Below are positions 1 through 61,170 of a stretch of 61,170 nucleotides of DNA, in pieces. The number at the start of each line of letters is the position of its first letter. Position 1 is the first letter of the stretch. The stretch covers positions 1-61,170 of the forward strand of contig JACNGB010000026.1 of NCBI GenBank assembly GCA_014384345.1, written 5' to 3'. Made by a program: the position numbers and the translations under genes. Source of the stretch: Candidatus Thioglobus pontius (GTDB taxonomy: Bacteria; Pseudomonadota; Gammaproteobacteria; PS1; Pseudothioglobaceae). The notes beneath the pieces are model-generated. The model worked only from the letters and a program-made list of their open reading frames with translations, ran no database searches and had not been told where the DNA came from.

Positions 1-60
1 AGTTGTGCACTTATGATGCGAATTTACTTATTATGGCGATCCGTATTAATTAATGGGTAA
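1..60 (+). CDS. 3' end of an upstream gene (partial)
   Basis: The frame starting at base 1 is open through the window edge and stops with TAA three bases before the next gene. The visible tail (ending RSVLING) is too short to identify. The tight spacing suggests it is the last part of a gene co-transcribed with the following one, but it could equally be a chance open frame. Confidence 0.3.
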   Translation, partial: SCALMMRIYLLWRSVLING

Positions 61-63
61 TTT

Positions 64-405
64 ATGAGTGATGAAATCTTGCTTTTTTCTTATGGCACTT
101 TGCAACAAGCATCGGTGCAAATAGAAACATTTGGACGGGAATTAGGAGGCTCTAATGACTACCTGTTGGGTTATTCATTAGCCATGGTAGCCATTGAAGA
201 TGAAGCTGTGGTTAGACTCAGTGGTAAGACGCATCATCCTATTGCTATTCCAAGTGTGGATAAAAATGATCAAATTCCAGGTAAGGTGTTTGAAATAACC
301 GCACAAGAGTTAGCGCATTCAGATAAATACGAAGTAGATGCTTATCAGCGGGTATTGGGACAGTTAAAATCAGGCAAGCAGGCTTGGGTGTACGTGCAAG
401 CCTAA
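64..405 (+). CDS. Gamma-glutamylcyclotransferase-like (AIG2/GGCT fold) protein
   Basis: A 113-residue protein of the small GGCT/AIG2-like family. It begins with the family's substrate-loop motif (FSYGTL at about residues 8-13). Acidic residues follow in the middle, in the position where the family has its catalytic glutamate. Family members act on gamma-glutamyl amines or peptides or are uncharacterised, so no substrate can be assigned here. The length is typical of bacterial single-domain members, and there is no signal peptide. It is separated by only 3 nt from an upstream open frame and converges on the large FAD oxidoreductase. The family call is fairly sure and the reaction is unknown. 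Confidence 0.7.
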   Translation: MSDEILLFSYGTLQQASVQIETFGRELGGSNDYLLGYSLAMVAIEDEAVVRLSGKTHHPIAIPSVDKNDQIPGKVFEITAQELAHSDKYEVDAYQRVLGQLKSGKQAWVYVQA

Positions 406-567
406 AGGGCACCCTCAAAAACCCCAATACAATTTATCAAACACATAAAACAGCACCTTTTTTAGTCAAAAAATCATCAAATAACTAGCTATTCTCTTAA
501 TTTTTGGCTAAAAAATGCACTATTTTTTGCATTCCCTAAATCGCACTGTGGTTTCTGGAGATGCCCT
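406..567. repeat. Convergent intergenic region with nested inverted repeats
   Basis: The gap between the convergent GGCT-like and FAD-oxidase genes is bounded by imperfect inverted ends, AGGGCAcCCTC on the left and GGAGATGCCCT on the right. It also contains an inner pair (about 459-475 and 497-512) reading TTTTTTAGTCAAAAAAT and ATTTTTGGCTAAAAAA. The right end supplies the stop codon of the FAD oxidase. It could be a bidirectional terminator, a decayed miniature element, or both. I see no gene in it. Confidence 0.35.
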
Positions 568-3500
568 AAAGTAGTACTTTTTCGATATTGACTGATTTTA
601 TAAAGTCTTTCTGCCAATGCTTGCCTAGTTGTTGTTCAGCAATAAGCTCGATTGGATAAACAGGCTCAATGTTGGTGGTACTTTGATAGCGTGACAAACC
701 TTGTCGACAGGCTGGACAAGTGGTCAGCATTTTAACGGGCTTGTCGGTTTGGGCGATGGTAGCTATGTCCTTTTTGATTTCCAGCTCTTTTCTGTATTTA
801 GCTTGCTTAGCGATATCGGGGCGTGCTACGGCAAAGGTGCCCGCTTCACCACAACAGCGATCATTGCTAATGACGTCGCTACCCATAATGTTAGAAATTA
901 CCTGAGTTGAGTCTGCTGATTTAATTGGATCATGGCAAGGTGCATGATACAAATATTGCTCATTGGTTGGTGACAACACTACATTTTGTTCAAGCAGGTA
1001 TTCGTGAATATCACTTAATTGAGATTCTTTAAAAATACCTTCTAGTTCGTAAGTTTGCAGTTGGTCAATGCAAGTGCCGCAAGAGGTTAATACCTGGCTA
1101 ATATCAAGGTAATTAAGCGTATTGGCCATGCGGTGAAACAACACTCGATTGTCTGTTGAGATGGCGGTACTTTTAGCTTCATCGCCACTGGCACGTTGTG
1201 GATAGCCGCAACATAGATAACTTGGTGGCAAAACCACTTTGACACCTTGATGATAAAGTAGGGCAATGGTCGCCAGTCCAATTTTTGAGTAAAGTCGTTC
1301 AGAGCCACAACCTGGGAAATAAAACACACTAGGTGAATCAGAGGTTGATTTATCTGGATGTGACAAAATCGGTACGCTAGTGGGATCGATAATGTTTAAT
1401 AATTCGCGCAATGGGCGCAAGCCAGTATCCGAAGGCAGTGGCTTATCGAGTAAGGTGGTTAGCTCAATGGTTAATGACGGCTTGCCAACGGTTTTGTTGG
1501 GTTGTTTATTTAAAAATGGCTTAGCAATACGAGCAGCTAAGTTTTGCGCTTTGTAGCCGAAATCAATGAGTAATTTTTTACTCAGATTGATTTTCCAAGG
1601 TTGTGTAGTGTTTAAATAAGCCAGTGATAGTTTTGAAGCAATATTGGTTCGGCGTTTATCTTGTTTAATTAAGATAGATTTCATCTTAATAGAGACATCG
1701 CCAAAATCAATATCAACCGGGCACGGCGTTGCGCAACGGTGGCAAATCGTGCAATGATCAGCCACATCGTTTAACTCAACAAAATGATTAAGCGAGATGC
1801 CGCGTCTGGTTTGTTCTTCATATAAGAACGCTTCGGAAATTAAGTTGGTACCAATGATCTTATCGCGAGGCGAGTAAAGTAAATTAGCCTCAGGGACATG
1901 AGTAGTACAAACACCCTTACATTTGCCACAGCGCAGGCAAGATTTAACCATGTTATTAATTTCACCAATTTCACTACTTTCTAAAATAAGCGCTTCTTGC
2001 TCAACCAAATGTAGAGAAGGGGTAAAGGCGCCATTTAAACCACTACCTGGCATTAATTTGCCTTTGTTAAAATGATTATCAGGATCTACATCAGCTTTAT
2101 ACTGTTCAAATTCTTGTTTAAATTCATCTGATAAATATTGATATTTAGTCAAACCAATACCGTGTTCGCCAGAGATAACGCCACCTAAATTGGCAGCTAG
2201 CAGCATAATCTCATCCACCACAGATTCAGCTTTTTCTAACATTTGAGTATTGTGAGAATGAACTGGAATATTGGTATGCACATTACCATCACCTGCGTGC
2301 ATGTGTGTAGCTACAAATAAACGCACGTTGCGCTGAGCATCATGAATTTGCTTAATGTCTTCGCGCATTTGGGCAAAGACATCACCCATGAGTAAGTCAT
2401 TGAGAGGATGAGCAAATTCATCCATGTAAGAGATGACGCGCTGCGCTGTTTGTACTTGTTTGAATAAATCAGTATCGTCTAGCTGGTCTAGCACTTGCTG
2501 CCATTGTGAATTGATCGTATTGAGCAGTTCAAGTGCCAGGGTAATCTTATCTTTCACCAAATGTGTTTCAGCTTTAACATTAGCTAGATAATGATGAACG
2601 TCATTTAGTGTGTCTAGTTTATTTTCAATCGATAGGCGAATATTGATGTGCTCAATACCGTCATTGTAATCTGCCAATTTATCGAGCGGAATAACCACGT
2701 CTTCATTAATTTTAAAGGCATTGGTGTGAGCAGCAATCGCAGCAGTGTTGGCGCGATCCTTCCAGAAAATTTGACGCTTATTGGCCGCTTTGGCGACAAA
2801 ACATTCACCCTCTTTATTGCGTGTAATGGTTTGAATTATCTCAATGTAGTGATCCAATTCGGATTGTTGATGGCTAGATATGTCAACCAATAAAACCATT
2901 TTTGGCAGCTCAGCCTTATTGGCTTTGGTGGTGTAATTAACAGCCTTGACGTAGCGAGCATCAAGATGCTCCATGCCAACCAAATCAACATCTTTGACAC
3001 TATCAACCAATGTTTTAATGTCAACAATGGTTGAAACTGCCGCCTTAAGATCATGGCCAAAAAATTCCAAACACAGTGTGTTAATATGTTCTAAAGGCTG
3101 GTGTAGAATAAACTCGGCAGAGGTAATAAAGCCGTCACAACCTTCTTTTTGAATGCCCGGAAGGCCATCAAGAAATTTGTTGGTGACATCTTTGCCTAGG
3201 CCACTTTTTCTAAGTGTTTTTGTGTCAATATCCAGCACTCGACTATCAGTAATTGTTTTTGCATCAGCCTTGAGTGTGTTAATTTTAAAGCTGACTGATT
3301 CAAGTAGTTGAATTTTGTCCTGATTATGATTCAAACGCTCAACTTGTAACCAAGTGCCATCAGGCATCACCATTTTCCAAGATAGCAGGTTGTCAATGGT
3401 GGTGCCCCATCTTAGGGCTTTTTTGCCGCCAGCGTTCATGGCGACATTACCACCAATAGTGCAGGCGTCTTGTGAGGTTGGATCAACAGCAAATACTAAA

Positions 3501-4249
3501 TTGTTTTTAGCGGCTAATTCACTCACGCGTTTGGTAATAACACCGGCACCGACATTGACACTATGCAGTCCATTGGTATTTTGTATGCCCTCTAAAAAGC
3601 TAAGTTTTTCAGTATTAATTACCGCGGTTTGTGCATGAAGTGGAATGGCGCCACCGGTGTAGCCTGTACCACCACCACGAGGAATGATAGTTAGGCCGAG
3701 TTCAATACAAGTTTTAACAATGGCAGATATTTCAAGTTCAGTATCTGGGGTGACAACCACCTGAGGGTATTCAACACGCCAATCGGTTGCATCCGTTGCG
3801 TGTGAAGAGCGAGACAAGGCATCAAAACGAATATTGTTATTGTGCGTAACTTTTAATAGCGCTTTTTTAATTCGATTTTTATGGTGTTTGAAATCACTCA
3901 AGCAGTGTTCAAATTTAGCCACTGCACCATCGGCACTATTGAGCAAGTCAAGTACTTTGGTGTTGCCATCTGCACGAGCGCGAATTAAATCAAGGCGCGA
4001 ATTGAGCGCTTCAATTAAAGACTTCCAGCGTCGTTGGTTTTTTATCAAGTCTTCTTGAAGGTAAGGGTTTCGGTCAACCACCCACATGTCACCCAGTACT
4101 TCAAATAGCATTCTAGCACTACGACCTGTGTTGCGATTAGTGCGTAGAGATTCTAATAAATCCCAAGCGTCAGCACCTAAAAATCGACACACAACCTCCT
4201 TGTCAGAAAAAGAGGTGTAGTTATAGGGAATTTCGCGATATTGCTTCAA
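566..4249 (-). CDS. Giant FAD-linked oxidoreductase with DUF3683, FAD, 4Fe-4S and CCG domains
   Basis: A 1227-residue fusion resembling D-lactate/glycolate dehydrogenase systems. The N-terminal ~80 residues look like DUF3683. An FAD-binding (PCMH) domain carries PRGGGTGYTGG near residue 186, and the FAD-oxidase C-terminal domain carries HMHAGDGNVH near 648. Two ferredoxin-type motifs follow (CLRCGKCKGVC near 768, CTICHRCATPC near 831). Two Cys-rich GlpC/LutA-type domains end the protein (PGCG near 976, CCGYPQ near 1013, CCGEAG near 1128, TCPAC near 1175). It probably passes electrons from a 2-hydroxy acid through FAD and Fe-S clusters to the quinone pool, but the substrate is not visible. The only suitable start is TTG, with GAGGA very close upstream; the next in-frame ATG would remove much of DUF3683. 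Confidence 0.8.
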   Translation of the reverse strand: MKQYREIPYNYTSFSDKEVVCRFLGADAWDLLESLRTNRNTGRSARMLFEVLGDMWVVDRNPYLQEDLIKNQRRWKSLIEALNSRLDLIRARADGNTKVLDLLNSADGAVAKFEHCLSDFKHHKNRIKKALLKVTHNNNIRFDALSRSSHATDATDWRVEYPQVVVTPDTELEISAIVKTCIELGLTIIPRGGGTGYTGGAIPLHAQTAVINTEKLSFLEGIQNTNGLHSVNVGAGVITKRVSELAAKNNLVFAVDPTSQDACTIGGNVAMNAGGKKALRWGTTIDNLLSWKMVMPDGTWLQVERLNHNQDKIQLLESVSFKINTLKADAKTITDSRVLDIDTKTLRKSGLGKDVTNKFLDGLPGIQKEGCDGFITSAEFILHQPLEHINTLCLEFFGHDLKAAVSTIVDIKTLVDSVKDVDLVGMEHLDARYVKAVNYTTKANKAELPKMVLLVDISSHQQSELDHYIEIIQTITRNKEGECFVAKAANKRQIFWKDRANTAAIAAHTNAFKINEDVVIPLDKLADYNDGIEHINIRLSIENKLDTLNDVHHYLANVKAETHLVKDKITLALELLNTINSQWQQVLDQLDDTDLFKQVQTAQRVISYMDEFAHPLNDLLMGDVFAQMREDIKQIHDAQRNVRLFVATHMHAGDGNVHTNIPVHSHNTQMLEKAESVVDEIMLLAANLGGVISGEHGIGLTKYQYLSDEFKQEFEQYKADVDPDNHFNKGKLMPGSGLNGAFTPSLHLVEQEALILESSEIGEINNMVKSCLRCGKCKGVCTTHVPEANLLYSPRDKIIGTNLISEAFLYEEQTRRGISLNHFVELNDVADHCTICHRCATPCPVDIDFGDVSIKMKSILIKQDKRRTNIASKLSLAYLNTTQPWKINLSKKLLIDFGYKAQNLAARIAKPFLNKQPNKTVGKPSLTIELTTLLDKPLPSDTGLRPLRELLNIIDPTSVPILSHPDKSTSDSPSVFYFPGCGSERLYSKIGLATIALLYHQGVKVVLPPSYLCCGYPQRASGDEAKSTAISTDNRVLFHRMANTLNYLDISQVLTSCGTCIDQLQTYELEGIFKESQLSDIHEYLLEQNVVLSPTNEQYLYHAPCHDPIKSADSTQVISNIMGSDVISNDRCCGEAGTFAVARPDIAKQAKYRKELEIKKDIATIAQTDKPVKMLTTCPACRQGLSRYQSTTNIEPVYPIELIAEQQLGKHWQKDFIKSVNIEKVLL

Positions 4250-4326
4250 ATCCTCAAAGAGAGTGGTTAATTTCGCTTTATTTTACTATAATGGATGTTA
4301 TTGAATGTTATATGTTTAGGGGTTAT

Positions 4327-4749
4327 ATGTTGTGGGTTAAAGCGTTTCATATTATTAGTGTAATCACTTGGTTTGCCGCCTTATTTTATTTACCGCGCTT
4401 GTTTGTTTATCATGCAATGAGTGAAGATAAGCCTTCAATAGAACGATTCAAAGTAATGGAACGTAAGTTGTATCGCGGTATTATGACACCAAGCATGATA
4501 CTAGCAGTTGTATTGGGTACATGGATGGTGGTTGATGCTTGGGCGTTTTATCAAACTCAATACTGGCTACATGCAAAGCTGGCGCTCATCGTGCCACTAC
4601 TTGCGTATCATTTCTACTGTGGCCGTTTAGTGCAGATCTTTAAATCGGATAACAATACTCGCCCTGATGTGTTTTATCGTTGGTTTAATGAATTTCCAGT
4701 ACTGATTCTAATCGTGGTTGTTATTTTAGTGGTGGTTAAGCCGTTTTAA
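4327..4749 (+). CDS. hemJ: Protoporphyrinogen IX oxidase HemJ
   Basis: A small four-helix membrane protein of the HemJ (UPF0093) family, which oxidises protoporphyrinogen IX to protoporphyrin IX late in haem synthesis. The N-terminal helix contains the conserved histidine in VKAFHIISVITWFA, followed by the FYLPRLFVYH segment typical of HemJ. I chose the ATG at 4327 because AGGGG lies just upstream; the ORF track begins 12 codons earlier without a good ribosome site. The resulting ~140 residues match the usual family length. It is divergent from the FAD oxidoreductase and overlaps the convergent ClC gene by 4 nt. Confidence 0.85.
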   Translation: MLWVKAFHIISVITWFAALFYLPRLFVYHAMSEDKPSIERFKVMERKLYRGIMTPSMILAVVLGTWMVVDAWAFYQTQYWLHAKLALIVPLLAYHFYCGRLVQIFKSDNNTRPDVFYRWFNEFPVLILIVVVILVVVKPF

Positions 4750-6032
4750 CGAGTAGCCTTTAGGTAGTTATCTGCCAAAGCTTCATAAATTGGCTGTTTG
4801 GATATTTGTTTGGATATATAACTGGCAACAAATGCAACAATTAATCCAGGCAGTATAAGATCCATTGAGCCAGTCATTTCTAGTACTAAAAAGGTAGCGG
4901 TTAACGGAGTGCGAATCACAGCTGATAAATAGGAGATCATGCCAAACAAAACTAGGGTTTGTAAATCTACTTGTTGATAAAAACTACTCATTTCTGCACC
5001 AATAGCACCACCAATGGTGAGTGATGTCATGAACAATCCGCCAGCAATGGTTGATGCAAATGAAGCGAGTGAGGCAGCAAACTTGGCCACGATAAACTCA
5101 TAACCCAAAGACTCACCCGATAGTAATATTAACAACTCCTTTTCGCCAGATCCAGATGTATCAGCGTTGATCGAGTTAATCGTGCCGACAATTAATCCAC
5201 AAATAATGGCAAAAATAATCACTTTACTGTTTTTAATAAATACAAATCTAGTGATTAAGGTGAGCGCTAGTTTGGCAAAAATAGCACCTAACAGGCTACT
5301 AATAAGCACCAATGGGGTAAGTTGCCAAAGATTGATAATGTCAAAATAAAGGTGGTTGACTTTACCTAAATAGGGCGCATCTCCATGGTAGAGGCTGGCT
5401 AACAGGTAGCTAAACAATACAACAATGGCAATTAAAATTAAAGCTTGTTTTTTTAAATGCCGACCAATTTCTTCAAAAGCAAACAAAAAACCAGCGATGG
5501 GCGCATTAAAGGCAACAATTAAGCCTACTGAACCACCCATGGCAATAATACCGTTGATGAATAGTTTTTTCTTAAGCTGGGTTTTGTGAAAAAAATGATA
5601 AAAAATAGAGCCGCCAATATGAACACTGGGCCCGCCAAAACTAACAGAGGCGCCACCTAGTACAGCAAATGACACTAATAACAATTTGCTAATGGCAATT
5701 TTAAAGGATAGTAATAATGGTCTAATTTTTTTATTGCGTGAATCAGTAGCAGCAATTAATTGTGGTACGCCACTGCCGCCAATAAATTCCGGTGTTTTTT
5801 GATCAAGGTAGACAATCGTAGCAAATACAGCTGGGGTAAGTAAAAGGCTTAAATAGGGTAGGCTGGTGTTTAAATCTTTGAATAGATGTTGAGCGCTGTT
5901 AGCTAATTCCAAAAAAGTGATAATGGCTACAACACTAACAATACTGGCCAATAGTAAGTATAAATAGATGGCTGGTTTGTTGGGTAGCTGGTGTGCAAGA
6001 AATCTTGTAATTTTTGCACGTTTTGGAATCAT
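4746..6032 (-). CDS. ClC-family chloride channel/transporter with altered gating motif
   Basis: A 428-residue ClC protein with about ten hydrophobic helices and no CBS domains. The first signature is present (GGSGVPQ near residue 83). The second, normally GREGP with the external gating glutamate, reads SFGGPSVHIG near 129-138, so glycine occupies the glutamate position. The internal proton-glutamate segment NAPIAGFLFAFEE (near 175-187) is kept, and so is a tyrosine in QPIYEAL near the C-terminus. The third motif, normally GxFxP, reads GGAIGAE. It lies 23 nt downstream of cysM on the same strand. Family membership is secure. Whether it acts as an exchanger or a passive channel is uncertain because of the motif changes. 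Confidence 0.85.
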   Translation of the reverse strand: MIPKRAKITRFLAHQLPNKPAIYLYLLLASIVSVVAIITFLELANSAQHLFKDLNTSLPYLSLLLTPAVFATIVYLDQKTPEFIGGSGVPQLIAATDSRNKKIRPLLLSFKIAISKLLLVSFAVLGGASVSFGGPSVHIGGSIFYHFFHKTQLKKKLFINGIIAMGGSVGLIVAFNAPIAGFLFAFEEIGRHLKKQALILIAIVVLFSYLLASLYHGDAPYLGKVNHLYFDIINLWQLTPLVLISSLLGAIFAKLALTLITRFVFIKNSKVIIFAIICGLIVGTINSINADTSGSGEKELLILLSGESLGYEFIVAKFAASLASFASTIAGGLFMTSLTIGGAIGAEMSSFYQQVDLQTLVLFGMISYLSAVIRTPLTATFLVLEMTGSMDLILPGLIVAFVASYISKQISKQPIYEALADNYLKATR

Positions 6033-6055
6033 AATACTATGACACTCTTAAATTA

Positions 6056-6943
6056 TTAAGAGAATAAGCCGGTTGAAAGATAGCGATCGCCTCGATCGCA
6101 AACAATGGTGACAATGGTGGCATTGTTAACTTGTTTGGAAAGTTCAAGTGCAGCTGATACGGCGCCACCACTAGATACACCAGCAAAGATGCCTTCCTGT
6201 GTGGCCAATGCTCGTGTCACTTGTTCGGCTGATTGTTGCGAAACATCCATCATTGAATCAACGCGCGACGGATCAAATATTTTTGGTAAATATTCTTTTG
6301 GCCATCGACGGATTCCGGCAATTTGCGCGCCATCTTCTGGCTGGACGCCAATAATTTGAATGGAGGGGTTTTGATGCTTTAAGGTATCTGAAACACCCAT
6401 AATGGTACCCGTGGTGCCCATGGCTGAAACGAAATGAGTGATGCTACCTTGCGTATCTTGCCAGATTTCTTGCGCTGTTGTATTGATGTGTGCACCTGAA
6501 TTGTCAGCATTTGAGAATTGATCTAACTGAATACCTTTGCCATCAGATTCAAGCTTATCCGCTAAATCACGCGCACCTTCCATGCCTGCTGTTTCAGTCA
6601 CTAACAATAACTCTGCACCGTAAGCAGCCATAGCATCACGCCTTTCTTGTGAGAGATTTTCAGGCATGATTAAAATCATTTTATAGCCTTTGATGGCGGC
6701 CACCATGGCTAGGGCGATGCCAGTATTGCCACTTGTGGCTTCAATAAGTGTATCGCCTGGTTTAATCTCGCCACGTGCTTCAGCTTGAGCGACCATATTA
6801 AAGGCAGCACGATCTTTTACCGAGCCAGCCGGATTGTTACCTTCTAATTTTAATAAGATGGTGTTTGAAGGGTTGGGGTTAAGACGCTGCAGCTTAACTA
6901 ATGGAGTGTTACCAATGGTTTGTTCAATGGTTTTGTAGTCCAT
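6056..6943 (-). CDS. cysM: Cysteine synthase B
   Basis: A PLP-dependent beta-replacement enzyme that makes cysteine from O-acetylserine (or phosphoserine) and sulfide or thiosulfate. The PLP lysine lies in NPAGSVKDR near residue 43, the phosphate/substrate loop in EATSGNTG near 69, and GVSSGGA near the C-terminus. The ending CDRGDRYLSTGLF is characteristic of CysM rather than CysK. Full length at 295 residues. It follows hom and thrC on the minus strand with a ~50-nt gap, so one amino-acid operon is likely. Thiosulfate use would fit a sulfur oxidiser, but that is inference. Confidence 0.92.
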   Translation of the reverse strand: MDYKTIEQTIGNTPLVKLQRLNPNPSNTILLKLEGNNPAGSVKDRAAFNMVAQAEARGEIKPGDTLIEATSGNTGIALAMVAAIKGYKMILIMPENLSQERRDAMAAYGAELLLVTETAGMEGARDLADKLESDGKGIQLDQFSNADNSGAHINTTAQEIWQDTQGSITHFVSAMGTTGTIMGVSDTLKHQNPSIQIIGVQPEDGAQIAGIRRWPKEYLPKIFDPSRVDSMMDVSQQSAEQVTRALATQEGIFAGVSSGGAVSAALELSKQVNNATIVTIVCDRGDRYLSTGLFS

Positions 6944-6995
6944 AAATCCCTCTTCTCTTAGTTGATAATCAACAAGATGATTATCAATCTAATGA

Positions 6996-8060
6996 TTACA
7001 TATTATTTAAAATAGCGTCTCGCACTTCATCCATGACCGGATTAATATTGATCATTTCATCTGTGCACTGAGAAATAGCCGTATCTGGATCTTTTAGACC
7101 ATGGCCAGTTAGTGTACAAACAATGGTTGAGCCTTCAGCAATTTTGCCATTGTTGATGTCACGCATAGCACCTGCTAGTGAGGTAGCAGATGCTGGTTCA
7201 CAGAAAATACCTTCTTGTTCGGTCAGTAGTTTTTGCGCACTTAAAATTTCTTCATCTGTCAAGCTGTCAAACCAACCGTTAGATTCGGTTTCAACCTTGT
7301 GAGCTAAATCCCAACTTTGAGGGTGACCAATGCGAATTGCTGTGGCAACCGTGTCTGGGTTATCAACCATAGCGCCTTTAACGAATGGCGCAGCGCCAGC
7401 TGCTTGATAGCCAACCATCTTAGGTTTTTTACCTGCTTTTCTGTCATCAAAATATTCTTTATAACCCATCCAGTGAGCCGAAATATTGCCCGCATTACCT
7501 ACCGGCAAACAGTGATAATCAGGCGCATCACCCAACTCTTCAACGATTTCAAATGCGGCTGTTTTTTGACCTTGTAGGCGGAAAGGGTTGATCGAGTTTA
7601 CGATAGAAACTGGCGCGTGATCGGCCACTTCTTTAACCAGGCGCATACCATCGTCAAAGTTACCTTTAATTTGAATGATGACTGCACCATGAATCATGGC
7701 TTGCGCCAATTTTCCAAGTGCAATTTTTCCTTCAGGAATAAGTACAAAAGCCTTAATGCCAGCTCTAGCTGCGTAAGCTGCTGCTGCAGCAGAGGTGTTA
7801 CCGGTTGAGGCGCAAATAATTGCTTTAGAGCCGGATTCAACAGCTTTAGTAACTGCCATCGTCATACCGCGATCTTTAAATGATCCAGTAGGGTTTAGAC
7901 CTTCATACTTAATGTAAATATCGACATTTTTATTAAGTAGCGCTGGAATATTTTCCAATTGAATGAGTGGTGTATTACCTTCGCCCAAGCTGATTAATTT
8001 GGTTGAATCGTCAACGGGCAGTCTGTCGCGGTAGTGATTAATTAGGCCAGTGTATCTCAT
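6996..8060 (-). CDS. thrC: Threonine synthase
   Basis: Converts O-phosphohomoserine to threonine with PLP. The 354-residue length and the PLP motif GSFKDRGM (near residue 60) with CASTGNTSAAAAAYAARAG downstream match the short class of bacterial threonine synthases. The start ATG is preceded by AAGGAG at good spacing. It lies 17 nt after hom, consistent with co-transcription and consecutive steps of the threonine branch. Confidence 0.94.
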   Translation of the reverse strand: MRYTGLINHYRDRLPVDDSTKLISLGEGNTPLIQLENIPALLNKNVDIYIKYEGLNPTGSFKDRGMTMAVTKAVESGSKAIICASTGNTSAAAAAYAARAGIKAFVLIPEGKIALGKLAQAMIHGAVIIQIKGNFDDGMRLVKEVADHAPVSIVNSINPFRLQGQKTAAFEIVEELGDAPDYHCLPVGNAGNISAHWMGYKEYFDDRKAGKKPKMVGYQAAGAAPFVKGAMVDNPDTVATAIRIGHPQSWDLAHKVETESNGWFDSLTDEEILSAQKLLTEQEGIFCEPASATSLAGAMRDINNGKIAEGSTIVCTLTGHGLKDPDTAISQCTDEMININPVMDEVRDAILNNM

Positions 8061-8077
8061 TTGTATTTTCTCCTTAC

Positions 8078-9355
8078 TTAGTCAAGGTTTTCCACATGAA
8101 TCATTTTAACATCCTCTTGGATGGCTTCATGTGTTTGAATTTCTGCTATTGCCGTGTTTAAATCGGCTGTTTTAACATTGTTGGTAATAATGGCAATGTG
8201 CGCATTATTTTGCTGATCAATTTGTTTTTGGATAACTGATTCTACGCTAATGTTGTGCTTGGCTAATGTGGCAGTAATATCAGCCAAAACACCCGGCTTA
8301 TCCGTTGCCAATAGGCGCAGGTAAAAAACACTTTCAATATTTTGCGCATCGCAAGTTGGTATTTCAACTAGGTTTTTCCAGCCTAAAACATCATGGCTAA
8401 CCGTATCTTTAATCACGTCAACCAAATCAGCAATCACTGCACTGGCAGTTGCTTCATCACCTGCGCCAGCACCATAGTAAAGCGTTGGTCCAACTGCATT
8501 GCCTTTAATAACAACCGCGTTCATGACGCCATCAACATTGGCTAATAATTGTGTTTTTGGAATTAAAGTTGGATGGACGCGCATTTGCAATTCACCATTT
8601 ACTTTTTTAGCAATACCTAAATGTTTAATGGAATAATTAAGTTCCGTAGCAAACGCAACATCTTCACCGCTAATTTCACTAATACCTTCAGTTGAAACTT
8701 TGTCCATTTGCAGGTTGCAACCATAAGCAATGGAAGCTAAGATGGCAAGCTTGTGTGCAGCATCAATACCTTCAACATCAAAGGTTGGGTCGGCTTCTGC
8801 ATAGCCTAATTCTTGAGCTTCTTTTAATACATCGGAAAAGTCTCTGCCTTTATCGCGCATCTCAGTTAGGATAAAGTTTCCTGTACCGTTAATAATGCCG
8901 GCAACCAGCTCAATTTTGTTAGCGCTCAGACCTTGTTCAAGGGATTTTAAAACCGGAATGCCACCAGCGACAGCTGCTTCAAATAATAGATGTACGTTTT
9001 TTTCTTTAGCCAAGGTTAGTAGTTCGTTACCATGCGTAGCGATGAGTGCTTTATTGGCAGTAATAACGTGTTTATTGTTGTTAATGGCAGTAATTACTAG
9101 CTCTTTAGCAATGGTTGTACCACCAATTAATTCTAAAATTACATCAACGGTTGGATTGTTAACAATTTCAAAAGCATCTTCAGTAATACTAATGTCACCA
9201 TCGTCACAGATTCTTGACTCAGAAAGGTTTTTTACCGCACCATGAGTGATGTTGATTTGTTCGCCAGTGCGTGCAAAAATCTCACGTTCATTTTTTCGTA
9301 AAACATTGACAACACCGCCGCCAACCGTGCCCAAACCTAAAATTCCTATATTCAC
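8078..9355 (-). CDS. hom: Homoserine dehydrogenase
   Basis: Monofunctional NAD(P)-dependent homoserine dehydrogenase of 425 residues. It has an N-terminal Rossmann motif (GLGTVGGGVV), a catalytic domain with GIINGTGNFIL and the GYAEADPTFDVEG segment, and a C-terminal ACT domain (from about residue 345) that normally senses threonine. No aspartokinase domain is fused. The start codon is GTG, with AAGGA about 9 nt upstream. First gene of hom-thrC-cysM on the minus strand. Confidence 0.94.
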   Translation of the reverse strand: MNIGILGLGTVGGGVVNVLRKNEREIFARTGEQINITHGAVKNLSESRICDDGDISITEDAFEIVNNPTVDVILELIGGTTIAKELVITAINNNKHVITANKALIATHGNELLTLAKEKNVHLLFEAAVAGGIPVLKSLEQGLSANKIELVAGIINGTGNFILTEMRDKGRDFSDVLKEAQELGYAEADPTFDVEGIDAAHKLAILASIAYGCNLQMDKVSTEGISEISGEDVAFATELNYSIKHLGIAKKVNGELQMRVHPTLIPKTQLLANVDGVMNAVVIKGNAVGPTLYYGAGAGDEATASAVIADLVDVIKDTVSHDVLGWKNLVEIPTCDAQNIESVFYLRLLATDKPGVLADITATLAKHNISVESVIQKQIDQQNNAHIAIITNNVKTADLNTAIAEIQTHEAIQEDVKMIHVENLD

Positions 9356-9435
9356 GTTAGTTAATCCTTTTAAAAATGCTTAATAGGCTCGAATTATACC
9401 AATTGAAGGCGGCTAGTTAATACCGTTCTAGCGGT

Positions 9436-9981
9436 TTATTTTGCTTTATTTAAAACAATCGCACTGCATTTTAATGGGCGTGAATAATGTGCAGGGATTT
9501 TGTGTTGGTTGTTAAATAAAACAGGGGCTAGCGCTTTTAACATATCTTCGTAGATGGGCTTTTTAAAGTCAATCACCTCTTCAATAGGATTCCAATAATC
9601 AACCCAGGCCCAATCATCGAATTCAATATCAGAATGAGTATCTAGTTTAATATTATTTTCACTTGATGTAAGACGAAGTAGAAACCACACTTGTTTTTGA
9701 CCAACGCATATAGGCTTTTGAGAGCGTCTAATATGATAATCTGGCAAGTCATAGCGTAGCCATTTTGGCGTTTTGGCAATGACATTAACGTCACTCTTGG
9801 TTAAGCCGATTTCTTCATTAAGCTCACGAAAAAGCGCTTCAAGATCGTTTTCACCTTGATCAATGCCACCCTGAGGCAATTGCCAAGAGTCTTGGTTGTG
9901 ACGTTTGGCTAGTAACACCTGTTGTTTGTCATTGGTAATGACAATGCCAACATTGGCTCGATAGCCTTGCTTATCGATCAT
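9436..9981 (-). CDS. rppH: RNA pyrophosphohydrolase RppH (Nudix)
   Basis: A 181-residue Nudix hydrolase that removes pyrophosphate from the 5' end of mRNAs and so triggers decay. The Nudix box is visible (GGIDQGENDLEALFRELNEE, about residues 38-57). The start MIDKQGYRANVGIV and the LPQGG segment are diagnostic of RppH/NudH. It sits just downstream of the Bax-inhibitor-like gene on the same strand. Confidence 0.92.
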   Translation of the reverse strand: MIDKQGYRANVGIVITNDKQQVLLAKRHNQDSWQLPQGGIDQGENDLEALFRELNEEIGLTKSDVNVIAKTPKWLRYDLPDYHIRRSQKPICVGQKQVWFLLRLTSSENNIKLDTHSDIEFDDWAWVDYWNPIEEVIDFKKPIYEDMLKALAPVLFNNQHKIPAHYSRPLKCSAIVLNKAK

Positions 9982-10001
9982 GGCGGTTTATTGGCTACGG
10001 T

Positions 10002-10670
10002 TTAGTCGTCGTTAGAAAAAGCACCTAATAAGTGTAGTAGGCTAGTGAACATATTGTGCAGTGCTAAGTACAAACCAACGGTAGCAGAAATATAGTTAGT
10101 TTCACCGCCATTGATAATGGCAGACATTTGGCTCAACATGAACGCACCCATAATCATCACCACAGCAAATGACATTAACAAGCTAAAGGCTGACGACTCA
10201 ATGAAAAAGAAATTAATGAGCGATAAAGCGATAATGCCAATCATGGCAAAAAAGATCATGCCATTTAAAAAACTAAAGTCCTTTTTACTATTTTGAGCGT
10301 AAAAACTAATCGCAAAAAATGCAATACCTGTGCCAGTTAAGGCTTGAACTACCAGATCTGCACCATTTGGCAGGGCTAAGTAATGTGACAGCATTGGGCC
10401 GATTGAATAGCCTAACAAGCCGGCAATACCAAAGGCGGTTATGATGCCTTTGTTGCTATTTTGGGTTTTTGGCAATACAAACCAAATAACCACAATTGCG
10501 GCAATTGAGCTGGCCATGGCTGAACCAAATCCAGCGCCAGAGGCAATGGAGAGCCACGAGGCTAAGCCGCCAAATACCAGTGTGTAAGATAATAATCTCA
10601 TGGTATCTGATAGTACTTTGTTTTTAACTTGAATATTGCTAATGGTAGTGCTTGTTGAGAAAGTGTTCAT
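10002..10670 (-). CDS. Bax inhibitor-1/YccA family membrane protein
   Basis: A polytopic protein of about 222 residues with roughly seven hydrophobic segments and the C-terminal pattern seen in YccA/BI-1 proteins (an NYISATVGLYLALHNMF segment followed by a short acidic tail). In E. coli YccA interacts with the membrane protease FtsH; the role here is inferred only from the family. The ORF track starts 22 codons upstream. I prefer the ATG at 10670 because AGGAAC precedes it and because this frees the intergenic region shared with divergent murD. Confidence 0.8.
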   Translation of the reverse strand: MNTFSTSTTISNIQVKNKVLSDTMRLLSYTLVFGGLASWLSIASGAGFGSAMASSIAAIVVIWFVLPKTQNSNKGIITAFGIAGLLGYSIGPMLSHYLALPNGADLVVQALTGTGIAFFAISFYAQNSKKDFSFLNGMIFFAMIGIIALSLINFFFIESSAFSLLMSFAVVMIMGAFMLSQMSAIINGGETNYISATVGLYLALHNMFTSLLHLLGAFSNDD

Positions 10671-10734
10671 AATTAGTTCCTGTGAATTAAGCGTGTAAAA
10701 TAACCCTATTTTATACTGAAAACAATTCAATAGC

Positions 10735-12039
10735 ATGAAACTGGTTTTAGGTCTTGGTGATACAGGTTTGTCAATCGTTCGGTTTTTATCAAAGCATAAT
10801 GTTGCTTACAGACTGGCTGATAGTCGCATACAACCCCCATTGTTATCTGACTATTTGTCAGAATTTTTAAGTTCAGCGCCCGCATTGGGTGATTGGACGC
10901 AAGATTTATTAACCGACATTGATGAAGTGTTTATTAGTCCTGGCATTGCGCAAACGCAAACTATTGTTGTCTGGGCAAGAGAAAAAAACATCCCAGTAAC
11001 CAGTGATATTGAATTATTTTCACGTTATGCTAAAGCGCCCGTTATTGGTATTACTGGCTCAAATGGCAAGTCAACAGTTACCCAATTATTGGGCGAAATG
11101 ATTGCCAATGAAGGTAAAAAAGTAGCGATAGGTGGCAATATTGGTAAACCTGCGCTTGATTGCTTGGATGATAAAATCGAATATTACGTGTTAGAGCTAT
11201 CTAGTTATCAGCTGGATTACACCAAAGAGTTAGACTTGTTAACAGGTGTTGTGCTTAATATTACTCCTGATCATCTTGATAGATATAAAAGTTTTGATGA
11301 TTATGTGGATTCAAAACTGAGTCTGTACCAATATTGCCAACATTTGGTGGTGAATATTGACGAGCCACTAGTGCCTAAGAAGCAATCAGCCAAACATTTC
11401 GGTGTGGATATGCCAAAACAGCCCACTGACTTTGGTACGGTAACTTGCCATGGTAGTTGTTATTTTTTAAAAGGTGATGATGTGCTGATGTATGTGGGCG
11501 ACATGCAGCTGATTGGCGAACACAATGTAACCAATGTATTGGCAGCACTTGCTTTGGGCGATCAAATTGGTCTTAGCACCGACGCCATGGTGGAAAGCAT
11601 TAAAAATTTTAAAGGCCTAGAGCATCGACTAGAATGGGTGGCTAAAAAACAAGGTGTTGATTACTATAATGATTCCAAAGCTACCAATGTCGCCTCAACA
11701 ATCACTGCAATTAGCGCATTAGTTGATCGCCATGAAAACATTGTATTGATTGCTGGTGGCGTTGCTAAGGATGAAGATTATTCAGAGTTATTTGAACTAA
11801 TTGATAAAGATGTTGCTAGTGTGGTATTAATTGGCCAGAGCGCAGAAACATTTGGAGAAGGTATTAATAAAGCTATTATTAGTTATGCCGATTCAATGAA
11901 TGAGGCAGTTAGTTTGGCGGGCGACATGGTTAATGATGGCGTGGTCTTGTTGTCTCCTGCCTGTGCTAGTTTTGATCTGTTTGACAATTTTGAACATCGT
12001 GGCCAGGTTTTTAAACAGGCTGTATTTAATGGCTCTTGA
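10735..12039 (+). CDS. murD: UDP-N-acetylmuramoylalanine--D-glutamate ligase
   Basis: Mur ligase that adds D-glutamate to UDP-MurNAc-L-Ala in peptidoglycan precursor synthesis. It shows the ATP motif GITGSNGKSTVTQLL near residue 106, the central domain, and the C-terminal domain segment NDSKATNVAS near 318. Length (434) is normal. murD stands alone here, several kilobases from murC-murB-ddl, so the usual division and cell-wall cluster has been broken up. Its end overlaps convergent miaA by 14 nt. Confidence 0.93.
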   Translation: MKLVLGLGDTGLSIVRFLSKHNVAYRLADSRIQPPLLSDYLSEFLSSAPALGDWTQDLLTDIDEVFISPGIAQTQTIVVWAREKNIPVTSDIELFSRYAKAPVIGITGSNGKSTVTQLLGEMIANEGKKVAIGGNIGKPALDCLDDKIEYYVLELSSYQLDYTKELDLLTGVVLNITPDHLDRYKSFDDYVDSKLSLYQYCQHLVVNIDEPLVPKKQSAKHFGVDMPKQPTDFGTVTCHGSCYFLKGDDVLMYVGDMQLIGEHNVTNVLAALALGDQIGLSTDAMVESIKNFKGLEHRLEWVAKKQGVDYYNDSKATNVASTITAISALVDRHENIVLIAGGVAKDEDYSELFELIDKDVASVVLIGQSAETFGEGINKAIISYADSMNEAVSLAGDMVNDGVVLLSPACASFDLFDNFEHRGQVFKQAVFNGS

Positions 12040-12970
12040 TAAAATTTAGCGATTTTTCAACATCACCTTGCGCTAGTCTCAACCCTTTAGTTTCGCTTTT
12101 TAGCCAAGTACTCTGGCGTTTACATAGTTGGCGGGTGGCAATAATGGCACGTTCAATCATCTTAGTCTCATCCATTTCTCCGTTTAAAAACTGCCAAGCT
12201 TGACGGTAGCCGACACAGCGAATCGAAGGCAAGTCTTCATGCAGACTTGTATCTTGTTTTAAAGCTTTAACCTCGTTAATAAAACCTTGTTTCATCATCT
12301 GATGAAAGCGAGTTTCAATACGCTGATGGAGTAAGGACCGATCAGGCATGAGAATAATTTTTTGAATTTTACAATCAAGCCCACCTTGTTTTTGCCCTTG
12401 TAATTTTGTGAGTGTTTGCCCACTGATATCAAATACTTCCAGCGCACGAGTAATTCGTTGAGAGTCGTTAGGATGGATTCTTTTTGCGGCAATAGGGTCA
12501 ATTTCTGTTAACTCTTTGTGTAATGCTTCACTGCCTCTTTCCTTGAGTAGTTGGTTAAATTTAAGTCGAGACTCATTGGTGGATTCTGGCAAATCTGATA
12601 GACCGTGTTCTAGCGCATTAAAATAAAATGAGGTGCCACCCACTAAAATCGGTAGTTCGTTGTTGGCAAAAGCTAAATTGATTTGCACTGTAGCATCGTT
12701 AACAAAATCTTGCGCCGAATACGACTCATTGGGTTTGCAAATGTCAACCAAATAATGAGGGTGTTTGGCCAGTGTTTGTTTATCTGGCTTAGCAGTTCCA
12801 ATGTTCATACCTTGGTAGATCAAAGCAGAGTCAACGCTAATCAATCTCGCCTTAATGTGCTGACTAATTTCGATAGCCAAATCGGTTTTTCCAGAGGCGG
12901 TAGGACCCATTAAAAACAGGGCGGTATTAGCAGGTGGATGGGGCACAAAGATCCTTGTATTAGTAAGCAT
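12026..12970 (-). CDS. miaA: tRNA dimethylallyltransferase
   Basis: Prenylates A37 of tRNAs reading UNN codons, the substrate later used by MiaB, which is also in this window. It has the P-loop GPTASGKT near residue 22, the SVDSALIYQGMNIGTAKP segment, and GGTSFYF, all typical of MiaA. Length 314 is normal. It is divergent from the flavin reductase gene and overlaps the end of murD. Confidence 0.93.
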   Translation of the reverse strand: MLTNTRIFVPHPPANTALFLMGPTASGKTDLAIEISQHIKARLISVDSALIYQGMNIGTAKPDKQTLAKHPHYLVDICKPNESYSAQDFVNDATVQINLAFANNELPILVGGTSFYFNALEHGLSDLPESTNESRLKFNQLLKERGSEALHKELTEIDPIAAKRIHPNDSQRITRALEVFDISGQTLTKLQGQKQGGLDCKIQKIILMPDRSLLHQRIETRFHQMMKQGFINEVKALKQDTSLHEDLPSIRCVGYRQAWQFLNGEMDETKMIERAIIATRQLCKRQSTWLKSETKGLRLAQGDVEKSLNFIKSH

Positions 12971-12993
12971 TTATAATAACTACCTAGATTATA

Positions 12994-14040
12994 ATGTCAG
13001 CATTAAAATTATTTGACAATAAATACATGTTTACAGTAGAAAATCAGGCCACTGGTAGTAGTTTTCAAGTTGAAAAAAATGAAATTATTCTTGATGGTGC
13101 AATGAGCAATGGTATTGGCTTCCCTTATGGGTGTAGAAATGGCTTTTGTGGCAAATGTAAAGCAACCTTGATTGAAGGCGAGGTGGATTATAAAGATGGC
13201 GTACCGCCAGGTTTGAGCGCTGAAGAGGTTGCTGATCGTATGATTCTGCCTTGTAAGTGTAGCGCCCAAAGCGATTTGTCTATTGTATTAACAGAGTTGA
13301 AAAGCGTTGCTGATATTGAGGTGAGAACACTGCCTTGTAAGGTGGATAAAATTGAGCATTTGAATCATGATGTTGCAAAGGTGGTTTTAAAGATTCCGGG
13401 TAATGAAGCGTTGCAATATTTAGCAGGGCAATACATTGATTTAATCCATCCTGATTTTGAGCCGCGCGCTTTTTCAATTGCCAATGCACCGCATAATACT
13501 GGATTAATTGAATTACACGTGCGTTTAATCTCAGGCGGTAAATTTACCAATTTTGTTTTTAATGAGCTGCAAGAAAAATCTTTATTAAAAATTGAAGGCC
13601 CTAAGGGTAGTTTTTATTTAAGAGAAACCAGTGAAAAGCCAATGATTATGGTGGCTGGTGGCACGGGATTTGGGCCAGTTAAGGCGATGGTTGAGCATGC
13701 CATTGAGTCAAACGCTCAAAGAAAAATTGATATTTATTGGGGCGCTCGAACTGAGCAAGACCTGTATACCGATCTGCCTCAAACCTGGGCTAAGGAATAT
13801 GATTACATTAATTTTATTCCCGTATTGTCTCAAGCGGATGAGCAGTGGCAAGGTCGCACAGGTTATGTGCATGAAGCTGTGTTAGCAGATTTTGAAACGC
13901 TGACTAATTATGAAGTATATGCTTGTGGTCCGCCAGAGATGGTGCGTTCAGCAGCTAATACCTTTGTTAAAAAAGGTATGTTTGAAAATAATTTTTATAA
14001 TGATAGCTTTGATTTTGCTTATCAGGCAGGTCAGTCATGA
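12994..14040 (+). CDS. 2Fe-2S ferredoxin/NAD(P)H-flavin reductase fusion
   Basis: An N-terminal plant-type ferredoxin domain has the cluster ligands in GCRNGFCGKC (near residues 46-55) plus a distal CKC. A ferredoxin-reductase-type FAD domain follows (RAFSIANAP near 156) and an NAD(P) domain (MVAGGTGFGPVKAM near 218, ending YACGPPEMV). This architecture is shared by CDP-6-deoxy-glucoseen reductase-like proteins and the reductase subunits of oxygenases, and the partner is unknown. An ATG 11 codons in would also suit. The end overlaps the BolA-like gene by 4 nt. Confidence 0.8.
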   Translation: MSALKLFDNKYMFTVENQATGSSFQVEKNEIILDGAMSNGIGFPYGCRNGFCGKCKATLIEGEVDYKDGVPPGLSAEEVADRMILPCKCSAQSDLSIVLTELKSVADIEVRTLPCKVDKIEHLNHDVAKVVLKIPGNEALQYLAGQYIDLIHPDFEPRAFSIANAPHNTGLIELHVRLISGGKFTNFVFNELQEKSLLKIEGPKGSFYLRETSEKPMIMVAGGTGFGPVKAMVEHAIESNAQRKIDIYWGARTEQDLYTDLPQTWAKEYDYINFIPVLSQADEQWQGRTGYVHEAVLADFETLTNYEVYACGPPEMVRSAANTFVKKGMFENNFYNDSFDFAYQAGQS

Positions 14041-14345
14041 GCGATATGCAACAACATTTAACCGAGCAATTGCAAACAGCATTCTCACCCAGCTATTTAG
14101 AAGTACTTAATGAGTCTTGTAATCACGCAGGCCCAGCAGCTGAGTCACACTTTAAATTGATTGTGGTGAGTGAACAGTTTGATGATCTTGCCTTAATCGC
14201 AAGACACCGCTTAATTAATCAATTATTTAAAGAAGAGTTAACGCATATCCATGCATTGGCTATGCACACTTATACGCCAGATGAATGGCAAAAAAAGCAG
14301 GGCGCACCCGCTTCACCACAATGCTCAGGCGGACATTTATCCTAG
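14037..14345 (+). CDS. BolA family protein
   Basis: A 102-residue BolA/IbaG-like protein. The conserved block around SHFKLIVVSEQF, RHRLIN and HALAMHTYTPDEW is the BolA core with its C-terminal histidine. BolA proteins work with monothiol glutaredoxins in Fe-S cluster handling or act as regulators. The gene overlaps the upstream reductase by 4 nt and the downstream mltD start by about 25 nt, so translation is probably coupled. Confidence 0.88.
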   Translation: MSDMQQHLTEQLQTAFSPSYLEVLNESCNHAGPAAESHFKLIVVSEQFDDLALIARHRLINQLFKEELTHIHALAMHTYTPDEWQKKQGAPASPQCSGGHLS

Positions 14346-15892
14346 CAATCGTTAGATATTGTTTATATGCATCTGTGTTATTACTGGGTGCGTGTAGTGC
14401 TCAAAGTGGCGCTAAAGAGGCGTTATCTTCTGTTAAACCCGATAGTATTAACGAGAAATCGGTTGCTACTAAGGTTGAACAAGATCTTTGGCGTTATATT
14501 GTTAATCGCTCAAACCTAAAAGCACCTGATGACAAGCATTTATATTGGCATATTGATTGGTTTAAAAAACACCCTGATTATTTAACGCGCATTACTAAGC
14601 GTGCACAGCCATATCTATATTTAGTGACTCAAGAGGTTGAGCGTGCAGGCTTGCCATTGGAAATTGCACTTTTACCAATTGTTGAATCTGCCTATTATCC
14701 TTTTTCTTATTCACATGGTACTGCTTCAGGCTTATGGCAATTTATTCCATCAACAGGAAAGTTATACGGCTTAAAAGACAGTTGGTGGTATGACGCCAGA
14801 CGCGATGTATTAGCCTCTACTAAGGCAGCGGTTAAATATCTTAAAAATTTAAAAAAGCTGTTCAAGGGTGATATGTTGCTGGCTATTGCTGCTTATAATT
14901 CAGGTCCAGGTCGTGTACAAAAAGCGATACGTGCCAATAAGTCACAAGGAAAGCCAACAGATTTTTGGCATTTAGAATTACCTAAAGAGACACGCGGCTA
15001 TGTGCCTAGATTATTAGCAGTAACTGAGCTGATTAAGCATCCAGAGAAATACACACAAACCATTACCCCAGTTGCTAATCAACCTGCACTATCTTCTATA
15101 AAACTAAACACTCAATTTGATTTAGCACTCATTGCACAATGGGCTGAGTTGGAGTTAGAGCAATTGTATACATTAAATCCTGGACTGAAGCGCTGGGCGA
15201 CACCAAGTAGTAATCATTACACATTGCTACTACCAATTAACAACATGGGTTTGTTTAAACAAGCGCTAGAAAACAATCCAACTATGGATCGACTTAAGTG
15301 GGTTCGACACCAAGTTAAACAGGGGGATAGCTTAAGTCAAATTGCTCAACAATACAGAACCACTATTGAGCAAATCACCAATGTGAATAAGTTAGATAAC
15401 CATTTGATTAAAGTGGGCGAGCATTTGATCGTGCCGATTGCCCAACAGCAAACAGCAGATTACGTTTTATCTGAGTCTGAGCGTGAAAAAGATCGCTTGA
15501 GTAAGCGCTCTGCCCGCCAAGTGATTCATCAGGTTAAATCGGGTGATAGTTTGTGGGGCATTGCCAATAAGTACAAAGTCAGCGTTAACAATTTAATTAA
15601 ATGGAATCATTTGAAAGATGTAAAGACGTTACCAGTAGGTAAACGTTTAACAATATGGCAGAAAAAATCTACACCTGTTAAAGATTTGTCTTCGGTAGTT
15701 CAGCAGGGTTTAAATATTGATCGAAAAGTGATTTATCGAGTCAAAAGTGGTGATAATTTATCAGTCATTGCTAACAAGTTTAATGTGAGCGTGTCACAGC
15801 TTAAATCTTGGAATCAGTTGGGTAATAAACCCCTGCAGCCTGGGCAAAAGTTAACCATTATGGTTAATGTAATTAATACCAAACTAAGATAA
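14321..15892 (+). CDS. mltD: Membrane-bound lytic murein transglycosylase D with three LysM domains
   Basis: A lipoprotein (lipobox LLLGAC) with an SLT catalytic domain near residues 100-230. The catalytic glutamate is in LLPIVESAY, and GTASGLWQFIPST and AAYNSGPGRV follow. Three LysM peptidoglycan-binding repeats lie near 327-371, 401-446 and 471-517. MltD cleaves glycan strands with 1,6-anhydro product formation. The ATG at 14321 gives a compact signal peptide; the track's ATG at 14285 lies further inside bolA and adds 12 charged residues. Confidence 0.9.
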   Translation: MLRRTFILAIVRYCLYASVLLLGACSAQSGAKEALSSVKPDSINEKSVATKVEQDLWRYIVNRSNLKAPDDKHLYWHIDWFKKHPDYLTRITKRAQPYLYLVTQEVERAGLPLEIALLPIVESAYYPFSYSHGTASGLWQFIPSTGKLYGLKDSWWYDARRDVLASTKAAVKYLKNLKKLFKGDMLLAIAAYNSGPGRVQKAIRANKSQGKPTDFWHLELPKETRGYVPRLLAVTELIKHPEKYTQTITPVANQPALSSIKLNTQFDLALIAQWAELELEQLYTLNPGLKRWATPSSNHYTLLLPINNMGLFKQALENNPTMDRLKWVRHQVKQGDSLSQIAQQYRTTIEQITNVNKLDNHLIKVGEHLIVPIAQQQTADYVLSESEREKDRLSKRSARQVIHQVKSGDSLWGIANKYKVSVNNLIKWNHLKDVKTLPVGKRLTIWQKKSTPVKDLSSVVQQGLNIDRKVIYRVKSGDNLSVIANKFNVSVSQLKSWNQLGNKPLQPGQKLTIMVNVINTKLR

Positions 15893-15897
15893 CCTTT

Positions 15898-16584
15898 ATG
15901 AACATTCTCCCTATTAATAAAATTATTGTTGCCAGTTTCGCTTTCGCACTAACGCATTGGAAAAAAATTATCGAAATTTCGATTCTGCCAGTGGCTGTTT
16001 CATTACCTTTTTTGTTTATCTTGCCACAAATGTTTGAGCTGATGGAAGTGGCATTTCAAGGTGGCGATATAACCACTGTTACATTGCCCGATAATCTAAT
16101 GTTGTATCTGGTGTTGTTTTTATATGGCTATGTTAATGTTTCTATCAACATCTATCGTTTGGTTATTTTAGGCCCTCAAAGTGTTTCTATTAAAACGCCA
16201 ATTGTTAACCTATCTCAAATTGCGCGTTTTGTTGGGCTAACCTTAATGGTTGGTTTTGTCACAACGGTGCCAGTTATGTTGACGGGCATTGGTTTTTTGC
16301 AACTAATTATTTATTTTTTAATCATTCCTGTGACACTTAACTTTATTAATATTGCCATTGGAGAGCCTTCAAAATATAAGTGGCAACTTAACTTTGTAAC
16401 TCAGGCTAATTTATTTTTATTACAAGCTATTATTCCGGCGTTAATCGGCATGATTGCCAGCATTCTGTTTAGCTCAATCGGCTTGCCTGAAATGTTTGAG
16501 TGGAGTGTTAAAGTGATTGTATTTTATTGGAGTGTGATTAATCTAGCGTTGTGTTATCAATTAATACAGGCGCATAAAGATTAA
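15898..16584 (+). CDS. Unknown multi-pass membrane protein
   Basis: I do not recognise this 228-residue protein. It has about five or six hydrophobic helices, a short basic N-terminus (HWKK) before the first helix, and no soluble domain or motif I can name. It starts 5 nt after mltD and is probably co-transcribed with it. Its stop overlaps convergent ftsQ by 4 nt. A role in the envelope is suggested only by context. Confidence 0.6.
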   Translation: MNILPINKIIVASFAFALTHWKKIIEISILPVAVSLPFLFILPQMFELMEVAFQGGDITTVTLPDNLMLYLVLFLYGYVNVSINIYRLVILGPQSVSIKTPIVNLSQIARFVGLTLMVGFVTTVPVMLTGIGFLQLIIYFLIIPVTLNFINIAIGEPSKYKWQLNFVTQANLFLLQAIIPALIGMIASILFSSIGLPEMFEWSVKVIVFYWSVINLALCYQLIQAHKD

Positions 16585-17435
16585 TATTTCAATGTAAATC
16601 CTTTTGGATAACGCATATCGTAAGTCGCCTTATTCAACTTTCGTAGTGGGATTTTTTTTCTAAGCTGAGCATAAATGTCGACAAATTTTTGCAGTCGTTG
16701 CGGTTGTTGATTGTAACCTAGCACAACTGTAATATTAGGCTCAAGATGTAAAGTGTCAATGTTGCTGCGAGTGAATGTGTTAATCGTAAATGTTTCTAAT
16801 TGTGCTTGGTAGGCTTGATAATCTGCATGTAAAGATTTGGCATTTTCAACCTCATCAGCAGAGCGGAGTTCGATGAAATTTTCTGCACTTTCTGCACTTT
16901 CTGCACTTTCTGCACTTTCTGCACTTTCTGCACTTTCTGCACTTTCTGCACTTTCTGCACTTTCTGCACTTTCTGACTGATGATAGAGTAAATTTTTTGG
17001 TTTGATTAGCTTACCTTGTTGTGTGATATAACCTTGGCAATTAGTAGTTTTAGGTGTTGTGCAATCAATATTTTGCCAACGGGTTGCCACTTGATGGGTG
17101 GTAATATGTATGTCGATAACATCTAGCAATGAGCGCTTTACTTGCGCAGTTAACACCCAAGGTTGCTGTTCAAGTGTTTGTTTAATGTTGGATAGGTCTA
17201 ATTGATGCAACTCTACCACCAAAGGTTTTATTTGTTGCTCTAAGGTAGTTTGAGAGACAAGCTCAGGATGGTCGATAGACCAGTTTAGCGTTACTTTAAG
17301 CAGTTTGGTCGGGTTGTACTGGTTCCAGCCCCAAGCAATTAAAGCGGTTAAAGTTATCAGTAGCACCGGCTTAATCCAATACTTAATGAGTTGAAGCGCT
17401 GAGCGTCTACGTCTATTACGTTTTTTAAACTTCAT
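16581..17435 (-). CDS. ftsQ: Cell division protein FtsQ with a SAE tandem-repeat insert
   Basis: Bitopic division protein linking FtsBL to the late divisome. It has a basic cytoplasmic N-terminus, one membrane helix (about residues 20-37), a POTRA domain (about 45-115) and a C-terminal beta domain. A run of about ten Ser-Ala-Glu units follows the segment KPKNLLYHQ at the start of the beta domain; FtsQ proteins I know lack this. The gene overlaps ddl by 11 nt, as in classical dcw clusters, but ftsA and ftsZ do not follow. The opposite-strand membrane protein comes instead. Confidence 0.88.
   Translation of the reverse strand: MKFKKRNRRRRSALQLIKYWIKPVLLITLTALIAWGWNQYNPTKLLKVTLNWSIDHPELVSQTTLEQQIKPLVVELHQLDLSNIKQTLEQQPWVLTAQVKRSLLDVIDIHITTHQVATRWQNIDCTTPKTTNCQGYITQQGKLIKPKNLLYHQSESAESAESAESAESAESAESAESAESAESAENFIELRSADEVENAKSLHADYQAYQAQLETFTINTFTRSNIDTLHLEPNITVVLGYNQQPQRLQKFVDIYAQLRKKIPLRKLNKATYDMRYPKGFTLKY
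16880..16969. repeat. 9-bp tandem repeat (10 perfect copies) inside ftsQ
   Basis: Ten uninterrupted copies of TTTCTGCAC on the plus strand, followed by one degenerate unit. On the coding strand this reads GCAGAAAGT, giving Ala-Glu-Ser. The unit is a multiple of three, so copy-number change by slippage would lengthen or shorten the protein without a frameshift. Confidence 0.97.
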
Positions 17436-18306
17436 TCGCTATTTGTTTAACGAGTTGATCAAAATCAATATGAGCCGCTTCAGCGGCCATGGGCACCAAA
17501 GAGTGAGAAGTCATACCCGGCACTGTATTAATCTCGAGCAAATAAGGCTGGTTGTTTTTATCCATAATAAAATCTATCCTGCCCCAGCCCGATGCACCAA
17601 TGGTCTTGAACGCTTTGAGCGCTAACATTTGCAGGTGGCGTTCTGCTTCGGCATCTAAGCCGCAAGGGCAGAGGTATTGAGTGGTGTTGGAATGATACTT
17701 GGACTCATAATTATAGAAATCTTGATCGGAGATAATCTTAATTACCGGCAAGGTTGTATCACCCAAAATAGCCACGGTATATTCATCGCCCTCAATCCAT
17801 CGCTCAATTAACACTTGATCATCATATTGCCAGGCTAATTCGAGCGCATCAGTTAATTGATCACGCTCATTCACTTTGCTAATACCAATGCTAGAGCCTT
17901 CACACACAGGCTTAACTGCCCAAGGCAGTGGGAAGTCAATTAAAGGGACGGGGTTGTTTTTAATGGCTAAGGCAGAGCTGGCAAGTGGCAAGCTGGCAGT
18001 TGCCCAAAGCTGTTTACTTAAGTGTTTGTTCATACCTTGTGCGCTGGCATTCGCATTAGAGCCGGTGTAGGCAATGTTTCGACTTTCTAGCTGTTGTTGA
18101 ATGAAGCCGTCTTCGCCACCACGACCATGTAGAACGATAAAGGCTAGATCAAAGGTAGTTTGCCAAAGTTGATCAAGATTGTCACCTTGCCAATCAAACT
18201 TAAAGCAGGGGATATGTTGATTGGTTAAAGCTTGATAAACTGCTTTACCACTTTTTAATGACACCGATCGTTCGGCTGAGTTACCACCCATTAATACAGC
18301 AATCAT
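17425..18306 (-). CDS. ddl: D-alanine--D-alanine ligase
   Basis: ATP-grasp ligase making the D-Ala-D-Ala dipeptide for peptidoglycan. MGGNSAERSVSLKSG at the N-terminus, VLHGRGGEDG near residue 58, VKPVCEGSSIG near 130 and LEINTVPGMTSHSLVP near 262 are Ddl signatures. Length 293 is slightly short but within the DdlB range. It overlaps murB by 4 nt and ftsQ by 11 nt. Confidence 0.94.
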   Translation of the reverse strand: MIAVLMGGNSAERSVSLKSGKAVYQALTNQHIPCFKFDWQGDNLDQLWQTTFDLAFIVLHGRGGEDGFIQQQLESRNIAYTGSNANASAQGMNKHLSKQLWATASLPLASSALAIKNNPVPLIDFPLPWAVKPVCEGSSIGISKVNERDQLTDALELAWQYDDQVLIERWIEGDEYTVAILGDTTLPVIKIISDQDFYNYESKYHSNTTQYLCPCGLDAEAERHLQMLALKAFKTIGASGWGRIDFIMDKNNQPYLLEINTVPGMTSHSLVPMAAEAAHIDFDQLVKQIANEV

Positions 18307-19136
18307 ATAATTATTAATTCAGTTTCCAAGTTAATATTAAACTTGGATTTTACGGTTTGTTGAATGTGAGTAATGAGGTTTTCAATATCACTGGCCGTTG
18401 CTTTGTTTTGATTAATGATGAAATTAGCATGCTTGTTAGAAACACAAGCGCCACCAACACAATGTCCTTTAAGATTTGCTAGTTCAATGAGCTCTGCGGC
18501 ATATTGACCAGGTGGATTTTTAAACACACTGCCACAGCTAGGTAAGCCAATCGGTTGCGAGGCGTTTCTTTTGAGTAGCAATTGTTTAACATCTTGATCA
18601 GATTTTTCAGTGTTAAAAGCCAGTTTGGCGGCGACAAAAAATTCATCAGCGTGTTTTGGTGTTACTTGTCGGTAGCTAATGTTGAATTCATCAACCGAGC
18701 GCCAAAATACTTCACCAGATGAATTCATGGTTTGCACTTGCACAACGTATTGCCAAAATTCTGATCCAAAAGCACCAGCATTCATGGCTAATGCGCCACC
18801 AACAGTGCCTGGAATTGCGCTTAAAAACTCTCCACCATATTGATGTTGAGAGTGAATAAAGCGCGATAGTTTGGCTAATGTTGTGCCCGCACTAACGCTA
18901 ATAGTGGAATGGTTAATTGATAGAGCGTTGAGCTGAGTAAGCTTAACAACAACCCCATTAAAGCCTTGATCACGAATGAGTAGATTACTACCCAGGCCAA
19001 CAAAAACAACAGCTTGTGTATTGGTGGATAAAAAATCAGCTAATGCTTGAATGCTATTTGGTGTGAAAAAATCTTGAGCAAGTCCACCGCTACGCAAAGA
19101 GCAGTGTGAGGCCATTGGTTCATTATGCTTTAACAC
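18303..19136 (-). CDS. murB: UDP-N-acetylenolpyruvoylglucosamine reductase
   Basis: FAD enzyme completing UDP-MurNAc synthesis. The FAD-binding segment VGLGSNLLIRDQGFNGVV, SAIPGTVGGALAMNAGAFG, and the catalytic-serine segment LPSCGSVFKNPPG identify it. At 277 residues it is of the short (type II-like) class. The start is GTG, preceding the LKHNEPMASHCSLRSGG block that MurB proteins keep. Part of the murC-murB-ddl-ftsQ run. Confidence 0.92.
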   Translation of the reverse strand: MLKHNEPMASHCSLRSGGLAQDFFTPNSIQALADFLSTNTQAVVFVGLGSNLLIRDQGFNGVVVKLTQLNALSINHSTISVSAGTTLAKLSRFIHSQHQYGGEFLSAIPGTVGGALAMNAGAFGSEFWQYVVQVQTMNSSGEVFWRSVDEFNISYRQVTPKHADEFFVAAKLAFNTEKSDQDVKQLLLKRNASQPIGLPSCGSVFKNPPGQYAAELIELANLKGHCVGGACVSNKHANFIINQNKATASDIENLITHIQQTVKSKFNINLETELIII

Positions 19137-19144
19137 AGTTTGAT

Positions 19145-20566
19145 TTAGTTGTAATGCGCTTTTAGCAAGCTGGGCAGGGTGTGAATATCACCTGCACCCA
19201 GGGTAAGCAATACATCGTTTTGACCGATAACATTAGGCAAAACGTCAATCACCTCTTGAGTTTCTTTAATAACAACTGGCTCAAGAGAGGAGCGTAAGCG
19301 AATTGCTTCTGCCAACGTTGAACTGCTAATGTGAGCAATAGGCTGCTCACTAGCGGGATAAATATCTAATAAAATCAGGCCGTCTGCATCAGACAAGCTG
19401 CGCGCAAAGTCATCAAATAAATCTCTGGTTCTGGAATAGCGATGTGGCTGGAAAATAACCACTAAGCGTTTATCAGGATAGGTGTTTTTTAATGAGTTAA
19501 AAATTGCGTTAATTTCAACAGGATGGTGGCCATAATCATCAAACAGATTAACGGCCTGATGGTTGATGGTTAATTGTTGATGGTAGTCCAGCCTTCGGGC
19601 AACACCAGTAAAATCACTCAAAGCAGATTGAATAATGTCAACCTCAATTTCAAGCTCACAACAAATGCCAATAGCAGCCAATGTATTTAGAATATTGTGT
19701 TGGCCAATTAAGTTTAGCTGGACTGAAAAAGGCTGTTTGTAAAATGCTTTGCTGTGAGTACATGTTACGTCGAAATGCATTTGCATGCCAACTTGGGTGA
19801 TGTTAGTTGCGCGTATGTCAGCATTTGAGCTAATACCGTAGCTGACTACGCTGCGATGAATGTCATTGATAATCGCGCCGACGCCATCGTCGTCTGAGCA
19901 AACAAGGCAGGTGCCGTAAAAAGGTAGGTTTGAAGTAAAACTAACAAAAGCGTCTTTTAGTTGCTGAAAATCGTTGTTGTAGGTCGCCATATGATCTTCA
20001 TCAATATTGGTGATTACGCTAAGCATGGGTTGCAAGTGTAAGAAAGAACCATCTGATTCGTCTGCCTCGGCAATTAGATAGTCGCTTTCGCCTAATTTTG
20101 CATTAATGCCACTAGAGTTTAAAATGCCACCAATGATATAAGTAGGATCTAATTGCGCACGATTTAAAATATGAGTAATAATGCTGGTTGTTGTAGTCTT
20201 TCCATGTGTTCCTGCCACTGCAATACCAAATCGAAAGCGCATAATCTCTGCCAGCATTTCTGCTCTAGGTACAATTGGAATGTGTTGTTGTTGTGCTGCA
20301 ACTAGCTCAACATTCAATGGATCAATAGCACTAGAAACAACCACAGCTTGAGCATTACTAATCTGATCTTCACGGTGTTGATAATGAATTTGACAACCCA
20401 TGCTTTCCAAACGTTCGGTGATCTTATTTTTAGCAATATCAGAGCCAGAAATTTGATAGCCTAAATTATGAAGCACCTCGGCAATGCCGCTCATGCCAGA
20501 GCCGCCAATACCAATAAAATGAATTTTACTAATTTTAGATTTGGAAACTTGTCTTAAATCTTTCAT
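19145..20566 (-). CDS. murC: UDP-N-acetylmuramate--L-alanine ligase
   Basis: First amino-acid-adding Mur ligase. GIGGSGMSGIAEVLHN near residue 20 and the P-loop AGTHGKTTTTS near 117 are diagnostic, followed by the central EADESDGSF and a C-terminal domain with DDYGHHPVEI. Length 473 is normal. It overlaps ispF by 4 nt, so isoprenoid and peptidoglycan genes appear translationally coupled. Confidence 0.94.
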   Translation of the reverse strand: MKDLRQVSKSKISKIHFIGIGGSGMSGIAEVLHNLGYQISGSDIAKNKITERLESMGCQIHYQHREDQISNAQAVVVSSAIDPLNVELVAAQQQHIPIVPRAEMLAEIMRFRFGIAVAGTHGKTTTTSIITHILNRAQLDPTYIIGGILNSSGINAKLGESDYLIAEADESDGSFLHLQPMLSVITNIDEDHMATYNNDFQQLKDAFVSFTSNLPFYGTCLVCSDDDGVGAIINDIHRSVVSYGISSNADIRATNITQVGMQMHFDVTCTHSKAFYKQPFSVQLNLIGQHNILNTLAAIGICCELEIEVDIIQSALSDFTGVARRLDYHQQLTINHQAVNLFDDYGHHPVEINAIFNSLKNTYPDKRLVVIFQPHRYSRTRDLFDDFARSLSDADGLILLDIYPASEQPIAHISSSTLAEAIRLRSSLEPVVIKETQEVIDVLPNVIGQNDVLLTLGAGDIHTLPSLLKAHYN

Positions 20567-21036
20567 GCTTGAATAGCGCTAACGATGCAAATTACCTGAA
20601 TTCCCTTGCCTTGTCCAAAAGCAGTGAGCCCTTCGCCCGTGGTGGCAGTGATGCCAACATCACTGGTTGTCAAGTTGAGTAGTTTTGCAATGTTGGTTTT
20701 TATTTGATCAATTTTGGGAGAAATTTTTGGCACTAAGCATTCAATAGAAATGGCGACATGCTGTATCTCGAGATTGTTCAGTTCGGTCAAAGCTAGTTTT
20801 AAATATTCCTTACTATCAGTTATACCTTGTTGGCATAGCTCGTCAGCTCGCGCGCCTAATATATTAACTCCGGTTAATGATGAGATGGCATTGGTGAGCG
20901 CATGTAGTAATACATCACCATCGCTATTGGCTCGTAAGCCTTGCTCATGATCAAAATCCACGCCAGCTAATAGTAATGGCTTATTATTAACTTCAAATGC
21001 ATGTGAGTCTTGTCCAAGGCCGGTTTTAAATTTCAT
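20563..21036 (-). CDS. ispF: 2-C-methyl-D-erythritol 2,4-cyclodiphosphate synthase
   Basis: Zinc enzyme of the MEP isoprenoid pathway. The metal-binding DSHAF motif near residue 10 (GLGQDSHAFE), the DGDVLLHALTNA block and TTGEGLTAFGQGKGIQV at the C-terminus match the family. It lies directly behind ispD with a 1-nt overlap, the usual ispDF arrangement. Confidence 0.93.
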   Translation of the reverse strand: MKFKTGLGQDSHAFEVNNKPLLLAGVDFDHEQGLRANSDGDVLLHALTNAISSLTGVNILGARADELCQQGITDSKEYLKLALTELNNLEIQHVAISIECLVPKISPKIDQIKTNIAKLLNLTTSDVGITATTGEGLTAFGQGKGIQVICIVSAIQA

Positions 21037-21740
21037 TAGTTGAGATTGGTTTTTAAATAAAAATTTGCAAGTAGCAAGTCTTCGGGCGTGGTTATTTTAA
21101 GATTTTGCTTAGAAGACTCAACTAGGAGTGATTGTAACCCAATGTGTTCCATGGCGCTAGCTTCATCGGTGATGCTAATGTTGTCGGCATCAGCCGTTAT
21201 TAATGCATTGAGCAGTGTACCAAATCGATACATTTGAGGTGTTTGCGCCTGCCAAAGGTTGCTTCGATCAACAGTACTTTTGGTTAAATTTTGCTCTCCC
21301 AGCTTGATGGTGTCAACCACTTTGGTCGCTAGTAGGCCGCCTATATCAGTCTGCGTTACCTGCTCAATTAATCGGTTAATGTCATGAGGGCTGACGCAAG
21401 GTCGTGCGCTATCATGAACCAGTACCCAGTCAGAGTCTTTAACATGAGGTTTTAAGTCAATTAGCGCATTGATAACAGAATGATGACGCTGCTCACCCCC
21501 TGTGGCGATTGCTAATAATTTTTCATGAGTGCTAAAGGGTGAGTGCTGAAATGACTGATCATTGGGTGCTAATGCAATAACGCAACCTTTGATACTTTTG
21601 ATTGCCAACAAAGTTTTTAGGGTTTGATCTAAGACACTTAAACCATTGTCAAGCGTTAGATATTGCTTGGCAATTCCTGCTTTCATACGCGATCCAACGC
21701 CACTAGCAGGTATAACAAGATAGCATTGATCAGTTGGCAT
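21036..21740 (-). CDS. ispD: 2-C-methyl-D-erythritol 4-phosphate cytidylyltransferase
   Basis: Transfers CMP to MEP in the MEP pathway. It has the nucleotide-binding N-terminus PASGVGSRMKAGIAKQY, the VLVHDSARPCV segment near residue 107 and the TDEASAMEH segment near 190. Length 234 is normal. It lies downstream of ftsB, the same ftsB-ispD-ispF order as E. coli. Confidence 0.93.
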   Translation of the reverse strand: MPTDQCYLVIPASGVGSRMKAGIAKQYLTLDNGLSVLDQTLKTLLAIKSIKGCVIALAPNDQSFQHSPFSTHEKLLAIATGGEQRHHSVINALIDLKPHVKDSDWVLVHDSARPCVSPHDINRLIEQVTQTDIGGLLATKVVDTIKLGEQNLTKSTVDRSNLWQAQTPQMYRFGTLLNALITADADNISITDEASAMEHIGLQSLLVESSKQNLKITTPEDLLLANFYLKTNLN

Positions 21741-21810
21741 AGGGTATGGTTGTTAAATAGAGTGAATTTTATTATACCCAAGCAATGAGTAAACTTAACT
21801 TAAGGAGTGT

Positions 21811-22170
21811 TTATTCTGGCGTAGAGGTGCTGATCTGATAGTATTGTTCGCCCGGTTTAATGAGTCCAAATTTTTGACGAGCTATTGATTCTAAAATTTC
21901 TAATTTTTGATCTGATTTTGCCGCTAGCTCAAGACGCAACTGTTGATTTTCAAGTGATAATTGTTGATTTTGAGAAATCTGCTGGTCTAAGGTGGATTGT
22001 TTGCTGTAAATGTCAAATGGAAAATTGTTACTAATAAAATTTTGACGAATCAAACTAACCAAGACAACAATCAGAATAATGCTAATCCAATAGCGATAAA
22101 AAAAGCCAAATAAACTATTTGGCTTTTGATAGCGCCGTTGAGTTTGGCGCAAATGTGGCTTGATTTTCAA
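21811..22170 (-). CDS. ftsB: Cell division protein FtsB
   Basis: A small bitopic protein with one membrane helix (about residues 28-43) followed by a periplasmic coiled coil rich in Gln, Leu and Asn, then the FGLIKPGEQYYQI tail seen in FtsB. It partners FtsL and FtsQ in the divisome; ftsQ is 4 kb away on the same strand. The start codon is TTG with no clear ribosome site, and it gives a longer basic N-terminus than usual. A second TTG seven codons in is possible. Confidence 0.85.
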   Translation of the reverse strand: MKIKPHLRQTQRRYQKPNSLFGFFYRYWISIILIVVLVSLIRQNFISNNFPFDIYSKQSTLDQQISQNQQLSLENQQLRLELAAKSDQKLEILESIARQKFGLIKPGEQYYQISTSTPE

Positions 22171-22188
22171 GCTGATAACTACAATGTT

Positions 22189-22428
22189 TTAGCCATCTGC
22201 AAGATTTTTACCGTCTTTAGCATCTTGTGAAAACATCCAGATAGCGCCACCAACAATGTAGATGACTGAAAAAATAACGGCCAGAGCAGCAATGTATTGA
22301 GCTGTACCTGAAATTATTTCGGTGTATGACAAAAGAATCAATGCTAGTGGCACAACAAGTGTTACTGCCAAAGTTCCAATCATTAAGATGTTTCCTCTTA
22401 CGCCGCTATTATCTACTGTTGCGCTCAT
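22189..22428 (-). CDS. Small two-helix membrane protein of unknown function
   Basis: A 79-residue protein with two predicted membrane helices (about 13-35 and 42-66) and a charged C-terminal tail (SQDAKDGKN). I do not recognise the family. A strong GGGAG ribosome site precedes the ATG, and TATAAT lies at 22461-22466 on the minus strand, so it is likely well expressed and heads its own transcript into ftsB. Confidence 0.65.
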   Translation of the reverse strand: MSATVDNSGVRGNILMIGTLAVTLVVPLALILLSYTEIISGTAQYIAALAVIFSVIYIVGGAIWMFSQDAKDGKNLADG

Positions 22429-22497
22429 GTTGTCTCCCTTGTATAAAATTAATTGAAATTATTATATCACAGATATTTTTTACTTTATTGATGTAAA

Positions 22498-22893
22498 TCA
22501 ATTTTTTACCAATAAAGTGTTGGATAGTTTATCGTGCCAGGTTAAATTATTTTTATCGAACAGTTGATAGATAAATCCTAATCCAAATACCGAAAATGAA
22601 ACCAGTCCTAGTGCAAATCTAATAAAGGCCTGTGAGTGGGTAATATTTTGTTGGTTGTGTTGGATCACTTGAAATTTCCAAGCCTTCATGCCAATTGTTT
22701 GCCTACCTTTTACCCAAGATAGTGCGAAGTATAAATACACAGTTGGTAGGGTGATCGTATATAAGAATGCATTACCAATATCACCGAAAATAGCAATAAC
22801 AATCATACCAACAAAAAATACCAATGAAAAAGCTAGAAAGGCGTCATAAACGATTGCGCCCAATCGGCGCAGCAAAGAAACATCAGATTTCAT
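22498..22893 (-). CDS. RDD family membrane protein
   Basis: A 131-residue protein with three hydrophobic helices. It has the RDD-domain pattern: LLRRLGAIVYDAFLAF near the start (conserved Arg and Asp), KGRQTIGMKAWKFQV in the middle, and WHDKLSNTLLV at the end. RDD proteins are mostly uncharacterised; some are thought to be antiporters. It overlaps the M23 peptidase end by 11 nt. Confidence 0.85.
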   Translation of the reverse strand: MKSDVSLLRRLGAIVYDAFLAFSLVFFVGMIVIAIFGDIGNAFLYTITLPTVYLYFALSWVKGRQTIGMKAWKFQVIQHNQQNITHSQAFIRFALGLVSFSVFGLGFIYQLFDKNNLTWHDKLSNTLLVKN

Positions 22894-23734
22894 GATTAAA
22901 TAATAAGTTAGGGTTGATGACAGTTTGATTTAGATAAACGCCAAAATGCAAGTGTGGTCCGGTGGCTCGACCAGTTTGACCGATGGTGCCAATAATTTCT
23001 CCCTGTGTGAGTAGTTGTCCTGGTTCGACCAAGCGTTTATCGAGATGAATATAGGCACTAATCAACCCTTGACCATGATCGATAAAAACAGCATTGCCAT
23101 TAAAAAAGAAGCTGTCACTGATAATTACTCGCCCAGCCGCTGCCGCTTTAATCTCAGTGCCGATATCACCTGCATAATCAACACCGGTGTGTGGTCGTCT
23201 AGCCTGACCATTGTAAAAACGTTTAAATCCAAAAGGACTGGTCATAACACCGTCAACAGGGCGAATAAGATTTGTATTGGATAGTTGTTCATTAGAAAAT
23301 GTTTGTCTGGCTTTAGATAAGATGGGGCGCTCTTGTTTGATTCTATCCATGTGAGCAAGATTTGGATTAACGTATTTTTTCTTTTTTCCAGTTAGGGTAA
23401 TGTGTTGTTCCTGGTAGCCATGATCAGAAATATCAAAATTTACATGGCGTTCAGAAAAATCCTTAATGGTAAGTTGTTTTTGACCAATTTTAGCTAAGAG
23501 TGGAATACCAACCAACGCTTGCCAGTGGGTATCGTTTATGTGTTGCACGTACACCGGAACTTTGCTGTAATAAGCGCTAGGATTGGCGTGATTAGTTTGA
23601 AAATCAATCACGGCAATACCACCTGGAATTGGCGTATTGGCCACGCTCAATATGGCCAGTGCATTAAAAGGAATGAGTAGTAGTAAATATTTAATGTGTT
23701 TCAATTTTTTCAACCTTGGTGACGATAACACCAT
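22883..23734 (-). CDS. M23 family murein endopeptidase
   Basis: A 283-residue exported peptidase with an N-terminal hydrophobic signal (KYLLLLIPFNALAILSVA) and a C-terminal LytM domain. All zinc and catalytic residues are present: PHTGVDYAG near residue 181 and GPHLHFG near 262. It should cut peptidoglycan cross-links in the periplasm. The start overlaps xseA by 44 nt, which is long; a TTG about 11 codons in is an alternative. Confidence 0.88.
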   Translation of the reverse strand: MVLSSPRLKKLKHIKYLLLLIPFNALAILSVANTPIPGGIAVIDFQTNHANPSAYYSKVPVYVQHINDTHWQALVGIPLLAKIGQKQLTIKDFSERHVNFDISDHGYQEQHITLTGKKKKYVNPNLAHMDRIKQERPILSKARQTFSNEQLSNTNLIRPVDGVMTSPFGFKRFYNGQARRPHTGVDYAGDIGTEIKAAAAGRVIISDSFFFNGNAVFIDHGQGLISAYIHLDKRLVEPGQLLTQGEIIGTIGQTGRATGPHLHFGVYLNQTVINPNLLFNHEI

Positions 23735-25091
23735 CTGTTAGTCGTGTGGTAATCAGCTGTTTAGGGCTTACTTGATTAACGGATGTTAACACGTTATTTT
23801 GTTCATTAGTGGTGATGCTGTAACCTCTAGACAAAGTGCTTAGTGGCGATAAGTGCCCCAAAGCATTAGCATGATTTGCTAAGCTGTTTTTATATTGGGA
23901 GATGTGTTGTTGTGTGGCCTGTATGAGTCGCTTATTTAGCTCAGAAAGTGCGTTAGAATTATGCTCAAGTAGCCGACTCATGTGCTGATTAAGCTGATTA
24001 GCCGATACTTTATTTAGGGTAATGGCTTGTTGAATACGCGCGCTAGGTGAATGCTGTTTTAATTTAGAAAATAGGGTGCTTAGCCGGGATTCAAGCTGGT
24101 TAGTTTTAAGTGTTGCGCTAGCATTTAATCGATAAGATAGATAATCTAATTGTTGAGAAAGTAAATTAATAATCTTGTCTGGAGTGACAATTCGCAGGCG
24201 TAATTGCTCAAGTTGTGCTTGCTGCTGCTGTTGGTATTGTGAGGTGTATTGTTGTAGCGTTTTGAAAGATTTCTCTAGTTGAGATAATAATTCCAATCGG
24301 TCAGGGGTGGCTAGCATGGCAGCCGCACTAGGTGTGGGTGCGCGTACATCAGAGACAAAATCCACCATGGTGGTATCAGTTTCGTGACCCACAGCACTAA
24401 TCACTGGCGTGTTAATGTTAACAATGGTTCGAGCTAATGACTCTTCATTGAAATTCCATAAGTCTTCTAGTGAGCCACCACCCCTGGCTAAAATAATAAC
24501 GTCGCATCGACTATCATGATCGGCTGCTAACAACGCTTGAATAATTTTTTCAGCTGCACCATCTCCTTGTACAGGTGTGTCAAATAATAAAATATCAGCA
24601 AACGGATAGCGTTTATGTAATACTCGGATAATATCTTGAATGACTGCACCTGTTGAGGATGAGACAACACCAATGGTTTGAACTTTTGTAGGAAGTGGTT
24701 TTTTGCGGGCTGGATCAAACAAGCCTTCAGCTGATAGTTTGTTTTTAAGTTGTTCAAAAGCTAAATTTAAATTACCCACACCGACTGGCTCAACATGCTG
24801 AATAATTAGTTGAAAATCACCCCTGGCTTCATACAAAGTTGGTGCAGCTCGCACCAAAACCTCCATGCCATTTTCAGGGGTAAATTTAATGTTGCGCTGA
24901 TTAAGCCTAAATAGGGCGCAACGAATTTGTCCTTTGTTATCTTTTAAAGAAAAATACCAATGCCCAGACGCAGGGCGGACTAGATTAGAAATCTCTCCTT
25001 GTAACCAACAAGTGGGGATATTGTTTTCAATGGTTTTATTGCACAGTGATAAAAAATCAGAGACCGTGTAAATTTCGTCCAAATTAAACAT
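23691..25091 (-). CDS. xseA: Exodeoxyribonuclease VII large subunit
   Basis: A 466-residue XseA with an N-terminal OB domain (CWLQGEISNL and SGHWYFSLKD), a catalytic core with GARGDFQL, GVVSSSTGAVIQDI, ARGGGSLEDLWNFNEE and VGHETDTTMVDFVSDVRAPT, and a Gln-rich coiled-coil C-terminal half. It degrades single-stranded DNA with XseB, which is not encoded nearby. Confidence 0.93.
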   Translation of the reverse strand: MFNLDEIYTVSDFLSLCNKTIENNIPTCWLQGEISNLVRPASGHWYFSLKDNKGQIRCALFRLNQRNIKFTPENGMEVLVRAAPTLYEARGDFQLIIQHVEPVGVGNLNLAFEQLKNKLSAEGLFDPARKKPLPTKVQTIGVVSSSTGAVIQDIIRVLHKRYPFADILLFDTPVQGDGAAEKIIQALLAADHDSRCDVIILARGGGSLEDLWNFNEESLARTIVNINTPVISAVGHETDTTMVDFVSDVRAPTPSAAAMLATPDRLELLSQLEKSFKTLQQYTSQYQQQQQAQLEQLRLRIVTPDKIINLLSQQLDYLSYRLNASATLKTNQLESRLSTLFSKLKQHSPSARIQQAITLNKVSANQLNQHMSRLLEHNSNALSELNKRLIQATQQHISQYKNSLANHANALGHLSPLSTLSRGYSITTNEQNNVLTSVNQVSPKQLITTRLTDGVIVTKVEKIETH

Positions 25092-25094
25092 GAC

Positions 25095-25583
25095 TTATTG
25101 CTTGAGTAGGGCGAACACTGCACCACTGCCACCATCTTTATCAGGGCATGAATTAAAAGCGATCACTTGTGGATGCTGATTCAGAAAACTAACCACTTGA
25201 GTTTTTAAAATACTCATGCCATTTTCACTGTGATAGCCTTTTCCGTGAATAATTTGGATAAATGGCTCATGCTGATGATGATACATAAATTGACTCATAG
25301 ACTCGCAAGCCTCAGTAACCGTTTGCCCATGAAGGTCTAGTGTTGCTGTGTAATCAATATCGCCACGCTTCATTTTTTTAATCAGTTTGGGAGAAAGACC
25401 GTTTTTTGCATAACTCACTATTTCTGAGCCGTTTAATCGAGCTTCGGTGATATAACTATAAGCTGTGAATGCAGGTAGGTTGACTTGATTGGTGGTGCGA
25501 GCACCAGCATCTTTATCAATCGGCGCATTGGCATCAATTGTGGATCTGAATAATTGTTTATCGTCTTCGTTGATTGATGTCAT
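25095..25583 (-). CDS. Smr-domain protein
   Basis: A 162-residue protein with a C-terminal Smr domain: TLDLHGQTVTEA near residue 80 and the IHGKGYHSENG loop near 112. The order resembles E. coli SmrA/SmrB, where Smr domains nick DNA or cleave mRNA at collided ribosomes; which applies here is unknown. It lies 3 nt upstream of xseA. Confidence 0.85.
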   Translation of the reverse strand: MTSINEDDKQLFRSTIDANAPIDKDAGARTTNQVNLPAFTAYSYITEARLNGSEIVSYAKNGLSPKLIKKMKRGDIDYTATLDLHGQTVTEACESMSQFMYHHQHEPFIQIIHGKGYHSENGMSILKTQVVSFLNQHPQVIAFNSCPDKDGGSGAVFALLKQ

Positions 25584-25591
25584 ACAGGTAT

Positions 25592-25618
25592 AAAAAAAGC
25601 CCTCAAAAGAGGGCTTTA
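25592..25618 (-). terminator. Intrinsic terminator of rpsT
   Basis: On the minus strand AAAGCCCTC and GAGGGCTTT form a 9-bp stem with a TTTT loop, ending in a run of T. It follows the rpsT stop by about 24 nt, just before the Smr gene. Confidence 0.92.
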
Positions 25619-25641
25619 TTATAGCAAACTAACTATTTAAA

Positions 25642-25902
25642 TTAGAGTGCTTTGATCTGTGTATTAAGACGAGACTTTTTTCTAGCTGCTTGGTTTTTAT
25701 TCATTAAACCTTTGCTAACTGCTTGGTCAATCATTTTTTGCATTGCACCAAAACCGCCTTGAGCTTCTTCTTTATTGCCAGCTTCTAATGCGTAAGTTAC
25801 CTTCTTGATAAATGTGCGAACTTTAGCGCGAATTTGTGAATTGTGCTTGTTGCGTTTTGTTGCTTGTCTTGCGCGTTTTTTTGAACCTGCTGAATTAGCC
25901 AT
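25642..25902 (-). CDS. rpsT: 30S ribosomal protein S20
   Basis: An 86-residue basic protein. ANSAGSKKRARQATKRNKHN at the N-terminus and MNKNQAARKKSRL at the C-terminus are S20 signatures. It is monocistronic, flanked by a 100-nt leader upstream and a strong terminator downstream. Confidence 0.96.
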   Translation of the reverse strand: MANSAGSKKRARQATKRNKHNSQIRAKVRTFIKKVTYALEAGNKEEAQGGFGAMQKMIDQAVSKGLMNKNQAARKKSRLNTQIKAL

Positions 25903-26001
25903 CTTGTTATTTGAGTGTTAAATATTTAAAGGCGTAATTATAAAGTCTTAGTGAGTAAAAGTCTAGTGGCAATTTAAAATTTAAATCACAATAGTTATTG
26001 G

Positions 26002-26628
26002 TTAATCTTCCACTAAATAAATGGGCTTATCAAGTGTATCAATCGCAGCTAGCATTTTGCGTTTGTTAACAATTAAATGCCAAGTTTTGCCACCTTGAGA
26101 TTTCCACAAAGACACAGCGCGTATACCCGATAGCAACAAAGCCCTAATATGATTAGCAGTACGTGTATTAGATAGATACGTCTGCTCTCCTTTAACCATA
26201 ATTCTTGGATTGAGTTCACCCAAGGTATTTTTATATAATTCACCTAATCTGGCAATAGAGTTGCCATGAGTAATTTCAAAAAAATCTTGTTTATTGAGTG
26301 CGTTAATTTCAGTGGTAATGGTGTCTAATAGTGCTGGATTCTTCATTAATTTTTTTTCAAGATTTATTAATGACAAGGCGTAGAAGACAACAGTTTGTAT
26401 AGACTTTGTTTGCTTACCTAGGGCAATTCTTAAAGCTTTCATGCCAATAGATAATTGAGACTGGGCATCAAACACCTCTTCAACTTTGGTGCTGGTTGAT
26501 AAGATGCTGGCTAAACTGGCACTAGAGCCTTTTGTGTCACAGCTGCCACTAGAGGCAAGTTGGTCGACTAATGTGGCACTTTGCAGAACACCAGCCAGTG
26601 CCAAAATTTGATTATTTAGGTTACTCAT
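26002..26628 (-). CDS. hflD: HflD homologue
   Basis: High-frequency-lysogenisation protein D family, a small helical protein usually encoded just after mnmA; its function is not well defined. Motifs such as [16 protein letters not shown] and [20 protein letters not shown] fit the family. The ATG at 26628 lies in ATGAGTAA overlapping the mnmA stop, so I prefer it to the longer track start. Confidence 0.88.
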
Positions 26629-27706
26629 TATTTCTTTGCTCGATAATTGCACCGCCTAAACAAATATCATCTTGATAAAAAACGATAGATTGCCCTGGTG
26701 TAATGGCTCTTTGTGGTTGATCAAAAATTACTTCAATTTGGTTATTTTTATGGATTATTTTACAATCCTGAGAAGCTTGTCGATAACGAATTTTAGCCTG
26801 GCAGATTAAGGGTAAGTTTGGTTTTTTATCAATCCAATGATTTTTTGAAGTGCTTAGTTTATTGTTATACAGCAAAGGGTGATCACCCTGAACAACTAAC
26901 AGTTCATTAGTATCAACACGTTTGTCAGCCACAAACCAGGGCTCTGGCGAATCACTGAATCCACCGCCAATCTCTAGGCCTTTTCGTTGGCCAATGGTAT
27001 AAAAAGCCAAGCCTTGATGTTGTTTGATAATTTGCCCATGCTCATCAACCATATTGCCAGGTTGGTTGGGTAGATAGGTTTGTAAAAATTCAGAAAAATT
27101 ACGCTCACCAATAAAACAAATTCCGGTTGAATCTTTTTTATCAGCTGTGATTAAACCATGCTCTGTAGCAATTTCTCGTACACGTGTTTTGCTAATTTCA
27201 CCCAGTGGAAATAAGCTTTTACTGAGCTGATATTGGCCAAGTAGATATAAGAAATAACTTTGGTCTTTGTTATCATCCAAGCCTGTTCTTAGTTGATAAA
27301 TATTGTTTTTCTGGGTGATTCTTGCATAGTGACCTGTGGCAATTTTATCTGCCCCTAGTGATAGCGCATAATCAAGAAATACCTTAAATTTTATTTTTTG
27401 ATTGCACAATACATCGGGATTAGGCGTTCTGCCTTTTTTGTGCTCTTGCAGAAAGTCTTCAAATACGTCATCCCAATAATCTGCTGAGAAATTTTTAGTA
27501 TGAAGTTTAACGCCGAGTTTGTCAGCTACCTTTTGCGCATCAGATAAGTCTTGCTCGGCGGTGCAGTAACCGTCTTTATCATCCTCATCCCAATTTTTCA
27601 TAAACAGAGCTTCTACCTCATAACCCTGTTCTAATAGCATGATTGTGGCAACTGATGAATCTACACCACCAGAAAGACCAACAATGATTTTCTCTTGCTT
27701 ATTCAA
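26621..27706 (-). CDS. mnmA: tRNA-specific 2-thiouridylase MnmA
   Basis: Thiolates U34 of Lys, Glu and Gln tRNAs. It has the PP-loop [13 protein letters not shown], the first active-site cysteine in [12 protein letters not shown] and the second in [12 protein letters not shown]. No ATG is available at the N-terminus. A TTG at 27706, overlapping the phoH stop, leaves the usual seven residues before the PP-loop; a second TTG at 27727 is possible. Operon miaB-phoH-mnmA-hflD. Confidence 0.93.
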
Positions 27707-28616
27707 AGATCTCGTACGCCTGAACAATGCGTTGTACTAATTTATGTCTAACAACATCACGCGAACTAAAATGACAAAAAGAAATTTTCGACTCGTTTTC
27801 TAAAACTTTCATCGCATGAAGCAGACCTGATTGATTAGGCTTGGCTAAGTCAATTTGAGTAATATCACCGGTGATGACCATCTTTGAGCCAAAACCCATA
27901 CGGGTTAAGAACATTTTCATTTGTTCAGTGGTGGTATTTTGTGCTTCGTCTAAGATAATAAAAGATTCATTAAGGGTGCGACCACGCATAAAGGCCAGTG
28001 GCGCCACTTCGATAATATTTTTATCCAATAGTTTTGCTACTTTTTCAAAGCCCATCATTTCATACAGGGCGTCATAAATAGGACGTAGGTAAGGGTCAAC
28101 TTTTTCAGTGAGGTCGCCGGGTAAAAATCCAAGTTTTTCACCAGCTTCAACCGCTGGACGTACGAGTACAATACGCCTAACATCAGATTGTTCTAATGCT
28201 TCAACAGCACGTGCAACAGCCAAATAAGTTTTACCCGTGCCTGCAGGGCCAATACCAAACGTACAGTCTTGCTTTTTAATGGCTTTAACGTAGTGCTGTT
28301 GATTGCGCGAACGCACATGAATAAATTTTCGTTTGGTTTTAATGTTGACTGACTCGTCTGGCAAGTCATTATGCGTATAAGCTTTAATACTCATTTCAAC
28401 ATCGTGTGCACTAATGGTTTGGGTTTTAGCCAGTAAGCTTAAATCTTGCAATACGCGAGCAGCCATGTGCTTATTGTCACCCTGGATAACAAATTCCTCA
28501 CCCTTGTTATTGATTTCCACATCTAGGCTTTTGGCGATAGAGTCTAAATTACGATCAAATGAGCCGCAAACACTAGCTAATTGTTCGGAGTGATCAACGT
28601 CAAGGGTTATGTGCAT
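27699..28616 (-). CDS. PhoH-like ATPase
   Basis: A 305-residue PhoH/YbeZ-type ATPase with an N-terminal KH-like region and the Walker [14 protein letters not shown] near residue 122, Walker [12 protein letters not shown] near 216, and [16 protein letters not shown] near the end. YbeZ works with the endoribonuclease YbeY in rRNA maturation; no ybeY follows here. It overlaps miaB by 10 nt and mnmA by a few nt, and miaB-ybeZ adjacency is conserved in gammaproteobacteria. Confidence 0.92.
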
Positions 28617-29926
28617 AGCTCACCTATTAAAGAATTGCCACGAGCGGCAGTAATTTTGACATCAACAATTTGGCCAATGAGCGATTCATCACCTTCAAAG
28701 TGCGTATTGCGCATATTTTCAGTTCGTCCAAATAGGTTGTTATCTTTTCTGGCTTTATTTTCAACCAATACTTTTTGTACGCTACCTATCATTGATTTTG
28801 AAATTACCTCAGTGGATTCATCAATGGTTTTTTGTACCAGGGAGAGCCTGTCTTTTTTAATTTGCATATCAACATCATCCACAAAATTACCTGCTGGTGT
28901 GCCAGGACGGGCCGAATAGATAAAGCTAAAGGATTTATCAAAGCCAATATCATTGATAAGCTTCATGGTGTCTTTAAAATCTTGATCATTTTCACCTGGG
29001 AAGCCAATAATAAAGTCGCTTGATATGGAAATATCAGGGCGAATTTCGCGCAGTTTTCTAATTTTAGACTTGTATTCAATCGCCATATGGCCACGTTTCA
29101 TCAATCCTAAGATTTTGTCAGAACCGCTTTGAATAGGTAAATGAAGGTGCGAAACTAGTTCTGGCACCTCAGCATAAGCTTCAATTAAAGAGTCTGAAAA
29201 TTCAACGGGGTGTGAAGTGGTGTAGCGAATGCGGTCAATGCCTTCGATTTGCGCCACAATATTAATCAGTAGTGCTAAGTCGGCCATGGTGCCATCGTCC
29301 ATTTCACCTTGATAGGCATTAACATTTTGGCCTAATAAATTAACCTCACGCACCCCTTGGCTGGCTAGCGTTTCCACTTCCTTAATTACGTCATTAAAAG
29401 GGCGAGAAACTTCTTCACCTCGAGTGTAAGGTACCACGCAAAACGTACAATATTTGCTACAGCCTTCCATGATCGATACAAAGGCACTAACGCCATTTGA
29501 TTCTGGCTCAGGCAGATGATCAAATTTTTCAATTTCTGGGAATGAAATATCGATACTGGTTTGTTTGTTACCCAGTACATCATTCAGCATGGTTGGCAGA
29601 CGGTGCAAGGTTTGTGGGCCAAAAATAATATCTACATAGGGAGCTCGTTTTAAGATGAGCTCGCCTTCTTGAGAGGCAACACAACCACCCACGCCAATCA
29701 CTAAATTAGGATTCTTTTCTTTGAGTTTGCGCCAACGCCCCAATTGATGAAATAATTTCTCCTGGGCTTTTTCACGAATAGAGCAGGTATTGAGTAGTAG
29801 CACATCAGCTTCATCAGCACTATCTGTCAGCGTTAAGTTGTGCGAGTGCTTAAGCACGTTGATCATTTGATCAGAGTCGTACTCATTCATTTGACAGCCA
29901 AATGTGCGAATATGTAGTTTATTCAT
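28607..29926 (-). CDS. miaB: tRNA-2-methylthio-N6-dimethylallyladenosine synthase MiaB
   Basis: Radical-SAM methylthiotransferase acting after MiaA on A37. The auxiliary cluster Cys residues are in [20 protein letters not shown] and GVGGCVA, the radical-SAM cluster in [15 protein letters not shown] near residue 156, and a TRAM domain is at the C-terminus. Length 439 is normal. It leads the miaB-phoH-mnmA-hflD run. Confidence 0.95.
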
Positions 29927-29941
29927 ATTTTAATCTTACAG

Positions 29942-30979
29942 CTACGATTTAGAATTTTGCTGGATGTGTAGCGTTTGTGTCGGGTAGGCGATTTCAGCTT
30001 GATGCTGTTCAATAATATTAGCCACCTCAATCAAGATAGCTTGTTTAATTTTTTGATACTCGCTTTTACTGGTGGTTTTGGTAAAGGCGTAGATATTAAA
30101 GTCAATAGATGATGCATTAAAGTAATTAAAGTAAACACGTAATGCTTGGCTTTGATCAATATCTTTGTGGGTTTTCAGTAGGTTTTCTACCGCATCAACA
30201 ATTGCAGGCATTTGCTTAATATCGTCATAACGAATACCCACCACTTCTTTGATACGACGATTAGTCATACGTGACGGGGTTTCGATTGGGATAGAGGCAA
30301 AGATTGAATTAGGGATATAAACCGGATTCTTGCTAAAAGTACGAATCCGTGTCATGCGCCAGCCGATTTTCTCTACCGTACCTTCAAAATCACTAGAACG
30401 AATCCAATCGCCAGTAGAAAATGGTTTATCCATTTGCAACATGAGCCCGCCAAAAATATTTGACAACATGTCTTTAGCGGCAAAACCCATCACAATACCA
30501 CCCACACCACCAAAGGTGAGTAAGCTAGAAATAGAGAAGCCTAAGAACTGAGCAATACCCAATAGAATGGCAGTTACTATTAGAATTTTAATCAGTCTAG
30601 AAAATAGCCTAACTGAATCATTATCAACATTATTTTCTTTTTCGATTAAGTAAGCTTCAACGCCTGATATAACGCGAACAATTCCCCAAGTAATAATAAA
30701 GATTGGAGTAATATCGATATATTCGACAACCATAGTTAGCGCTTGAATTTGATCTTTGAAAGCGCTAATAGAAAAATACAACCAGCCAAACCAAATCAGC
30801 ACTTTTAGCGGTGTGGAAGCGGCCTTAATTAGATGATCATCCAATTGGTTTTTGGTTCGCCCAGCGTGCTTTGCAACTTGAGTTAAGATAAAGCCCAAGA
30901 TGATATGAGCAACTAACGCCACAGCAAATAAAATACCTGCGACTTGATAAGGAGTCATGTTTTGTAAAAAATCATTCAT
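29942..30979 (-). CDS. Mechanosensitive ion channel, MscS family
   Basis: A 345-residue channel with about five membrane helices. The pore-lining helix and beta domain are clear (FGGVGGIVMGFAAKDMLSNI near residue 155, then FSTGDWIR and GTVEKIGWRMTRIRT). It opens under hypo-osmotic stress in the inner membrane. It lies 16 nt upstream of miaB on the same strand. Confidence 0.9.
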   Translation of the reverse strand: MNDFLQNMTPYQVAGILFAVALVAHIILGFILTQVAKHAGRTKNQLDDHLIKAASTPLKVLIWFGWLYFSISAFKDQIQALTMVVEYIDITPIFIITWGIVRVISGVEAYLIEKENNVDNDSVRLFSRLIKILIVTAILLGIAQFLGFSISSLLTFGGVGGIVMGFAAKDMLSNIFGGLMLQMDKPFSTGDWIRSSDFEGTVEKIGWRMTRIRTFSKNPVYIPNSIFASIPIETPSRMTNRRIKEVVGIRYDDIKQMPAIVDAVENLLKTHKDIDQSQALRVYFNYFNASSIDFNIYAFTKTTSKSEYQKIKQAILIEVANIIEQHQAEIAYPTQTLHIQQNSKS

Positions 30980-30996
30980 AAGCTGTATTTTAGCGC

Positions 30997-31563
30997 TTAT
31001 TTTAAGTATTTGAGCGGATTAATTGCTTGATCAAATTTCTTCATTTCAAAGTAAAAAGGTCGATCGTTAGTGCTTGCAATCACATCACCCTTTTTAACTT
31101 GATCTCCAAGTGATACTTGTAATGCTTGGGTTTGTGTGTAAATACTGCTAAATCCTAGTGGATGGCGAATAATTATTATGGTGCCGTCGCTTTTTATTTT
31201 ATCGCCAATATAAATGACCTTTCCATCTCGAATGCTGCGAATGGCCTGATTATTACGCGTGGCAAATGCTACCCCTGGTTTTTGCTTGGTAAACGTTTGA
31301 CTAACTTTAGCATTTACTGGAGTGCGCCAATTCGTGGCTTTTTTTGCTATTTTTTTAACGGTTTTTTCACTGATTTTTTTTGCTGAATTATCAGTTATTC
31401 GTGAATTTTTTTGAGTAGGGGGAGTGGCCCCTTCTAGGCGTTGGTGGTTAATATTTTCCAGTTGAGAGGATTTTTCAACAACAATAACAGCTCGCTTAGG
31501 AGACTGAGAGTAGCAGCCACTTAAAGTTAGTATAAGTACAATACTAAGTAATTTAATCCACAT
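30997..31563 (-). CDS. NlpD-like lipoprotein with degenerate LytM domain
   Basis: A lipoprotein (signal ending LILTLSGC) of about 188 residues with a basic linker and a C-terminal LytM fold. The metal ligands are missing: the usual YAHL position reads IYTQTQ, and the usual LHFE position reads FYFEMKKF. Such degenerate domains (NlpD, EnvC) activate amidases instead of cutting. No LysM domain is seen, unlike E. coli NlpD. The track starts at a TTG further upstream; the ATG at 31563 fits the signal peptide. Confidence 0.8.
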   Translation of the reverse strand: MWIKLLSIVLILTLSGCYSQSPKRAVIVVEKSSQLENINHQRLEGATPPTQKNSRITDNSAKKISEKTVKKIAKKATNWRTPVNAKVSQTFTKQKPGVAFATRNNQAIRSIRDGKVIYIGDKIKSDGTIIIIRHPLGFSSIYTQTQALQVSLGDQVKKGDVIASTNDRPFYFEMKKFDQAINPLKYLK

Positions 31564-32125
31564 ACCAAACGCCAACAATAACAATAACAATCAGCCCATA
31601 ACCCAGGCGATCAATATATTTTTGCAACCATTGGTCACACGCATCGCCATAAGCTTGCACTAACCCAGCCACCAAATAATAACGTGCAGCTCGTGCAACG
31701 ATTGAAATCGCCACAAAAGGCAGTATTGGCATCGCCATGCTACCTGCGCTAATCGTGGCTAGCTTATAAGGAATGGGGCTAAAGGCGGCGATACCCACCA
31801 CCCAAATACCATATTCATCAAAAAAACTCTTGATTAGCACAACTGATTCAGGTTTGACTAACCCATAGTTTAGTAAAAAATCCAATAGAATATCACCAAG
31901 GAAATAGCCGGCTAATCCACCCAAAACAGAAAAAATGGTTGCAATAGAGGCAAATGAATAAGCTTTGTTAGGTTGTTTTAACGCCATAGGTGCCAAAAGA
32001 ACATCAGGTGGCGGATAGGGTAGTACGCTAGATTCTAAAAAACTAACCGCCGATAACCAATAAACAGCAAAGCGGCTGTGTGCCCAATTTAAAGCGGTTT
32101 GATAAATCTTGGAAAAGATTTGCAT
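31553..32125 (-). CDS. YqaA/DedA-like membrane protein
   Basis: A 190-residue SNARE-associated/VTT-domain protein resembling YqaA. FLESSVLPYPPPDVLLAPMAL near residue 30 carries the family's acidic and proline residues, and SPIPYKLATISAGSMAM near 120 is the second conserved reentrant region. Likely an inner-membrane transporter or scramblase relative, with function unproven. It overlaps the NlpD-like start. Confidence 0.82.
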   Translation of the reverse strand: MQIFSKIYQTALNWAHSRFAVYWLSAVSFLESSVLPYPPPDVLLAPMALKQPNKAYSFASIATIFSVLGGLAGYFLGDILLDFLLNYGLVKPESVVLIKSFFDEYGIWVVGIAAFSPIPYKLATISAGSMAMPILPFVAISIVARAARYYLVAGLVQAYGDACDQWLQKYIDRLGYGLIVIVIVGVWYVD

Positions 32126-32131
32126 CGAAGA

Positions 32132-33031
32132 CTAGTTATCTTTTACCATTGGAAAGCCTAGCGCCTCACGCGAGTCGTAATAAGTTTGTGCAACTTTTTG
32201 ACTCATAGCGCGTACGCGTCGAATAAAACGAGCACGATCTGTCACACTAATGGCGTGACGTGCATCAAGCAGGTTAAATAAGTGCGAAGCTTTCATGACT
32301 TGCTCATAAGCGGGATAAGGTAGTGCTTGTTCAATCAGTTGTTCATTCATGGATTCAGCCTCATCAAACTGCTTGAAGAGTACATCGGTATCGGCAATTT
32401 CAAAGTTGTATTTTGATTGCTCCACCTCATTTTGATGGAATACATCGCCATAGCTAACACCTTCCGTCCAAACCAAATCAAATACTGAGTCAACCCCTTG
32501 TAGGTACATGGCAAGACGCTCTAGGCCGTAAGTTAACTCGCCAGAAACTGGCTTACAAGCTAAACCACCAACTTGTTGAAAATAAGTAAATTGCGACACT
32601 TCCATGCCGTTAAGCCAAATCTCCCAGCCCAAACCCCAGGCCCCCAGTGTTGGCGATTCCCAATTATCTTCCACAAAGCGCACATCGTGTTTGGTTAAAT
32701 CAATACCAATCTCTGTTAATGATTCTAAATATAAATCCTGAATGTCTTTAGGAGACGGTTTAAGTATTACTTGAAATTGATAATAATGCTGCAAGCGATT
32801 TGGATTTTCACCATAACGACCATCGGTTGGGCGGCGTGACGGTTGCACGTAAGCTGATTTCCATGGTTCAGGGCCAATAGCGCGTAAAAAAGTTGCTGGG
32901 TGAAAAGTACCTGCACCCATTTCCATGTCAAAAGGTTGTAGCAATGTGCAGCCTTTTGAAGCCCAAAAATTTTGTAATTTTAAAATTAAATTTTGAAAAG
33001 ATGCAGTGGCATCAAGCGCTGACATTGACAT
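32132..33031 (-). CDS. glyQ: Glycyl-tRNA synthetase alpha subunit
   Basis: Catalytic alpha chain of the tetrameric bacterial GlyRS. The class II motifs are visible ([24 protein letters not shown]..., [14 protein letters not shown]). Length 299 is normal. glyS, normally the next gene, is about 16 kb away on the other strand. A TATAAT on the minus strand at 33053-33058 suggests its own promoter. Confidence 0.95.
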
Positions 33032-33167
33032 ATTGATTCAGTTAAATGAATGATTATAATTTAGAAAAATTTTACCGCATCAAGTCTGGCTCAATAAGGT
33101 TTTTATAAAACCAACAAGGGTTAAAAAACTAAGAAGATTATGCAAATAGTAGTAGGCTAGTTGAATG

Positions 33168-34151
33168 CTAGGTTATTTTGAGTTTTAATAACTCTTCATT
33201 AAGTTGCGCCTCAGACAGTTGGTCATAATCTTCTAAAGTAGCAGTATTAACACCACCGCAAGCCTCATACCAAGCAAAGCCTGCAGTCCAGTCAGCGTGC
33301 TGATAGTCATCCTGGCGTTGTCTAACAATACAAAGAATTTCATGATCTCGATAAATCAAATGATAGGGTTGTTCGTCACGGTGCAGACTTTCAATAAATG
33401 TCCAGGCGTCTCCCACTGAGTTAAACCGATGATTAACTAAAGGGAATTTTTCATCACCTTCTAGAGGTAGTGGTGTGTCACGCACAAAGCATTGTAAGTG
33501 GAAGTGATTCACTGAAGCGTAGGCGCCGTAGGAATTATAAGCCAAGCTAAAACCCTTAATGTTTAAGCCAACACTATTGGCCATCATCCAAGCAAACTGA
33601 TGAAGTTTGTGAGTGAGGTGTTGCGGATGTTGTTTGTCAGCTTCAACCACCACCAGACCATGAAGTTTAGCAAATGGAAATTTATTGTAAAAAAGTGAAA
33701 TATGTTTAGAGAAAAAATTACCTTGCCAAAATAACTCTTTTTGTAAAAATGGTTTGTTAAAGTTGAAGTCATTAGCATCGAATGCTTTACTTATGCCACT
33801 GGTTTTTTCTCCAGACATACGTTGTGGGCGCAATGCACGCAGTGGATTGTATTGCAATTCAAAATTCCCTAACGTTTTATAAATAGTGGGCGTGAGTTCA
33901 TTAAGATCTAAATTTTGTAATTGTTGAAAAACAGCTACATCATCTTTAGCGCCTTGAATATCACCTGTTTTAAGTTGTTCAAATTTTTGCATTAGTGCCG
34001 GTTTTAGCGTTCGCCAGAGTTTTTCATCAGCCAATGCGTTTGCTAACACTAAAATAAACACGCCTAATTCATCATTTTTTAGCATTTTTTCCAAATTATT
34101 GGAAAATTCTTGCTCAAATAATGAAATATCAGTAAAAATTGAATCTATCAT
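33168..34151 (-). CDS. HIT/GalT-superfamily protein with HxHxQ motif, function unknown
   Basis: A 327-residue soluble protein. The segment YNSYGAYASVNHFHLQ near residue 200 matches the nucleotide-binding serine loop and HxHxQ active site of the GalT/Ap4A-phosphorylase/GDP-hexose-phosphorylase branch of the HIT superfamily. LHGLVVVEADKQHPQHL upstream and NPLRALRPQRM near 113 are also reminiscent. A nucleotide phosphorylase or nucleotidyltransferase activity is plausible, but the substrate cannot be read from sequence. It stands alone between glyQ and ahcY. Confidence 0.6.
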   Translation of the reverse strand: MIDSIFTDISLFEQEFSNNLEKMLKNDELGVFILVLANALADEKLWRTLKPALMQKFEQLKTGDIQGAKDDVAVFQQLQNLDLNELTPTIYKTLGNFELQYNPLRALRPQRMSGEKTSGISKAFDANDFNFNKPFLQKELFWQGNFFSKHISLFYNKFPFAKLHGLVVVEADKQHPQHLTHKLHQFAWMMANSVGLNIKGFSLAYNSYGAYASVNHFHLQCFVRDTPLPLEGDEKFPLVNHRFNSVGDAWTFIESLHRDEQPYHLIYRDHEILCIVRQRQDDYQHADWTAGFAWYEACGGVNTATLEDYDQLSEAQLNEELLKLKIT

Positions 34152-34172
34152 GCTTAAAAACCTTAAAAATAG

Positions 34173-34214
34173 GCGATATTTTAATAATTTTAGTAAAAAA
34201 TAGCAAAATATCGC
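34173..34214. repeat. 10-bp perfect inverted repeat upstream of the HIT-like gene
   Basis: GCGATATTTT at 34173-34182 and AAAATATCGC at 34205-34214 are perfect inverted copies separated by 22 AT-rich bases, within the 190-nt gap upstream of the HIT-like gene. It may be an operator or a weak hairpin. There is no T-tail that would make it a terminator. Confidence 0.5.
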
Positions 34215-34291
34215 TTAAAAATAGCCATTTTATCTAATCTAATGCTTGTTTTTTGCACAGAGCTAAAAATTTAGCAAATTTTGCAAATGGC

Positions 34292-34321
34292 AAAAAAAAA
34301 CACCTCTAAAAGAGGTGTTTT
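34292..34321 (-). terminator. Intrinsic terminator of ahcY
   Basis: Minus-strand hairpin with the stem CACCTCT/AGAGGTG extended by A/T pairs, then a run of nine T. It starts about 22 nt after the ahcY stop. Confidence 0.93.
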
Positions 34322-34342
34322 GTATTTTACTAAAGCTGGTAG

Positions 34343-35740
34343 CTAGTATTTGTAAGATTCCGGCTTAAATGGACCTTCTTTAGAAACATTGATGTAATCA
34401 GCTTGTGTGTCAGTCAAGGTGGTTAACACACCGCCAAAACCACCAACCATACCAGCTGCTACTTCTTCGTCTAATTTCTTAGGAAGTACTTCAACGTAAA
34501 TATCACCACCATTATCTGCAAATTTTTCATCAAATAAGTGCATCTGCGCTAATACTTGGTTGGCAAAAGAACCATCCATAATACGACTTGGGTGGCCTGT
34601 TGCGTTACCAAGATTTACCAAGCGACCTTCAGATAATAAGATTAGGTAATCATTTTTATCATCAGATCTAAATACACGGTGTACTTGAGGCTTAACCTCA
34701 TCCCAACGCCAGTTATCACGCATGTATTGCGTGTCAATTTCGTTGTCAAAATGGCCAATGTTACAAACTACTGAGCCTGATTTTGAACACTGCAACATCG
34801 CACTATCACAAACGTTGTAGTTACCGGTTGTGGTAACGATTAAATCGGTTGTTGCAAGTAAGTCTTTATTAATGCCTTCGACTGTGCCCGTATTAATACC
34901 ATCATTGTATGGAGAAACAATCTCAAAGCCATCCATGCAAGCTTGCATGGCGCAGATTGGATCAATTTCAGATACTTTAACAATCATGCCTTCTTGACGT
35001 AGCGATTGAGCTGAGCCTTTACCAACGTCACCATAGCCAATGACAAGCGCTTTTTTACCTGACATAAGCATATCAGTACCACGCTTAATTGCATCGTTAA
35101 GTGAATGACGACAACCGTATTTATTATCATTTTTTGATTTGGTTACCGAATCATTAACATTGATCGCAGGCACTTTTAGTGTGCCGGCTTCCATCATCTC
35201 AAGCAGGCGGTGAACACCGGTGGTGGTTTCTTCACTAATGCCGTGAATGTCGTTAAGCATTTCTGGGTATTTTTCATGTAGCATCTCAGTTAAGTCGCCA
35301 CCATCATCCAGAACCATGTTGGCATCCCAAGGTTTGCCACCCTCTAAAATGGTTTGCTCAATACACCATAAAAATTCTTCTTCGGTTTCACCTTTCCAGG
35401 CGAAGGTTGGAATGTCAGCAGCAACCATCGCAGCCGCTGCGTGATCTTGTGTTGAGAAAATATTACAACTTGACCAACGAACTTGCGCACCTAAATCAAC
35501 CAAGGTTTCCATAAGTACGGCCGTTTGAATGGTCATGTGAATACAGCCTAGAATTTTAGCGCCAGCTAATGGTTGGGTGTCTCTGTATTTGGCACGCAGT
35601 GTCATTAGTGCCGGCATTTCAGCTTCGGCCAATTCTACTTCTTTACGGCCGTAATCAGCCAGTGCCATATCGGCAACTTTGTAGTCGTTATTATCTAGTG
35701 TTGGGTTGTCCGTCTGGATTGCTGTGTGTCGCTTACTCAT
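34343..35740 (-). CDS. ahcY: S-adenosylhomocysteine hydrolase
   Basis: NAD-dependent hydrolase splitting SAH into adenosine and homocysteine, which removes the inhibitor of methyltransferases. [15 protein letters not shown] near residue 90, the NAD motif [13 protein letters not shown] near 240 and the C-terminal [10 protein letters not shown] are diagnostic. Length 465 is normal. AGGAG lies 6 nt before the ATG. The 5' leader carries a SAH riboswitch. Together with metK upstream on the same strand it forms a methyl-cycle locus. Confidence 0.96.
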
Positions 35741-35768
35741 TTTTATCTCCTAAAAGCATAATAAAAAT

Positions 35769-35824
35769 GAGCGCCGTTTTGATTGCCAAGCCTGATGGGT
35801 GTTCCCAATGCAGCGCTCCTTGGC
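35769..35824 (-). promoter_or_regulatory. SAH riboswitch in the ahcY leader
   Basis: Read on the minus strand, the leader has GGAGCGCTGCA, then a small stem-loop (TGGG..CCCA), then CAGGCTTGG, and finally AACGGCGCTC pairing back to GAGCGC. These are the conserved blocks of the SAH riboswitch known upstream of ahcY in proteobacteria. It starts right behind a TATAAT box and ends about 28 nt before the start codon. SAH binding would be expected to raise ahcY expression. Confidence 0.88.
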
Positions 35825-35833
35825 GAAAAGATG

Positions 35834-35839
35834 ATTATA
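35834..35839 (-). promoter_or_regulatory. -10 box for ahcY
   Basis: Perfect TATAAT on the minus strand 10-15 nt before the SAH aptamer. No good -35 hexamer is visible. The region where it should lie is inside the end of the MITE, which begins 8 nt upstream of this box. Confidence 0.7.
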
Positions 35840-35842
35840 CCT

Positions 35843-36014
35843 TTAAACCCAAATCCAAAAATAGAAATCACCAGCCTAGCGCCACCCTTTACCCCATATG
35901 CATTTACAAAAAATAGCCGCCGAACCTATGGGTGGGACTAATATTTTTTACAAACTCATATAGGGCAAGGGGTAACACTATTTTAGCAATTTCTATATTT
36001 AGATTAGGGTTAAA
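35843..36014. mobile_element. 162-bp MITE, copy 1, with 5-bp target duplication TTAAA
   Basis: The element runs from 35848 to 36009 and is flanked on both sides by TTAAA. Its ends are inverted repeats (consensus CCCTAATCYAAAWATAG). The inside is also imperfectly palindromic (CCCTTTACCCCATATG against CATATAGGGCAAGGGG). It has no ORF. It is about 93% identical to the copy after feoB. It lies between metK and the ahcY promoter. Confidence 0.92.
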
Positions 36015-36017
36015 CGA

Positions 36018-37151
36018 TTATTTTAGCAAGTGCACGCGGTCGGTTTTTTCCCAGGTGATGTCATCTTCAGTGCGACCAAAGTGACCATAACTCGCCGTTT
36101 TTTGGTAAATTGGGCGCTTTAGGTCTAGCATGGCAATTAAGCCTTTCGGGCGTAAGTCAAAATGTTCGCGCACTAACGCTTCGATTGCTTCGTTAGAAAC
36201 TTGGCCAGTGCCAAAGGTTTCAACACTAATTGACGTTGGCTCAGCCACACCAATCGCATAAGACACTTGAATTTCACAACGAGCAGCTAAGCCAGCTGCA
36301 ACGATATTTTTAGCTACGTAGCGTGTTGCGTAAGCGGCTGAACGATCAACCTTTGAAGGGTCCTTGCCTGAGAATGCACCGCCACCGTGACGCGCCATAC
36401 CGCCGTAGGTATCTACAATAATTTTACGACCCGTTAGCCCGGCGTCACCCACTGGGCCGCCGATCACAAACTTACCTGTTGGGTTGATGTGGTATTTGGT
36501 TGTAGCAGAGAGCCATTCACTTGGCAATACAGGTTTAATCACCTCTTCCATAATAGCTTCTTGTAAGTCTTTCAGCTCGATGCTTTCGTCATGCTGAGTA
36601 GAGAGTACTACTGCATCAATGCCAACAATTTTGTGGCCATCATAGATGCACGACACCTGAGATTTGGCATCAGGGCGTAGCCATGGCAGGGCGTTATTTT
36701 TCATTAGCTCTGCTTGTTTAGCAACTAAGCGATGGGCATATAGAATAGGTGCTGGCATGTAAACATCAGTTGCGTTACAAGCATAACCAAACATTAATCC
36801 TTGGTCGCCAGCGCCTTGTTCGTGGTTTTCAAATTCATCCACACCTTGGGCAATGTCTTGAGATTGTTCGCCTAATAAATTAGTAATATTGCAAGTACTG
36901 CCATTAAAGCCAAGCTCGTCATCGTTGTAGCCGATTTCGTTAATGGTGTCACGAACGATTTTTTCGTAGTTAATGCTAGCACCTGTGGTGATTTCGCCAG
37001 CCAAAACTACGTTGTTATCTTTGATTAGGGTTTCGCAAGCAACGCGCGAGTTTTTGTCTTGCGCTAATGCAGCGTCTAAGATGGCGTCAGAAATTTGGTC
37101 ACAGACCTTATCAGGGTGTCCTGCAGACACCGATTCAGAAGTAAATATCAT
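36018..37151 (-). CDS. metK: S-adenosylmethionine synthetase
   Basis: Makes SAM from methionine and [24 protein letters not shown] at the N-terminus, [12 protein letters not shown] near residue 111 and [19 protein letters not shown] near 250 are signatures. Length 377 is normal. A GGAG ribosome site precedes the ATG. The leader contains an apparent SAM riboswitch and terminator, so expression should drop when SAM is plentiful. Confidence 0.96.
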
Positions 37152-37172
37152 TTTTTGTTCTCCGTATGAACG

Positions 37173-37200
37173 TTAAAAAACCCCTATAAAGAGGGGTTTT
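37173..37200 (-). terminator. Intrinsic terminator in the metK leader
   Basis: On the minus strand AAAACCCC and GGGGTTTT form the stem, followed by TTTTAA. It lies about 22 nt before the metK start and directly after the SAM-II-like aptamer, so it is well placed as the expression platform; it may also stop read-through from ccmB. Confidence 0.88.
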
Positions 37201-37211
37201 CATCTAAGAAG

Positions 37212-37281
37212 AACACCTACTTTAGCTTGTTTTAACTACTCAGGGTAGTAACGCTAGCAATCGGGACAAATCAGCGTATGA
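37212..37281 (-). promoter_or_regulatory. SAM-II/SAM-V-type riboswitch in the metK leader
   Basis: On the minus strand the leader reads CGCTGATTT, then CCCGATTGCTAGCG, then later AGCTAAAGTAGG. These match the core of the SAM-II/SAM-V pseudoknot aptamer: the P1 stem CGCT/AGCG with GATTT and ATTGC in the loop, and the 3' AGCTAAA strand ending in GG. Between stem and 3' strand lies an extra small hairpin (ACTAC/GTAGT). A terminator follows at once. The motif match is by eye. Confidence 0.8.
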
Positions 37282-37286
37282 GTAGA

Positions 37287-37292
37287 ATTATA
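37287..37292 (-). promoter_or_regulatory. Extended -10 promoter for metK
   Basis: The minus strand reads TGTTATAAT, a perfect extended -10 element (TGnTATAAT). Transcription would begin a few bases before the riboswitch aptamer. There is no convincing -35, as is common with extended -10 promoters. Confidence 0.75.
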
Positions 37293-37316
37293 ACAAATAA
37301 ATTGACAAAGTGAGGT

Positions 37317-37982
37317 TCATTCCAAACTAATTTTTAGGGCAATACTACTGACGAATGGTGCACTCATTAAGCTCAAGATCAAAAACATGGCTAAAAAATA
37401 CAGTTGTCCGTCAATGGCTAAGCCAAATTGTGCTTGAGATACCGCACTTGAGGCAAAAATTAAAATAGGAATGTAGAGCGGTAAAATTAACAATGATAGC
37501 AGCATGCCAGAATTTTTAATACCAACAATGAGTGAGGCGCCAATGCTGCCAATTAAACTTAAACTGGGTGTGGCTAGTAGTAGGGTGATCATTAGCACCT
37601 TGATGCCTGCTTCATCTAGAAACAGAAAAACACCCAATAAAGGTGATAACAAAATAATAGGAATGCCGGTTAGTATCCAGTGTGCGGTAATTTTTGCCAA
37701 GATTAGCAAAGGCAACGAATGATGTGAACTAACCATTTGTTCTAAGACACCGTTTTCATAATCATGATGAAATAAAGCATTTAGAGATAATAGTACCGCT
37801 AACATGCTGGCCACCCAAATAATGCCTGAGGCAATTTGTGAGAGTGTGGCCGCTTCAGGGCTAATGGCCAGTGGAAATAGCGAGACAGAAATAATAAAAA
37901 ACAATAGCGGATTAAGTACGCTGGAAGGGTTTCTCAGTGCAACTCGAAGATCTCGACTTAAGGTTTTTAGGTAGATATTCAT
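37317..37982 (-). CDS. ccmB: Heme exporter protein CcmB
   Basis: A 221-residue, six-helix permease of the CcmAB ABC transporter used in system I cytochrome c maturation. The N-terminal LKTLSRDLRVALRNPSSVLNPLLFF and the VLEQMVSSHHSLPLL segment are typical. It overlaps ccmA by 4 nt. ccmC and later genes do not follow, so the system is split. Confidence 0.92.
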   Translation of the reverse strand: MNIYLKTLSRDLRVALRNPSSVLNPLLFFIISVSLFPLAISPEAATLSQIASGIIWVASMLAVLLSLNALFHHDYENGVLEQMVSSHHSLPLLILAKITAHWILTGIPIILLSPLLGVFLFLDEAGIKVLMITLLLATPSLSLIGSIGASLIVGIKNSGMLLSLLILPLYIPILIFASSAVSQAQFGLAIDGQLYFLAMFLILSLMSAPFVSSIALKISLE

Positions 37983-38581
37983 AAGGCTAGAATTTTTTGA
38001 TTAGCCAGTGCTGAATCTTGATGTGTAGTAAATAAACACAGCCCGCCATTAGCGCAATGTTGGGTAATTCTACTTTCAACAATCTCAACACCGAGCGGAT
38101 CAAGCGCGGTAAAGGGCTCATCGAGTAGCCAAATTTTAGCTTTAGACACAAACAGGCCTGCCAAAATAACGCGACGCTTTTGCCCAGCCGATAGATTAGC
38201 GCAATATTCATCTTCATAACCCTTAAGGCCGATATCGTTAAGTGCTTGAATCAGTTGATGTTGTTCGGTGGTTTTATTTAGCGCACTCAAATATTCAAGA
38301 TTTTCAAGACTACTTAACTCGCCACTTAGCGCCGCTTGATGACCTAGATAAAAAACCTCTTGTTGATAGCCGTCAGATTTAACCGGATGTTGGTCCCAAT
38401 TAACCTCTCCCTGTTCAGCGGTGCTAACACCCGCTAGAATTCTTAACAACGACGTTTTGCCACTGCCATTCGTGCCAGTAATGCGCAGGATGTCGCCAGC
38501 ATGAGCTTGAAAAGACAACTTGTCAAAGAGTTGGTTGTAACCTCTTTGACAGCTTAAATTGTGAATATTTAATGATGACAC
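37979..38581 (-). CDS. ccmA: Heme exporter ATP-binding protein CcmA
   Basis: A 200-residue ABC ATPase with Walker A GTNGSGKTSLLRIL, signature LSAGQKRRV and Walker B IWLLDEP. The small size and pairing with ccmB identify CcmA, which drives release of the haem chaperone CcmE. The start codon is GTG. It lies 13 nt downstream of bamE. Confidence 0.93.
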   Translation of the reverse strand: MSSLNIHNLSCQRGYNQLFDKLSFQAHAGDILRITGTNGSGKTSLLRILAGVSTAEQGEVNWDQHPVKSDGYQQEVFYLGHQAALSGELSSLENLEYLSALNKTTEQHQLIQALNDIGLKGYEDEYCANLSAGQKRRVILAGLFVSKAKIWLLDEPFTALDPLGVEIVESRITQHCANGGLCLFTTHQDSALANQKILAL

Positions 38582-38594
38582 AGTATATGGCTGG

Positions 38595-39374
38595 CTACCA
38601 AAATTTATACCAAGGTGATGGCTCGATTTCTTTGGATTTTTTAGCTTCTTCAGCCTTTTTAGCTTCTTCAGCCTTTTTAGCTTTTTCAGCCTGAATGGCC
38701 ATCTCTTTAGCTGCTTGCTGATCGGCTAGTTGTTGTTTGAGTTTGGCGGCTTGCGCTTTTTCTCGCTGTTTGGCTTTTGCTAATTCAGTCTTTTTTTTTA
38801 AAGCTTCTGCTGCCGCTTTTTCTTGGGCTAGTTTTTCAGCGGCTAATCGTTGTTGTTCGAGTGCTTTGGCCTGTGCTATTTTTTGTGCTTTAATTTTGGC
38901 TTGTTTAAGTGCTTCAATGGCGGCAGCTTCATCTGCTAATCGTTGGTCTTCTAAGGCTTTTTCTTTGTCAGTTAGTGCCGGCAAACTGCTAATGCCTGAC
39001 GTGTCAATATTGCTTAATTTTCCCTGGCTAAAGTCTAGCGTTAGGCGATAGCGAATGTCTTCTTTTTCATGCAGGGTGGAATGGTTAATATAATTCCATT
39101 GGTTGTTATGAAAAGAGTCAACAATACTTGGTGAGCCGATTAAATCTTGAACTTGCGCTTGAGACATGCCTAATTTTAATTGATTAATTTTAAAACGATC
39201 TAGCACCGAGCCTTGATGAATGTCGTCTTTGTATAGTGTTGGCAAAGATAGATCCGGCATAATATCAGGCATATCTGGCAGGCTTGGCATCTCAGGCAAA
39301 GTTGGCATAGAAGGGGTGCAAGCAGAGATAAACGGTAATGATAATGAGAATGCAATCAAAGTTAGTTTGTTCAT
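38595..39374 (-). CDS. bamE: BamE/SmpA lipoprotein with long coiled-coil tail
   Basis: Outer-membrane lipoprotein (signal ending PFISAC) of the Bam assembly machine. A proline-rich spacer follows, then the SmpA/OmlA domain (KLGMSQAQVQDLIGSPS near residue 71, RYRLTLDFSQGKL near 108). BamE proteins usually end soon after this domain, but here ~125 residues of Ala/Lys/Glu/Gln heptad-like coiled coil follow, ending in PSPWYKFW. It is divergent from fur, an arrangement conserved in many gammaproteobacteria. Confidence 0.83.
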   Translation of the reverse strand: MNKLTLIAFSLSLPFISACTPSMPTLPEMPSLPDMPDIMPDLSLPTLYKDDIHQGSVLDRFKINQLKLGMSQAQVQDLIGSPSIVDSFHNNQWNYINHSTLHEKEDIRYRLTLDFSQGKLSNIDTSGISSLPALTDKEKALEDQRLADEAAAIEALKQAKIKAQKIAQAKALEQQRLAAEKLAQEKAAAEALKKKTELAKAKQREKAQAAKLKQQLADQQAAKEMAIQAEKAKKAEEAKKAEEAKKSKEIEPSPWYKFW

Positions 39375-39437
39375 TTGTAATTAATTGATTAAAATAGTTA
39401 GGGATTATTTTTCTGATTTTACCTCAAGGATGTGAAT

Positions 39438-39845
39438 ATGGACGCTCAAGATTTAAAAACGGCAGGACTTAAAGTAACCCTACCTCGACTTAAAATTTTA
39501 GAAATATTAGAAACCAGTGAAAAACATCACCTAAGCGCAGAAGATATCTATCGTGCACTGGTTATGCAAGGTGAAGAAGTGGGCGTTGCCACGATTTATC
39601 GTGTACTAACTCAATTTGAAGAGGCGGGCATGATTAACAAGCTTAATTTTGATAATGGTCAGAGTGTGTACGAATTATCAAACACCGAGCATCATGATCA
39701 TTTGTTGTGCATTAAATGTGGAAAAATTGATGAATTTGCTGATGAAGTCATTGAGCAACACCAGCACGACATTGCTGCAAAACATGGTTATCAATTAACC
39801 GATCATTGTTTATATTTATACGGTCTATGTCAAAATTGCCAGTAA
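39438..39845 (+). CDS. fur: Ferric uptake regulator Fur
   Basis: A 136-residue Fur-family repressor with a winged-helix N-terminus (LKVTLPRLKILEIL, VATIYRVLTQFEEAG) and a metal domain (HHDHLLCIKCGKIDEF, then a C-terminal CxxC). The motif is closer to Fur than to Zur. The ATG at 39438 has AAGGA upstream; the track's GTG is 6 nt earlier. Fur boxes in front of feoA, fbpC and fbpA in this window are its expected targets. Confidence 0.92.
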   Translation: MDAQDLKTAGLKVTLPRLKILEILETSEKHHLSAEDIYRALVMQGEEVGVATIYRVLTQFEEAGMINKLNFDNGQSVYELSNTEHHDHLLCIKCGKIDEFADEVIEQHQHDIAAKHGYQLTDHCLYLYGLCQNCQ

Positions 39846-39859
39846 ACCCCTAGTTAACG

Positions 39860-40648
39860 ATGGAAGATTTTATTCTTAGGGCGCTGATTGCAGCGCTGGG
39901 AATTTCCGTTATCGCCGGTTCTCTGGGTTGTTTTGTTATCTGGAAGCGTATGAGCTATTTCTCGGAGTCTATTTCTCATTCAGCCTTATTAGGGGTTTCT
40001 TTAGGTTTGGCCAGTGGGCTGGGTATTCATGTGGGTTTGGTGGTGATTGGTGCAATATTTGCCGGGTTGATCGTGGTATTGCAACAACGCCAAATTCTAT
40101 CAAATGATGCTATTTTGGGTATTTTTTCTCATTTAGCTTTATCCTTGGGTATTGTGGTACTTAGCATTGTAAGTGGTACCAATACTGATTATTTTGCTTT
40201 GTTATTTGGCGATGTTTTATCAATCAATAATCAGGATATTGTATGGATTTACGCTGTTCTAGTTGTGGTGGTAGGGCTGTTATTAATTTTTTGGCAGCGG
40301 TTATTATTATTAACTTTAAATGAAGAATTGGCTGTTTCCCAGGGGCTTAATCGCACCAGATATCAGCTGCTATTTATGGGGATGATTGCATTAACAGTTT
40401 CAATTTCAGTGCAGGTTGTGGGCGTCTTGCTCATTACATCGTTGTTGATTATTCCACCTGCTGTGGCCAGAGTGTTTGCTCGTACGCCACATACCATGGC
40501 ATTTCAATCAATTATTGTTTCTATTGCTGCGGTATTAATGGGATTGAGCGCCTCTTTATTTTACGATTTAGCCACTGGGCCAATGATTGTTATTGCGTTA
40601 GGTGTGTTATTTGTCGCCTCACAACTATTCGTTAAAAAAATAGGCTAG
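39860..40648 (+). CDS. znuB: Zinc/manganese-type ABC permease (ZnuB-like)
   Basis: A 262-residue permease with about eight helices and family segments such as GCFVIWKRMSYFSESISHSALLG and VGVLLITSLLIIPPAVAR. The usual partners ZnuA and ZnuC are not adjacent. It starts 14 nt after fur, so the two are co-transcribed. Its stop codon lies at the edge of a displaced prfA 3'-end fragment. Confidence 0.85.
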   Translation: MEDFILRALIAALGISVIAGSLGCFVIWKRMSYFSESISHSALLGVSLGLASGLGIHVGLVVIGAIFAGLIVVLQQRQILSNDAILGIFSHLALSLGIVVLSIVSGTNTDYFALLFGDVLSINNQDIVWIYAVLVVVVGLLLIFWQRLLLLTLNEELAVSQGLNRTRYQLLFMGMIALTVSISVQVVGVLLITSLLIIPPAVARVFARTPHTMAFQSIIVSIAAVLMGLSASLFYDLATGPMIVIALGVLFVASQLFVKKIG

Positions 40649-40677
40649 CGCGTCATTTAGTTCTGTTATCTGGTTGG
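40644..40677 (-). pseudogene. Displaced prfA 3'-end fragment A
   Basis: On the minus strand this encodes [11 protein letters not shown], the last eleven residues of RF1 with one change. Most codon differences from the live prfA end are synonymous (AAT/AAC, GCG/GCA, CTA/CTC, GCC/GCT). It lacks the stop codon, because the fragment runs into the end of znuB. It looks like the oldest prfA end. Confidence 0.8.
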
Positions 40678-40679
40678 AC

Positions 40680-40779
40680 AAGGCAATGCCTTGCACCTAA
40701 AGAAGTGAATTAATCCTAGTAATCTTGAAACAACGGCTACGTGAGTTAAATTTAGTTAACGCTAGAAAGGCTTTGCCTT
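40680..40779. mobile_element. RAGGCAA palindromic element, type 1 (100 bp)
   Basis: Begins AAGGCAATGCCTT and ends AAGGCTTTGCCTT, so the termini can pair as AAGGCAA/TTGCCTT plus CCTT/AAGG. The interior is AT-rich and non-coding. An identical copy occupies 40834-40933 in the second tandem unit. Confidence 0.75.
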
Positions 40780-40793
40780 AGTAGAAATAGGTT

Positions 40794-40831
40794 TTAAGCG
40801 AGTGCGTCGTTTAGCTCTGTTAGTTGGTTGG
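40794..40831 (-). pseudogene. Displaced prfA 3'-end fragment B
   Basis: Encodes [11 protein letters not shown] plus TAA, directly abutting the type 1 element. It is identical to the corresponding part of fragment C because of the tandem duplication. Confidence 0.85.
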
Positions 40832-40947
40832 ACAAGGCAATGCCTTGCACCTAAAGAAGTGAATTAATCCTAGTAATCTTGAAACAACGGCTACGTGAGT
40901 TAAATTTAGTTAACGCTAGAAAGGCTTTGCCTTAGTAGAAATAGGTT

Positions 40948-40995
40948 TTAAGCGAGTGCGTCGTTTAGCTCTGTTAGTTGGTTGGTTTGTTGTTT
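40948..40995 (-). pseudogene. Displaced prfA 3'-end fragment C
   Basis: Encodes [14 protein letters not shown] plus TAA. It differs from the live gene end by two synonymous changes (CAG/CAA and GAA/GAG) plus a change at its outermost base. The fragment abuts the type 2 element. Confidence 0.88.
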
Positions 40996-40997
40996 GT

Positions 40998-41087
40998 AAG
41001 GCAATTCCTCACGTTGGCAAAATACTGATTAACGCACAAGAAATCAATACTTTTGTCAAAGGCAGTAAGTTCGGGAGGTTTTGCCTT
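40998..41087. mobile_element. RAGGCAA palindromic element, type 2 (90 bp), at prfA
   Basis: Begins AAGGCAATTCCTCA and ends AAGTTCGGGAGGTTTTGCCT(T). Both ends are shared with the element at ruvC, while the middle differs. The terminal pair is A..T here and G..C at ruvC, a compensatory change. Confidence 0.85.
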
Positions 41088-41109
41088 GATCGAAATATCT
41101 GTTAATGAT

Positions 41110-42201
41110 TTAAGCGAGTGCGTCGTTTAGTTCTGTTAGCTGGTTGGTTTGTTGTTCAACAATTAAAGGCTCAATAATTGCTTCTAAATCACCTTCCATA
41201 ATTTCAGCTAATTTGTACAAGGTTAGATTGATGCGGTGATCGGTAATACGACCTTGTGGGTAGTTATAGGTGCGAATGCGCTGAGAACGATCACCACTAC
41301 CAACTAATTCTTTACGGGCAGAGGCCTGCTCTTTTTGCTGAACTTGTTGCTGCGCATCTAAAATTCTAGATGCCAAAACTGACATAGCCTGTGCTTTGTT
41401 CTTATGCTGAGAGCGGCCATCTTGACACTCTACCACCGTGCCAGTTGGGATGTGGGTAACACGCACAGCCGAGTCGGTTTTGTTAACGTGCTGACCACCA
41501 GCACCACTCGCTCTAAACGTATCAACGCGCACATCGTTCATGTTAATGTCAATTTCTTCAATGTTTTCAACTTCTGGCATAATGGCAACCGTGCAGGCAG
41601 ACGTGTGAACGCGTCCTTGACTTTCTGTTTCTGGTACGCGTTGTACACGATGAGCACCAGATTCAAATTTAAGTTTTGAATAAACATCAGTGCCACCGAT
41701 GCGAGCAATAATTTCTTTGTAGCCACCATGATCACCCACATTTGAGCTCATGATTTCCATTTGCCATTTTTGTTTTTCACAATAGCGCGAGTACATCCTA
41801 AATAGGTCGCCTGAAAAAATAGAGGCTTCATCGCCGCCGGTTCCCGCACGAATTTCAATAATAATATTTCTTGAGTCGTTAGGATCTTTAGGGAGTAAAG
41901 ATTTTTTTAATTCTAAATCAAGACGCTCTAAGTTTTCTTTGGCTTCGTTAATTTCATCCTTGGCCATGGCTTTAATTTCAGCGTCATCTTCCTCTAACAT
42001 GAGTTTAGCGTCTGCTAGATTTTGCTCTGTGGCCAAATACTCTTGATACTGTTCATTAACTGGAGTGAGCTGTGAATGCTCGATAGATAATTCTCGAAAA
42101 CGTTTAGCATCGCTTGCTACCGCAGGGTCACTTAGCATGGCGCCAACTTCTTCTAGGCGCATGGACATTTGTTCTAATTTAGCAAGAATTGATTCGTTCA
42201 T
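41110..42201 (-). CDS. prfA: Peptide chain release factor 1
   Basis: RF1 recognising UAA and UAG. The catalytic GGQ is in [18 protein letters not shown] near residue 230, and [15 protein letters not shown] follows. Length 363 is normal. It overlaps hemA by 1 nt, as in many gammaproteobacteria. Its last ~15 codons exist in three more copies downstream, separated by small elements; the live end therefore appears to be a replacement. Confidence 0.95.
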
Positions 42202-43451
42202 TATTTTTTAATGTTAGGAACACAGCCTTCACATTGAGATAAATCTGAATGATCAGCCTGCTTAATGTTTTTAAAAGTAGTGTGTAGTATTTTATTGGTT
42301 AGTTGATCGGCTAATTTTTTAATAATTTGCTCACCATCACCGCCATTGTTAAAGCGTTTAATCGCATCTAAAACCACTTCATCTTTAATCTGATTGGCAC
42401 TGGTTCGGTAGCTTTGAACCAATTGTTCATTTGGCAATACCGCAAGCCATTGGTTAAATACTTGAGCCTGCTTGATGATAATTTCTTGTGCCAAGACTTT
42501 TTCTTTTTCACGCGAATCAACATTGTCACTGACCACTTGCTCCAGATCGTCAATGGTGTAGAGATACACGTCATCTAATTGACCAACTTCCGGCTCAATG
42601 TCGCGTGGAATGGCAATATCAAGCATAAACATTGGCTTGTGTTTGCGTTGCTTAAGGGCGCTTTCAATTAGGCCTTTGCCAATAATAGGTACAGAAGCCG
42701 CTGTTGAAGAAATGATAATATCTGCTTGATCAATTATTGAAGAAAACTGCTTTAAGCTGACTGATTGAGCGTTATATTGTTCGGCAATTTTTTGTGCATT
42801 TTCAAGGGTTCTATTGGCTACAATCATATTACGAACACCTTTTTGATGTAAGTGTTGAGCGCACAATTCAATCATTTCACCTGCACCAATTAATAAAACT
42901 GTTTGCTCAGACAAATCAGTAAAGATTTTTTCACTTAGTTTAACGGCGCAATAAGCAATAGATACGGGCGATGAGCCAATTTGCGTGTCGGTACGTACTT
43001 TTTTGGCTGTTGAAAAAGCATGTTGGAATAATTTTTCTAATTTTTTATCAAGTGTTCCAGCTTGTTTGCCAGCGTGATAGGCATCTTTAAGCTGGCCAAG
43101 AATTTGAGGCTCGCCCAACACTAAAGAATCCAAACCGCAAGCAACGTTGCAAATATGTTCTAGCGCTTTATCATCTTCAAAATAAACCAAATAAGGGTCA
43201 ATCTCTGCTCGATTAATATTGTGCGTTTGAGACAAGTAATCGCTAAGTATCTCTTGTGGATTGCCAGTTTCAATAACGGCGTAGATCTCCGAGCGATTGC
43301 AAGTTGACAAGATCACACAAGCAGCAACGCCTGGAAGTTTGTTGAGTTTTTGTAGTTCGTCGGTTAATTGGTTTGGTGCAAATGCGACACGCTCACGCAC
43401 CGCAACCGGTGCTTGTGCATGATTAACACTTAAAATAGCAATGCGTGACAT
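42201..43451 (-). CDS. hemA: Glutamyl-tRNA reductase
   Basis: First committed step of tetrapyrrole synthesis by the C5 route. The catalytic cysteine lies in [12 protein letters not shown] near residue 50, [20 protein letters not shown] follows, then the NADPH motif [14 protein letters not shown] take the ATG at 43451 ([11 protein letters not shown]) over the track's TTG. It is divergent from lolB and co-transcribed with prfA. Confidence 0.94.
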
Positions 43452-43549
43452 AAACCCAAATGACAATGACAAATAAGCGCTTAATTATACCCAAATCAAG
43501 GTTTTTAGGTATTTGCTATTAGTATGTCAATGTTAGAATAGCGCACTTA

Positions 43550-44053
43550 ATGAAAACACTACTATCACTGCTTCTTTTGTTGCTGTCGAGCTGTTCCACG
43601 CTACCTGTACAGCAATCAAAAACAACACTGATTGACCCTCAAGGCAATTGGCAGGTTAACGGTAGACTATCTGCAATTGTTGATAACAAGGTGCAACAAT
43701 CGAGTTTTGATCTTAAATTTAGCGGCAAAGATTTTGACTTAACCCTCATGGCTGCTCTAGGAATGGGGCAGATAAATTTGGTTTCAAGTGCGTCAAAATT
43801 AAGGGTTGATGGCCAGTTAACTCAATTGAGTTTAAGTCAATTAATGACACAAGAGTTAGGTTGGCATTTTCCTATTGAGCAATTAAGATATATTATTTTT
43901 GAGCAGCAGTTATTGGGTAGAAGCCTTTGGCAATTGCAGGTTGTTAAGCTTGCGCCGGGTCAACCGACCAAAGTGACAAAAATAGCCAAACTAAAGCATT
44001 TAACCAAGCCTATTAAAATCAAGCTATTGTTCCAAGAAATTCTGCCCAATTAA
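43550..44053 (+). CDS. lolB: Outer-membrane lipoprotein LolB-like
   Basis: A short lipoprotein (signal ending LLLLSSC) of 167 residues with NWQVNGRLSAIVDNKVQQSSFDL, the LolB N-terminal strand. Placement beside hemA matches lolB in gammaproteobacteria. At 167 residues it is shorter than E. coli LolB, and the C-terminal region is poorly conserved, so the call rests on context and the N-terminal motif. Confidence 0.75.
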   Translation: MKTLLSLLLLLLSSCSTLPVQQSKTTLIDPQGNWQVNGRLSAIVDNKVQQSSFDLKFSGKDFDLTLMAALGMGQINLVSSASKLRVDGQLTQLSLSQLMTQELGWHFPIEQLRYIIFEQQLLGRSLWQLQVVKLAPGQPTKVTKIAKLKHLTKPIKIKLLFQEILPN

Positions 44054-44086
44054 AGTTAAAATGATTAAAAAATTCCTTAAATCAAG

Positions 44087-45115
44087 ATGATAGAAGAAGA
44101 TTCCTTAGTAGCAGGACAAGATCAAGGCGGCGAAGATATTGTTATGACCTCTGTGCGCCCAGACAGCTTGTCAGAATATATTGGTCAAGATGATGTCAAG
44201 TCACAAATGGCACTGTTTATTCAGGCGGCAAAAAAGCGTCAAGACGCGCTTGATCACTGTCTAATTTACGGACCACCAGGATTGGGAAAAACCACTTTGG
44301 CCAATGTTATTGCTAATCAGATGGGCGCAGGGTTTAAGCAAACTTCAGGCCCGGTAATGGAACGTTCAGGTGATTTGGCAGCAATTTTGACCAAATTAGA
44401 GCCCTACGATGTTTTATTTATTGATGAAATTCATCGTCTTAATCCAGTGGTTGAAGAAATTCTATATCCAGCATTGGAAGATTTTAAATTAGACATTATG
44501 GTGGGCGAAGGTGTAGCGGCACACTCTGTGCAGCTTGATTTGCCACCTTTTACCTTAATTGGCGCAACAACGCGTGCCGGCATGCTAACGTCACCTTTAC
44601 GGGATCGTTTCGGCATTGTTCAACGCCTTGAATTTTATAATCATCAAGATCTGCAAAAAATTGTTCAGCGTTCTGCCAATATATTGGCCATTGAAATAGA
44701 GCCGAGTGGTGCATTAGAAATTGCTAAGCGCTCGCGAGGCACTCCTAGAATTGCTAATCGATTATTGCGTCGTGTGCGCGATTTTGCTGATGTTAAAACG
44801 CACGGCATTATCCATCAACAAATTGCTAATGAGGCCTTAAGTACGCTTAAGGTGGATGAGGCGGGTCTTGAGCAATTGGATAGGGATTATCTTTCAATTA
44901 TGACGACTAAATTTGCCGGTGGCCCCGTTGGTCTTGATACCTTAGCAACTGCCATTGGTGAAGAGCGCGGCACGTTAGAAGATATGGTTGAACCTTATTT
45001 AATTCAACAAGGGTTTATCCATCGAACGCCTCGAGGTCGAAGTGCGACTAATTTGACTTATCAACATTTAGGTCTATCTACACCCTCTAATCATCAAGAC
45101 TTATTTAATGAGTAA
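44087..45115 (+). CDS. ruvB: Holliday junction helicase RuvB
   Basis: AAA+ motor for branch migration. [18 protein letters not shown], Walker [15 protein letters not shown] near residue 63 and Walker [12 protein letters not shown] near 107 are clear, and a C-terminal winged helix is present. Length 342 is normal. ruvA is absent here and ruvC lies 9 kb away. The stop overlaps the ybgC start (ATGAGTAA). Confidence 0.96.
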
Positions 45116-45506
45116 TTTAAAAGTTCGGGTTTATTATGAAGATACCGACAGCGGTGGCGTTGTTTATTATGCAAATTATTTAAAATTTGTTGAGCGCGGA
45201 CGTAGTGAGCTGCTGCGTGATTTAGGCTTTGAACAAGATCAATTAATCAAACATCAAAATATTATTTTTGCCGTAAGATCTGTACAAGCGGATTACCTTG
45301 CACCAGCCCGATTTAATGATTTACTCAATGTTGATACACAGGTTAAAGAAGTGCGTAAAGCTAGCTTGATTTTTTCACAGAAAATAATGGATCTAGAGCA
45401 AAATAAGGTATTATTTAAAGCACAAATTACCGTTGCTTGTTTGAATGCGCAAAATTTTAAACCTTGCGCTATGCCAGGCGACATTCTGGAGAAATTAAAT
45501 GGATAG
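45108..45506 (+). CDS. ybgC: Acyl-CoA thioesterase YbgC
   Basis: A 132-residue hot-dog thioesterase of the Tol-Pal locus. [21 protein letters not shown] at the N-terminus carries the catalytic aspartate and GGVVYYANY motif. It sits between ruvB and tolQ, the usual order, and overlaps both. Confidence 0.93.
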
Positions 45507-46167
45507 TAGTTTATCAATTTTTAGTCTAATTATTAGCGCAGGTTTTGTGGTGCAGATGGTGATGCTAGTCTTGGTGTTAATGAGTATTTATTCTTGGACA
45601 ATTATCATGTCCAAGAAGAAGGCGTTAATGGATGCTGATAAAGATGTTAAGCGTTTTCATAATAATTTTTTAACCGATACTGATCTCTCTTTGTTACATG
45701 GCCAAATTCCAGAGCAAGTGTCAAATCGCACGCCAATGGAGCATATTTTTGGTGCGGGTTATGGTGAGTTTACACATTCAACTTCTGCCTCAAACCAAGC
45801 ATTAGTGCTTAATTCTGAGCGTGCTTACCGCTCTATGAATACGGCTGTTAATAATGAAGTTGATCGACTTGATCATGGATTAAGCGCACTGGCTATGATT
45901 GCTTCTTCAAGCCCTTATATTGGTTTATTTGGTACGGTCTGGGGAATTATGCATTCTTTTATCGGCTTGGCATCGGTCAAGCAAGCAACCATTGCCATTG
46001 TTGCACCAGGCATTGCAGAGGCCTTGATTGCAACGGCGTTTGGTTTGTTTGCTGCGATTCCGGCAACCATTGCTTACAATCGACTCATCACTCAAGTAGG
46101 TGAAATTAACAACAAATACACCTCGTTTGTTGAAGAGCTGTTTGTTACTTTCCAAAGACAGAAATAA
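45499..46167 (+). CDS. tolQ: Tol-Pal system protein TolQ
   Basis: Proton-channel subunit of the TolQRA motor with three membrane helices. The conserved segment ASSSPYIGLFGTVWGIMHSF and the third helix ATAFGLFAAIPATIAYN identify it. It drives outer-membrane constriction during division. It overlaps ybgC by 8 nt. Confidence 0.94.
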   Translation: MDSSLSIFSLIISAGFVVQMVMLVLVLMSIYSWTIIMSKKKALMDADKDVKRFHNNFLTDTDLSLLHGQIPEQVSNRTPMEHIFGAGYGEFTHSTSASNQALVLNSERAYRSMNTAVNNEVDRLDHGLSALAMIASSSPYIGLFGTVWGIMHSFIGLASVKQATIAIVAPGIAEALIATAFGLFAAIPATIAYNRLITQVGEINNKYTSFVEELFVTFQRQK

Positions 46168-46176
46168 CCCAACTCA

Positions 46177-46629
46177 ATGATTGAATTACCACAACGTCAC
46201 AGACCTCGTGTTGATGCAAACATCAACATTGTGCCGTATATTGATGTCATGCTTGTGTTGTTGGTTATTTTTATGATGACCACGCCTATCATTGAGCAAG
46301 GCATAGAGGTTGACTTGCCAACGGCTGACGCCAAAATGGTTGACTTTACCGAGCAGCAACCAACCATTGTTACCATTAACAAAGATGGTGATTATTTCAT
46401 CAATTCACTCAATGAAGACGATTCGGAAGTATCCAAAGGTGAAAAACTGCCGTTGGGTGTTATTGCAGGACGTGTTAGTGCGCGTTTAGAAATATATCCA
46501 AGTATGAAAGTGTTTGTTCGTGGCGATGCAAATGTTGCATACGGTTCAGTGGTTTCATTGATGTCTTTCTTGCAGAAAAATGGTGTGAATAAAGTCGGCA
46601 TTGTGACCGAATCAGCCGAGCAAAACTAA
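46177..46629 (+). CDS. tolR: Tol-Pal system protein TolR
   Basis: ExbD-family subunit with one helix carrying the essential aspartate in NIVPYIDVMLVLLVIFMM near residue 23. The periplasmic domain includes KVFVRGDANVAYG. It overlaps tolA by 1 nt. Confidence 0.94.
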   Translation: MIELPQRHRPRVDANINIVPYIDVMLVLLVIFMMTTPIIEQGIEVDLPTADAKMVDFTEQQPTIVTINKDGDYFINSLNEDDSEVSKGEKLPLGVIAGRVSARLEIYPSMKVFVRGDANVAYGSVVSLMSFLQKNGVNKVGIVTESAEQN

Positions 46630-47558
46630 TGAAAGAGTGGCTGCTAAAAAGAATTAAACTTCCTAAGATTGCTCATAAGCATCCAGTGGCTTTCTGGACG
46701 GCGATTATTCTGCATGTTGCGCTATTGATTGGTTTAGTTTTTTCTAATGTTCAACGCTGGGAGATTCCTAAACAAGCACCAAAATCATCTGCAAGTGCCA
46801 TTCCAAAAGCAGTCACCATTGATCTCACCGAAATTAAAAAAGAAAAACAGCGTTTAATTGACATTAAACAAAAGCGTGAAAAACATTTGGCAGATTTAAA
46901 GCGCGCAGAAAAGCGTGTTGAAAATGAGCGTTATAAAGAACAACAACGCCTAAAAAAATTAAAAGCTAAAGTTAAACAAGAAAAGCAAGCTAAGGCTAAG
47001 GCTGAAAAAAATAGAAAAGCAGCTGAGCAAAAAATTAAACAAGCGCTAAAGAAAAAGAAGCTGGCCGAAAAGAAAGCTAAAGAAGCTGAAAAGCGCAAAA
47101 AAATAGCTGAAAAGAAAGCTAAGGCTGCTGAGCAGGAAAAACAAAAGATTGAAAAGTTAAGACAAACTGAAGCCAGTAAATTTGAAAAAGAGCAAGACAC
47201 TCGATCTTTAAAGAAAGAAATTCAGGCTGAAGAGGATCAAGAAAGAGAAACTGCTCAAGAAGACATTTTGAATGAGCTTAAAGCGAATTACGTTAATCAA
47301 ATCGCTTCACGAGTTAAAGAAAAATGGCGCTACCAGGGTGCGAAAGATGATTGGGGTTGTGATGTTTACATTTTGCAAGATATTAACGGTAAGGTGCAAA
47401 CGGTAAATTTACAGTCATGTAATGTTGAGAATAACGCCAAATCTAAGGCGTTTAAAGATGCGATAGAGCGCGCTGTGTATAAAGCATCTCCATTGCCACC
47501 AGCACCTGATCAAAGTGTATTTGATCGTGAAATTTTATTCCACTTTAGGGTGAATTAA
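46629..47558 (+). CDS. tolA: Tol-Pal system protein TolA
   Basis: One N-terminal membrane helix (about residues 22-40), a long Lys/Ala/Glu/Gln-rich helix (about 65-215) that spans the periplasm, and a C-terminal domain with a disulfide-type pair (WGCDVYI, LQSCNV). It transmits force from TolQR to the outer membrane. tolB and pal do not follow as they usually do. Confidence 0.92.
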   Translation: MKEWLLKRIKLPKIAHKHPVAFWTAIILHVALLIGLVFSNVQRWEIPKQAPKSSASAIPKAVTIDLTEIKKEKQRLIDIKQKREKHLADLKRAEKRVENERYKEQQRLKKLKAKVKQEKQAKAKAEKNRKAAEQKIKQALKKKKLAEKKAKEAEKRKKIAEKKAKAAEQEKQKIEKLRQTEASKFEKEQDTRSLKKEIQAEEDQERETAQEDILNELKANYVNQIASRVKEKWRYQGAKDDWGCDVYILQDINGKVQTVNLQSCNVENNAKSKAFKDAIERAVYKASPLPPAPDQSVFDREILFHFRVN

Positions 47559-47561
47559 CCC

Positions 47562-47954
47562 ATGGATATGATAAATTTGAATGAGCAAGAGCAAGCTCAG
47601 CTAACCTTGCAATTAACCCAAATTTTAGAAAATTGGAAATTGGAAGATGCAGACCAACTCGTTTTGTTAGGATTGCAAGAGACAATCAAGCCCAGGCACT
47701 TATACCAATATCGTCGAGGTGATAAGTCATTCAACTTTGATGAAAAGACCGTAAAACGCAGTCAAATGATTTTGGGTATTTATGAATCACTAGGTACCAC
47801 TTTTCCAACTAATAAAGAATATGCTAGTGTTTGGCTTAAACGTACGGTGAAGAAATTCAAACACAAAACCCCGCTAGAGCTGATGTTAAGTGGTGACACA
47901 GGCATGAACCGTGTATGGCATTTCTTGGACTGCACTCAAGGGTGGCGCAGTTGA
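47562..47954 (+). CDS. MbcA/ParS/Xre (DUF2384)-like protein
   Basis: A 130-residue protein whose C-terminal half, ESLGTTFPTNKEYASVWL followed by HKTPLELMLSGDTGMNRVWHFLD, resembles the toxin-binding DUF2384 domain of MbcA/ParS/Xre antitoxins. The N-terminal half is helical and could be the DNA-binding part. No RES or other toxin gene is adjacent; it lies between tolA (3 nt) and minC. It could be a regulator of the envelope operon or an orphan antitoxin. Homology is judged by eye. Confidence 0.6.
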   Translation: MDMINLNEQEQAQLTLQLTQILENWKLEDADQLVLLGLQETIKPRHLYQYRRGDKSFNFDEKTVKRSQMILGIYESLGTTFPTNKEYASVWLKRTVKKFKHKTPLELMLSGDTGMNRVWHFLDCTQGWRS

Positions 47955-48664
47955 ATCAGATCGAAGTTATCACTCAAACCGAAGCGCTGTATACACTCAG
48001 GGTGTTGACCAACAATACGGATGTATTGGTTGAGGAAATAACCGCACTAGCGAGTAGTAATAAAGCGCAGTTTCAACATGCGCCCGTTATTTTGGAAATT
48101 GAAGCGCAGCATTTTCAGGCAAATGAGCTAGCGGTTTTGATTGAAATTTTGGCACAAAATGAAATGGTTGCTGTGGGTATTCGCTCGCGTAAGCAAGAGT
48201 TGATTGATTTTGTAAAATTTTCAGGATTGGCGGTGTTTGGTAAATCGTTATCAAAGGCTAGTAAGTCTAAAATCAAGGTTAAGGCTGTTGAACAGCCTGT
48301 TTCAAGTGTGCCAAATCCTCATCAAGATAAGGCTTATCAGGCGCCAAAAATTATTACCAATAAGGTTTATTCATTCCAGCAGATAACTTCTCATGATAGA
48401 GATTTGGTGCTGTTATCTAAAGTAAAATCAGGCGCTGATATTATGTCATTTGGCTCTATATCAGCCTATAAAGAAGTGCAGGGAAATTTATTTGCCGGCA
48501 TTCAGGGTGATGAAAAAGCCACTATTTTTGTTCAATCATTTAATGCCGAATTGGTTTCTATTGCAGGCGTTTACAAGAAATTTGATGTTGTTCCTACTAA
48601 GCTCTATGCGCGTTCTGTGATGATCGACTTGCTTAATGGTCAACTTAGATTCCAAATTATTTAA
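47951..48664 (+). CDS. minC: Septum site-determining protein MinC
   Basis: Inhibitor of FtsZ ring formation. The C-terminal beta-helix domain is clear (a repeated glycine pattern through [19 protein letters not shown], then [11 protein letters not shown] near residue 205), and the N-terminal domain is weaker. I prefer the TTG at 47951, which has AAGGGTGG upstream and overlaps the previous stop as TTGA, over the ATG at 47915. minD and minE are not adjacent. The end overlaps the long form of glyS. Confidence 0.87.
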
Positions 48665-48674
48665 AAAAACTATT

Positions 48675-50708
48675 ATGAACACACAAGATTTTTTATTAGA
48701 GCTCGGTACAGAAGAGTTACCACCAATGTTATTGCCTAAGTTATCAAAAGCGTTAACAGATAATGTGGCGGCTGAATTAAAGCAATTAAATCTTAAGTTT
48801 TCAGCTGTTGATTCTTTTGCCACACCACGTCGACTCGCGGTATTAGTGCACGATCTTCAACTGCAGCAAGAAGATCAAATCATTGAGCGTAAGGGTCCAT
48901 CAGTTAGTGCGCCAGATCAGGCGGTAGTAGGCTTTGCAAAATCTTGCGGTGTAGAACGTTCAGAATTATCACAAAAGGCATTTGGCAAGGCTGATTATTA
49001 CTTTTTTAGTAAAGAACAAAAAGGGTTGGAAACCCAAGGCTTGTTGGCACAAGTGGTTGATACCGCCATTAAGAATATCCCTATTGCCAAGCCAATGCGC
49101 TGGGGTGATTCTGATATTCAATTTTCACGCCCAACACATTGGTTGGTTATGTTGCTAGGTAGTGAAGTAGTTGATGCTTCAGTAATGGGACTAACAGCAG
49201 GCAACACAACGCGTGGGTTGCGTTTTACGGGTAAGCAAACGTTTGAAATTACTCAAGCATCCGACTATCGTCAAACTTTAATGGATCAAGCGCAAATAGA
49301 AGTTGATTTTGAAGCGCGTAAGGCGCTTATTAGACAGCAGGTAATTGATGTGGCCAGTGAAAACAATGCCACTGCCGTGATTGATGAATCACTCTTAGCA
49401 GAGGTGTGCGCTTTGGTTGAATATCCACGTGCATTTTCAGGCGGGTTTAGTGAATCATTTTTAGCAGTGCCTGAAGAGGCGCTTATTTCTGCCATGAAAT
49501 CGCACCAAAAGTATTTTCACATGCTTGATGCAAATGGCAAACTATTACCAAGCTTTATCTCGGTGGCTAATATCGAATCCAGTGATCTTTCAGTTATTAT
49601 TGACGGTAACGAGCGTGTTATTCGTCCAAGATTGGCTGATTCTGAATTTTTCTGGGAGCAAGACAAACGTCAAACCTTAGAATCTCATCTAGAAAAACTT
49701 GATCGTGTATTGTTCATGAAGTCACTGGGATCAATGGGTGACAAGGCAAAACGTATTGAAAGTTTATCAGCCACTATTGCCACTATGATTGGCGCTAATG
49801 AACAAGATGCTAAGCGCGCAGGCTTACTGTGTAAAACAGATTTAGTGACTGAGATGGTGGGTGAGTTTGCTGATCTTCAAGGTGTAATGGGTGGTTATTA
49901 CGCACAAAATGACGGTGAGAGTGAATCTGTTGCCAAGGCAATTAGTGAGCATTATCATCCGCGCTTTGCTGGTGATTCATTGCCATCGACTCAAGAGGGT
50001 TTAGTGGTTGCTATTGCTGATAAGCTTGATACTATTACCGGTATTTACGGCATTGGTCAAGGGCCAACTGGCTCTAAGGATCCTTATGCGCTGCGTAGAA
50101 TGGCATTGGGCTTGTTAAGAATTATGGTGGAAAGCAAGTTAGATCTCAATCTTAAATCGCTGATCAGTGCATCGCTTTCAGCACACTCGAACGAGGTTGA
50201 TACCGAGTGTGCAAGTGCTATTTACAAATTTATGATGGATCGTCTACGTGCATACTACAAAGAGCAAAAATTAAGCGCTAAGGCTTTTGAGGCAGTACTA
50301 GCGGTTAAGCCAGAATCTCCGTTTGATTTCCACTTGCGTGTGGAAGCATTGGATATTTTTACCAAAGATGATGCTTCAGCAAGTTTGATTGAAGCTAATA
50401 AGCGTATTGCCAACATGCTTAAAGATCATCAAGACTTATCAATTGATGTCGATCAATCAGTATTAGTGGAAGCGGCGGAAAAAGCGTTGTACGCACAAAC
50501 GGTTGAAGTGGCGAACAAACTGTCGCAATCAACGGATTATGCAAGTAACATGCAACAACTTATTTCACTTAAAGCTAGCATTGACACCTTTTTTGATGAG
50601 GTGATGGTGAATGCTGATAATGCCCAACTTAAAACGGCACGTTTAAGTTTGATTAATTGGGTTAGGTCTTTATTCTTATCAGTGGCTGACGTATCGCATT
50701 TAAGCTAA
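48675..50708 (+). CDS. glyS: Glycyl-tRNA synthetase beta subunit
   Basis: The tRNA-binding beta chain of Gly[24 protein letters not shown] at the N-terminus and the HD-like and anticodon-binding regions toward the C-terminus fit; length ~677 is normal. The track start is 13 codons upstream inside minC; the ATG at 48675 gives the usual N-terminus. It is far from glyQ, with dtd next to it. Confidence 0.95.
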
Positions 50709-50714
50709 ACCCTC

Positions 50715-51152
50715 ATGAAAGCTTTAATTCAGCGGGTAACGCACAGCAAGGTTGAAGTAAACAATATAACTGTTGGCGAAATTGACCAAGGGCTGCTGGT
50801 ATTTATTGGCATTGAAAAGACTGATGAAAAGCCACAGATTGATAAAATGATTAAACGTCTGTTATCTTATCGTGTGTTTTACGACAATGAAGATAAGATG
50901 AACTTATCGGTCAGTGATATTAAAGGTGGTATATTGGCTGTTTCTCAGTTTACCTTAGCTGCTGATACCAGCTCAGGCACTAGACCAGGCTTTTCAACGG
51001 CTAAAGCGCCAGCTGAGGCTAAGGCCTTATATGACTATTTTTTAACTCAAATCTCAGCACAGCATGCGCCAATTCAAAGTGGTGAATTTGGTGCTGATAT
51101 GCAAGTGTCATTGACCAATGATGGGCCAGTAACCTTTCTTCTATCATGCTAG
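50715..51152 (+). CDS. dtd: D-aminoacyl-tRNA deacylase
   Basis: A 145-residue DTD that removes D-amino acids and glycine from mischarged tRNAs. MKALIQRVTHSKVEV, the SQFTLAADTSSGTRPGFS motif near residue 77, and the cross-subunit GPVTFLL motif at the end are all present. It overlaps the following gene. Confidence 0.95.
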   Translation: MKALIQRVTHSKVEVNNITVGEIDQGLLVFIGIEKTDEKPQIDKMIKRLLSYRVFYDNEDKMNLSVSDIKGGILAVSQFTLAADTSSGTRPGFSTAKAPAEAKALYDYFLTQISAQHAPIQSGEFGADMQVSLTNDGPVTFLLSC

Positions 51153-51556
51153 ATTTTATTACTGATTTAATTACTCAATACGAAGATATGCTGGTGCTAG
51201 CTGGTGTTATATCAGCGGTTGTTTTTGTTGTGACACTACTATTAACACCCTATTTGCTCGGACTGATTGCCAGTAATTATTTCACTATGGAGAATCCCCA
51301 TAAGCTAGAAATCGAGCATATTGGTCATATTATTGCAGTAATTGTCAGAAGTGTGATTGGTCTGATGTTGCTACTTGCTGGAATTATTATGTTGGTTACG
51401 CCAGGGCAGGGTGTGATATCAATTTTATTGGGATTGTTTCTATTGGAGTTTCCCGGCAAGCGTAAACTTGAGCTTAAGATTATTAATCACGACCCAACAT
51501 TTAAAACTTTAAATTGGCTTAGAGCAAAAGCCAACAAACCCCCATTTGAACGATGA
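51146..51556 (+). CDS. PGPGW-type small transmembrane protein
   Basis: A 136-residue protein with three hydrophobic helices. The segment MLVTPGQGVISILLGLFLL resembles the Pro-Gly-rich turn of the PGPGW/TIGR02611 membrane proteins. Function unknown. It overlaps dtd and the next gene by a few bases, so it is part of the glyS-dtd transcript. Confidence 0.6.
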   Translation: MLDFITDLITQYEDMLVLAGVISAVVFVVTLLLTPYLLGLIASNYFTMENPHKLEIEHIGHIIAVIVRSVIGLMLLLAGIIMLVTPGQGVISILLGLFLLEFPGKRKLELKIINHDPTFKTLNWLRAKANKPPFER

Positions 51557-52176
51557 AAGAAAGACATATAATAGGCTACACTTTGTTAGGCGCCATCTTG
51601 GCATTCTTGATTATATTTTTATTTACTCGCGATGTGGAAATGCCAAAAAATCAAGCCATGCCTTGGCAAAGTTACGTTAATGAAAATCAACAGACTGTTG
51701 TGTTTGACTTAACCATGGGGCAGAGTCGTCTAATTGATGCGGCTCGCCATTTTGGTACTGAAATTAAAGCCTCTCTGTTTGAAAATGAAGGCGTAGAACC
51801 AGAGTTAGAGGTATATTTCTCTAGTACCAAAGTGGGTGGCATTAGTGCTCGAATTATTTTAAATTTACTATTGGATGATCAAGCTATTGAGGTGTTATCG
51901 CATAATATTGATGAATCTATGCTGATGCCGTCTGGGGTTAAAAACACCACCTTTACCCCAGCAGGCGAGCGCTCCATGTCAAGACTCAAGATTAAATCCT
52001 TGACATTCATACCAAGGGCCAATTTGGAAGAAGTGGTGATTGAGAACTTATTCGGCAAACCGGCAAGTGTTGAACTTGCTCCTGAAGGCTTATCTTATTG
52101 GCTTTATCCAGAAAAAGGTTTGCGCATTATTGTTGATAATGAACAAAAAGAAATTCTTGAATTTTCAAATCAGTAG
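51553..52176 (+). CDS. Membrane-anchored protein of unknown function
   Basis: I do not recognise it. It has 207 residues with a single N-terminal helix (about 6-26), then a soluble domain presumably on the periplasmic side. The hydrophobic/charged alternation and final LRIIVDNEQKEIL suggest beta structure. There are no cysteines or catalytic motifs. It overlaps the PGPGW-like gene and precedes yffB. Confidence 0.6.
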   Translation: MKERHIIGYTLLGAILAFLIIFLFTRDVEMPKNQAMPWQSYVNENQQTVVFDLTMGQSRLIDAARHFGTEIKASLFENEGVEPELEVYFSSTKVGGISARIILNLLLDDQAIEVLSHNIDESMLMPSGVKNTTFTPAGERSMSRLKIKSLTFIPRANLEEVVIENLFGKPASVELAPEGLSYWLYPEKGLRIIVDNEQKEILEFSNQ

Positions 52177-52182
52177 GGCGTG

Positions 52183-52512
52183 ATGATGAAAATGTACGGC
52201 ATAAAGAATTGCGACACCATCAAAAAAGCAAGAAAATTTTTAGACGCACACAATATTGAATGTGAATTTATTGATTTTCGCGATCAACCTATTGACGAAC
52301 CAACCTTGCAAAGCTTTGTGAATGTAATAGGTTGGGATAAATTAATCAATAAGCGCTCAACCACTTATCGTCAATTAACCGACGCACAAAAGGCTGATAT
52401 CACCATGGCGTTGACGTTAAAAAACCCAACCCTAATTAAGCGACCTGTTTTAGTAGCAGGCAGCGATATTAAAGTTGGGTTTAGTGAGAAAAGCTATTTA
52501 GAGTTGATTTAG
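52183..52512 (+). CDS. ArsC/Spx-family protein YffB
   Basis: Thioredoxin-fold protein of the arsenate reductase-like YffB group: MYGIKNCDTIKKARKFL with a single cysteine, and LIKRPVLV downstream. Its role is probably glutathione-dependent reduction; no arsenic genes are nearby. Several starts (GTG, ATG, ATG, ATG) are in frame; AGGG upstream favours 52183 or 52186. It overlaps convergent trxA by 4 nt. Confidence 0.85.
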   Translation: MMKMYGIKNCDTIKKARKFLDAHNIECEFIDFRDQPIDEPTLQSFVNVIGWDKLINKRSTTYRQLTDAQKADITMALTLKNPTLIKRPVLVAGSDIKVGFSEKSYLELI

Positions 52513-52877
52513 CTCTTTGCTTGCTGCTCTTCGATTTCTTTACGAACGATTGCCATATCAAGCTCTTTTGCTTTGGTTAGTACCGTTTCTAGGTCTGCTT
52601 CGGCCATAGCGCCCGGCTGTTGGAAAATTGCAATTTGTTCTCTAAAGATCATTAAAGTAGGGATTGAACGAATCTGGAAGTGACCCGCTAATTCTTGTTC
52701 ATCTTCAGTGTTGATTTTAGCAAAAGTAACGCCGTCAATTTTTTCACTCATGGCTTCGTAAGTTGGTGCAAATGATTTACAAGGACCACACCATGGTGCC
52801 CAAAAATCCAAAATAACAATGTCGTTATTTTTAATTGTTTCATCAAAATTGTCTTTGTTTAATTCTAAAACTGCCAT
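52509..52877 (-). CDS. Thioredoxin
   Basis: A 122-residue cytosolic thioredoxin with active site FWAPWCGPCKSF near residue 32 and the cis-proline in IRSIPTLMIF. A charged C-terminal extension (KEIEEQQAKS) goes slightly beyond the usual end. AAGGACA precedes the ATG. It is divergent from the ruvC region. Confidence 0.92.
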   Translation of the reverse strand: MAVLELNKDNFDETIKNNDIVILDFWAPWCGPCKSFAPTYEAMSEKIDGVTFAKINTEDEQELAGHFQIRSIPTLMIFREQIAIFQQPGAMAEADLETVLTKAKELDMAIVRKEIEEQQAKS

Positions 52878-52969
52878 GGCACACTGTCCTTATTAATCGT
52901 TAAAAATTTAAGTATATCATATAACCCTTATATGTATGGAAAAAAGCCATTAACTGTTAAAATATTTTT

Positions 52970-53125
52970 ATGAAAATTCTAGGGGTTGATCCTGGCTCAC
53001 GTGTCACAGGGTTTGGGCGAGGCAATTCCTCATGTCAACTAATTGCAAGCATCGGTATAAATTCCATAACCATTACCCAAATGCCAAGTTCGGGAGGTTT
53101 TGCCTCTATTGTAAATACTTTGTAG
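52970..53125 (+). pseudogene. Displaced ruvC 5'-end fragment, open through the element
   Basis: Starts at ATG and encodes MKILGVDPGSRVTGFG, the first 16 residues of RuvC with one conservative change from the live gene. About 13 of 48 bases differ, nearly all silent. The frame continues without a stop through the 88-bp element (RGNSSCQLIAS...) and ends at TAG 53123-53125, giving a 51-codon ORF. It is most likely a relic, but it keeps its own upstream region and could be translated. Confidence 0.85.
53019..53106. mobile_element. RAGGCAA palindromic element, type 2 (88 bp), at ruvC
   Basis: Begins GAGGCAATTCCTCA and ends AAGTTCGGGAGGTTTTGCCT(C). It shares both ends with the element at prfA; the middle is unrelated or strongly diverged. 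It sits immediately after codon 16 of the displaced ruvC start. Confidence 0.85.
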
Positions 53126-53161
53126 TAAACTGTTTTGCAATTATTTATATTCAAATAGCCA

Positions 53162-53644
53162 ATGAAAATTTTAGGCGTTGATCCCGGTTCAAGGATAACT
53201 GGATTCGGATTGATAGAAGCGCATAAGCTCAAGTTTACTTATTTAGCCAGTGGCTGTATTCGCACCAAAGGTGAGTTGACTGATCGTATCACCACTATCT
53301 TCTTAGAAATTGATCAAATTATTAAGCATCACCAGCCGGATATAGTGGTTATTGAGCGCGCTTTTATGCGTCCTGATAGGCCTAATCCGGATGCTGCTAT
53401 AAAACTAGGACATGCACGTGGTGCGATTATTTCAGCTGCAGGGATGAATGAAGTTGTTATGGTGGAATACAGCCCGAATCAAATTAAAAAAGCTGTTGTT
53501 GGCAAAGGTCACGCAAACAAAGATCAGGTGTCTTATATGGTGTGTGAATCTTTAAAACTTAACAAAGCGCCACAAGAGGATGCAGCAGACGCATTAGCAG
53601 GCGCTATTTGTCATGCTTACCATTTTTACCAAAGTAGGCCTTAA
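53162..53644 (+). CDS. ruvC: Holliday junction resolvase RuvC
   Basis: A 160-residue nuclease with the acidic catalytic residues in MKILGVDPGSRITGFG (Asp7), VVIERAFM near residue 66 and the terminal DAADALAGAICHA. A second copy of its 5' end lies 192 bp upstream, separated by a small element and ~55 bp of AT-rich DNA that now serves as its leader. Its 3' end overlaps the convergent CDF gene by 41 nt. It is not linked to ruvB. Confidence 0.95.
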   Translation: MKILGVDPGSRITGFGLIEAHKLKFTYLASGCIRTKGELTDRITTIFLEIDQIIKHHQPDIVVIERAFMRPDRPNPDAAIKLGHARGAIISAAGMNEVVMVEYSPNQIKKAVVGKGHANKDQVSYMVCESLKLNKAPQEDAADALAGAICHAYHFYQSRP

Positions 53645-54758
53645 TGTTGCCAAAGCCATGCAATTGATTAACAGTTTGCTTTAGTTTATTTAAAATTTCA
53701 TCATGGCTATTGTCGTTTTCTAGGCATGACAATGGCAGGTAAAAATCTACATGAATCTTTCCATCAAGATAATGCAATTGAATTCTACTAATCTCCCCAT
53801 CGCATTTGTTGTTAAACAAAGCTTTGGTTAAGATGCCTAACGCTTCTGCACGCTCAGGTAGGTTTTCGTAGGGTGCGACTGTTTCATCGTCTTCAGGGTC
53901 AATGTGTACGGTAACGTCGGTTAATTCTCTTAAGCATTGTTTGGCAACGCGCTCAACACTGACACTAATGATATGTCCTTCACTAACACTTAGGAAAGGG
54001 TCAACTTGCACATGTACATCGGCTGAAATGGTGTGGCCAATTTTACGAGTACGTAATGAATGTACGCTATTAACGCCACTGATTTGTCCTAGTGCGTAGC
54101 GTAACTTTTCAATTTGATCAGCATCAATCGAGGTATCTACTAATTCTTTAGTGGCGCTTGATCCTAGTTCCCAAGCAATATAAATCACCATTAAGCCAAC
54201 AATAATGGCAGCAACAGCGTCTAAGTAAACAAATCCAAATGCTGCACCTAAAACACCAGCAAATACAACAACAGAAGATAGAGCGTCTGAACGGTGATGC
54301 CAGGCATTGGCCTTAAGCATGTCAGAATTGTATTTTTTGGCAACGTTAAGTGTATACCAATACAGCATTTCCTTAGAAAAGATAGAAATACCTGCAACGC
54401 CTAATAACAAATTAATATGAGTTAGTTCAGCTGGGTTGTTGAGTCGATCAAATCCATCGACAATAATACCAACACCAACCAGTGCCAAAATAATTGCCAA
54501 ACCTAATGTGGCAACGGTTTCAAATTTTTGATGACCATAGGGGTGGTCTTCGTCGGCTTCTTCATGGGCGTGTTTGGCAGCATAGAGCACAATACCGTCT
54601 GATAACAAATCTGAAAATGAGTGAATACCATCTGCAATCAAGGCGCCAGAATTACCTAAAACACCAGCAATCACTTTAAAAATAGCTAAAGTTAGGTCAA
54701 CAATCGCACCGATAAAGGTGATTTTTTGAGTGGCTTTAGCTCTCTGTGTTGAATTCAT
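53604..54758 (-). CDS. Cation diffusion facilitator (FieF/CDF family)
   Basis: A 384-residue CDF transporter with six helices and both metal sites in the membrane (IHSFSDLLSDG near residue 45 and WHHRSDALSSVV near 153). A cytosolic C-terminal domain carries HVQVDPFLSVSEGH and VHIDPEDDE, and an extra ~90 residues follow it. It exports Zn2+ or Fe2+ by proton exchange; the metal is not predictable. It lies next to the feo iron genes and overlaps the ruvC 3' end. Confidence 0.9.
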   Translation of the reverse strand: MNSTQRAKATQKITFIGAIVDLTLAIFKVIAGVLGNSGALIADGIHSFSDLLSDGIVLYAAKHAHEEADEDHPYGHQKFETVATLGLAIILALVGVGIIVDGFDRLNNPAELTHINLLLGVAGISIFSKEMLYWYTLNVAKKYNSDMLKANAWHHRSDALSSVVVFAGVLGAAFGFVYLDAVAAIIVGLMVIYIAWELGSSATKELVDTSIDADQIEKLRYALGQISGVNSVHSLRTRKIGHTISADVHVQVDPFLSVSEGHIISVSVERVAKQCLRELTDVTVHIDPEDDETVAPYENLPERAEALGILTKALFNNKCDGEISRIQLHYLDGKIHVDFYLPLSCLENDNSHDEILNKLKQTVNQLHGFGNIKAYFGKNGKHDK

Positions 54759-54879
54759 TAAATAGGTTTTGTTATTTATTTATTCATGCATTTTATGATA
54801 ATTTTTTCCAAATTTGTGCATAGTTATTGTGTGGTTGAATTATTAGTATATTATTATTTATAAAAATACCATTACTTTT

Positions 54880-54904
54880 GCAAATGATAATAGGTATCAT
54901 TTGC
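54880..54904 (+). promoter_or_regulatory. Fur-box palindrome upstream of feoA
   Basis: GCAAATGATA and its exact reverse complement TATCATTTGC are separated by ATAGG. The core TGATAATAGGTATCA matches the 7-1-7 Fur consensus in all but two positions. Confidence 0.82.
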
Positions 54905-54928
54905 ATTAAAAATTAAATAGGCGTAACA

Positions 54929-54994
54929 ATGAAAAAAACTTATGTTGTTTTAACTAGAGAGCAAATTCAATCATTTGTTAATAATTACAAATAA
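54929..54994 (+). CDS. 21-residue small ORF upstream of feoA
   Basis: ATG with AGGCG about 6 nt upstream opens a 21-codon frame (MKKTYVVLTREQ...) that ends 2 nt before the feoA start. It lies between the Fur box and feoA, so it would be induced with feoAB. It could be a leader peptide, a small protein or a chance frame. No family is recognised. Confidence 0.45.
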   Translation: MKKTYVVLTREQIQSFVNNYK

Positions 54995-54996
54995 TT

Positions 54997-55218
54997 ATGC
55001 AAGTATTGTCATCACTAAACGTGGGTCAGCTGGCTGTAATTGATCAAATAAATGTTAGCAATCAGAAAAAAATTAAATTATTAGGCCTGGGTATTAACAC
55101 AGGTGCATCAATTTCTATTCTTAGAAATCGTCGTGGTGATATGGTGATTGCGATGGGTAATGCAAGAATTAGCGTAGGGAAAACCTTGGCAAGTTTAATC
55201 AAGGTGCGTGAATTATGA
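54997..55218 (+). CDS. feoA: Ferrous iron transport protein FeoA
   Basis: A 73-residue SH3-like protein that modulates FeoB. The residue pattern LLGLGINTGASISILRNRRGDMVIAMGNARISV is typical of FeoA. The stop overlaps the feoB start (ATGA). Confidence 0.92.
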   Translation: MQVLSSLNVGQLAVIDQINVSNQKKIKLLGLGINTGASISILRNRRGDMVIAMGNARISVGKTLASLIKVREL

Positions 55219-57407
55219 GTTTTAATCAAGTCGCCCTGATTGGTAATCCAAATGCCGGAAAAACCACGTTATTTAATTTATTAACCGGCGCTAAGCAGCG
55301 CACGGGTAATTGGCCTGGTGTGACAGTTGATCGTAAAGAGGGCGAGTTCAACATTAGTGGTAGTAGCTACAATGTGGTTGATTTACCTGGTGTGTATTCT
55401 ATTGATGATAAAAATTCCTCAATGGACGAGCAAATTGCCAGAGATTTTGCGCTAAACAATCCCGATCATTTGTATTTTAATATTGTTGATGCATCAACCC
55501 TTGAGCGCGGTTTGTATTTAACAACTCAGTTAAGAGAGTTGGGTGTTAATGTTGTTGTGTTGCTTAATATGATGGATGTGGTGCGTAAGCGCGGTATGCA
55601 AATTAATATTGATCAATTAAAGCAAGAACTGGGTTGCGAAGTGATTTCAATATCGCTTAAAGAGTCGCTAGATTTATCTGTTTTTTCAAATGCAATTGAC
55701 CAATTTAAACCCAGTTCAAAACTGGTGGTTGATTACCCGACTGAACAAATTCAAATTGCTAAAGATGCAAACGATGATAAACAGGTTGAGCTCTTAGAGG
55801 CTGAAGCAAGATTTGAACAGGCAAATAAATTTGTTAATGCGGTTATTAAGCATGACACCAATCTTAAAAAAACGGTTTCAGATCAAGTTGATAAGTTAAT
55901 ACTAGGGTCTTGGACAGGTGTGCCGTTTTTCCTAATGGTGATGTATTTACTATTTTTAGTGAGTATTAATTTTGGCGGTGCTTTGATTGATTTCTTTGAT
56001 ATGGCCGCTGGAACAATTTTTATTGATGGCACGGCCTATGTGCTTAATAGTATCAATACCCCTGAGTTTATAACAGTAATTGTGGCAGATGGTGTTGGCG
56101 GCGGTATACAAGTGGTAGCCACCTTTATTCCTATTATTGCTGCGTTGTATTTATTCTTAACCTTGCTAGAAGAGGTGGGTTATATGGCCAGAGCGGCTTT
56201 TGTCATGGATCAGTTTATGAGGAAAATAGGCTTGTCTGGCAAGGCATTTATTCCACTGATTGTGGGGTTTGGTTGTAATGTGCCAGGCATTATGGCAGCG
56301 CGTACATTAGATACTCATCGTGAGCGTGTTACCACGGTGTTAATGTCACCGTTTATGTCGTGTGGTGCAAGGCTTGCGGTGTACGCTTTATTTGCAGCTG
56401 CATTTTTCCCGGTGGGCGGGCAAAACGTTGTATTTGCGTTGTATCTCATTGGTGTTTTATTTGCAATTTTTACTGGTTTAATACTAAAGCGTGCTTTTAA
56501 AGGTGGTGCGGATACCAGTGATTTCTTAATGGAATTACCTAATTATCAACTGCCATCTGTTAGAAACCTAATGATTAACACTTGGAATAAATTAAAAGGC
56601 TTTATTGTTGGCGCGGGTAAGGTTATTGTCTTGGTGGTTACTTTGATTAATGTGGTGAATAGTGTTGGTGTTGATGGCAGTTTTGGTCATCAAGATTCTA
56701 AAGATTCTTTGTTAAGTAAAGTGGCGCAAACGCTAACTCCGGTATTTGAGCCAATGGGTATTCATGAAGATAACTGGCCCGCGACGGTTGGTATTGTTAC
56801 TGGAATTTTGGCAAAAGAGGTTGTGGTAGGCACATTAGACTCGCTTTATTCAAATATTGATACTGAGAAAGTTACTGAAGCAGAAGAAGCGAGTGAATAT
56901 AGTTTGGTTGCAGGTTTAGGCGAGGCATTAGCAACCATTCCAGATAATTTGGATGATGCTTTGCAAAACTTATCTGATCCGTTGGGTTTGAGTGTATTGG
57001 ATGACACTCACTCGCAAACTCTGGCCGCTGAAACCCAAGAAGTCTCTACAGCTACCTTTGGTGCTATGGTGTCACGCTTTGATGGCAAGATAGGTGCATT
57101 TTCTTACTTGCTATTCATCTTACTTTATTTCCCTTGTGTGGCAGCATTCGGCGCCATGATTCGCGAAGTGGGTAAAACTTGGGCAGTGGTTGGTGGGTTA
57201 TGGGCAACAGGGCTGGCGTATTTTTCAGCAACTGTGTTTTATCAAGTGGGTACATTTATCTCACATCCAATGAATTCCTTGTTATGGATTGGTGCATCTA
57301 TTGGTATTTTGTTGGCATCGGTTACGATGTTAATGCGTACTGGTAAAAAAGCAAAAAACATGATTATTCCAATTTCCACTGAGCATAACTGCCGACATTG
57401 TAAATAG
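55215..57407 (+). CDS. feoB: Ferrous iron transporter FeoB
   Basis: A 730-residue Fe2+ transporter. The N-terminal G domain has G1 GNPNAGKTTLFN, the G3 DLPGVYSID and G4 LNMMD. A membrane region follows with gate motifs GFGCNVPGIMAART and SCGARLAVYALFAAAFF. It ends in a short CRHCK tail. No feoC follows. The stop codon TAG lies inside the target duplication of a MITE. Expression is likely controlled by Fur. Confidence 0.95.
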   Translation: MSFNQVALIGNPNAGKTTLFNLLTGAKQRTGNWPGVTVDRKEGEFNISGSSYNVVDLPGVYSIDDKNSSMDEQIARDFALNNPDHLYFNIVDASTLERGLYLTTQLRELGVNVVVLLNMMDVVRKRGMQINIDQLKQELGCEVISISLKESLDLSVFSNAIDQFKPSSKLVVDYPTEQIQIAKDANDDKQVELLEAEARFEQANKFVNAVIKHDTNLKKTVSDQVDKLILGSWTGVPFFLMVMYLLFLVSINFGGALIDFFDMAAGTIFIDGTAYVLNSINTPEFITVIVADGVGGGIQVVATFIPIIAALYLFLTLLEEVGYMARAAFVMDQFMRKIGLSGKAFIPLIVGFGCNVPGIMAARTLDTHRERVTTVLMSPFMSCGARLAVYALFAAAFFPVGGQNVVFALYLIGVLFAIFTGLILKRAFKGGADTSDFLMELPNYQLPSVRNLMINTWNKLKGFIVGAGKVIVLVVTLINVVNSVGVDGSFGHQDSKDSLLSKVAQTLTPVFEPMGIHEDNWPATVGIVTGILAKEVVVGTLDSLYSNIDTEKVTEAEEASEYSLVAGLGEALATIPDNLDDALQNLSDPLGLSVLDDTHSQTLAAETQEVSTATFGAMVSRFDGKIGAFSYLLFILLYFPCVAAFGAMIREVGKTWAVVGGLWATGLAYFSATVFYQVGTFISHPMNSLLWIGASIGILLASVTMLMRTGKKAKNMIIPISTEHNCRHCK

Positions 57408-57575
57408 ACCCTAATCCAAAAATAGAAATCACCAACCTAGCGTCACCCCTTACCCCATCTGCATTTACAAAAAATAGCCGCCGAACCTATGGGTGGGACT
57501 AGTATTTTTTACAAACACATATGGGGCAAGGTATAACACTATTTTAGTAATTTCTATATTTAGATTAGGGATAGA
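57404..57575. mobile_element. 162-bp MITE, copy 2, with 5-bp target duplication ATAGA
   Basis: The element runs from 57409 to 57570 and is flanked on both sides by ATAGA. It has the same length, terminal inverted repeats and interior palindrome as copy 1, with about eleven base differences. The left duplication includes the feoB stop codon. No ORF inside. Confidence 0.92.
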
Positions 57576-57606
57576 TAAGTTGTTGTTTTTGATTATCAAC
57601 TTCTTA

Positions 57607-57629
57607 TATAATAGTGAGAATCATTCTTA
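57607..57629 (+). promoter_or_regulatory. Promoter and Fur box for the fbpCAB genes
   Basis: TATAAT at 57607-57612, with TTGTTT 18 nt upstream as a possible -35. TGAGAATCATTCTTA at 57615-57629 resembles the Fur consensus with a few mismatches. It begins 3 nt after the -10 box, so Fur binding would block RNA polymerase. Confidence 0.65.
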
Positions 57630-57647
57630 TTAGTATTTACATGATCA

Positions 57648-58298
57648 ATGCTGTCTGTTGCTAACCTATCAATCGAATATCAAAACAAAACCGTTGTTGA
57701 TGGATTAAACCTTGAACTTGCCCAAGGAGAAATCTTTGCGCTACTGGGCGACAGTGGTAGTGGTAAAAGTTCAACATTGAGATTTATTGCAGGTTTAGAT
57801 AATACCAAACAAGGTAGTGTTGAGTTAGATGGTGTACGACTGTCTGAGCATGGTCAGCATATCGTTGCGCCAGAGTCTCGAGAAGTGGGCATGGTGTTTC
57901 AAGATTATGCATTGTTCCCGCATATGAGTGTGTTTAAGAATGTCAGTTTTGGCATTAATCATTTGCCTAAATCAGATCAGAAGAAGCGTGTTAGTGAGCT
58001 ACTATCCATGGTGGGTTTGCAGGGTACGGAAGGTAAATATCCACATCAATTATCAGGCGGCGAGCAACAAAGAGTGTCGCTTATTCGTGCATTAGCGCCA
58101 GCACCTAAAATTTTATTGATGGACGAGCCTTTTTCTTCTTTAGATGTAAATCATCGTCAGCAGTTAACGTTGCAGGTTCGACAAATTCTTAAAGAAACGA
58201 ACACCACTTCAATTTTGGTTACTCATGATCGTGATGAAGCAAATACCCTTGCTGATAGGGTGGGAAAAATTAAGCATAAACAGTTGACTCTTATTTGA
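57648..58298 (+). CDS. fbpC: Ferric iron ABC transporter ATPase (FbpC-like)
   Basis: A 216-residue ABC ATPase with Walker A LGDSGSGKSST near residue 34, Q-loop, signature LSGGEQQRV near 135 and Walker B LLMDEPF. FbpC/PotA-type ATPases usually run to about 350 residues with a C-terminal TOBE domain; this one ends right after the nucleotide-binding domain. Order is fbpC-fbpA-fbpB. Substrate is inferred from the Fur boxes and the FbpA neighbour. Confidence 0.88.
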   Translation: MLSVANLSIEYQNKTVVDGLNLELAQGEIFALLGDSGSGKSSTLRFIAGLDNTKQGSVELDGVRLSEHGQHIVAPESREVGMVFQDYALFPHMSVFKNVSFGINHLPKSDQKKRVSELLSMVGLQGTEGKYPHQLSGGEQQRVSLIRALAPAPKILLMDEPFSSLDVNHRQQLTLQVRQILKETNTTSILVTHDRDEANTLADRVGKIKHKQLTLI

Positions 58299-58333
58299 TA
58301 ATGTGTATCATTCGTAATTGATAATCATTATCA
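58296..58333 (+). promoter_or_regulatory. Two Fur boxes upstream of fbpA
   Basis: TGATAATGTGTATCA at 58296-58310 overlaps the fbpC stop codon. TGATAATCATTATCA at 58319-58333 is a perfect 7-1-7 Fur consensus. They are 23 bp apart centre to centre, about two helical turns. Confidence 0.9.
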
Positions 58334-58358
58334 TTTAAATTTATTTCAAGGAGAAAGT

Positions 58359-59393
58359 GTGAGTATTAAAACCCTAGTTTCATCAACCATTGTGTTTTCA
58401 GTATTGGCTTCAACTGGTGCAATAAGTGCGCAGACTTCATCAAGTGTTAATTCACAAGATGATTCTGTTACTGTTTACAGTTCAAGAAAAGAACATTTAA
58501 TCAAACCATTATTTGAAGCATTTACCAAAGACACAGGCATCAAAGTTGAGTATCTAACAGGAAAGGGCGGCGCATTGATTGAGCGCTTAAAGCTTGAAGG
58601 TGCTAACACCAAAGCTGATATGTTTATGACAGTAGATGCAGGCAATCTTTGGTATGCAGGCTCACAAGACTTATTTCAAAGCGTTCAAACTGAAACTTTA
58701 AAAAGCAATATCCCAGCACATTTAAGAGATCCTCAGGGTTTGTGGACGGGCTTGTCTATTCGTGCCAGAACCATTGTTTACAATACAGATCGAGTTAAGC
58801 CAGAGGAGTTGTCAACCTATGCTGATTTGGCGACAGACAAATGGAAAGGTAAGTTATGTTTAAGAACCAGTAAGAAGGTCTACACTAAGTCTTTGGTTTC
58901 GTCATTAATTTACAATCATGGAAAAGACAAAACAGCGGATATTGTTAAAGGCTGGGTAGACAACTTGGCAGCGACACCCAACGCTAAAGATTCACACGTT
59001 ATGAGTGCTATTTTGTCGGGTCAGTGTGATGTTGGTTTGGTTAATACTTATTATTTTGGTCGCTTAATTGAAAAAAATCCAGCAGCACCACTTAAGCTTT
59101 TTTGGGCTAATCAAGATACCACGGGTGTACATGTTAATGTATCAGGCGCTGGGGTGACTAAGCATGCATCAAATGCAAAAGGTGCAACGCAGTTATTAGA
59201 GTGGTTGTCTTCAGCTAAGGCACAGGCTATTTACGGATCGCTTAATAAAGAGTATCCAGCAAATCAAAATGTTGCTTCAGATGACGTAGTATCAGCCTGG
59301 GGATCATTTAAGCAAGATAACATGAATTTATCTCAAGCTGGTATTTTGCAGGCTGACGGGGTAAAACTTATGCAAATACAAGGTTACAGATAA
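58359..59393 (+). CDS. fbpA: Ferric iron-binding periplasmic protein (FbpA-like)
   Basis: A 344-residue solute-binding protein with a signal peptide cleaved after about residue 24 (AISA-QTS). SVTVYSSRKEHLIKPLFEAF, GGALIERLKLEG and GQCDVGLVNTYYFGRL match the Fe3+-binding FbpA/FutA/IdiA group. It starts at GTG with AAGGAG upstream. It has its own pair of Fur boxes, and a hairpin terminator follows, as expected for a binding protein made in excess over the permease. Confidence 0.92.
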   Translation: MSIKTLVSSTIVFSVLASTGAISAQTSSSVNSQDDSVTVYSSRKEHLIKPLFEAFTKDTGIKVEYLTGKGGALIERLKLEGANTKADMFMTVDAGNLWYAGSQDLFQSVQTETLKSNIPAHLRDPQGLWTGLSIRARTIVYNTDRVKPEELSTYADLATDKWKGKLCLRTSKKVYTKSLVSSLIYNHGKDKTADIVKGWVDNLAATPNAKDSHVMSAILSGQCDVGLVNTYYFGRLIEKNPAAPLKLFWANQDTTGVHVNVSGAGVTKHASNAKGATQLLEWLSSAKAQAIYGSLNKEYPANQNVASDDVVSAWGSFKQDNMNLSQAGILQADGVKLMQIQGYR

Positions 59394-59410
59394 GCTTAAA
59401 TTTGCCCGTC

Positions 59411-59447
59411 AAAACCCAAGGCTTGAAGAGGTCTTGGGTTTTGTTGT
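59411..59447 (+). terminator. Hairpin terminator between fbpA and fbpB
   Basis: AAAACCCAAG and CTTGGGTTTT form a perfect 10-bp stem with a 12-nt loop, followed by TTGTTGTTTAG. The T-tail is interrupted by G, so partial termination is likely, giving more fbpA than fbpB mRNA. Confidence 0.8.
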
Positions 59448-59481
59448 TTAGTAAAATACTAGAAATTAATTAGGAAATATT

Positions 59482-61089
59482 TTGGAAAAACACTGCTTCA
59501 AATCAAAGATCTGGATAAGTATTGTAGCCTTGTTGGTGGCCATGCCAATCTTTGTGGTGGCATTTTCTTGGGCACTGCCTGAGCATGAGTTGTGGGCGCA
59601 TTTTTCTGAAAACATCTTATCTGATTTAATTAGCTCAACGCTTATTCTATTATTAGGTGTCGGTGTCGGTGTTACCTTGCTGGGTACAGTGCTTGCTTAC
59701 CTAGTGGTGATGGTGGAGTTCCCGGGCAGAAAGTGGCTAGAGTGGGCGCTATTTTTGCCATTTGCCATTCCGGCTTATGTGTTGGCCTTTGTTTATTTAG
59801 GCGTATTTGATTATTCAGGCTATGCACAAGTTTGGATGCGTGAAGTGCTGGGTCTGCCAGGGTTTGATATTCGCGCGGGTTCGTGGGCAATTATCCTTAC
59901 CTTTGTTTTGGTGTTCTATCCGTATGTTTATATGATGACAAGGGCTTCATTTAAGCGCCAAAAGATTAGTATGATTGAAGCGGGTAAGCTGCTGGGTGCA
60001 AGCCCAATAAGGGTATTTTTTAAAATCTCCTTGCCTTTAGCGCGTCCAGCTGCTGCAGCTGGCTTGTTGGTAACATTGATGGAAACTCTAGCTGATTTTG
60101 GCGTGGTGAGTTTGTATAACTATGATACCTTTACCACAGCTATTTACTCCGCTTGGGGTGACTTTAGATCTATTGAAGTGGCTGCGCAATTGGCATCACT
60201 ATTAGTTTTGGTGGCATTTTTCTTAATCTATTTTGAGAAAAAAGCACGCGGCCAAGCTAAGTATTATTCAGCCGATGTTACTAATAAAAAGCCTTATCAC
60301 GCAACAGGTGCAACCGCCTGGTTAATTAGTTTGTTTGTATTTGGTGTATTTATGCTGTCATTTGCAATGCCAATGTTGCAACTAATTATTTGGGGCTGGT
60401 CATCGATTGCTGACGAGTGGAGTGCTAAATACATTGATTTGATAGCCTCAACTTCAATATTAACCGTTACAGCTGCTTTAATTACAGTAGCTTTGGCTAT
60501 TGTTTTAGCCTTACCAGGCAGATGTAAGCAGGCTAGCATTTGGCTTAAAAGTGTCATTCGCCTAGCAACATTAGGCTACGCCTTGCCTGGTTCGGTGATG
60601 GCTGTTGGCTTGTTGTACGGTATTAATCAAGTGTCATTAATTAATATTTATTTTGGTGGCGAGAGTATTAATCATATTATTTACGGATCGATCGCACTAT
60701 TGTTATTTGCTTATGTATCTCGCTTTATGGCGATTGCTTATAGTTCTATTGAAGCTTCTGCACAGCAAATTAAGCCGGTTTATACCCAAAGTGCGCGTCT
60801 GCTTGGCGCCTCAAGAATGCGACTTGTTTGGCAAGTGTATCTACCGATGATGACACCGGGTATTTTGGCGGGCGGCTTGTTGGTGGCAGTTGATGTCATG
60901 AAAGAATTGCCAGCCACGTATTTACTGCGTCCATTCGGCTGGGATACGCTAGCAATTCAAACCTATGAGTTAAGTGCAGAGGGTTTGTTTGAGCGAGCTG
61001 CTGTGCCAGCACTGATCATGGTTATTTTTGGCGCAATGTTGATGGGTGTTTTTCAATATCTAGATAGAAAATCTTTCAAAATCTCTTAA
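59482..61089 (+). CDS. fbpB: Ferric iron ABC transporter permease (FbpB-like)
   Basis: A 535-residue permease with two fused BPD-transport domains (about 12 helices), each with an EAA loop (EAGKLLGASPIRVFFKISLP near residue 166 and SARLLGASRMRLVWQVYLP near 436). This double-domain form is typical of FbpB/FutB. The start is TTG with TAGGAAA upstream. After the stop the last 80 bases show only AT-rich DNA with a weak hairpin (AATATC/GATATT, then TTTT). Confidence 0.9.
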   Translation: MEKHCFKSKIWISIVALLVAMPIFVVAFSWALPEHELWAHFSENILSDLISSTLILLLGVGVGVTLLGTVLAYLVVMVEFPGRKWLEWALFLPFAIPAYVLAFVYLGVFDYSGYAQVWMREVLGLPGFDIRAGSWAIILTFVLVFYPYVYMMTRASFKRQKISMIEAGKLLGASPIRVFFKISLPLARPAAAAGLLVTLMETLADFGVVSLYNYDTFTTAIYSAWGDFRSIEVAAQLASLLVLVAFFLIYFEKKARGQAKYYSADVTNKKPYHATGATAWLISLFVFGVFMLSFAMPMLQLIIWGWSSIADEWSAKYIDLIASTSILTVTAALITVALAIVLALPGRCKQASIWLKSVIRLATLGYALPGSVMAVGLLYGINQVSLINIYFGGESINHIIYGSIALLLFAYVSRFMAIAYSSIEASAQQIKPVYTQSARLLGASRMRLVWQVYLPMMTPGILAGGLLVAVDVMKELPATYLLRPFGWDTLAIQTYELSAEGLFERAAVPALIMVIFGAMLMGVFQYLDRKSFKIS

Positions 61090-61170
61090 ATCAGTAAATA
61101 ATATCCTTAATAAATAAAGATATTTTTACTAGATATGGATCGGTGTATCTATTAGCGTCTTATTAGCTTT

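What the first reader, a model, noticed from the sequence alone, without database searches (positions are those of the whole stretch)
40998..41087. The elements at prfA and ruvC are one family with covarying ends
Seen directly: 40998-41087 (90 bp) and 53019-53106 (88 bp) share AGGCAATTCCTCA at one end and AAGTTCGGGAGGTTTTGCCT at the other, with unrelated middles. The outermost pair is A..T in one and G..C in the other. The 100-bp element at 40680-40779 has the same layout, AAGGCAA-TG-CCTT...AAGG-CT-TTGCCTT, where CCTC/GAGG is replaced by CCTT/AAGG. Covariation of paired ends suggests that a folded single strand or RNA, or a palindrome-binding recombinase, matters. All copies in this window sit at ends of conserved genes. 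I know of no named family with these features.
Basis: partly seen in the sequence, partly recalled or inferred. Interest (0 to 1): 0.85.

Follow-up and report, generated by a model that had tools for sequence, protein, structure and literature searches.

The report
Tiny mobile elements replacing gene ends
A family of roughly 90-base DNA elements without genes of their own sits inside the ends of a dozen conserved genes in SUP05/Thioglobus ocean bacteria, each together with a spare copy of the gene end that keeps the host gene whole; it looks like a new, very small kind of hitch-hiking DNA.

Summary
The 90-bp element at prfA and the 88-bp element at ruvC belong to one family with 16 clean copies in this 1.25-Mb genome (0 in reversed-pattern controls) and relatives in 12 of 95 genomes searched, all in the SUP05 family. 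The ends RAGGCAA-NN-CCTY / RAGG-NN-TTGCCTY are paired and covary (99.5% of cells paired in subfamily A). Every clear copy has one anatomy, at 5' and 3' gene ends alike: displaced gene-end fragment, LEFT, variable middle, RIGHT, short tail, intact gene end joined to the gene body. The left junction is exact (0-4 bp); the intact gene always lies on the RIGHT side. Displaced and intact ends differ mainly at synonymous sites (160.5 versus 83.5), so the displaced end was coding until recently. The same genes are hit at the same point in different genera.

Best reading: REPIN-like, non-autonomous elements with homing-like gene-end replacement. The motor is unproven; RAYT-like transposase genes flanked by palindromes with a similar core (AGGCCTTGCCT) are the best candidate (inference). 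A defining REPIN feature, extragenic position without gene duplication, is not met, so I do not file it as a REPIN. No autonomous copy, viral carrier or Rfam family was found.

The parts
40680..40779 (+). subfamily B element 1 at the 3' end of prfA (LEFT to RIGHT = + strand)
40834..40933 (+). subfamily B element 2 (identical to element 1, tandem, 154-bp period)
40998..41087 (+). subfamily A element at prfA (the finding)
40641..40677 (-). displaced, diverged prfA 3' end (82% identical to the copy beyond element 1)
40780..40831 (-). prfA 3'-end copy plus tail between elements B1 and B2 (100% identical to 40934-40985)
40934..40994 (-). prfA 3'-end copy plus tail between element B2 and element A (40947-40994 is 96% identical to the intact end)
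41109..41156 (-). intact prfA 3' end; insertion point X falls after 41147 for B and after 41156 for A
41110..42201 (-). prfA, peptide chain release factor 1, intact
52970..53016 (+). displaced ruvC 5' end: 77% identical to the intact end, 9 synonymous and 2 nonsynonymous differences
53019..53106 (+). subfamily A element at the ruvC 5' end
53107..53161 (+). tail between RIGHT and the new ruvC start
53162..53644 (+). intact ruvC; insertion point X after 53208

Best explanation
These are miniature, non-coding, non-autonomous mobile DNA elements of SUP05/Thioglobus bacteria. SHOWN: two end palindromes, complementary to each other, bracket a variable middle (REPIN-like layout). The element occupies a fixed point X some 50-136 bp inside the end of a conserved gene. 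Its LEFT border is exact, and a second gene end lies on its RIGHT side, so the gene stays whole while the old end is pushed out as a fragment. The two ends of one locus are diverged coding sequence, meaning the incoming and displaced ends had separate histories. Copies shift between genes (hemW and fabH elements of this genome have 84% identical middles), form tandem arrays, and decay to scars. INFERRED: a trans-acting enzyme, most likely a RAYT-type Y1 (HUH) transposase acting on the folded strand, moves the unit LEFT..RIGHT plus gene end, perhaps as a single-strand circle cut at X on both sides. Because the end of the carried gene copy matches X, insertion would restore the gene, and excision between the two X points would do so as well. 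Spread within and between species is then helped by homologous recombination, as in homing.
For: Copies: 16 clean pairs and 0 controls in G000. Duplication ends 0-4 bp before LEFT; RIGHT-to-X distance kept per gene across genomes: yhiN 57/57/57/57, recR 74/74, znuC 87/87, DUF1841-type gene 98/98. Intact gene on the RIGHT side at all 12 G000 target genes (two-sided P = 0.0005). Synonymous 41.5 versus nonsynonymous 21.5 in G000, 160.5 versus 83.5 overall; P = 0.0002 (G000) against a model in which only the displaced copy decays neutrally. Same genes and same X in genera g1, g6 and g8. yhiN tail plus gene end is 57/58 identical between G026 and G011 of different genera while the gene bodies are 72% identical. 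hemW and fabH middles 84% identical within G000. Empty sites and scars at ruvC in relatives. RAYT-like genes, several bounded by palindromes with core AGGCCTTGCCT. Core count higher in element-bearing than element-free genomes (P = 0.0006, not corrected for kinship). One 89-bp inverted pair of that core lies beside a RAYT-like gene in G002.
Against: Element ends match the RAYT-associated core at only 9 of 11 (A) or 10 of 11 (B) positions. G010 has an element but no Y1_Tnp match and no core; G008 has both but no element. RAYT-like proteins score below the NCBIfam cut-off (26.9-72.5 against 80 bits). No autonomous copy, circle or excision was seen. In some loci (yhiN of G011, DUF1841-type gene of G018 and G027) the two gene ends are identical near X, which needs a same-species donor or gene conversion. 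Sharing of sites between genera could partly be old vertical inheritance with many losses.
Confidence: 0.5

Rival explanations
1. A classical MITE with unusually long, variable target-site duplications (as reported for IS1549 and IS1634). The gene-end copies would be plain target duplications, and only insertions that leave genes whole survive.
For: Inverted ends, no coding capacity, copy-flanking duplications of 17-135 bp. IS1549/IS1634 give direct repeats of 8-514 bp (PMC2266710). Some loci have identical copies (yhiN of G011; uvrD second site of G004).
Against: The intact gene is always on the RIGHT side; a symmetrical MITE would leave it on either side equally well. Displaced and intact ends differ mainly synonymously, which neutral decay of a target duplication does not give. 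X is the same across genera. A real MITE in this window (D2) has 5-bp duplications and is intergenic.
Confidence: 0.15
2. Shrunken relics or dependants of homing-endonuclease elements: a nuclease cuts the conserved gene at X, and repair from an element-bearing allele brings in element plus foreign gene end, as in the gene hybrids of fungal mitochondria.
For: Same outcome as the Glomus/Allomyces mobile-ORF hybrids: native end displaced, foreign end joined to the gene, mainly synonymous differences (PMC3630166). Patchy distribution and scars fit invasion and loss.
Against: No endonuclease ORF in any copy (50-101 bp) and no long form. About 17 different target genes with no shared motif at X and no guide-like match in the middle, so one nuclease could hardly cut them all. 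X stays intact in the host gene after insertion, so nothing protects it from recutting.
Confidence: 0.15
3. Miniature integrative elements moved by a tyrosine recombinase: the gene end is the attachment identity block and the paired ends act like an integron attC hairpin.
For: Gene-end identity blocks, restoration of the gene and tandem arrays are what integrases at gene ends give (established knowledge). The ends can fold with kept internal mismatches.
Against: Ends RAGGCAA/TTGCCTY do not fit the attC consensus RYYYAAC/GTTRRRY. Many different gene ends are used. No integrase gene lies in or beside any copy inspected.
Confidence: 0.1
4. Passive hairpin repeats (regulators or terminators) that spread only because neighbouring gene ends recombine between strains.
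For: RIGHT carries GGGAGG, a possible ribosome-binding site upstream of new starts such as yhiN. Ordinary homologous recombination would explain the mixed ancestry of the ends.
Against: Does not explain the exact LEFT border, the hemW/fabH jump, the about 17 target genes or the fixed orientation.
Confidence: 0.1

Closest known systems
REPINs (REP doublets forming hairpins, moved by RAYT transposases; PMC3116915)
   Same: Two inverted palindromic end repeats with a poorly conserved spacer, about 90 bp, compensatory changes, tandem arrays including flanks, non-coding; RAYT-like genes in most element-bearing genomes examined, several with a similar palindromic core on each side.
   Different: Inside ends of conserved genes instead of extragenic space; gene-end copy always present; at most about 16 clean copies per genome; ends not identical to the RAYT-associated core.
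Mobile-ORF gene hybrids of fungal mitochondria (Glomus, Allomyces atp6 and others; PMC3630166)
   Same: Native gene end displaced, second and diverged end joined to the gene body, mainly synonymous differences, patchy distribution.
   Different: Those carry endonuclease ORFs and affect 3' ends; these are about 90 bp, non-coding, in bacteria, at both 5' and 3' ends of many genes.
IS1549/IS1634 long-duplication transposons (PMC2266710)
   Same: Long, variable duplications flanking the insertion.
   Different: Autonomous transposons; duplications unrelated to gene ends; no orientation rule.
Double-hairpin and repetitive hairpin elements of organelle genomes
   Same: Small non-coding hairpin elements reported as mobile (titles found; details from memory).
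   Different: No gene-end replacement that I know of; not read in detail here.

Membership tests
REPIN / REP-RAYT | Two inverted palindromic repeats separated by a variable spacer, able to fold | tested here: met
   z-scores -1.4 to -4.7 as single-stranded DNA for six copies
REPIN / REP-RAYT | Same repeat flanks a RAYT gene in the genome | tested here: inconclusive
   RAYT-like genes flanked by core AGGCCTTGCCT; ends match 9-10 of 11; one degenerate metH copy in G044 contains the exact core
REPIN / REP-RAYT | Extragenic position, no duplication of a gene end | tested here: not met
   All clear copies lie inside gene ends with a duplicate end
REPIN / REP-RAYT | Movement by the RAYT protein | not testable with these tools
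   Needs biochemistry
MITE of a DDE transposon | Short target duplication of fixed length | tested here: not met
   Duplicated stretch 17-135 bp, up to 136 bp from RIGHT to X, variable
MITE of a DDE transposon | Autonomous parent with the same ends | tested here: not met
   All intact LEFT ends in 12 genomes pair with a RIGHT end nearby
Homing mobile-ORF element | Endonuclease ORF | tested here: not met
   Copies are 50-101 bp long
Homing mobile-ORF element | Foreign gene end joined to gene, native end displaced | tested here: inconclusive
   Mainly synonymous divergence of the two ends shows separate histories; the donor lineage is suggested for yhiN of G026 only and not resolved for most loci
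Integron cassette (attC) | RYYYAAC/GTTRRRY end boxes | tested here: not met
   Ends are RAGGCAA/TTGCCTY in nearly all copies; the attC consensus is from general knowledge
Diversity-generating retroelement part | Reverse transcriptase in genomes with the element | tested here: not met
   No such RT in G000, G026, G018, G027
Rfam RNA family | Match to a curated model | tested here: not met

The most novel reading that the evidence does not exclude
A new class of bacterial mobile DNA: gene-less, roughly 90-bp single-strand-foldable elements that carry a copy of their target gene's end as cargo, and so insert into conserved genes without harming them and swap gene ends between species.
Probability: 0.35. 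Interest if true: 0.9.

Novelty: new variant of a known kind. Interest (0 to 1): 0.76.

Why it matters
Mobile DNA in streamlined genomes is expected in spacers or dispensable genes. These elements do the opposite: they live in ends of conserved genes (prfA, ruvC, nuoB, hemW, fabH, recR, metH, uvrD) and pay by supplying a working gene end. If confirmed, this is a bacterial counterpart of the fungal mitochondrial gene-end hybrids in about 90 bp, a way to exchange start and stop regions of core genes between species, and a test bed for whether RAYT-type transposases can carry flanking DNA. The scars also leave a readable record of invasion and loss.

Tried and rejected
Rfam: no match. IMG/VR: none with the subfamily A RIGHT end. 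RNA- or DNA-guide idea: middles share no more with their own X region than with shuffled targets. Common motif at X: none beyond weak A+T richness after X. DGR as motor: 14 identical copies in G014 looked like a burst but lie in amplified DGR cassettes, and the RT is absent from the copy-rich genomes. Larger autonomous form: none. C26 and C55 pattern hits: coding match and terminator-like hairpin, rejected. Eight or so pattern hits outside SUP05 in 85,000 genomes fit chance and lack a LEFT end. First structure string for A3 was off by one column and redone. Papers: no description of this family found; the library is open-access only.

Full report
WHAT IS THERE. The two elements named in the finding are at the stated coordinates with the stated ends. 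A third and an identical fourth element (40680-40779, 40834-40933) stand in tandem before 40998-41087 at the 3' end of prfA. In the window's own genome (G000, 1.25 Mb, 56 contigs) the pattern RAGGNNTTGCCTY matches 34 times, 0 in the reversed control. Apart from one coding match (C26) and one terminator-like hairpin (C55) these fall into 16 complete inverted pairs.

ENDS. Over 37 copies from seven genomes the 7+4 bp inverted ends are almost invariant, and where they vary they covary: outer pair GC 28, AT 8, other 1; CCTC/GAGG pair CG 29, TA 7, TG 1. Subfamily A has a further covarying pair (GC 24, AT 6, GT 1) and 99.5% of cells paired, against 27-61% when slid. Related copies are not independent, and the outer-pair state follows the target gene, so I count about three or four independent double changes. 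TT facing TT, in the middle of the ends, is a kept mismatch. Single copies fold better than the mean of shuffles, z -1.4 to -4.7 as DNA. Whether the folded strand or two protein-bound terminal repeats are selected is not decided.

ANATOMY. Local alignment of the two flanks of each copy gives one picture. A fragment of a gene end stops 0-4 bp before LEFT. After RIGHT come a short tail, often NNNNGAAA, and the same gene end again, joined to the gene body. This holds for 5' ends (ruvC, hemW, nuoB, yhiN, pfkB, an MFS gene) and 3' ends (prfA, recR, metH, znuC, fabH, an aldehyde dehydrogenase, uvrD at two points, a ThiF/MoeB-like gene, a DUF1841-like gene). prfA and ruvC were identified by Pfam; the other names are my reading of the translations. 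The intact gene is on the RIGHT side in every clear case. A symmetrical transposon with a random duplication would leave it on either side.

TWO HISTORIES. Displaced and intact ends differ at 41.5 synonymous and 21.5 nonsynonymous sites in G000, and at 160.5 and 83.5 in all genomes together. Neutral decay of one copy would give mostly nonsynonymous changes. So the displaced end worked as coding sequence until recently, and the intact end came from a separate line. For ruvC, 9 of 11 coding differences are synonymous. For yhiN, the tail plus gene end of G026 (another genus) matches G011 at 57 of 58 bases while the gene bodies are 72% identical, which fits transfer; 58 bases is short, and other loci (hemW, ruvC) do not show which copy is foreign. 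In some loci the two ends are identical near X, so conversion or same-species donors also act.

DISTRIBUTION. A covariance model finds matches in 12 of 95 genomes: 16 in G000, 11 in G026, 6 in G011, about 5 in G027, 3 each in G004 and G018, single or degenerate ones in G002, G006, G010, G044 and (marginal) G028, plus the DGR-linked set of 14 in G014; none in 35 genomes of other families (matches counted on both strands once). The RIGHT-end pattern is absent from IMG/VR and, outside SUP05, occurs about as often as chance in 85,000 species. The same genes are hit at the same X in different genera. Middles cluster by target gene (64% against 44%), but the hemW and fabH elements of G000 share 84%, a sign of a jump between genes. 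Relatives show empty sites (G007, G010) and scars (G011, G004 at ruvC). G002, a single-contig genome, has a form of about 50 bp with a duplicated gene end.

MOTOR. No copy codes for anything, and no long form was found. Candidates were tested by presence. A diversity-generating reverse transcriptase lies beside the element in G014 and G006, where amplified cassettes explain 14 identical copies, but it is missing from G000, G026, G018 and G027. Y1 (HUH) transposase genes of RAYT type occur in most element-bearing genomes, but also in some element-free ones. Many are flanked by palindromes with the invariant core AGGCCTTGCCT and variable matched stems. Element ends match this core at 9 of 11 (A) or 10 of 11 (B) positions; a degenerate metH copy in G044 contains it exactly. 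Core counts are higher in element-bearing genomes (P = 0.0006, uncorrected for kinship), and one 89-bp inverted pair of cores lies beside a RAYT-like gene in G002. This makes a RAYT the best candidate, not a proven one; G010 is a counter-example.

MECHANISM (inferred). Since the sequence before LEFT and the end of the second gene copy are the same (X), a strand cut at X on both sides would release LEFT..RIGHT plus gene end and leave a whole gene; the reverse step inserts without harm. Homologous recombination between strains can then spread the allele. None of these steps was observed.

COMPARISON. It works like a REPIN in layout (PMC3116915) and like the mobile-ORF gene hybrids of fungal mitochondria in outcome (PMC3630166), but fails a defining feature of each: extragenic position, and an endonuclease ORF. 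It differs from IS1549/IS1634 (PMC2266710) by the orientation rule and the synonymous divergence. I rate it a new variant of a known kind, with a fair chance of being a new class.

Noticed in passing
window 35847-36011 and 57408-57572: A second, unrelated MITE-like repeat (about 165 bp, 92% identical, inverted ends CCCTAATCCAAAAATAGAAAT / ATTTCTATATTTAGATTAGGG) with 5-bp duplications TTAAA and ATAGA, beside metK and feoB.
   Followed up: partly
window 35762-35827: SAH riboswitch (RF01057, 53.5 bits) upstream of the S-adenosylhomocysteine hydrolase gene.
   Followed up: no
window 16880-16978: Nine-base tandem repeat TTTCTGCAC, about 11 units, inside an ftsQ-like gene.
   Followed up: no
G014 C1 (L251-L264, L272): Amplified diversity-generating retroelement cassettes (cadherin-like variable protein, TR, Avd, RT; many RT copies broken) carrying 14 identical copies of this element family between variable protein and TR; an IS30-like transposase gene sits between element and TR in at least one (L253).
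   Followed up: partly
L340, L355-L366: RAYT-like genes in about 720-bp units bounded by palindromes with invariant core AGGCCTTGCCT and stems that differ between sites but match on both sides of one gene; an unusual REP/RAYT arrangement worth its own study.
   Followed up: partly
G000:C8 (L053) and G004:C16 (L058): The uvrD 3' end is hit at two points in both genomes, with 122-135 bp identical duplicates between the two elements.
   Followed up: partly
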